Shown piece by piece: positions 1 through 23,784 of a DNA stretch of 23,784 bases (within the stretch, counting starts at the first letter, position 1; every line of letters begins with the position of its first letter). The notes below the pieces were generated by a model that was given only the letters and a program-made list of their open reading frames with translations, was not told where the DNA came from and searched no databases. Origin of the DNA: a virus. The stretch spans positions 1 through 23,784 of IMG/VR virus record IMGVR_UViG_3300032093_000839; one strand, 5' to 3'. Both the position numbers and the translations under genes were made by a program.

Positions 1-513
1 ACTAAAGAGAAAAATGATTACACCGTATTTGTGCTTGGTGGCCGCATTGGTGATTGTATTCACATTATTGATTATCGGCGCATGCGCGTCATGGGCAACC
101 TGGAAAAACTGGATGAACTAAAAGAACTTCTCAATGACTGGTGCATTGTTGGCCGCGATGAACAGGGCAACTACTTCCCAACATACTCAACATGTGATGT
201 ATGGTCTGAAGCCGTGCAGTACCAGGCATCTTTAGAGGCTGACTTCAAGCGTGTCTGCCTGAATGGCGATGGTCTTTTTAACTTGATCTGGCACCCGGTC
301 AAAGGATTTCGTGCGGATAAACTGGCTCGTTTCCGTGGCATCATGGGCCTGTTTGAAGACCGTAAGATTATCTTCAACAAGTACCGTAATTTTGACACTA
401 TGTTTGAAGAGCTTACCAACTTTGGTGTAAGTGGGCACGATGATTGCGTCGATTCACTGGTCTGGTTGGTTAACGGTCTAGCCAAAAAGAGCAATTTGCA
501 ATTTGATTACTAA
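1..513 (+). CDS. Terminase large subunit, C-terminal nuclease part (5' end outside window)
   Basis: The reading frame is open from base 1, so the gene begins upstream of the window; about 170 residues are visible. The large terminase is the motor and nuclease that cuts concatemeric DNA and drives it into the prohead through the portal. The visible part looks like the RNase H-fold nuclease domain: a strand-rich start with VLGGRIGDCIHIIDYRR, and near the end the acidic cluster GHDDCVDSLVW, which matches the last metal-binding aspartates of this family. The N-terminal ATPase domain cannot be seen. The position ahead of portal, scaffold and capsid genes fits the usual packaging-to-head gene order. 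An in-frame GTG at 31 could be mistaken for a start, but the homology-like sequence clearly continues upstream of it. Confidence 0.8.
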   Translation, partial: TKEKNDYTVFVLGGRIGDCIHIIDYRRMRVMGNLEKLDELKELLNDWCIVGRDEQGNYFPTYSTCDVWSEAVQYQASLEADFKRVCLNGDGLFNLIWHPVKGFRADKLARFRGIMGLFEDRKIIFNKYRNFDTMFEELTNFGVSGHDDCVDSLVWLVNGLAKKSNLQFDY

Positions 514-522
514 ACTTATAAT
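496..522 (+). promoter_or_regulatory. Possible promoter ahead of the 544 gene
   Basis: A perfect TATAAT lies at 517-522, 22 bases before the GTG at 544. A TTGCAA at 496-501 gives a short 15-base spacer. TTGATT at 503-508 sits only 8 bases upstream of the TATAAT, an arrangement that recurs at 7993 and 20795. The sequence supports a -10 element; the upstream element is uncertain. Confidence 0.35.
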
Positions 523-543
523 TAAAAGAAAAGCAATAGTTTT

Positions 544-837
544 GTGGGTCCGGAGTACTTAGCAATTGCATTCACGGCAGTTGTCTCTGCTGTAACAGGC
601 GGGTCCTGGGCCGCAAACAAAATTTTATATAGGGTTCACCAACGCTTGGTTCAGTTGTCAGACGACGTGATAGCGCAAGAAAATAAGCTGAATAGATTAC
701 AAGAGCAGATTGGGCGAATGCCGATGGACTACGTATTAAAGGTAGATTTTTTACGTGAGATCCAGGAAATGCACGATAACTTTCGACAAATTAACACTAA
801 GCTTGATAAGCTAATGGAAAAGCTTTTGTCAAAATGA
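544..837 (+). CDS. Small membrane-anchored coiled-coil protein, unknown function
   Basis: 97 residues from a GTG start. Residues 5-25 are hydrophobic (LAIAFTAVVSAVTGG), followed by small and aromatic residues and then a long charged heptad-like helix from about residue 30 to the end (LVQLSDDVIAQENKLNRLQ). This predicts one N-terminal membrane segment and a coiled coil on one side of the membrane. I do not recognise a family. Holins and spanin-like proteins can look like this, but so can unrelated phage membrane proteins, so no role is assigned. The Shine-Dalgarno is poor (AAAAG). The stop overlaps the next start by four bases (ATGA), so the two genes are probably translationally coupled. Confidence 0.6.
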   Translation: MGPEYLAIAFTAVVSAVTGGSWAANKILYRVHQRLVQLSDDVIAQENKLNRLQEQIGRMPMDYVLKVDFLREIQEMHDNFRQINTKLDKLMEKLLSK

Positions 838-1016
838 GCTACATTATTGAGGTCCAAGAAGATGAATTCGGTGATCAATTCATCACTCTTCCCGAAGAAA
901 TAACTGAAGAGCTTGGCTGGCAGGAAGGTGATATTCTTGAATGGAATTTAAAAGGGGATGGAATTGTATTGAGTAGACTGAATGAAATAGCTGGTTACGA
1001 AGTACTGGAGGATTGA
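834..1016 (+). CDS. AbrB/SpoVT-like swapped-hairpin protein
   Basis: 60 residues. The pattern FITLPEEITEELGWQEGDILEW is typical of the AbrB/MazE-type DNA-binding fold: a short strand, the LPEEI turn, a helix ending in LGW, then GD.LEW and a final strand (GDGIVLSRL). Family members are dimeric DNA-binding regulators or antitoxins. No toxin gene is adjacent, so an antitoxin role is unlikely and a small regulator or structural use is more plausible. It overlaps the previous gene by four bases and ends directly before the next ATG. Its last codons contain GGAGG (1007-1011), which is the ribosome-binding site of the following gene. Confidence 0.65.
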   Translation: MSYIIEVQEDEFGDQFITLPEEITEELGWQEGDILEWNLKGDGIVLSRLNEIAGYEVLED

Positions 1017-1328
1017 ATGGCTGGTTACTACGGTGGATACATGGGTAATGAAGCAGGTATGCAAGGCACCATTGCGGGTCGCCCTAGCTTTCAAATCCCT
1101 GGAGCCACACCCCAATATAAATTTCCGTATCTTCCGAACGAAGATCCAGAAAGAGTCCCTCTTCAACTAATCCCGCGCCCAGGTCAAGAACTTTTTCCTG
1201 TGCCAGGTTCACGCCCCAGGCTTCCCCAAGCAATGGGTGGAACTCCTCCTATGGGTAACGCAGGCTTTTTCCAAGGTCCTCAATACGGACAACAATTACC
1301 TCCTGGTTACGTTAAAACGGTTTCTTGA
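1017..1328 (+). CDS. Proline/glycine-rich small protein, unknown function
   Basis: 103 residues, low complexity and probably largely unstructured. It has a Gly/Tyr-rich start (MAGYYGGYMGNEAG), a Pro-rich middle (IPGATPQYKFPYLPNEDP, LIPRPGQELFPVPGSRPRLP) and a Gln/Gly-rich end. There is a strong Shine-Dalgarno, GGAGG, with a five-base gap to ATG 1017. It lies between the AbrB-like gene and the portal, in a tight run, so it is probably part of the head operon. I do not recognise a family. Confidence 0.6.
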   Translation: MAGYYGGYMGNEAGMQGTIAGRPSFQIPGATPQYKFPYLPNEDPERVPLQLIPRPGQELFPVPGSRPRLPQAMGGTPPMGNAGFFQGPQYGQQLPPGYVKTVS

Positions 1329-1474
1329 TGAAAAAGAAAAAACTGGTCAAAGAAGCTCTCAAGCACCCTGAGTTGTACACACCAGGGGAGTTGGCTTACT
1401 TTGACCGGTGGTTGTGGCATAAGAAACAAAAGAAAGCTGCTAAGATCAATACAGATAAAGAGGCTGATACTTAA
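1328..1474 (+). CDS. Small basic protein (48 aa), unknown function
   Basis: The frame starts at ATG 1328, overlapping the previous stop (TGATG), and ends with a TAA that overlaps the portal start (TAATG). It encodes a Lys-rich start (MKKKKLVKEALKHPELY), a central TPGELAYFDRWLWHKKQKK and a charged tail. One-base overlaps on both sides are strong evidence that this is a real gene translated by re-initiation. The basic and aromatic make-up could fit nucleic-acid binding, but no function is recognised. Confidence 0.65.
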   Translation: MKKKKLVKEALKHPELYTPGELAYFDRWLWHKKQKKAAKINTDKEADT

Positions 1475-3771
1475 TGGCTGCCGACGCTAAATCAAGGCTC
1501 AACGAAATTATTACTGCCTATATCGACAAAGATAGTTCCACTGTCGTCGATACGGGCGTTGTGGCCTCGCATTTGGCGCAGATGAAATTATTCGGCATCC
1601 GCCAGGGTGTTGAGTTCTTCCCCAGCCAGGACAATTTTGGAAATCAACGCAAAGATTTTATCGACCGTGTAATCAAATACAACCAAATTGATGCACGCCT
1701 GGATTCAATCTGGGATTATTTCTTGTGTGATGGAAAAGGTCTGTTCTACATTAGGCCTACAAAAATTAACTATCGCATCTACTACTTCCGCGAGCATGAG
1801 TACCGCACGTTCTACAACGTAGACGGTGACCTGGAAGAGGTGGTGATCATCTACAGCTACAAGGTGCGTCGCCCTGGTGGCTTTGGAGCCGAAATAGCAC
1901 AGACAAATATTACCGGCAAAACGCTTGGTGACGGTCAGGCTTCAAGGCGTTACATCAGGCTTTCGATTAAGCGTGACGAAATCAAAGAAACTCACGCAGA
2001 AGGTGAATTATCTTTTGACATGCCGGACTATGCAGTCTCCGGTAAAACAAAATTGTTAAAAAATACGCTCGGTTTTATTCCTTGCGTTGAGATCTTCAAT
2101 AACCCCAAAGGCTTTGCTAACGACGGTGTTGGCGAGTTTGATGCATTAGCCAATCACATCGTCACGCATGACGAAATGGTTCGCACCATGCGCAAGAACG
2201 TTCAGTTCTTTGGTAACCCCACACTACTGTCATCTCGTCCCAAGACGGACTTGATTGAGGCAGGTGGTGATTCTACGGTACAGCGTCCTTCTATTGCAGC
2301 AAACTCTGGCTTCACCAGCCCTGCATCCTTGAGTGCTTCGATGTTCAAGGCTGATCCCGTCAGTCGTGGCGTTGATGGACAGATTCGAGTGCCAAGGATC
2401 ATTGCAAACCTGGAGCCGAATGACCGTGTTGGTTACATTGTTCCAGATGCAATCACTGGTGACCAAAATCAATTTGCCCGTCAGTATCGCGAAGAAATTC
2501 GCACTGCACTTGGCGGTGTGGATGAACTGTCAATTTCAGCTGGTGTTACCGCAACTGAATACAAGTCACTATTTGGTCGTGTATCAGCAACATCCAAGAA
2601 AAAAGCAAATGCTATTTACACGTATGGCATCTGCCGCTGCCTTGAGTTAATTATTTATCAAGAAGAACAACTCTTCCGTCAATCGTTGGCGGCTGCAGCA
2701 GGTATTGAAAAGCCAGTTGATCTTCCTGTTGATGCACCAGAAGAAGAAATTGCTGCCTACAGGGAAGCAATGAAAATCTTCAATGATCAAGTCAAAGAGA
2801 TTATGATGGCTTGCGTGGAAACAAAAATGATTCCGCCAGGCGTTCTTGGGTTAATCCCCGATGGCGATGTCACGATGCTTTGGCGTTGGACAGGTCCTGT
2901 GTACGAGGAAACCACTCAGGACACACTTAATAATTCTATTGTGGTTCGCAACCTACAAGAATTAGGTGTTGATAGCATTGAAGCACTGAAATACCTCTTT
3001 CCGTCTAAGACGGATGAGGAGCGGGCCGAGATGTTATCTGGGTTCCCGTTCAGGATGGTGAATGAATTGCAGAATGCTTATTCTCAATTCGCCAAATTGG
3101 TGGGGGGGATGATGCAGACTCCTCACCCTCAATCACCAGACTTACCGATGGCTGCTGATCCTCGTCTGGATCTGACACCCTATCTGTATCGAACCTTAGA
3201 AGCTTTACAAAAGGAGATGAGTTATGCAGGACGCTACCGTCCAATCGATCCCACAGACGAGCCAAGCACCAGCAGCAGTAGCCCCAAGCAGCTACGTGAT
3301 GGCGGCACCGGCACCTCAGGCGGCACCGGCCAGCTACCAGGCAGCTCCAGTGGCTTATCAGGTGGGTACCAGCTACCCCCAAGCAGTACCACAGGCGAAC
3401 CCCAGCTACCAATCCGCCCCTACTCAGTACGCCCCCCAATCCCAACCGGCGGAACAGGCGGGGAACCCGTGGGAATCGGCGTTCAACAAGGTGGTGAATC
3501 TTCTGAGCGCACCAGTTCAATCCCCGTTCCAGGGAGCACCCTCGCAGGTGCCGACACAGTATACCCCGGCGAACTACGGACAAGTCAGCAGCCCAGCTAC
3601 GCAACAATCGGCTCCCCAGACTTGGTCGCCCAGCCAGGATTACTCTCCCAATTATTCCCAAACCTCTTCCAGTCCCTCACTGGAGCAGATCGCGGATTAC
3701 CTGGGGATGGGGCAGGAAAGCCGCCAAGTAATCGACGCGTTCGGAATCGAGGCACCCGCCGTACTAAATAA
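1474..3771 (+). CDS. Portal protein
   Basis: 765 residues. Portals form the dodecameric ring at one capsid vertex through which DNA enters and leaves. Support: gene order (terminase, then portal, scaffold, capsid), length, and portal-like sequence. The first 150 residues hold the clip/wing-like start (VASHLAQMKLFGIRQGVEFF), then YFLCDGKGLFYIRPTKINYRIYYF; the middle has a stretch resembling portal core regions, with FARQYREEIRTALGGVDELS at about 330-350. From residue 584 to the end the sequence turns into Gly/Ser/Pro/Thr low complexity with a basic tail (RRVRNRGTRRTK). This part overlaps the scaffold-like gene in another frame for 548 bases. The real portal fold probably ends near residue 590; the rest may be an extension created by loss of a stop. 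Confidence 0.8.
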   Translation: MAADAKSRLNEIITAYIDKDSSTVVDTGVVASHLAQMKLFGIRQGVEFFPSQDNFGNQRKDFIDRVIKYNQIDARLDSIWDYFLCDGKGLFYIRPTKINYRIYYFREHEYRTFYNVDGDLEEVVIIYSYKVRRPGGFGAEIAQTNITGKTLGDGQASRRYIRLSIKRDEIKETHAEGELSFDMPDYAVSGKTKLLKNTLGFIPCVEIFNNPKGFANDGVGEFDALANHIVTHDEMVRTMRKNVQFFGNPTLLSSRPKTDLIEAGGDSTVQRPSIAANSGFTSPASLSASMFKADPVSRGVDGQIRVPRIIANLEPNDRVGYIVPDAITGDQNQFARQYREEIRTALGGVDELSISAGVTATEYKSLFGRVSATSKKKANAIYTYGICRCLELIIYQEEQLFRQSLAAAAGIEKPVDLPVDAPEEEIAAYREAMKIFNDQVKEIMMACVETKMIPPGVLGLIPDGDVTMLWRWTGPVYEETTQDTLNNSIVVRNLQELGVDSIEALKYLFPSKTDEERAEMLSGFPFRMVNELQNAYSQFAKLVGGMMQTPHPQSPDLPMAADPRLDLTPYLYRTLEALQKEMSYAGRYRPIDPTDEPSTSSSSPKQLRDGGTGTSGGTGQLPGSSSGLSGGYQLPPSSTTGEPQLPIRPYSVRPPIPTGGTGGEPVGIGVQQGGESSERTSSIPVPGSTLAGADTVYPGELRTSQQPSYATIGSPDLVAQPGLLSQLFPNLFQSLTGADRGLPGDGAGKPPSNRRVRNRGTRRTK

Positions 3772-4195
3772 CTACGCCCTTCAACTTGAAGGGATGCTTG
3801 ATAGTGCTGTTGCCTGGGGCGAGCGTGCTCAAAACTTAATCGCTGGCTATGCCAACTTTGCGGTCAACGAGCACCAAGAGAACCTGGCCTACAACGAGAT
3901 TCTTACCAATCCCGATGTACTCAGCGACTACACCCTGAAGTTCTTTGGTCCTGAAGGTCCGTACCCCGTGTACGAAAACGAAGCAGAACTGGAGACCCGT
4001 GGCTATCCCACCACTTCTGCTTATGGCCAAGTTGGTGAGTTTCCCGCTCCTCCCGCAGCAGCTGCTCCTCAGCAACCTGAAAACTTCTGGGGCAACTTCA
4101 GCGAGATCATGAACCGTGATCCCCAGAACGCCTGGCGCGTCCTGAACCAAGCTCAGCCTGCCACTGTTGCAAACAAACTGTTTGTGATGGAGTGA
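3224..4195 (+). CDS. Probable scaffold/head-assembly protein
   Basis: 323 residues. It is called by position between portal and capsid gene and by composition: residues 1-150 are Ala/Pro/Gln/Ser/Tyr-rich and repetitive (APQAAPASYQAAPVAYQ), while the second half is helical and charged with a conserved look (LEQIADYLGMGQESRQVI, NEILTNPDVLSDYTLKFFG). Scaffolds fill the prohead during assembly and then leave. The start is well supported: AAAGGAG stands about eight bases before ATG 3224. The first 182 residues are encoded in a different frame from the portal C-terminus. An internal virion protein is an alternative role. Confidence 0.6.
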   Translation: MQDATVQSIPQTSQAPAAVAPSSYVMAAPAPQAAPASYQAAPVAYQVGTSYPQAVPQANPSYQSAPTQYAPQSQPAEQAGNPWESAFNKVVNLLSAPVQSPFQGAPSQVPTQYTPANYGQVSSPATQQSAPQTWSPSQDYSPNYSQTSSSPSLEQIADYLGMGQESRQVIDAFGIEAPAVLNNYALQLEGMLDSAVAWGERAQNLIAGYANFAVNEHQENLAYNEILTNPDVLSDYTLKFFGPEGPYPVYENEAELETRGYPTTSAYGQVGEFPAPPAAAAPQQPENFWGNFSEIMNRDPQNAWRVLNQAQPATVANKLFVME

Positions 4196-4199
4196 GGCC

Positions 4200-4682
4200 A
4201 TGCCTGTTGCTGGTAAATACGGACAAGTATTAAACGCAGCAGCGAAGAACCCTGCCGGCGCCTTGAGAGCTTCTGCTTTAGGTGCCGGTCTTCTTGGTGC
4301 AACAGGCTCTGTTATTGGAAACTTAACAGACAAAGAACAAGGCGAGGGCCCTCTTCGTATTCTTGACGAAGCAGCAAATGCCGGAACCCTTGCAGCTATC
4401 CCCGGTTTAGTTCCTGGTTTTGCTGCCGCCGCTCTTGGTTCGTTGCGGCAACCGGGTATGGCACGTAAAGCAGTGAACGCTGCTGGTTCTGCGGCAAACA
4501 TACGTCGTGGTATTGCAAATCAAACAGCATTAGCTACGGCAGCTATTCCGGTTGCTGCTGGACTTGGCGGATTGATGGGCGGTGGCTCTTCTAATTTGTA
4601 CAACGCCATCGGCATTCCTGGTTTCCAAGCAGGAATTAACCCTGAAGCTGCGAACGGTTCCAGTAATATGCAGTACGTCTAA
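4200..4682 (+). CDS. Ala/Gly-rich hydrophobic protein, probably virion-associated
   Basis: 160 residues rich in Ala, Gly and Leu. Several hydrophobic stretches could insert in or disturb membranes (SALGAGLLGATGSVIG, AAIPGLVPGFAAAALGSL, ATAAIPVAAGLGGLMGG), separated by Arg/Lys-containing linkers. This amphipathic, glycine-zipper-like make-up recalls minor virion or ejection proteins, but no family is recognised. It starts four bases after the scaffold gene stop with weak Shine-Dalgarno GGAGTGAGG across that stop, so it is in the same operon, just ahead of the capsid gene. Confidence 0.55.
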   Translation: MPVAGKYGQVLNAAAKNPAGALRASALGAGLLGATGSVIGNLTDKEQGEGPLRILDEAANAGTLAAIPGLVPGFAAAALGSLRQPGMARKAVNAAGSAANIRRGIANQTALATAAIPVAAGLGGLMGGGSSNLYNAIGIPGFQAGINPEAANGSSNMQYV

Positions 4683-4711
4683 TTTTGTATTCTTAACTAA
4701 AAATTAGATCC

Positions 4712-4720
4712 TGCTAAAAT
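4712..4720 (+). promoter_or_regulatory. Extended -10 element ahead of capsid gene
   Basis: TG-C-TAAAAT fits an extended -10 box (TGnTAnnnT) that can work without a -35. Transcription would start near 4727, within the inverted repeat, giving a leader of about 65 bases before the capsid GTG at 4794. Confidence 0.35.
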
Positions 4721-4748
4721 TTGTCTTAGATAAGACAAAAACTTGTCT
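4720..4748 (+). promoter_or_regulatory. Nested inverted repeats in the capsid gene leader
   Basis: TTTGTCTTA (4720-4728) is the exact reverse complement of TAAGACAAA (4731-4739). The second arm also contains AGACAA (4733-4738), which can pair with TTGTCT at 4743-4748. The two hairpins cannot form at once. They could be mutually exclusive RNA stems or three half-sites for a DNA-binding protein. No T-run follows, so a simple terminator is unlikely. Confidence 0.5.
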
Positions 4749-4793
4749 AAATCTTTCACCCACAAGTCCCGCGACTCTGGAGGATATTAAAAA

Positions 4794-5960
4794 GTGTTTC
4801 TTGATAACGATTTCCCAAAAATTTTGGGTGCGGAACTTTACCGTCCCCACCCTGCTTACATTGCCGAGATGGCTGTGGAGCCCGTGGTTGTCCACGACTT
4901 CACCCGCCAACCCGGTCAAACCGTTCAGTTAGACCGCTACAAGTTCTGGGGTACCCCTGGTACTAAGGACAGCCGTGAGCGTATTGCCGACCAAACCATC
5001 GGTACCGCTAACAGCCGTAACATCACCAAGGAGAAAGTCCTGGTGGTGCTTAAGGAATACACCGGTCCTGCAGACCCCGGCGATCCGACCCAGCCCTCAA
5101 CCTTCAAGATTGCTCGTGAAACCCTGATTACCGCCCAGCGTCTGCTGCTGGACACCGGTAACCTGAACATGTTCCACCAGTCCATCGGTAGCCTGACGCT
5201 GCTGGATGACTACCGTCGTTGGCGCGACCGCGTGTTCATTGATGAACTCGCCAAAGCTGAAGCCAATGGTGCCGCGTCTACCACCCAAGGTGGTTACTAC
5301 TTCCCTGGTGGCAAAGTTAAGGATTCTTCTGGTCGTATTGCTTACACCTCTACTGAGTACGACAACGAAGTTCAACAGTTCCAGGTGCGTACTGACCTGC
5401 TGACCGTTGTTAAGGACCTGCGCAAGCGCAACGTTCCTACTTACGCTGATGGTCTGTATCGCTGCATCTGCGATCCTACCTTCATGATGCACCTGCGTCG
5501 TGACCCCGACTTCCGTGAGATTGCCCGTTATGCTGGCAACCCCGGTCAGGGCATGTACATGGGCAACCCCGGCATGCCTAACAATGCCAGCTTCTACATG
5601 GGTCCCCAAGCTGGTCAGGGCTACTTCCTGGCTGGTGAACCCGTCATGCCGACTGGTGTGCAGTTTGAAGGCGTTAAGTTCTTCGAGTCGACCAACTTCC
5701 CGACCAAGAACATCAATACCTCCTTCGCTGGTACTGGTGGTACCTACGCTTCCAAGGAAGTGGCTCAGGGTTACTTCTTCGGTCCTCAAGCCATTGGCGT
5801 TGGTATCGGCGGTCCGAACGCTCAGGTGCTCATCAACAACAACGATGACTTTAGCCGTTTCATCATCCTTATCTGGCAACTGTACGCCGGCTTCGAAATC
5901 CTGAACAAGGACTTTGTGACCACCGCGTTCAGCTATGTGCAAGATGACGGCACCATCTGA
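4794..5960 (+). CDS. Major capsid protein (HK97-type fold likely)
   Basis: 388 residues from a GTG start with a very good Shine-Dalgarno (TGGAGGA at 4778-4784, ten-base gap). It forms the icosahedral shell. Support: position after the scaffold; length; an N-terminal arm-like part, then PVVVHDFTRQPGQTVQLDRY, which resembles the strand-rich entry of phage coat proteins; a helix near LDDYRRWRDRVFIDELAKA; and late strands near ICDPTFMMHLRRDPDFREI. Codon choice is strongly biased to C-ending codons compared with neighbours, as expected for the most highly expressed virion gene. No cleaved pro-domain is evident. The leader carries its own promoter-like element and inverted repeats. Confidence 0.75.
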   Translation: MFLDNDFPKILGAELYRPHPAYIAEMAVEPVVVHDFTRQPGQTVQLDRYKFWGTPGTKDSRERIADQTIGTANSRNITKEKVLVVLKEYTGPADPGDPTQPSTFKIARETLITAQRLLLDTGNLNMFHQSIGSLTLLDDYRRWRDRVFIDELAKAEANGAASTTQGGYYFPGGKVKDSSGRIAYTSTEYDNEVQQFQVRTDLLTVVKDLRKRNVPTYADGLYRCICDPTFMMHLRRDPDFREIARYAGNPGQGMYMGNPGMPNNASFYMGPQAGQGYFLAGEPVMPTGVQFEGVKFFESTNFPTKNINTSFAGTGGTYASKEVAQGYFFGPQAIGVGIGGPNAQVLINNNDDFSRFIILIWQLYAGFEILNKDFVTTAFSYVQDDGTI

Positions 5961-5994
5961 TCAATAAATAATAACTAAACTATAGGAAAAATAA

Positions 5995-6795
5995 ATGACC
6001 TATTTGTCCGCTAAGAAAATCTATCCCGGCAACTGGGCTGAACCCCTGAACGGCTGGTATAAGAACATTGATGTCGTTGCTGACGGCACTAATGACTACT
6101 CCAAGGGCGGCCCTACTTCGGTGCTGGCCATCCCTGGCTATCGCTACTTCCAGCAGCGTGGTTATGTCCCTGTGACGACCACCTCTGGTTCTGGCGTTGT
6201 TGCTGCTGATGTGATTGTTCCCTCGCCTTACCGCCAGGACGACACCCGTCCCGACATCACTGGCATGGTGATCTCTGGTTCTAGCACACTGCCTGCTTAT
6301 GTGTATCGCACCGCGATCTCCGTTGCTTCTGGTTGGGGCGATGGCCGCGTGGCTTCTGGTGTGTATGCCGCTACCGGTAACGTGATCTCGTTCGGTCGCG
6401 TAAGCTCCAACAACCCCACTGCTGCTTCTGGCGTGGGCGAAGGTGTGATTCAGGCCAACCTGACCTCCACCGTTTCCGGCAGCCAAGTAGGCGAAATCTA
6501 CTTTGCTGGTGGCACCGCTGGCTATGGCACCAACCCCTTCCTGACCATCACCGGCGCCACCGGTGTTGCTCCTGGCACTGTTAACTACTCTGCCACTGCA
6601 TCCACCACCCTCAAGGTGTTCGCCAAGGAAACCGCTAACAGCACCACTACTTCCGGTGGCTTCTACATCTCCAGTGGTGATGCAAGTGCTGGCCGCACCG
6701 GTTACCTGGTTGTGGAAGTGTGCTACATCCAGCCTGACGAAGCTCCTGGTTACGAAGATATTGACGGCTACCTGACTGGTCGCACTGTCAGCTGA
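5995..6795 (+). CDS. Abundant virion protein, probably capsid decoration
   Basis: 266 residues starting at ATG with AGGA seven bases upstream. It is rich in Gly, Ser, Thr, Val and Tyr, with beta-strand patterning throughout (YVYRTAISVASGWGDGRVAS, TGYLVVEVCYIQPDEAPGYE), few Lys and no long helices. It shares the C-ending codon bias of the capsid gene, which implies equally high expression. A beta-rich, highly expressed protein directly after the capsid gene is most often a decoration/cement or fibre-type protein. The family is not recognised and the role is inferred from position, composition and codon use. Confidence 0.55.
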   Translation: MTYLSAKKIYPGNWAEPLNGWYKNIDVVADGTNDYSKGGPTSVLAIPGYRYFQQRGYVPVTTTSGSGVVAADVIVPSPYRQDDTRPDITGMVISGSSTLPAYVYRTAISVASGWGDGRVASGVYAATGNVISFGRVSSNNPTAASGVGEGVIQANLTSTVSGSQVGEIYFAGGTAGYGTNPFLTITGATGVAPGTVNYSATASTTLKVFAKETANSTTTSGGFYISSGDASAGRTGYLVVEVCYIQPDEAPGYEDIDGYLTGRTVS

Positions 6796-6807
6796 TTAGG
6801 GTAAACT

Positions 6808-6834
6808 AGGACCAGAGATTAATTCCCTGGTCCT
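6808..6834 (+). promoter_or_regulatory. Perfect 8-bp inverted repeat just before a start codon
   Basis: AGGACCAG (6808-6815) and CTGGTCCT (6827-6834) are exact reverse complements with an 11-base loop. The stem ends one base before ATG 6836. No Shine-Dalgarno lies inside the usual window, but AGGG at 6798-6801 lies before the stem; looping out the stem would leave a seven-base gap to the ATG. There is no T-run, so it is not a typical terminator. Confidence 0.6.
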
Positions 6835-6835
6835 T

Positions 6836-7246
6836 ATGTTGTATCAGCACAAAAAAACTGGCGCACGTGTCAAGGTTGTAAGCGAATGGGATAACGGTGA
6901 TTGGTTCATGGTCGAAGACCAAGACGGTCGCCTTTATACCGTTTACAAGACAGAGATTGAGCTTGATGAATCTGCTACTAAAAAAGTAAAGACTCTTCAA
7001 GTTAAAGATCGTGCAGCACAAGAAGAGCCACGCACCTTCCCTCCCGATACCCGGCTAAATGTAAATTCAGCCACCGCCCAAATGATCGCTGATCACATTA
7101 AAGGCATTGGTCTGAAGACTGCTCGGGAAATTAAAGATCTTCAGATGTCTTTATCGGGTGAAAGATTTAACAGTCTTGAGCAGTTAAAGCAAATTAAACG
7201 GGTGGATTGGAATGCTGTAATGGCCGCTGATCTGATTAGGGTTTGA
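6836..7246 (+). CDS. Helix-hairpin-helix DNA-binding protein
   Basis: 136 residues in two parts. Residues 1-45 look like a small beta-barrel of SH3/KOW type (TGARVKVVSEWDNGDWFMVE, GRLYTVYKTEIEL). Residues 74-125 match the ComEA-type helix-hairpin-helix repeat: LNVNSATAQMIADHIKGIG, KTAREIKDL, then FNSLEQLKQIKRVDW. HhH pairs bind DNA backbone without sequence specificity. Placed between capsid proteins and the next virion genes, it may contact packaged DNA or the head-tail junction, but that is inference. Translation may depend on the hairpin at 6808-6834. A strong terminator follows 16 bases after the stop. Confidence 0.75.
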   Translation: MLYQHKKTGARVKVVSEWDNGDWFMVEDQDGRLYTVYKTEIELDESATKKVKTLQVKDRAAQEEPRTFPPDTRLNVNSATAQMIADHIKGIGLKTAREIKDLQMSLSGERFNSLEQLKQIKRVDWNAVMAADLIRV

Positions 7247-7262
7247 TTCTCATCTCAAGTAG

Positions 7263-7292
7263 CCCTCGGGAAACCGAGGGTTTTCTTGTCTT
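7263..7292 (+). terminator. Rho-independent terminator closing the capsid operon
   Basis: CCCTCGG (7263-7269), loop GAAA, CCGAGGG (7274-7280), then TTTTCTTGTCTT. A perfect GC-rich seven-base stem with a stable GNRA-type loop and a T-rich tail is a classic intrinsic terminator. Genes beyond it need their own promoter or read-through. Confidence 0.9.
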
Positions 7293-7297
7293 AAAAT
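7286..7297 (+). promoter_or_regulatory. -10-like element placing transcription start at the next ATG
   Basis: TAAAAT at 7292-7297 lies six bases before ATG 7304, so initiation seven bases downstream would give a leaderless message; no Shine-Dalgarno is present. The overlapping TTGTCTTA (7286-7293) is the same octamer found before the capsid gene at 4721-4728. No good -35 is visible because the terminator stem occupies that space. Confidence 0.3.
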
Positions 7298-7303
7298 ACA
7301 AGC

Positions 7304-7996
7304 ATGGCAAAGATTACGCGGATAGGTCAGCTCGGTTCCTCTGGTGTTTCCAGTGGCCCGCATTTACATGCATATGTAAAGAACCTTGTTACTGGCGAGT
7401 ACGAAAACCCTGAGTATCACCGCAGTAAGTTCACAGGCGTACGAGTTGGTGCCAATAGGGTGCCTAAGTACATCACAGATAGCAAAGGTGAGTTGATCTT
7501 AAACCCTGCAGCTGGTTTAACTAAGACTTCCTCCTGGGGGCCACGCAACACAGGCATTCTTAATGCAAGCACGTACCATAGGGGCGTTGATTACGGTGGC
7601 AAGGAAGGCACGGAGATCTACGTCGAAGGTGATGTCAAGTTCACCCCGCGTCCCAATGCAGGAGGCTATGGGAATCTTGCTACCTGGACTACAGGAGACA
7701 ATAAGTACGAGCTTGGTTACGGCCACATGAAAACGCTTGGCGAGGCAACTGATCTCACCAATACAAGCGTGGCGCCAACCCCGCGTGTCTCATACGAAGA
7801 AGCCCAAGGCAAAACAAACGATTTAATCGAAGCGTTCATGCTTGGAACCAACTACCAGCCACGCGAGAAGAAACAAACAAGAGAACCTCAATCATTACTT
7901 GGTGCATTTAAAAGTCAAATATTGGGTGGCATTTTACAGAACGCAATGAATCCACTTGCGGGCATCATAGATCAAGCTGGTGACACTGTCGCTTGA
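7304..7996 (+). CDS. M23/LytM-like peptidase domain with permuted motif order
   Basis: 230 residues. M23 peptidases are zinc enzymes that cut peptidoglycan cross-bridges. All hallmark motifs are present, but in altered order. The usual last motif, G-SSGPHLHAYV (H20 and H22), is at the extreme N-terminus. It is followed by SSWGPR (76-81), the first zinc motif HRGVD (H92, D96), GGYGN (120-124) and the catalytic-type YGHM (H141). The normal order is HxxxD, GYGN, GHM, then HLH. No second HLH follows residue 141. The C-terminal part (from about 170) is a charged linker and a hydrophobic helix (LLGAFKSQILGGILQNAMN). Likely virion-borne wall hydrolase; loss of activity is possible. It follows a terminator and may have a leaderless mRNA. 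Confidence 0.7.
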   Translation: MAKITRIGQLGSSGVSSGPHLHAYVKNLVTGEYENPEYHRSKFTGVRVGANRVPKYITDSKGELILNPAAGLTKTSSWGPRNTGILNASTYHRGVDYGGKEGTEIYVEGDVKFTPRPNAGGYGNLATWTTGDNKYELGYGHMKTLGEATDLTNTSVAPTPRVSYEEAQGKTNDLIEAFMLGTNYQPREKKQTREPQSLLGAFKSQILGGILQNAMNPLAGIIDQAGDTVA

Positions 7997-8014
7997 TTTG
8001 TTGCTTTTATAATA
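7991..8014 (+). promoter_or_regulatory. Recurrent promoter-like motif, copy 1
   Basis: GCTTGATTT (7991-7999), five bases, then TTTTATAATA (8005-8014). The same two blocks with the same spacing recur at 20793-20816. TATAAT here is 8008-8013, so transcription would begin around 8020, 17 bases before the GTG start at 8037. The TTGATT is too close to serve as a normal -35. It overlaps the stop of the preceding gene. Confidence 0.45.
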
Positions 8015-8036
8015 AAAGGTACACTGGAACATAGAA

Positions 8037-8498
8037 GTGCAATTTAGCGACTTCGACAAAAGTAGAATTAGGTATCATCTGGGATACTTCACTGTTTCTG
8101 TGCCAGCGGGTGACTATGCTCGTCTGGAAGAGGCGATGAATACAGTCCCTGATTCCTACTTCTACGATAAAATTGTTATCCAGATTGGGCGTTGCGATAC
8201 GGCCGAAAAGAAGACAGAGGTTGCATCCTCTCCTTCCACTCGGATTGAAAATATTGTTGGCGACGTTGACCGTACCATTCGGTCGAGTAATGCCAAAGAA
8301 GCGCTAAAAGTTTGGGACGAGATTTATCTCTACGAAACAAATCGTCTAGCTGGCATTCTTTACGTTCCTAACTACAAAGATCCGTACCAGGCACGTTACC
8401 GTTACGAACGCTCTGGTGCAGAATTTATCCAGGCATTACCTGGACCTGCCGATGTTTCCGTGGGTACCCGTATATACCTACACGAGCTATGGAGATAG
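8037..8498 (+). CDS. Virion structural protein, possibly head-tail connector; C-terminus recoded
   Basis: 153 residues from a GTG start. Mixed alpha/beta: YFTVSVPAGDYARLEEAMNT, YDKIVIQIGRCDTAEKK, then a helical DVDRTIRSSNAKEALKVWDE and LAGILYVPNYKDPYQARYRY. The position after the head genes suggests a connector or completion protein, but no family is recognised. The last twelve residues, VGTRIYLHELWR, are repeated as VGSRIYLHEVWR in a relic at 9076-9114, beyond the homing endonuclease gene. The two copies agree at the peptide level but differ mostly at synonymous positions. The gene thus appears to have had its 3' end replaced when the endonuclease gene inserted. Confidence 0.65.
   Translation: MQFSDFDKSRIRYHLGYFTVSVPAGDYARLEEAMNTVPDSYFYDKIVIQIGRCDTAEKKTEVASSPSTRIENIVGDVDRTIRSSNAKEALKVWDEIYLYETNRLAGILYVPNYKDPYQARYRYERSGAEFIQALPGPADVSVGTRIYLHELWR
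8460..8498 (+). repeat. Upstream copy of duplicated gene 3' end
   Basis: These 39 bases encode VGTRIYLHELWR plus TAG. The partner at 9076-9114 encodes VGSRIYLHEVWR plus TAA. 29 of 39 bases match; ten of twelve residues match; seven codons (counting the stop) differ only silently. The pair brackets the HNH gene. Confidence 0.85.
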
Positions 8499-8538
8499 CT
8501 TGACCCGTGTATGCTAATATATTGATACACGCATCAAG
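8499..8538 (+). promoter_or_regulatory. Interrupted hairpin between a Shine-Dalgarno and the HNH start
   Basis: CTTGA (8499-8503) pairs with TCAAG (8534-8538), and CGTGTAT (8506-8512) with ATACACG (8525-8531), with a two-by-two internal loop and a 12-base AT-rich apical loop holding TAATAT. GGAG (8491-8494) lies before the stem and ATG 8542 after it; removing the stem leaves seven bases between them. It may deliver the ribosome or restrain the endonuclease. Confidence 0.6.
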
Positions 8539-8541
8539 TCA

Positions 8542-9057
8542 ATGGTGGCCCCTTGCCCCCTGCCTGCTGTTGAAGAGTTAAAAGAATATTACAAATACAT
8601 ACCAGAAACAGGTGAGTTGTTTTTAATAAAGTCGCGTTGCAATGCGGACAGAGAAAAACTTGGCAAGCCAATCGGCTCTCTTGGTGGGCCAGTAAGACGT
8701 AAAACATGGACAGTAAAACATAAAGGAAAAAGCTATTACATTAGCAGGATTGCTTGGCTACTAATGACGGGAGCGGATCCTGGTTCCATGTTGGTTGAGC
8801 ACAAAAATAGAAACGCGCAAGACAATCGCTGGGAAAACTTAAGGTTGGCAAGTGAAGCAGAAAATAACTACAACAAGATTTTTGTAGGTTACAGCAAGAG
8901 AAAAGATAATGGGCTTTATCGTGTTCGCGTCACTTTAGACGGAACGCGCATTACTGTAGGTAACTTTGAGAATGAAGATGACGCCAAAAAAGCTGCCTTA
9001 GATGCACAAAAGCTTTTTTACAAAGAGTTTGCGTGTCTTGATTTAGAATCGAATTAA
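8542..9057 (+). CDS. HNH homing endonuclease with AP2 DNA-binding domain
   Basis: 171 residues. The N-terminal part (11-75) carries the beta-strand and helix lead-in of HNH_3-type enzymes (YYKYIPETGELFLIKSR, YYISRIAWLLMTG). The HNH core is VEHKNRNAQDNRWENLRLAS (85-104), with H87, N95 and N99 at the expected spots; E86 replaces the usual Asp. The AP2-like domain at 115-168 ends in FYKEFACLD. HNH-AP2 proteins nick or cut DNA at a target and spread by repair. The Shine-Dalgarno is absent next to the ATG but present before the hairpin at 8499-8538. The gene sits inside the 3' end of a structural gene, as homing genes do. Confidence 0.88.
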   Translation: MVAPCPLPAVEELKEYYKYIPETGELFLIKSRCNADREKLGKPIGSLGGPVRRKTWTVKHKGKSYYISRIAWLLMTGADPGSMLVEHKNRNAQDNRWENLRLASEAENNYNKIFVGYSKRKDNGLYRVRVTLDGTRITVGNFENEDDAKKAALDAQKLFYKEFACLDLESN

Positions 9058-9063
9058 TAGATA

Positions 9064-9114
9064 GAGCCAACAGCAGTTGGTTCCCGTATTTATTTACATG
9101 AGGTTTGGAGGTAA
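9064..9114 (+). pseudogene. Relic 3' end of the structural gene displaced by the HNH insertion
   Basis: Read in frame, these bases give EPTAVGSRIYLHEVWR and TAA, matching the end of the protein at 8037-8498. A TAG at 9058-9060 precedes it in frame and no start codon serves it, so it is not translated as a gene on its own. Its last codons TGG-AGG-TAA contain GGAGG (9107-9111), the Shine-Dalgarno of the 9117 gene. That explains why the relic was kept. The recoded upstream copy reads TGG-AGA-TAG and has lost this signal. Confidence 0.8.
9076..9114 (+). repeat. Downstream copy of duplicated gene 3' end
   Basis: Partner of 8460-8498; encodes VGSRIYLHEVWR and TAA. It carries the GGAGG used by the next gene. 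Differences from the upstream copy are mostly third-position and silent. Confidence 0.85.
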
Positions 9115-9116
9115 GC

Positions 9117-10175
9117 ATGAATCGTCAACCACAAAAAAGCGCAGCTCAAAAACAACGCGCCAGGGAACAGCAAGCTGTTTTAAATAAGTTGCGTGGAGGC
9201 GGCGTTATTTCTGGTGCGCAACCAGCCAATCCCATCATTGGCGGCATTCAAAGTTTATTTGGTGGTGCGGGTAAAGGTGCTATCCCTGCATTAGGTGCTG
9301 CACGCCTTGGTGGCCAAGAAGTATTAATGAATAGAGGTGGATGGGATACAAGGCGTGCCGGCAGTGGTCCAATTAATGTTGGTGGACAAACTTGGTATCC
9401 TGCTCAAAGCGGCCAAGATCTTGTTTACAAACGTGCACCCGGTTTAGTAGGTGGACAATATGGCAGTCTTTTTTCAGGTGGTGCGGTTCCGCCTTCAGCA
9501 CCGCCCGCAGATAACAGCAATCCCGCTGCTAATCGTGCTTACGAAGCTACAAAGAGCAGTGTTGCACAACAAGCCGCACAGAATCCGGAATTTCAGCGTT
9601 ACGAACAGGCTCGCCAAAAAGCAGTTGCCGCTGGCCCTGGTTCTGAAGCTGAACAATCTGCAGAAGACATCGGGATGCAGATTTGGGCAAAAAAATATGG
9701 CAAGCCAGGAGATCTTGCGTCACGCGTTAAGCCTGGCCAAGCTGGTTACGACGTAATCCAGCGCACCTTGAATGCAGGTCAGATGGGTGCGCCTGCTGAC
9801 TTGGGTGCGTTCACTGGCACTGCTCCTGCAGGATTCCTCGGCAGCTCTGGCGCCCCTGCAACCAGTAGTTACACGGGTGTTACTCCGGTCAACTTAGGCA
9901 TGGGTGCAATTGGTCCTAACGCACTGACCAATGCATATAATATGCAGACCGCAAGCTCTTTCAATAAATTCATGGAAGGGCCCACGTTAAGCAGCCAGCC
10001 CCTTGGCGCACCGACTGCATCTATTGGTGAAGTCCCAACCTACTCTCAGCTAACCCAACCTCAATCCTATGGGTTAGGTGCTATCCCTGGTGAGGAAGAA
10101 ACCTTTGGTAGCGATGCCTCTCAAAAGTTTGCTAATACGTACGCCAAGAAGCTGTTGAACTTCCAACCTATTTGA
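9117..10175 (+). CDS. Gly/Ala/Gln-rich virion protein, unknown function
   Basis: 352 residues. ATG 9117 is chosen over an in-frame TTG at 9105 because GGAGG sits five bases upstream. Basic Gln-rich start (MNRQPQKSAAQKQRAREQQA), then long Gly/Ala/Pro stretches (GGIQSLFGGAGKGAIPALGA) with a helical middle (QNPEFQRYEQARQKAVA; EDIGMQIWAKKYGKPGDLAS) and a Ser/Pro/Gly-rich end. The composition resembles neighbouring virion genes (scaffold-like and 4200 genes). No family is recognised. An internal head protein or tail-associated protein is the best guess from location. Confidence 0.6.
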   Translation: MNRQPQKSAAQKQRAREQQAVLNKLRGGGVISGAQPANPIIGGIQSLFGGAGKGAIPALGAARLGGQEVLMNRGGWDTRRAGSGPINVGGQTWYPAQSGQDLVYKRAPGLVGGQYGSLFSGGAVPPSAPPADNSNPAANRAYEATKSSVAQQAAQNPEFQRYEQARQKAVAAGPGSEAEQSAEDIGMQIWAKKYGKPGDLASRVKPGQAGYDVIQRTLNAGQMGAPADLGAFTGTAPAGFLGSSGAPATSSYTGVTPVNLGMGAIGPNALTNAYNMQTASSFNKFMEGPTLSSQPLGAPTASIGEVPTYSQLTQPQSYGLGAIPGEEETFGSDASQKFANTYAKKLLNFQPI

Positions 10176-10388
10176 TTTATCTGGCATTGCATAGCATGTA
10201 AGCCCAGCCAACTGGACACAGATCTTTGATCTACGGGGGCCAGTGTTGTTGCTTTAAAACCATGATTCTCTGTCCCAAATTTGTTAAACGTACTTTGACC
10301 TATTTAGCTACGACCCTTGCGCTGCAAACCGTATTTATCCCTGGTCTCAAAGCGAGTTCAAATTGGGTAGGAGAATAAGGAGAACAAT
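10176..10388 (+). other. 213-base spacer before the lysozyme-type gene
   Basis: It holds a possible hairpin from ACTGG (10211-10215) and CCAGT (10240-10244) with an inner AGATC/GATCT pairing, a small signal-peptide-like reading frame (10262-10378), and two ribosome-binding sites near the end (AGGAGAATAAGGAGA). No tRNA, convincing promoter or terminator was found. Confidence 0.4.
10262..10378 (+). CDS. Possible 38-aa membrane or signal-peptide-like protein
   Basis: ATG 10262 opens a frame encoding a positively charged start (MILCPKFVKRTL), a hydrophobic core (TYLATTLALQTVFIPGL) and KASSNWVGE. This resembles a signal peptide with a possible cleavage after LKA, or a single-pass membrane peptide. 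No Shine-Dalgarno is visible. It ends ten bases before the lysozyme-type gene. It could be a small lysis-related peptide, a decayed leader once fused to the next gene, or chance. Confidence 0.35.
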   Translation: MILCPKFVKRTLTYLATTLALQTVFIPGLKASSNWVGE

Positions 10389-11060
10389 ATGTCATTAAGT
10401 CCCGCCGCCGCTATTGTTGCTCGTAAGTTAAAACAACAAGGCTATAGCAACGCACAAATTGCAGGCGTCCTTGGCAACATCTCCCAAGAGTCTGGCTTTA
10501 ATCCTCGCGTAAACGAGGGTGGTGCAGTTGGTGGCCCCATGGGGCGTGGCGGGTATGGCTTGGCACAGTGGACGGGTGGCCGTCAAACAAACTTAGTTAA
10601 TTTTGCAAAAACAAAAAAGCTTGACCCAGGCGATGCTGGTCTTCAAGCTGATTTCTTATTGCATGAATTACAAGGACCCGAAAGCCGTGCTGCCGAATCT
10701 CTGCGCAAGGCACAGTCACCTGAGCAAGCAGCGTTAGTTTTTCGTCGTGACTTTGAACGCGCCGGCATCCCCAAGGATGAGAACCGGATGCGTGCAGCAC
10801 GCGACTTAATGCCTAAACTGCAATCACTAGAAGGTGGTATTGATTTTGCACCACCTGCCCTCCCTGGAGAGCAACAAAGTGTTGCTTACCGTTTAGCAGA
10901 AGCAGGCATTGATCTTACTGGTGATCAAGAAGACAAAAAAACAACGGCCAATACATTACTGGAAGCATTCAAACAACAGGTTCTTCCTGCAATGCTTCCA
11001 CAAGGTATTATGAACATTAACGCCGTTAATCCGTTCCAAAATCCGTTCCAGGTGCTTTGA
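10389..11060 (+). CDS. Phage tail-lysozyme-type muramidase domain protein
   Basis: 223 residues. Residues 5-145 match the phage tail lysozyme family (Phage_lysozyme2): an N-terminal helix (AAAIVARKLKQQGYSNAQIA), GVLGNISQESGFNP with E34 as the probable catalytic glutamate, GGYGLAQWTGGRQTNLVNFA, then DAGLQADFLLHELQG and FRRDFERAG. Such domains cut the glycan strand and are usually carried on the particle to open the wall at entry. The C-terminal 70 residues are a linker ending in a hydrophobic stretch like the end of the M23-like protein at 7304 (LLEAFKQQVLPAMLPQGIMN versus LLGAFKSQILGGILQNAMN), which suggests a shared docking segment. Strong Shine-Dalgarno AAGGAGA at 10377-10383. Confidence 0.78.
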   Translation: MSLSPAAAIVARKLKQQGYSNAQIAGVLGNISQESGFNPRVNEGGAVGGPMGRGGYGLAQWTGGRQTNLVNFAKTKKLDPGDAGLQADFLLHELQGPESRAAESLRKAQSPEQAALVFRRDFERAGIPKDENRMRAARDLMPKLQSLEGGIDFAPPALPGEQQSVAYRLAEAGIDLTGDQEDKKTTANTLLEAFKQQVLPAMLPQGIMNINAVNPFQNPFQVL

Positions 11061-11353
11061 TGGACCGTCGAGATTACGTTGGTAGCGATGATGCTTTACC
11101 AGGAGATTACAACCGTTATCTCTCTGGTAAAGACTCAACCAAGCCTAACCCCAGCAAGGATATTCAATACAGACTTGCCAAGCTGTACAAGGTAGATGAT
11201 TTCAATCGTCTAGCCTCTTCCGTTGCTGGAGCACCAAGGTCTGAATCGTTCCAACGTTTTCTTGCTCTTCAGCAAGATCCTGATCTTCTTGCAAGGGCAT
11301 CTATGAAGATGCCCAATACACCCTTCGGATCGCTGGGTAGTTTTACTGAATAA
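11060..11353 (+). CDS. Small protein of unknown function in virion operon
   Basis: 97 residues. ATG 11060 overlaps the preceding stop (TGATG), so it is preferred over the TTG at 11057. The sequence is hydrophilic and helical: MDRRDYVGSDDALPGDYNRY, then DIQYRLAKLYKVDDFNRLAS, and FQRFLALQQDPDLLARASMK. No family is recognised. Coupling to the lysozyme-type gene suggests a shared role or a partner in the particle. Confidence 0.55.
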   Translation: MDRRDYVGSDDALPGDYNRYLSGKDSTKPNPSKDIQYRLAKLYKVDDFNRLASSVAGAPRSESFQRFLALQQDPDLLARASMKMPNTPFGSLGSFTE

Positions 11354-11367
11354 CAACAAAACATTAT

Positions 11368-11396
11368 TTGCATTAGAATATTTTCAACGAGATAAT
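11368..11396 (+). promoter_or_regulatory. Sigma-70-type promoter ahead of the 11420 gene
   Basis: TTGCAT (11368-11373), a 17-base spacer and GATAAT (11391-11396) make a good -35/-10 pair in an AT-rich spacer. Transcription would begin near 11403, upstream of the AGGAGA ribosome-binding site (11408-11413). Confidence 0.5.
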
Positions 11397-11419
11397 TTAC
11401 TTTATATAGGAGAACGGCA

Positions 11420-12205
11420 TTGAGCTCGACATCCACGAACAAGCAGCCCTTATTAGTTGATCGCCCGCTTATTGATACGGTGCGGGTCACGACGCAAACT
11501 GTTGGCAGTGCATCTACCAATACATTGTTTGTGCAGGGTGGCCAGGCGCCGTCCATCCTGGTCGACATGGATGCGACCTTAAGTGAGGACAATAGTTCCG
11601 GCGGCGTTATTGATTCAATCACTATCACGCGTAATGATTATTACCGTGATGCAGACTATGAAGTCAAGACGGCAACTTCTGGTACGCCCATCTCTCTTGT
11701 AAGTGGCCAGATTGTCTTTATTTCACAGACTGGTATCTTGACTGGCGGTGGCGCACCCTTCTCCGGTTATGGTTATTACACATATACAGGCTCCACCACT
11801 CTCACTGGAATCAATACAGCACTAAATTACTCAGGTGGTATTGCGTCAGGGTTTACATACAATGGTATTTCATATGGCTACCAGCAGGCCGTAACTTTTG
11901 TGTTCTACCATACACGTGGTACAACGACGCCTATCCCTGGTTCAGGTGACTACCGCATTTTGTTTGCCAAGACAGTTCCAGCTAACACGCAGACTGTTGA
12001 CTGTTCAGATCTAATGCCACAACTGGCTGTGCCTGCAGTCACGGCAGGAAATACTACTGGCCTTGGTGAGACTGCTCCGCTGCGCAACAAGGGTCTCTAC
12101 CTGGAGCGAGGCGATCGTATTTACGTTGGTGTGTTCCCTGACGGTCCCAACAGCTCTGGTTATATCCCCGGTGCGCACGTTATTGCGCAAGGCGGCTTCT
12201 TCTAA
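11420..12205 (+). CDS. Beta-rich virion structural protein
   Basis: 261 residues from a TTG start, supported by AGGAGA six bases upstream. The N-terminus is Ser/Thr-rich (MSSTSTNKQPLLVDRP). The rest is beta-patterned with many Thr, Ser, Gly and Tyr (DSITITRNDYYRDADYEV, AVTFVFYHTRGTTTPIPGSG, RGDRIYVGVFPDGPNSSGYI). Compositionally it is like the decoration protein at 5995, and it could be a tail or baseplate component or a fibre. It has its own promoter-like sequence. No family is recognised. Confidence 0.55.
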   Translation: MSSTSTNKQPLLVDRPLIDTVRVTTQTVGSASTNTLFVQGGQAPSILVDMDATLSEDNSSGGVIDSITITRNDYYRDADYEVKTATSGTPISLVSGQIVFISQTGILTGGGAPFSGYGYYTYTGSTTLTGINTALNYSGGIASGFTYNGISYGYQQAVTFVFYHTRGTTTPIPGSGDYRILFAKTVPANTQTVDCSDLMPQLAVPAVTAGNTTGLGETAPLRNKGLYLERGDRIYVGVFPDGPNSSGYIPGAHVIAQGGFF

Positions 12206-12208
12206 GTC

Positions 12209-13771
12209 ATGGCCCCAAAGGGCGGAGATAAGTTCGGATCCTTTGTCAGAGCTTCTGACAGGGATCCTTTTCGTTTAAAACCTATTACAACTGAATTCTC
12301 CTCTGGTGCTGTACCAAACTCTTTAAGTGCAATAAATAGGGAATCGGCTTGGTCACGTTGGCGTAGAGGTTACGAAATTGCAACCGCTTGTTTTTATGAC
12401 AATGCGTATGAATATCCCTTTAGTTACGTAATTCCAGTACCAGCTGGAACACCTGCTTCCGTTGCAGCAGCCCAACCAACGATCCCCGGAACCTTTGTAG
12501 GATTCCCTACTAAGAACAAAGAGTTTGGCATGCACTGGGCTGGGGCTCGTTTGGCGGGATCCTTGCGGTGCGACAACTTGATTGACAAGACGACAGGCAC
12601 CAGGCTTTACATTGAAATGGTGACGGAGGATTCTGCGTACTGGTACGTCAAGCTCGCCGGGAACTGGAGCACAAGCAATCCACTGCCTCCACCGTTCTAC
12701 GTGGCCCTTCCTGGCGTTCCTAACGGCCTTAGAGCGATCAATGGTGAGATCCTGGAGGACCGTGTCATCACTGTTGGCGCACCTCCGATCACCAAAGAAA
12801 CAATTGATCCGACAACGCAAAAACGATACGGTTACATCCAAGCTGTCATCGTGGAGACGTATCCTTTCACTGGAATCTTAAAGCTTCGTAAGTCGGGTTC
12901 TGTTGAAGCTACACCAGACTCGGCGTTGATTACACCAGCAACTAAAGGTCCCAGCCTTAATAGATACTTGATAACAGGCTCAAGATACTGTTGCTCTTGC
13001 CAAGACTTTACGCATCGTGATTACTCGTTCATGAATACTCTTGGCGAAGGTACCAAGAAGATATTCCCGCGAACAAGTATTGCTTCTATTAAGCCTGGTC
13101 GATATGAGAAAACAAAACTAAACGGAAAGTTGAATAACAATGCGATGACAAGTGCAACGGTTGATCGCAAAATGGACATTATTGCGCCCTCGGCACAGTA
13201 CACAGTTCCACCTGAAGTAAACACAATATCAACAGTGGATCCAGATGCGACCAGGGATTTTGCTGGAGTATTTCGTGAGTTTGGCGCCACATACCTAAGA
13301 AATACAAGTAACCCTTCGATCCCTGGCTCCAGGGCAGAAGGTATGCCTTTATACGAAGACTACACTTCAGCCAATGGTCAGATCACTTCGATTACAGATT
13401 TCTGGGCACCGTTACTAGATGAGATGCGTTACTGCAAACACATCTATGCCATGAAGTTTGCAGAAGGTAATTTCCCGCCAGAGCCGTCTGATTTTCCAGT
13501 GGAAGAAGGAAGTATGGCTGCATGGGAGCAAAGGTTGGTTGATCAAACTGAAAATGAACAGAAGGAGCTGATCGCTGCCGACTTGTCAAGAACATCTTTG
13601 TCGATGATGGATGTGCCCCCATACAATTGCCAATCACCAATGATGATGCCGATGATGCAGAAACTGTTCAATATTCCAGCTAACTTTGTCATGATGAGAG
13701 GTTTTACAATGTATGACAAGGATGGCACTGCATACAAGCCATCACTAGGCCAATTGCCAGCATCTTCATGA
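12209..13771 (+). CDS. Virion protein with a split SWIM-like zinc knuckle
   Basis: 520 residues. Mostly beta-patterned structural sequence (FYDNAYEYPFSYVIPVPAG, RLYIEMVTEDSAYWYVKLAG, RYGYIQAVIVETYPFTGIL). The notable parts are YCCSCQDFTHRDYS (C262-S-C264) and RYCKHIYAMKFAEG (C409-K-H411). Joined, these match the SWIM zinc-finger consensus CxC...CxH, including the DF and the hydrophobics after the His, but 144 residues separate the pairs. SWIM motifs bind DNA or protein. Its place between virion genes argues for a particle protein. The start follows the previous stop by three bases; the end overlaps the next ATG by four. Confidence 0.6.
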   Translation: MAPKGGDKFGSFVRASDRDPFRLKPITTEFSSGAVPNSLSAINRESAWSRWRRGYEIATACFYDNAYEYPFSYVIPVPAGTPASVAAAQPTIPGTFVGFPTKNKEFGMHWAGARLAGSLRCDNLIDKTTGTRLYIEMVTEDSAYWYVKLAGNWSTSNPLPPPFYVALPGVPNGLRAINGEILEDRVITVGAPPITKETIDPTTQKRYGYIQAVIVETYPFTGILKLRKSGSVEATPDSALITPATKGPSLNRYLITGSRYCCSCQDFTHRDYSFMNTLGEGTKKIFPRTSIASIKPGRYEKTKLNGKLNNNAMTSATVDRKMDIIAPSAQYTVPPEVNTISTVDPDATRDFAGVFREFGATYLRNTSNPSIPGSRAEGMPLYEDYTSANGQITSITDFWAPLLDEMRYCKHIYAMKFAEGNFPPEPSDFPVEEGSMAAWEQRLVDQTENEQKELIAADLSRTSLSMMDVPPYNCQSPMMMPMMQKLFNIPANFVMMRGFTMYDKDGTAYKPSLGQLPASS

Positions 13772-13998
13772 CAACGCCAAACTTTGGAGATGTTGTAGAT
13801 ACAAACTTTATTTACTCACAAGAGCAAGATGATGTTCGCAAGTATGGTTTTAGTGAGTTCCAGATAAGTGGTCGGCCTACCATCTATCATGCTGGTGATG
13901 TCGTACATCTACCCTTTGCCTCTGGTGAGCTATCGACCATTGAAGCCGTGGGACTAGCCTGGTCTGGTTATGTGAACGGTATTCCGCCAGAAGAGTAG
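13768..13998 (+). CDS. Small acidic protein at the end of the virion operon
   Basis: 76 residues, starting at an ATGA overlap with the preceding stop. Sequence features: MTTPNFGDVVDTNFIYSQEQ, a middle with FSEFQISGRPTIYHAGDVV and the end WSGYVNGIPPEE. It is acidic, with alternating hydrophobics that suggest a small beta fold. No family is recognised. It is directly followed by the two-way terminator. Confidence 0.55.
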   Translation: MTTPNFGDVVDTNFIYSQEQDDVRKYGFSEFQISGRPTIYHAGDVVHLPFASGELSTIEAVGLAWSGYVNGIPPEE

Positions 13999-14001
13999 AC
14001 A

Positions 14002-14030
14002 AAATAAAGCCCCGCACAAGACGGGGCATT
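14002..14030. terminator. Two-way intrinsic terminator between convergent genes
   Basis: GCCCCG (14009-14014), loop CACAAGA, CGGGGC (14022-14027). Left of the stem lies AAATAAA, which is TTTATTT for leftward transcripts; right of it is ATTTG. It should stop the antisense gene's transcript strongly and the virion operon moderately. Confidence 0.8.
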
Positions 14031-14050
14031 TGATCAGTACTTACCTAACT

Positions 14051-14269
14051 TCAGGCAGCAGCCGTTTGCATTTCAAGTTTTTTCAGATGCTTACGCACTG
14101 CAGAAATGTTCCAGCGGTAGTTATCGCGTGAACGAGTCTCAGGAAAAGCAGCGAAGTGCGGGCCAAGTTTCAGCGTGCCATTGTCGCGGTACTTGAAGAG
14201 AGTCTTGCGATCAATGCCGAGGAGTTCTTCCGCTTGCTGGACGGAGACCCAACCGGGATGCTTAGCCAT
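14051..14269 (-). CDS. Helix-turn-helix DNA-binding protein (MerR/excisionase-like), antisense to the virion operon
   Basis: 72 residues, starting at the ATG at 14269 (a TTG six bases upstream is less likely). WVSVQQAEELLGIDRKTLFK is a clear helix-turn-helix of the HTH_17/MerR type, followed by a wing-like NGTLKLGPHFAAFPETRS, then RDNYRWNISAVRKHLKKLEM. Such proteins are small regulators or excisionases; no integrase is visible here. It has its own promoter with a perfect TTGACA and its own terminator, so it is an independent unit placed antisense between two late-gene blocks. The protein at 23245-23697 has the same type of domain. Confidence 0.75.
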   Translation of the reverse strand: MAKHPGWVSVQQAEELLGIDRKTLFKYRDNGTLKLGPHFAAFPETRSRDNYRWNISAVRKHLKKLEMQTAAA

Positions 14270-14293
14270 GACCAAGGAGGTGCTTACAGACGT

Positions 14294-14321
14294 AACTTAC
14301 ACCACGTCAAGAGCATGTCAA
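14294..14321 (-). promoter_or_regulatory. Promoter of the antisense regulator, with tandem TTGACRTG
   Basis: On the minus strand: TTGACA (14321-14316), 16 bases, TAAGTT (14299-14294), start expected about 18 bases before the ATG at 14269. TTGACATG and TTGACGTG occur as a direct repeat exactly 11 bases apart, one helical turn, which suggests tandem operator half-sites or alternative -35 boxes. Confidence 0.5.
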
Positions 14322-14404
14322 CAGACTTAAGAAAAATTTTATCTCTTTACTTAGGCAAGAACAAATACGGGTCAAATTAAAATAGATTAACAGCACAAAA
14401 GAGT

Positions 14405-14767
14405 ATGTTCAATTGCGAACAGGAACCCCTTGCCCTGCTCATTGAATTAACTCCAAAGCTAGCTAAGAAACGTTACCGTCAATCTATATACGATGCCTGG
14501 GACTGCAAATGTGCTTATTGTGAGGCGGATGCCACATCATTGGATCATGTGATTCCCAGGTTTAAATCAGGTTCAAGCAATAGAACAAACCTTGTTCCAG
14601 CCTGTCGCAGGTGCAATACATCCAAGGCAAGTGCCAAGATGAATGAATGGTTTGAAAGACAAGAGTTCTTTACTCAAGCTAGGATGGATAGAATTAATGC
14701 CTGGATTAAACAAGAACCTTTTGACGTTTTTGTTTGCGATTTAACCGTGTTTAGGGAAGCTGTTTAA
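14405..14767 (+). CDS. HNH endonuclease with zinc-binding cysteines (McrA-type)
   Basis: 120 residues. C36-x2-C39 (CAYC), then LDHVIPRFKSG (D47, H48), N62, and the second pair C67-x2-C70 followed by N71 (ACRRCNTSK). This is the standard zinc-finger HNH nuclease core, in which H48 is the general base. The N-terminal 30 residues are a basic helix (LTPKLAKKRYRQSIYDAW). It may be a homing enzyme or a nuclease aiding packaging. The AT-rich stretch before it has a TAAAAT at 14378-14383, which may drive it. It diverges from the antisense regulator and ends one base before the next ATG. Confidence 0.82.
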   Translation: MFNCEQEPLALLIELTPKLAKKRYRQSIYDAWDCKCAYCEADATSLDHVIPRFKSGSSNRTNLVPACRRCNTSKASAKMNEWFERQEFFTQARMDRINAWIKQEPFDVFVCDLTVFREAV

Positions 14768-14768
14768 G

Positions 14769-17700
14769 ATGTCAATTTCATATGATGCAAGCCAGGATAA
14801 ATGGGATATTAAATATGAGAACGCAAATAACCCTGTAGTTGATACTGTATCTACTCCTATTAAATTATGGGTATATACCGGAACAAATTTAAGGCCTTAT
14901 ACAGTTAAAGGGCAGACAACGTATTATGACGTACCTGTTGAGCAGGAACGTACAGTAACTGTCTCTATTGATGGAGACCAACAAGAGATCCTAAAAGCTC
15001 TTGAAAAAGCAGGAAGTGTCTACTGGACCACAGACAAAGTCGATGATTTAAAAACAGCACAGATAATTGCCCGTGGAGACAACGCTAGAAACAGTAAAAA
15101 AAATGAAGAGGCGGCAAAGGTTAATTCTCTATACAAAGCAATTGACGCCTATGCAAAAGCGTCCAAGCCTGGGGATTACTTAAAGGCCAAAAAAACAATT
15201 GACGACTCTAGCGTCGACGACGCAACAAAAAAGAACGTTAAAGCGGCTTTCGATTCTTTCTATACAACAAAAGTTGTGTCTCCCTGGGACACATCTTCAG
15301 GGGCAAAAGTCCCTTTTGAGGGTTTTGAAAACACAATTCGATTTGACCCTGAATACTACAGCGGCACCACAAGTGGCAAAAGTGCAAGAGAAGTCTGGGA
15401 TAATGCAGTAAAAAATGAAGACCTTGACGTATTAGGTCGTTACCCAAACTACGAAGCATATGCGTTATGGCATTACAGCAACATTGGTCAAAATGATGCG
15501 AAGAAAAAAGGCGAGCGAGATCCAGGCTTTAAGCCACTTACACCTACTGATGGGTTTGAATATGGCAAGGTAGAGGAGTCTGTTCCAGGAAAAACAGATG
15601 CCGCCCGTCAATTTGAGCGCGACAAGATTGCAACCGATATTCTTGGGTTAAAACAAACAACTGAAGGTTATCAGCTCAGAGACCTTGCTAGTCAATACAG
15701 AAATCTTGTCACTAGCAACGCACAGTTAAAAGATCAATGGAGTACCGCAAAGTCAGAAATTTTATATGCAGAGCGTTTCCCGAAAGAGGCCAAGCAGCCT
15801 TGGGCAAAGCTTTATGAAGCAGTAAAAGAAGCCACTGGCGCCGAACCAGAGATACAGTCAGAAGCTGGTTTTGGTGAATTATTGACCAAGGCATACCAGC
15901 TGGACTCAACTCAGTACCCAGGTGCTCAGAAATTAATTAAAGATATTCAGGCCAACAAACAAATAGGCGCTGTTGACACAAAGCTATCTGAGTACGACAC
16001 GGCTCTTACCAAAGTCGCAGGTGAAGCTGAATCCAAACAAACTGAAAAGGCCGCTGTATTTCAAAGGCAGTTTTTAGAAGACTCCCGCAGAGCTTTAATT
16101 GAAGCAAAAAAAGCAGAACAAAAGTTTGACCTATTAAGTGGCACTTCGTTTGGCCAAGAGATTCTTGGTATGCGTGAGAATGTCGCCAATTCTATTTTGC
16201 AAGAATCAGGAGTGGGAGGCATTCTTTCCTTGGGGGGACAGCAAAAAGATGATCTTGCTCAGAAGTTCAACTTGTCACTAGACACAGGAAAAGTGTTTGG
16301 AAGCAACAACGGCCTGTTGTACAACTGGGAGAAATGGTTCTTTGATGAGATCGAGAAAAAATACGCAGGTGATTTAGACGTACCAAATGATTACGTTCCC
16401 GGTTACCAGCGTAATATTGACAATGGTTTTGTTACCGAGGATCAGATTAAATCTTGGAAGCAATATGACGATGCATACGAGACGTTAAAAAAAGATCCAG
16501 GTAATATTAGTGCGCAGCAAAAAGTTAATGCAGCCAATCTACCCAAGGATTACGTACCAGTCAACCAACGTAAAACAACAAAACAAGAGTGGATTGACTA
16601 CGAAGCAGCGCGTCGTGCCAAAGGTTGGGTTGATAACGACACGTTAGCCAAATGGTCGGACTACGATGACGCGTACAAAACATTAAACAACCCAGCGGCT
16701 ACACAACAAGAAAAACAAAAAGCACAAGACATTTACAACAACAAACCAGCGGACTACCTGGAGCCAGACAAAAGAATTGACTCTGACATTCAATTTGCGC
16801 AAGACTTCTTTAATGATTATTTGCTGCCTAGGTTTAATGCGTCAAAATCAATCAGCGAATTTAGGGATTACATTAACGTAGATAAAGACAAGCAAAACAT
16901 TTTCCAAACGGAAGACCGTCTGCAAAGTTTAAAAAATGCGGCGGAATCAGCTTCTGTTTCTTGGATGAAAGCCCTTGACTCCCTGGGGACAAGTAAGTTT
17001 AATTCTGATTATTACTTTGACCCAGGTCAATACTACCTTGAAAAAGGTGTTGGCACGGAAGGAAAATCTCCTGTGCTTTTGGGCGATCAGTTTCAAAAAG
17101 AATGGGGTAACACCATTCCAGATCAATACATTAAGCAAAAGACTGATATTGCAAATGACTGGGAGAAAGCAAAGGCTGGTGAGACAACAAAAGATGATAA
17201 TGGCAATGATATTAACTGGCAAGCCAAGGCATATTTATATGGTTTTGACGTAAACAACAAAGAAGATTTTGCCAAGCTGCACTATGAAGTACTAGGACAA
17301 GCCAGGCAGTACGACTCTGCTCCTGATGTATTCAATCCGCGAATTGCGCAGATCTACTTAAAACAAGTACTGACGCCATACCTTGCTGATAAATACGCAA
17401 AAATTGGAACAGTCTTTGGCCAGTTTGTTAACCCAGAAGAGTTTGCCGATGAGTTTGTAAATAAACTAGACCCGTTAAAAAATAAAGAACAAACAGAGAA
17501 GGTCTTAAAGCTTTATGGCCTGGATTCAAATACAGAAGATCTTACGCAATTAAAGAAGATGATCTCTGATAGCATCCGCAGTTCGGATGCCCTGGACATT
17601 AGAGAGCAAATTAAAAAACTTAACCAGGAAAGTGAAACTCCAACACAAGAGCTGTTGGGCGTTGAGTACATTCAGCGTGCTTCTGATAAAAGGGAAGAAG

Positions 17701-18164
17701 CCAAGAGAGTTGATGACGCTTTGTTTAGTCGTTTTAAATCGGCGGGGTACCAGGGAAGCCAAGAAGAGTTTTACAGTGACTTTATGCCTGATGCCACAGA
17801 AGAAGACAAGAAAATTTTCCAAACTGTTTATAGTGGCAAGGCGCCCAGTGAGCTTTATAAATTCAAGCCAACAGGAGATCCTTTTTCGGATATTGGTCAA
17901 TTGGAAAGTTTATCTTCATTTGGAGAAGAAGAACCCAAGAAGGTAACGCCTAAGACTACAGAACCAAAAAGCAAATACTTTTCTTTCTTCCCAGAGGAAG
18001 ATACAGAAGAAGAGGAAGAACCGAGTTCTCCAGTTAAAATTAAGAAAGGTAGTGATATCCTTTCGGAATTCAAGTCACGTTTAAACCTTTCTCCCACAGC
18101 AGGTAAAACAGGTTCATCTGATTTGTCCGATCCTTTTTCTAGTTCCTTCTTTGGTTCCTTCTAA
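14769..18164 (+). CDS. Giant internal virion or ejection-type protein with repeats
   Basis: 1131 residues, the longest protein in the window: hydrophilic, Lys/Asp/Gln-rich and mostly helical. A strand-rich start (1-70) is followed by long helices. Residues about 536-665 hold a degenerate repeat: PNDYVPGYQR, PKDYVPVNQR and PADYLEPDKR at about 538, 591 and 658, alternating with SWKQYDDAYETL and KWSDYDDAYKTL. The end is acidic and Ser-rich (EEDTEEEEEPSSP; SDPFSSSFFGSF). Large helical proteins in late operons are commonly internal head or ejection proteins, but no lytic domain is evident and the role is inferred. It overlaps the next gene by one base (TAATG). Confidence 0.6.
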   Translation: MSISYDASQDKWDIKYENANNPVVDTVSTPIKLWVYTGTNLRPYTVKGQTTYYDVPVEQERTVTVSIDGDQQEILKALEKAGSVYWTTDKVDDLKTAQIIARGDNARNSKKNEEAAKVNSLYKAIDAYAKASKPGDYLKAKKTIDDSSVDDATKKNVKAAFDSFYTTKVVSPWDTSSGAKVPFEGFENTIRFDPEYYSGTTSGKSAREVWDNAVKNEDLDVLGRYPNYEAYALWHYSNIGQNDAKKKGERDPGFKPLTPTDGFEYGKVEESVPGKTDAARQFERDKIATDILGLKQTTEGYQLRDLASQYRNLVTSNAQLKDQWSTAKSEILYAERFPKEAKQPWAKLYEAVKEATGAEPEIQSEAGFGELLTKAYQLDSTQYPGAQKLIKDIQANKQIGAVDTKLSEYDTALTKVAGEAESKQTEKAAVFQRQFLEDSRRALIEAKKAEQKFDLLSGTSFGQEILGMRENVANSILQESGVGGILSLGGQQKDDLAQKFNLSLDTGKVFGSNNGLLYNWEKWFFDEIEKKYAGDLDVPNDYVPGYQRNIDNGFVTEDQIKSWKQYDDAYETLKKDPGNISAQQKVNAANLPKDYVPVNQRKTTKQEWIDYEAARRAKGWVDNDTLAKWSDYDDAYKTLNNPAATQQEKQKAQDIYNNKPADYLEPDKRIDSDIQFAQDFFNDYLLPRFNASKSISEFRDYINVDKDKQNIFQTEDRLQSLKNAAESASVSWMKALDSLGTSKFNSDYYFDPGQYYLEKGVGTEGKSPVLLGDQFQKEWGNTIPDQYIKQKTDIANDWEKAKAGETTKDDNGNDINWQAKAYLYGFDVNNKEDFAKLHYEVLGQARQYDSAPDVFNPRIAQIYLKQVLTPYLADKYAKIGTVFGQFVNPEEFADEFVNKLDPLKNKEQTEKVLKLYGLDSNTEDLTQLKKMISDSIRSSDALDIREQIKKLNQESETPTQELLGVEYIQRASDKREEAKRVDDALFSRFKSAGYQGSQEEFYSDFMPDATEEDKKIFQTVYSGKAPSELYKFKPTGDPFSDIGQLESLSSFGEEEPKKVTPKTTEPKSKYFSFFPEEDTEEEEEPSSPVKIKKGSDILSEFKSRLNLSPTAGKTGSSDLSDPFSSSFFGSF

Positions 18165-18451
18165 TGGCTGACAAACGCAAGAAAGCGGCCAGTGCCGCAA
18201 AAAGATTTCAGAAAGATAAGATGGCTTGCAACAAACCGCAACGTGCGCCGGCAGGGGATAAGCACAAATACGTGGTAAAAGCGTGCCAAGGGGGCAAGGA
18301 GGGTATTGTCCGTTTTGGTGCCAGAGGTTACGAAGATTACACGCAGCACAAGGACGAGGGAAGGCGTGCTAACTTTAAGGCCAGGCACAACTGTTCCGAG
18401 AAGAAGGACAAACTGACTCCCGGATGGTGGAGCTGCCATTATTCGTGGTAG
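18164..18451 (+). CDS. Conserved basic Cys/His small protein (DUF5754-like)
   Basis: 95 residues starting at a TAATG overlap. The first 25 residues are Lys/Ala-rich (MADKRKKAASAAKRFQKDK). The second part has the pattern KYVVKACQGGKEGIVRFGAR, then RRANFKARHNCSEKKDKLTP and GWWSCHYSW. I recall this motif order (VxK...RFG...FxARHxC..KKDK...WSC) from an uncharacterised family found in phages and large DNA viruses. The Cys and His could bind a metal. The function is unknown; nucleic-acid contact in the particle is plausible given the charge. Confidence 0.6.
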   Translation: MADKRKKAASAAKRFQKDKMACNKPQRAPAGDKHKYVVKACQGGKEGIVRFGARGYEDYTQHKDEGRRANFKARHNCSEKKDKLTPGWWSCHYSW

Positions 18452-18477
18452 ACTTTAACTGGTAGTGAAAGTTTTGG

Positions 18478-18921
18478 ATGGCTAAAAATAAATATATTGT
18501 GGCTTTGTGCAAGGACTGCTTTAAACCTTGTAACAAAAGAAAAGATTCTTTGAAAACATGGCAAGGCCGTTGCCGTTCTTGCGCCAGGAAACATGTACAC
18601 GCGTGTACTGATTTCACTATTAACGCAACAAAAAAAGCAAATACAATACATGGAGATGCCAAAAACAAGTACAGTAAAGGCCATTGGTTATATGGACGAT
18701 GGTTAAAAATGCGTCGTCGTTGCAAAGAGTATCCTACGTACATTGCCAAAGGCATTCAAGTATGTGATGAGTGGCTTTTAAGTTACCCAGCGTTTAAAAA
18801 GTGGGCGGAAGAAAACGGAGCAGAACAAGACCTGGAGCTGGACCGCACCGATAATTATGGCGATTATTGCCCAAGCAATTGCCGTTGGGTCACGCATCAG
18901 GTAAACTGCCAGAACAAGTGA
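18478..18921 (+). CDS. Homing-type HNH-like endonuclease with N-terminal zinc ribbon
   Basis: 147 residues. C11-x2-C14 and C32-x2-C35 form a zinc ribbon. The C-terminal two-thirds matches a widespread phage homing-type family: LYGRWLKMRRRCKEYPTY, KGIQVCDEWL, then LELDRTDNYGDYCPSNCRWV with R123, D125 and N126, and a terminal T..Q..NK. The strong C-terminal consensus gives confidence in the family; cutting activity is inferred. No Shine-Dalgarno is seen at the ATG. It sits between two small conserved genes, and AACTGGT occurs both before it (18458-18464) and after it (18942-18948), possibly marking the insertion site. Confidence 0.75.
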   Translation: MAKNKYIVALCKDCFKPCNKRKDSLKTWQGRCRSCARKHVHACTDFTINATKKANTIHGDAKNKYSKGHWLYGRWLKMRRRCKEYPTYIAKGIQVCDEWLLSYPAFKKWAEENGAEQDLELDRTDNYGDYCPSNCRWVTHQVNCQNK

Positions 18922-18955
18922 GGTTTCACTTGTGTAATTACAACTGGTGACAACC

Positions 18956-19078
18956 ATGGCAAAACCCAAGTCAAGCTCCACAATTAAAATTGAATCCAAG
19001 CCCAAGAAGACACGGCAAGGGCGTTCTAAAAGTACTAAGCTAAAGCCTGGGCAAAAACGCTATCGTGGCCAAGGTTAA
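18956..19078 (+). CDS. Small very basic protein (40 aa)
   Basis: ATG 18956 to TAA 19078 encodes MAKPKSSSTIKIESKPKKTR followed by QGRSKSTKLKPGQKRYRGQG. It has about 14 Lys/Arg and only one acidic residue. The ending K-RYRGQG and the RQGRSKSTK segment resemble small basic proteins that I recall from other cyanophages, probably nucleic-acid binding. A weak Shine-Dalgarno (GGTGA) precedes the ATG. It is too short for routine gene callers but shows clear protein-like composition. Confidence 0.6.
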   Translation: MAKPKSSSTIKIESKPKKTRQGRSKSTKLKPGQKRYRGQG

Positions 19079-19124
19079 TGTCATGAACGAGTGTCAATAG
19101 GACACTTAAAAATTGTGTATGATT

Positions 19125-19145
19125 GGGGTAATGCTTCATTACCCC
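19125..19145 (+). promoter_or_regulatory. Perfect 9-bp hairpin at the endolysin start codon
   Basis: GGGGTAATG (19125-19133) and CATTACCCC (19137-19145) are exact reverse complements around the triplet CTT. The stem ends two bases before ATG 19148. There is no Shine-Dalgarno and no T-run. A TATGAT (19118-19123) directly precedes it. A lysis gene behind such a block would be expected to be translated poorly or conditionally. Confidence 0.6.
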
Positions 19146-19147
19146 CC

Positions 19148-19822
19148 ATGACTGATCACACATCTGCAATTAATTTAATTTGCAAGCATGAGGGCTTTAA
19201 CGAGAAAGCTTACGCTGATCCAAGTACAGGTGGAGAACCTTACACCATTGGATATGGAACACAGTTTTATCCTGATGGCTCACCTGTAAAACGCGGCCAT
19301 CGATGCAGTAAAGAGAAGGCGCTTGAATATTTGTTTCACGAAGTAGACGTAATCGATACTCAGTTATCAAAACTCAACATTGGCATTAGTGATTCTGCTA
19401 GGCAGGCGTTGATTTCTTTTATTCATTCTGTGGGATGGGACTCCTTTTTCTACAGCAGCATTGTCGATAACTTGGAACATGAAGACCTGCAAGAAGTAAC
19501 TGAAGAAATGACAAGGTGGGTTTTTGATGTGGACCATCAAGTCATTGGAAGCCTTCTTGATCGGCGCCGTGAAGAAACAAACCTTCTGTTAAAAGATGCC
19601 GATGCATTTGTGCAGCCGTGCGCACGTCTTTTGTTGTCTGCATTCAGGGTTTACTCTGGGGCTCAGCATGAAATACAAGCTATTAAGCACCTGGAAGAGA
19701 GCTTGAATCCTTATGTATTGTCCCGCTTTGCAAATGAGTTTAGGGTCAGCGAAAAACCCTGGGACACATTCCGCGCTGACGAGTACGACCCCGATGATTT
19801 CAACACTGTCTTTGACAGGTAG
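19148..19822 (+). CDS. Endolysin, GH24 (T4-lysozyme-type) muramidase
   Basis: 224 residues from ATG 19148. The glycosidase core is ICKHEGFNEKAYADPSTGGE with E15 and D24, spaced nine residues as in T4 lysozyme (E11, D20), then PYTIGYGTQF, where T33 would be the third catalytic residue. Further family features are KEKALEYLFHEVDVIDTQL and ARQALISFIHSVGWDSF. About 90 C-terminal residues (from 130) go beyond the usual lysozyme length and are acidic near the end; they may be a wall-binding or regulatory tail. An in-frame GTG at 19091 would add 19 residues and put the hairpin inside the gene; the ATG is preferred because homology starts there. It cuts host peptidoglycan for release. Confidence 0.85.
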   Translation: MTDHTSAINLICKHEGFNEKAYADPSTGGEPYTIGYGTQFYPDGSPVKRGHRCSKEKALEYLFHEVDVIDTQLSKLNIGISDSARQALISFIHSVGWDSFFYSSIVDNLEHEDLQEVTEEMTRWVFDVDHQVIGSLLDRRREETNLLLKDADAFVQPCARLLLSAFRVYSGAQHEIQAIKHLEESLNPYVLSRFANEFRVSEKPWDTFRADEYDPDDFNTVFDR

Positions 19823-19831
19823 AATTAGAAT
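19812..19831 (+). promoter_or_regulatory. TTGACA/TAGAAT element before the NblA-like gene
   Basis: A perfect TTGACA (19812-19817) is followed eight bases later by TAGAAT (19826-19831). The spacing is too short for a normal sigma-70 pair but like that of the elements at 503 and 7993. It could also use a weak downstream -10 (TGCATT, 17-base spacer). Confidence 0.3.
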
Positions 19832-19846
19832 AGTTGCATTAAAAAC

Positions 19847-20152
19847 GTGCAAAGCGGAATGGAGCGTTCAGTAGAGCCACGGGAATTTGAACTTCCTCTA
19901 GAGCTTCAATTCTCGATGCGCAAAGCTGAGCTTGCGGCCCAAGAAATGACCTGGGACGACCTCTACGCAGCTCTGTTGAACCTCTACCATCAACGCCTGA
20001 TGGAGTGGTATGCAGTAAAAGAGATCATGGCGTCTGAAAATATTGAGATTGACTTCGACATTCCCACTGATCTAGAGCTAGCAGAACTCGCCGCCGCATG
20101 TATATACGACGACGAGGATGACGAAGAAGGCGACGACCTTCAGCCGTTCTGA
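19847..20152 (+). CDS. NblA-like phycobilisome degradation adaptor (probable)
   Basis: 101 residues from GTG 19847, or 97 from ATG 19859. Residues 17-62 line up with the NblA family from memory: LPLELQFSMRKAE against the family start L-E-QFSLRSFE, then MTWDDLYAALLNLYHQRLME against M-S-EQA-DFLV-LY-QM, and a second helix end YAVKEIM. NblA is a small helical adaptor that binds phycobilisome rods and the Clp protease chaperone, causing antenna breakdown. Here it is followed by a 35-residue acidic tail (YDDEDDEEGDD) not found in the usual 60-residue proteins. It is the last rightward gene of the block, directly after the endolysin. It could instead be an unrelated helical phage protein. Confidence 0.45.
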   Translation: MQSGMERSVEPREFELPLELQFSMRKAELAAQEMTWDDLYAALLNLYHQRLMEWYAVKEIMASENIEIDFDIPTDLELAELAAACIYDDEDDEEGDDLQPF

Positions 20153-20634
20153 GTTTCGTTGACGGTGATTAGCCGGTCCAAGTACCAGCGACATTTTTCA
20201 AGGTCTTGCACACCGCCCTTGTTTCGCCAGCGCCATTGATATTTAATGCAACAACCTCGAAGGTAACCTTGAAACTCCTCTGCGGTTAATTGCGCTTCAA
20301 TGGCATCGATGCATTCAATAGCGGAATCTGCGTAGTGAGACGGATGGTTTACCAAATCCTCCTGGACCACAGGAGCAGTTTCTTTGGTGGCCCAGGGCAC
20401 TGGGCAGACACCATCCTTGCACTCAGTCAAGTCGCTGATTATCGGCGCAAACCACGGCGAAGACGAGACTGTTCCATCAGTTCCTCGTTCGGTGCCCCCA
20501 GATCCAGTACTAACGCCTTGGGTTTCGGTGATGCTCCCATCATCACTCCTTGCTCCATTGTCGGTATATATCCCGTTGCTCCAGGCCGTCCCCCCTCGAG
20601 AGCCAAGTTTGTCCGTTCCCTTCCGTCCTGACAT
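20140..20634 (-). CDS. DUF3310 protein with low-complexity N-terminus
   Basis: 164 residues. Residues 95-156 are a clear DUF3310 domain: VNHPSHYADSAIECIDAIEA, then FQGYLRGCCIKYQWRWRNKG and DLEKCRWYLDRLI. Such proteins are common in phages and are often loosely named nucleotide kinase, though the activity is unproven. The first 90 residues are Gly/Ser/Thr-rich and lie in another frame over the end of the upstream gene for 196 bases. A later start cannot be excluded; no good Shine-Dalgarno is seen at ATG 20634. The 3' end overlaps the NblA-like gene tail to tail by 13 bases. Confidence 0.75.
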   Translation of the reverse strand: MSGRKGTDKLGSRGGTAWSNGIYTDNGARSDDGSITETQGVSTGSGGTERGTDGTVSSSPWFAPIISDLTECKDGVCPVPWATKETAPVVQEDLVNHPSHYADSAIECIDAIEAQLTAEEFQGYLRGCCIKYQWRWRNKGGVQDLEKCRWYLDRLITVNETQNG

Positions 20635-20780
20635 AGGGTTAACCCTCTGTTGTACATATCCATTAAGGGTACATCATTTTCTTCGTTGGCGAGAGGTGCG
20701 CCAAAATCTTCTTCACTAAGACAACGACAATTCAGTTCATCTTGAACAAAACTATCTAAAAATCCCGCCGCGCCGTGCAT
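20439..20780 (-). CDS. Small protein of unknown function, overlapping DUF3310 gene
   Basis: 113 residues. The first 60 look well protein-like: FLDSFVQDELNCRCLSEEDF, then ENDVPLMDMYNRGLTLCQDG. The last 40 are helical (PNEELMEQSRLRRGLRR). No family is recognised. It lies directly upstream of the DUF3310 gene on the same strand and shares 196 bases with it in another frame. It starts 41 bases from the divergent gene at 20822. Confidence 0.5.
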   Translation of the reverse strand: MHGAAGFLDSFVQDELNCRCLSEEDFGAPLANEENDVPLMDMYNRGLTLCQDGRERTNLALEGGRPGATGYIPTMEQGVMMGASPKPKALVLDLGAPNEELMEQSRLRRGLRR

Positions 20781-20792
20781 GACTATTAAGTG

Positions 20793-20816
20793 GCTTGATT
20801 TACTGTTTTTATAATA
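20793..20816 (+). promoter_or_regulatory. Recurrent promoter-like motif, copy 2 (possible leaderless start)
   Basis: GCTTGATTT (20793-20801), five bases, TTTTATAATA (20807-20816): same blocks and spacing as 7991-8014. TATAAT (20810-20815) is followed by six bases and then ATG 20822, so transcription would begin at the start codon. ATAATATTAT here is also a palindrome in the divergent spacer, so leftward use is possible. Confidence 0.45.
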
Positions 20817-20821
20817 TTATC

Positions 20822-21202
20822 ATGGCAAGATTCTTCGACGCTACATACGACCCACGCAACGATTCTGGTACGTCGGGAGCTGAAGTTTCTGACCTAAATC
20901 CAGAACAAGCGTATGATACTGACCTGCGTCGAGTTGCCTCAGACGCAAGAGCATCTGCAGAAAGTCTTAATGATTCGCAGGATCGTATTGCAAAGTTCCT
21001 TCGAGCTTCCAAGAGTGCCGGGAAGTTTCAGCAAACACGCATGCTAAGGGACACCACCATGGATGGAAAGACCCCAAGGTCAGAGGCGACTATTGGAGGA
21101 GTCACCATCCCAAACCTTGGGGACCGCATTGGGGAAGCTGGTGGCACCAACTACGCAAGGAAACCTGGGCGCAGTGGTGGCACCTTCTACGGTTTTGGTT
21201 AA
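20822..21202 (+). CDS. Isolated plus-strand small protein, perhaps virion-associated
   Basis: 126 residues from ATG 20822; an in-frame ATG at 20795 lies upstream of the -10 and is rejected. Charged, Ser/Gly-rich sequence: MARFFDATYDPRNDSG at the start, a helical middle (DLRRVASDARASAESLNDSQ, DRIAKFLRASKSAGKF), and a Gly-rich basic end (YARKPGRSGGTFYGFG). No family is recognised. It is the only rightward gene in a leftward block and overlaps the dCTP deaminase gene tail to tail by four bases. Confidence 0.6.
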   Translation: MARFFDATYDPRNDSGTSGAEVSDLNPEQAYDTDLRRVASDARASAESLNDSQDRIAKFLRASKSAGKFQQTRMLRDTTMDGKTPRSEATIGGVTIPNLGDRIGEAGGTNYARKPGRSGGTFYGFG

Positions 21203-21786
21203 ACCTGGCTGTAGACAACCTCATAGGGTTGGTTCTGGTACTTACCCTTGCGATCTTGGTAGCTCACATGGCAGGGCTCACCACGATAGAAAAGGAGCTG
21301 CGTAATGCCTTCGTTGGCATAGATGCGATTAAACAGTCCCGTGCAGTTGCTGATCTCAAGGGTCAGGTGACCTTCCCAGGCAGCTTCTGCAGGCGTAATG
21401 TTCACCAGAATTCCTGATCGTGCATACGTAGATTTGCCAACCGCAACTACAGTCACATCACGTGGAAGTTTGATGTGTTCCATGGCAACGCCAAGGCAGT
21501 AGCCATAGGGAGGAAGCAGGAAGTACTCGCCCTTTTCGTCTTCCAGCAACTCGGCTGGCTTCAGGATGTTTTCATCAAAGGCCTTGGGGTCACAATCTCC
21601 AGCCTGGATCTTACCAAAAATTAAGCATTGCTTTGGTGATAGGCGAATGTCGTAGCCATATGAACTGAGACCATAGCTGAGCAGGAGCCGTCCATCCTCT
21701 TTGTTGATTAAACGATCAATAAAAGGAGAGATCATCTCTTCTTTTTCAGCCAGCTCTTTGATTTCCCAGTCGGCTAGTACGCTCAT
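21199..21786 (-). CDS. dcd: dCTP deaminase
   Basis: 195 residues, the normal length for Dcd. It deaminates dCTP to dUTP for dTMP supply during phage replication. Family signatures: SSYGYDIRLS (41-50), then VGKSTYARSGILVNITPAEA with S119 and R123 matching the catalytic Ser and Arg, WEGHLTLEISN with E144 as the catalytic Glu, and the trimer-closing NEGITQLLFYRG. Whether it also cleaves dUTP to dUMP (bifunctional forms) cannot be told from the sequence by eye. It belongs to the leftward metabolism block; no dUTPase or thymidylate synthase gene is in the window. Confidence 0.9.
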   Translation of the reverse strand: MSVLADWEIKELAEKEEMISPFIDRLINKEDGRLLLSYGLSSYGYDIRLSPKQCLIFGKIQAGDCDPKAFDENILKPAELLEDEKGEYFLLPPYGYCLGVAMEHIKLPRDVTVVAVGKSTYARSGILVNITPAEAAWEGHLTLEISNCTGLFNRIYANEGITQLLFYRGEPCHVSYQDRKGKYQNQPYEVVYSQV

Positions 21787-21818
21787 AAGACCGTTGATTC
21801 GATAATCAGTCTACATAA

Positions 21819-22412
21819 TCAGGTGATGATCCGCCCTTTCTCCGAATAAATGTCAATGAAATTTTGGGTGTAGTTGTCCAGGCCATCGCTTGGCTGTAGG
21901 TAGACAATAAAAGAACTGCACGTATTTTTAGCTTCGACTCGACCGTCCTCAAAGTAATGTCGCCGAAGCATGGGTGTGTTTTTTAAAAAGCAGATAGGAA
22001 AATCAAAGATGTCTTGAGCGTAACGAATCATGTCAGGACAGTTGCCAAAGTACAAGCCTTGCTTGACTTCACCTGACAGCCACTTTCTTTTTAGAGTTCG
22101 CCACCACAGTGCGTACCCTGAAATCAAAGTATGCGACAAGCCGCGAGTACGCTTCCACCTCTGGGACTTGATGTCCCAAAAGTACGTGTAGTTTGGAGGG
22201 AAGACGTAAACATTTCCAAACCAGTCCTGTTCATTTAATGCGTCATCCTCTGGTGTATAGAAGTGGTCAGCATTGACGTAGCTATTTGCTACAGCAGAAC
22301 TTGCAGGGTCAAGGTCGATGCCTCCCATCAACATGTGTGCAGAATTGATCAGGTCGGCACCAGATATCCATTCGAATGTATCGGTGTGCGCATTACCACG
22401 AAAAGACGGCAT
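21819..22412 (-). CDS. Dam-like adenine-N6 methyltransferase relative with altered catalytic motif
   Basis: 197 residues; ATG 22412 is chosen because it overlaps the upstream stop as TAATG, in preference to the ATG at 22433. It matches the phage N6-adenine methyltransferase family: FEWISGADLINSAHM (cf. EWxTP), GGIDLDPASSAVANSYVNAD (31-50) for the AdoMet-binding side, FYTPEDDALNEQDWFGNVYV, and a C-terminal ARYAQ/FPICFL region. The catalytic NPPY expected after the NVYV strand is instead FPPN (71-74). The lead Asn/Asp and the aromatic are both lost, so activity is doubtful unless the residues are supplied differently. Confidence 0.72.
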   Translation of the reverse strand: MPSFRGNAHTDTFEWISGADLINSAHMLMGGIDLDPASSAVANSYVNADHFYTPEDDALNEQDWFGNVYVFPPNYTYFWDIKSQRWKRTRGLSHTLISGYALWWRTLKRKWLSGEVKQGLYFGNCPDMIRYAQDIFDFPICFLKNTPMLRRHYFEDGRVEAKNTCSSFIVYLQPSDGLDNYTQNFIDIYSEKGRIIT

Positions 22413-22798
22413 TACTTCTCGCTCACCTGGCAATAATCAATCTCAAGATAACGCATCCCATCGTTATCGTTAACAAGATATCCAGCTTTCTCCTGCGGAT
22501 TAATTTTTTGCGCCGCCGCAAGTATGCGTCTAAACGTTTCTGCGAGGTCACCATTGTCTTCTCGTTCGCAACTTTCTTGTGCTGAGTGCAATTCTTTCAG
22601 CGTCATAAAGAACATTGAGCGTTCTTTGTTGGTGGGTTGAAACACCATGATGCCAGGCCCTTCTGCATCCCATAGCTTGCAGTAATGTTGCCCCATGTCA
22701 CCAAGAATCAACTTGATGGTGGCATCAAGCATTCTGGTTTTAGTCGTATCTAGATCCCCCTGGAGCGCAGAGGCAATTAATTTTTCACGCCTGTTCAT
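22412..22798 (-). CDS. Helical small protein of unknown function
   Basis: 128 residues. Starts MNRREKLIASALQGDLDTTK, a helical charged part; the middle has GQHYCKLWDAEGPGIMVFQP, and the end is acidic (GYLVNDNDGMRYLEIDYCQV). No family is recognised. It overlaps the upstream gene by 14 bases and the methyltransferase-like gene by three bases (TAATG), so the genes are co-translated. It probably serves the same leftward replication/metabolism operon. Confidence 0.6.
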   Translation of the reverse strand: MNRREKLIASALQGDLDTTKTRMLDATIKLILGDMGQHYCKLWDAEGPGIMVFQPTNKERSMFFMTLKELHSAQESCEREDNGDLAETFRRILAAAQKINPQEKAGYLVNDNDGMRYLEIDYCQVSEK

Positions 22799-23255
22799 TT
22801 TTTAAGAGTCCTTGACGAATCAGTATTTGTTTCATTTTAGGAAGTGGCTTGTAGATTACGACAAGTTTTCCTAGATTGCCTCGTTTTTTGATGAGCTTTT
22901 GATTCTCGTCTTTTAGCTTGTCAAATTCTCCTGCCCGAATTAAGTACTCGGCTACGCAACGCAAGCGTCGCTTGAGAGACAAATCAGCTTCTGGAAATTT
23001 ACCACAGATTGTGTCTGGTGCCATATCTGCAAATGCAATACGCAGGCGATTGGCCAGAGTCACATTAAAGTGTGGGTCCTCCTTCTCGAATTCTTTTATG
23101 TTGTACAAGTACCTGCGCAGGACATCAGTATCAAAAGACCCTTCGGGAGGCAAGAACATTTCCACTTGATCTGCAAGACCCTTAGGAAGAAGTTCCTTGT
23201 AATTTTCAGTGGTAACAAAATCAATCTCAATAGCATGGAAGCGATTATTCGCCAT
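22785..23255 (-). CDS. Small basic protein of unknown function
   Basis: 156 residues from ATG 23255, preceded by GGGGGGAAG, which supplies a Shine-Dalgarno inside the upstream gene; the frame extends 41 codons further up but that part reads as non-conserved. Features: IEIDFVTTENYKELLPKGLA, a helical middle (FNVTLANRLRIAFADMA), and a Lys-rich C-terminus (LKDENQKLIKKRGNLGKLVV). No family is recognised. It overlaps the upstream gene by 11 bases and the downstream gene by 14. Confidence 0.6.
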   Translation of the reverse strand: MANNRFHAIEIDFVTTENYKELLPKGLADQVEMFLPPEGSFDTDVLRRYLYNIKEFEKEDPHFNVTLANRLRIAFADMAPDTICGKFPEADLSLKRRLRCVAEYLIRAGEFDKLKDENQKLIKKRGNLGKLVVIYKPLPKMKQILIRQGLLKNEQA

Positions 23256-23697
23256 CTTCCCCCCTGGGCACAGAGCGGTTAGGCACATATTTTTGCTTGT
23301 CTTCCTGCACATCTTTGTACTTTGTCCTAGCTCTGAAAGACAAAAGAGATACGTCGTTATTTTTGGCAAACGAAGCAATCAGCCGATTCCAGGGTATTCG
23401 GATTGTATCTTTTTTCTTGATGTCAGGAGAGATGTTGACGTAATGAATGTTCTGGGTCCAGCCTTTGGACGGATCTTTTTTTCCGATCAAGATCCAATTG
23501 CGAATAGTTTGATCTGAAACATTAAGCCTTTGTGCACACTCTTCTGTTGAGATGTACTCATCTGCATAGGCTTCTGGCCCAACTTGGTCCGTTTCATTGT
23601 TTTTGTACCTGCTACTCCACATGGCACCCAGGATGTTTTTGATGCCTTTGAGTTCGTACGCAATGTCTTCAAGACCCTTGCGAATACCGTATGCCAT
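23245..23697 (-). CDS. Helix-turn-helix DNA-binding protein
   Basis: 150 residues from ATG 23697. The frame also runs from a TTG at 23778 and stays open to the window edge, so a longer start is possible, but a perfect hairpin (23716-23740) lies in that stretch. A helical start (GIRKGLEDIAYELKGIKNIL) is followed by a helix-turn-helix at about 48-70 (YISTEECAQRLNVSDQTIRN), then W, a wing-like part and DTIRIPWNRLI. The C-terminus is basic. The domain type matches that of the antisense regulator at 14051, so the phage has two such proteins. Probable regulator or DNA-binding replication accessory. Confidence 0.65.
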   Translation of the reverse strand: MAYGIRKGLEDIAYELKGIKNILGAMWSSRYKNNETDQVGPEAYADEYISTEECAQRLNVSDQTIRNWILIGKKDPSKGWTQNIHYVNISPDIKKKDTIRIPWNRLIASFAKNNDVSLLSFRARTKYKDVQEDKQKYVPNRSVPRGEDGE

Positions 23698-23715
23698 AAA
23701 GCAGTTTCTTTGTTT

Positions 23716-23740
23716 AGATGCTAGTCTTTTTTTAGCATCT
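23716..23740 (-). promoter_or_regulatory. Perfect 8-bp inverted repeat upstream of the HTH gene
   Basis: AGATGCTA (23716-23723) and TAGCATCT (23733-23740) are exact reverse complements around a nine-base loop. The stem ends 18 bases before the ATG at 23697 on the minus strand. No T-run follows on the minus strand, so an operator or leader hairpin is more likely than a terminator. Confidence 0.5.
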
Positions 23741-23784
23741 ATGCGTGTTTTATGGAAGATCAAATTCCCGTTAGTCAAGTTCCT

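Follow-up and report, generated by a model that had tools for sequence, protein, structure and literature searches.

A recoded gene end travels with an HNH homing endonuclease gene in S-EIV1-like cyanophages

We found an HNH endonuclease gene lodged in the last codons of a phage gene, here called gene A, next to a recoded gene end that completes the protein. Among relatives we observed this architecture, empty sites, patchy gain and loss, co-travel of the new end with the enzyme, and one decayed copy. The mobile unit is very probably the recoded gene A end plus the HNH homing endonuclease gene, spreading by a form of homing that replaces its own site. The element is real and recurrent within the S-EIV1-like phage group, and it is well explained save for the inferred cutting step. 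The whole stretch analysed, which we call the window, comprises the 23,784 bases of a virus record and is a fragment of an S-EIV1-like cyanophage; Synechococcus phage S-EIV1 was the sole match in the phage collection both for positions 7200-11400 and for the gene A protein. The features at the site are as follows.

8037..8498, + strand: gene A, 153 aa, PHROG_29158; encodes a complete protein by means of the replaced end
8454..8498, + strand: replaced (recoded) gene A 3' end, codons 140-153 and the stop codon; part of the element
8500..8537, + strand: possible hairpin, arms 8500-8512 and 8525-8537, between the gene A stop and the HNH start
8542..9057, + strand: HNH homing endonuclease gene, 171 aa; HNH_3; C-terminal unit possibly AP2-like
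9073..9114, + strand: native-end remnant of gene A, 42 nt, AVGSRIYLHEVWR-stop; untranslated with gene A
9117..10175, + strand: next gene; its start varies among relatives

Gene A lies between head and tail genes, and its family, PHROG_29158, is of unknown function. The protein is conserved, with a mean column identity of 94% across 33 chosen relatives, and its predicted structure had a pLDDT of 39.5, a confidence too low for functional use; the description of gene A as structural in the original prediction reflects its neighbourhood only. The gene ends with SVGTRIYLHELWR, followed by the HNH gene at 8542-9057. The upstream copy of the end (8460-8498) encodes VGTRIYLHELWR-stop and the downstream copy (9076-9114) encodes VGSRIYLHEVWR-stop. 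Ten of the 12 residues are identical and 10 of the 39 bases differ, seven of these in silently changed codons when the stop is counted; these counts, given in the original prediction, proved exact on re-reading. Recoding begins at codon 140 (8454), and the remnant begins at 9073, or at 9070 with one mismatch permitted, and continues into GGAGGTAAGCATG, where the 9117 gene starts. Within the remnant, TGGAGGTAA (9106-9114) ends 2 nt 5' of the ATG at 9117, where the upstream copy has TGGAGATAG, and the GGAGG at 9107-9111 is likely the Shine-Dalgarno sequence of the 9117 gene.

To survey such duplications, we scanned ORF ends (ORFs of at least 80 aa, both strands) in 270 loci and the window. The scan returned 12 distinct duplicated C-termini, all at the gene A site, at a threshold that missed some true site cases such as L096 and L113, while reversed sequences returned none; together, these findings argue that the duplicated gene A end is not due to chance. 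In the window, the scan for duplicated gene ends returned the case at 8498 alone. The window's two other HNH genes (14405-14767 and 18478-18921) were judged by eye to lie without a duplicated gene end.

If the endonuclease gene entered a coding 3' end, relatives should carry uninterrupted genes ending in VGSRIYLHEVWR directly before the next gene, and we found such genes. In the empty loci L008 and L009 the gene A end equals the window's remnant at 42 of 42 positions (41 of 42 in L012), and they share 96-97% identity with the window over the gene body, as against 30 of 42 positions for the window's own gene A end. When the window was compared to L008, 398 of 414 body positions were identical, as opposed to 33 of the final 48 nt (Fisher p 1.8e-8; since the loci are related, this p-value and those of the distance and recoding tests below are indicative only). 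The only amino-acid changes between the two are T140V, A141S, S144T and V151L. The occupied locus L005 and the empty locus L012 are collinear, with 93.0% identity over 3462 nt upstream and 93.1% over 2305 nt downstream, and positions 3420-3462 of L012 (43 nt) are covered by both alignments, that is, by both ends of L005. The proposed insertion into a coding 3' end is thus borne out by empty alleles that carry the window's remnant sequence.

The element is distributed patchily at a single exact site, and close relatives carry empty alleles. In viral contigs, an HNH gene was found in 15 of 80 gene A relatives (the best 80 of at least 594), 14 with both ends and one on a contig cut inside the HNH gene; the rest have a single end. 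Three scans with HNH queries gave 28 contigs. The 26 with at least 47% identity all use the gene A site, and the two relatives at 38% (L115 and L116) are located elsewhere. Both ends are visible in 22 of the 26 site contigs, the other four (L095, L098, L099 and L100) being cut by a contig end; gene A is seen upstream in 25, and L098 begins inside the HNH gene, with the remnant alone visible. The best 80 relatives, 74 pattern loci and the HNH-query loci make up 128 distinct gene A loci, of which 19 contain HNH sequence, a share that is a product of sampling and not a natural frequency. Both ends are present in 17 of 17 assessable loci, the remaining two being cut by a contig end. The 109 HNH-free loci comprise 107 of full length and two (L140 and L181) with a broken or partial gene A. 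Two copies without an HNH gene, which the original prediction had named as evidence against itself, occurred in 0 of 97 HNH-free full-length loci with at least 620 nt downstream; L179 is the sole locus with both ends where the HNH gene is not intact, and it keeps an HNH fragment. On a tree of gene bodies (codons 1-136, 124 loci), HNH presence required 15 changes, at least 10 of them forced by well supported branches, and 9 of 500 label shuffles needed as few, which points to some clustering of the element as well. One clade (support 96) holds the type I element L087, L131 and L165 of the other subfamily, and four element-free chimeric ends. L149 and L189 (155 aa), L140 and L181 were left out of the tree, the end-match comparison and the distance analyses, and L238, which fitted no class, was omitted from the end-match comparison and counted as native in the later distance analysis.

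The window's enzyme matches Pfam HNH_3 (E 4.2e-13, besides a sub-threshold SPOR match) and PHROG_99 'HNH endonuclease' (E 1.1e-45), and its frame is open in 11 of 11 diverse aligned copies. The gene had been called HNH/AP2; the HNH part holds, and the AP2 part is plausible, not established. A Pfam profile search of the protein gave no AP2 match. In its AlphaFold model the C-terminus consists of three strands and a helix, and a structure search with this model gave no PDB match at E 0.001; an AP2 domain (7et5) ranked 13th (E 0.53, prob 0.99, 37 columns), with mostly dsRNA-binding domains above it. When bacterial and archaeal genomes were scanned for this HNH protein, 175 pattern matches came up and none was confirmed as a relative. 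Two HNH subfamilies occupy the gene A site. In the second (L107, L112-L114), gene A ends in VSVGTRLYLN[LTI][HN]WR, so that LHEVWR is swapped for LN[LTI][HN]WR, and the remnant starts approximately 9-12 nt earlier, at PADTAVGSR. The other elements, including the intermediate group L024 and L044, have ends of the VSVGTR[IL][YF]LH type and a remnant from codon 141. The duplicated C-terminus is not a general trait of the HNH family, since it was absent from eight phage records with PHROG_99 relatives at 33-36% identity (L271-L278; four Demerecviridae, one Certevirus, two Schitoviridae and one unclassified) and from the two viral-contig relatives at 38% identity. The eight records were drawn from 1365 matching ones, and further cases may exist beyond them.

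The two ends of gene A have different affinities, as the replaced end follows the enzyme and the remnant follows the host gene. The best match of a replaced end to any native end was 0.67-0.78 (19 of 19), while remnants matched native ends at 0.81-1.00, with 9 of 17 at 1.00. Across 17 loci, replaced-end distances correlated with HNH distances (r 0.82) more than with gene-body distances (r 0.54), and HNH and body distances correlated at 0.27. Remnant distances (16 loci) correlated with body (r 0.45, p 0.008) and not with HNH distances (r 0.09, p 0.23), and the correlation between remnant and replaced end was weak (r 0.28, p 0.035, 16 loci). These residual correlations (r 0.54 and r 0.28), along with the 9 of 500 shuffles, suggest that the element is in part inherited vertically or moves mostly among close relatives. 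The original prediction held that the endonuclease gene brought or evolved a replacement end. That the end travels with the endonuclease agrees with the r of 0.82, and 'brought' fits better than 'evolved in place', since replaced ends track the HNH gene and the second subfamily has a C-terminus of its own. At 17 of 17 assessable distinct loci, an in-frame replacement C-terminus lies upstream and the native one downstream; the replacement end is foreign to the recipient, and the native end clusters with the recipient's relatives.

The replaced ends are recoded beyond what the divergence of the gene bodies accounts for. Where bodies differ in less than 10% of synonymous codons, 75% of the codons that can be compared differ between replaced and native ends (17 pairs), as opposed to 24% between native ends (58 pairs). 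At body differences of 0.3-0.7, per-locus means were 0.74 for 19 replaced ends and 0.51 for 83 native ends (p 5e-11, from loci that are not independent). This excess is compatible either with a respelled site favoured by selection or with an origin of the end beyond the diversity sampled. At codons 140, 141 and 144, which adjoin the junction, the replaced ends show fixed or nearly fixed differences from native ends of the LHEVWR class. The replacement would presumably abolish cleavage. Replaced ends preserve the protein imperfectly, given the four changes between the window and L008 and the loss of LHEVWR in the second subfamily. The old end had been thought to persist because it carries the next ribosome-binding site, a claim that stands in part: GGAGG is present in 13 of 17 remnants as against 1 of 19 replaced ends, yet no more than 31 of 83 native ends have it. 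The remnant likely serves as a ribosome-binding site where GGAGG is present, though this role may not be the general reason for its retention. The L097 remnant, which has lost the Trp codon and kept GAGG, shows the pattern expected if the ribosome-binding site alone matters. The remnant may equally be kept as a right-hand homology arm, which follows from the repair model below. We found no link between gene A C-terminus type and the start of the next gene in a rough listing (two of its rows are HNH starts or false starts), and some starts follow two to four types.

Could the two ends have an origin unrelated to site-replacing homing? Free-standing homing genes outnumber intron-encoded ones in T4-like phages (PMC2988022) and we found no intron here, so the HNH gene could be an ordinary intergenic one, with the similar ends a product of chance or of an old tandem duplication unrelated to homing. 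We consider this highly improbable, because the second copy is found in 17 of 17 assessable HNH loci and in 0 of 97 assessable HNH-free loci, because both HNH subfamilies have it despite unlike replaced ends and junctions, and because the remnant resembles the empty alleles of the recipient's relatives and not the upstream end. Homing endonucleases often reside in introns, and the remnant still has a readable C-terminus, as would be expected if the stretch between the ends were removed from RNA or protein as a self-splicing intron or intein and the native end were used. Yet the upstream frame is already full length with its own stop, so splicing is unnecessary; the L097 remnant lacks the Trp; and the HNH gene has a start and a stop of its own, with no splicing domain matched in Pfam or PHROGs. 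An Rfam scan of 8000-9400 gave no intron match at E up to 5 and one chance match (E 1.4), and splicing, the other finding that the original prediction had named against itself, seems barely credible to us.

A third account differs from ours mainly in what drives the spread and not in architecture. In some diverged lineage, the HNH gene may once have stood free beside gene A, and one recombination may have joined that lineage's gene A end and HNH gene to a resident genome, with later spread mainly by ordinary homologous recombination in gene A rather than by the endonuclease. The foreign look of the replaced ends (best native match 0.67-0.78), the element-free locus L030 with a replaced-type end over its whole length, and the varying gene 3' of gene A among close relatives are all compatible with this account. 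We nevertheless find it unlikely, as active homing is a better fit to the element's patchy occurrence at a single exact site in different gene A clades, to the sharing of that site by two HNH subfamilies, to the open HNH frame in the 11 aligned copies, and to the excess synonymous change in the replaced end.

We therefore favor site-replacing homing of a unit of approximately 620 bp, made up of the recoded gene A end and the HNH gene. In an empty phage that shares a host cell with an occupied one, the enzyme would nick or cut the native gene A 3' end at approximately codons 140-150. Repair would then copy the unit from the occupied genome, using the gene A body as homology arm on the left and, on the right, the native remnant together with the next gene. 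The outcome would be a whole gene A, with the new end in frame with the old body, followed by the endonuclease gene and an untranslated old end from which the next gene would still take its ribosome-binding site. Its changed sequence would protect the new end from cutting, and loss of the left half would protect the remnant. Elements would later decay in place or be lost via recombination between the two ends, giving a whole gene with a chimeric end. Cleavage, resistance, the repair route and the direction of chimera formation are the steps that we infer.

Both fates have candidate examples. L179 is a decayed element with a replaced end, a deletion that leaves approximately 30 C-terminal HNH codons, and a native remnant. 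Among HNH-free loci, 22 end in VSVGT, and in 19 of these (all but L030, L047 and L152) the 5' part comes closest to replaced ends and the 3' part has its nearest match among native ends, the 5' comparison being biased by the choice of chimeric loci on the residues VSVGT. These 22 ends may be excision scars, and the pattern in 19 is as expected from recombination between two ends. L061, L163, L186 and L188 have identical ends that follow the replaced end of L087 (one base off) up to a CCCG common to both ends of L087, and L087's own remnant 3' of it. We read the direction as element loss leading to chimera; the opposite, with chimeras older than the element, may also hold. With moderate confidence we further suggest that this is a natural 'home-and-rescue' phage drive, in which the HNH element was selected to carry a cleavage-proof target C-terminus and the remnant acts as both ribosome-binding site and homology arm. 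Repeated invasion, decay and loss through recombination of the two ends would leave resistant chimeric alleles and contribute to a C-terminus whose last 14 residues vary, on average, far more than the remainder of an otherwise conserved protein.

The original prediction called this an unusual homing strategy, which needs qualifying, since the same layout has been published for fungal mitochondria (PMC3630166). There, mORFs replace gene C-termini in atp6 of Allomyces macrogynus (the first case), in atp6, atp9, cox2 and nad3 of Glomus sp., in atp9 of Rhizopus oryzae and in cox2 of Mortierella verticillata (PMC3630166). As in the window, an endonuclease gene sits in a coding 3' end with an in-frame foreign C-terminus, and the native one is left downstream; the mORF atp6 ends have 63.5% DNA identity and 91% protein identity (PMC3630166). 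However, mORF enzymes are LAGLIDADG or GIY-YIG and mitochondrial, in contrast to an HNH enzyme in a phage; their replaced ends span 51 (atp9) to 238 nt (atp6), against approximately 45 nt here; and mORFs in atp6 and nad3 are fused in phase, while the phage HNH gene is a separate ORF (PMC3630166). The phage element also contrasts with mORFs in having numerous alleles with and without the insert, along with a decayed copy and candidate scars. Given its HNH enzyme and phage host, it works like a mORF and is not a member by descent. A second parallel is HomeR, an engineered drive that pairs a nuclease-guided cassette with a recoded target 3' end (22 or 27 aa) restoring the protein (PMC7968924); HomeR is synthetic, uses Cas9 and was built in Drosophila, whereas the phage element is natural and its native remnant is seemingly still used as a ribosome-binding site. 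The layout is thus known from fungal mitochondria and engineered drives.

Among phages, the free-standing SegF, SegG and MobE of T4-like phages are likewise HNH or GIY-YIG enzymes outside introns, but such genes are intergenic and cut hundreds to thousands of bp away (PMC2988022). In intronless homing of this kind, donor sequence is assumed to confer resistance on the recipient (PMC12724721). T4-type genes are inserted between intact genes, whereas the insertion described here splits gene A's last codons. In phage T4, a 50-nt translational bypass in gene 60 protects against MobA. The mobA/gene 60 pair likewise has a homing gene within a coding gene with the protein kept (PMC2988022), by ribosome bypassing and a split gene where the window has a recoded end. 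MobE of phage Aeh1 splits nrdA into two coding regions, and the end is not restored (PMC2988022). The string 'duplicat' is absent from the main text of PMC2988022, and the accessible parts of PMC10448857, PMC12724721, PMC13096335 and PMC3943268 describe no phage case of a duplicated gene end. Our phage-directed literature searches, in which subscription journals were thinly covered, found no published case, and one could exist.

The element shows that a phage coding sequence, here in freshwater cyanophages, can harbour a homing gene that lies in neither an intron nor an intein, and that the phage protein is whole although the presumed cut site is gone. Because occupied, empty, decayed and chimeric alleles occur in one group, a cycle of invasion, decay, loss and reinvasion is directly testable, as is the origin of resistance against a self-rescuing drive, in a small phage system.

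The possible hairpin at 8500-8537 holds an extended -10-like TGCTA..AT in its loop. Its consensus stem has 12 pairs in 10 chosen type I elements; one pair is changed on both sides in 3 sequences and 4 pairs are broken in 1-2, with a covariation term of approximately 0. The hairpin may have a regulatory role, and regulatory RNA hairpins are found near the start codons of some T4 homing genes (PMC2988022).

Gene A (window 8037-8498, plus strand), which lies upstream of the HNH gene, is on average more variable at its 3' end than elsewhere: across 124 loci, mean entropy was 0.80 bits over codons 140-153 (window 8454-8495) versus 0.19 bits elsewhere in the gene, and loci with a native-type end taken alone (n=83) gave 0.73 in the last 14 residues versus 0.18 in the remainder. 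This greater variability is an average and does not hold column by column, as the most variable single column, column 47, lies outside the last 14 residues. The C-termini themselves differ strongly among loci (LHEVWR, LNLNWR, and LAENYR), and near relatives also have dissimilar start sequences for the gene after gene A (window 9117-10175 and the equivalent place), with later parts alignable in some cases, such as from 9559 onward between the window and an empty relative (L012). Even where the HNH gene is absent, the end of gene A resembles a recombination boundary.

Two related loci lack an intact element. At L179, the HNH gene is mostly deleted, yet the replaced end and the remnant of the native end remain on either side; judged by this arrangement, L179 is a fossil element. 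L030 carries a replaced-type gene A end over its full length (3424-3462), overlapped by the next gene, with no element at the locus; it may descend from the donor lineage or from a deletion on one side only.

Duplicated gene ends were also sought at the window's other HNH genes, and none were found at either:
14405-14767, further HNH gene, other family
18478-18921, further HNH gene, other family

In a Schitoviridae phage (L277, ON922919.1), a related HNH gene has a piece annotated as RNA polymerase on either side, and apparently splits that gene. Two records labelled Listeria phage (OR849099 and OR846838) have HNH matches equal in identity and coverage to those of Salmonella and Escherichia phage records; they are possibly mixed samples or mislabelled fragments.

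Immediately 5' of the HNH start codon in the window, there is a possible hairpin (8500-8537) whose loop holds a sequence resembling an extended -10 element; the hairpin perhaps would combine a promoter with a translation block.
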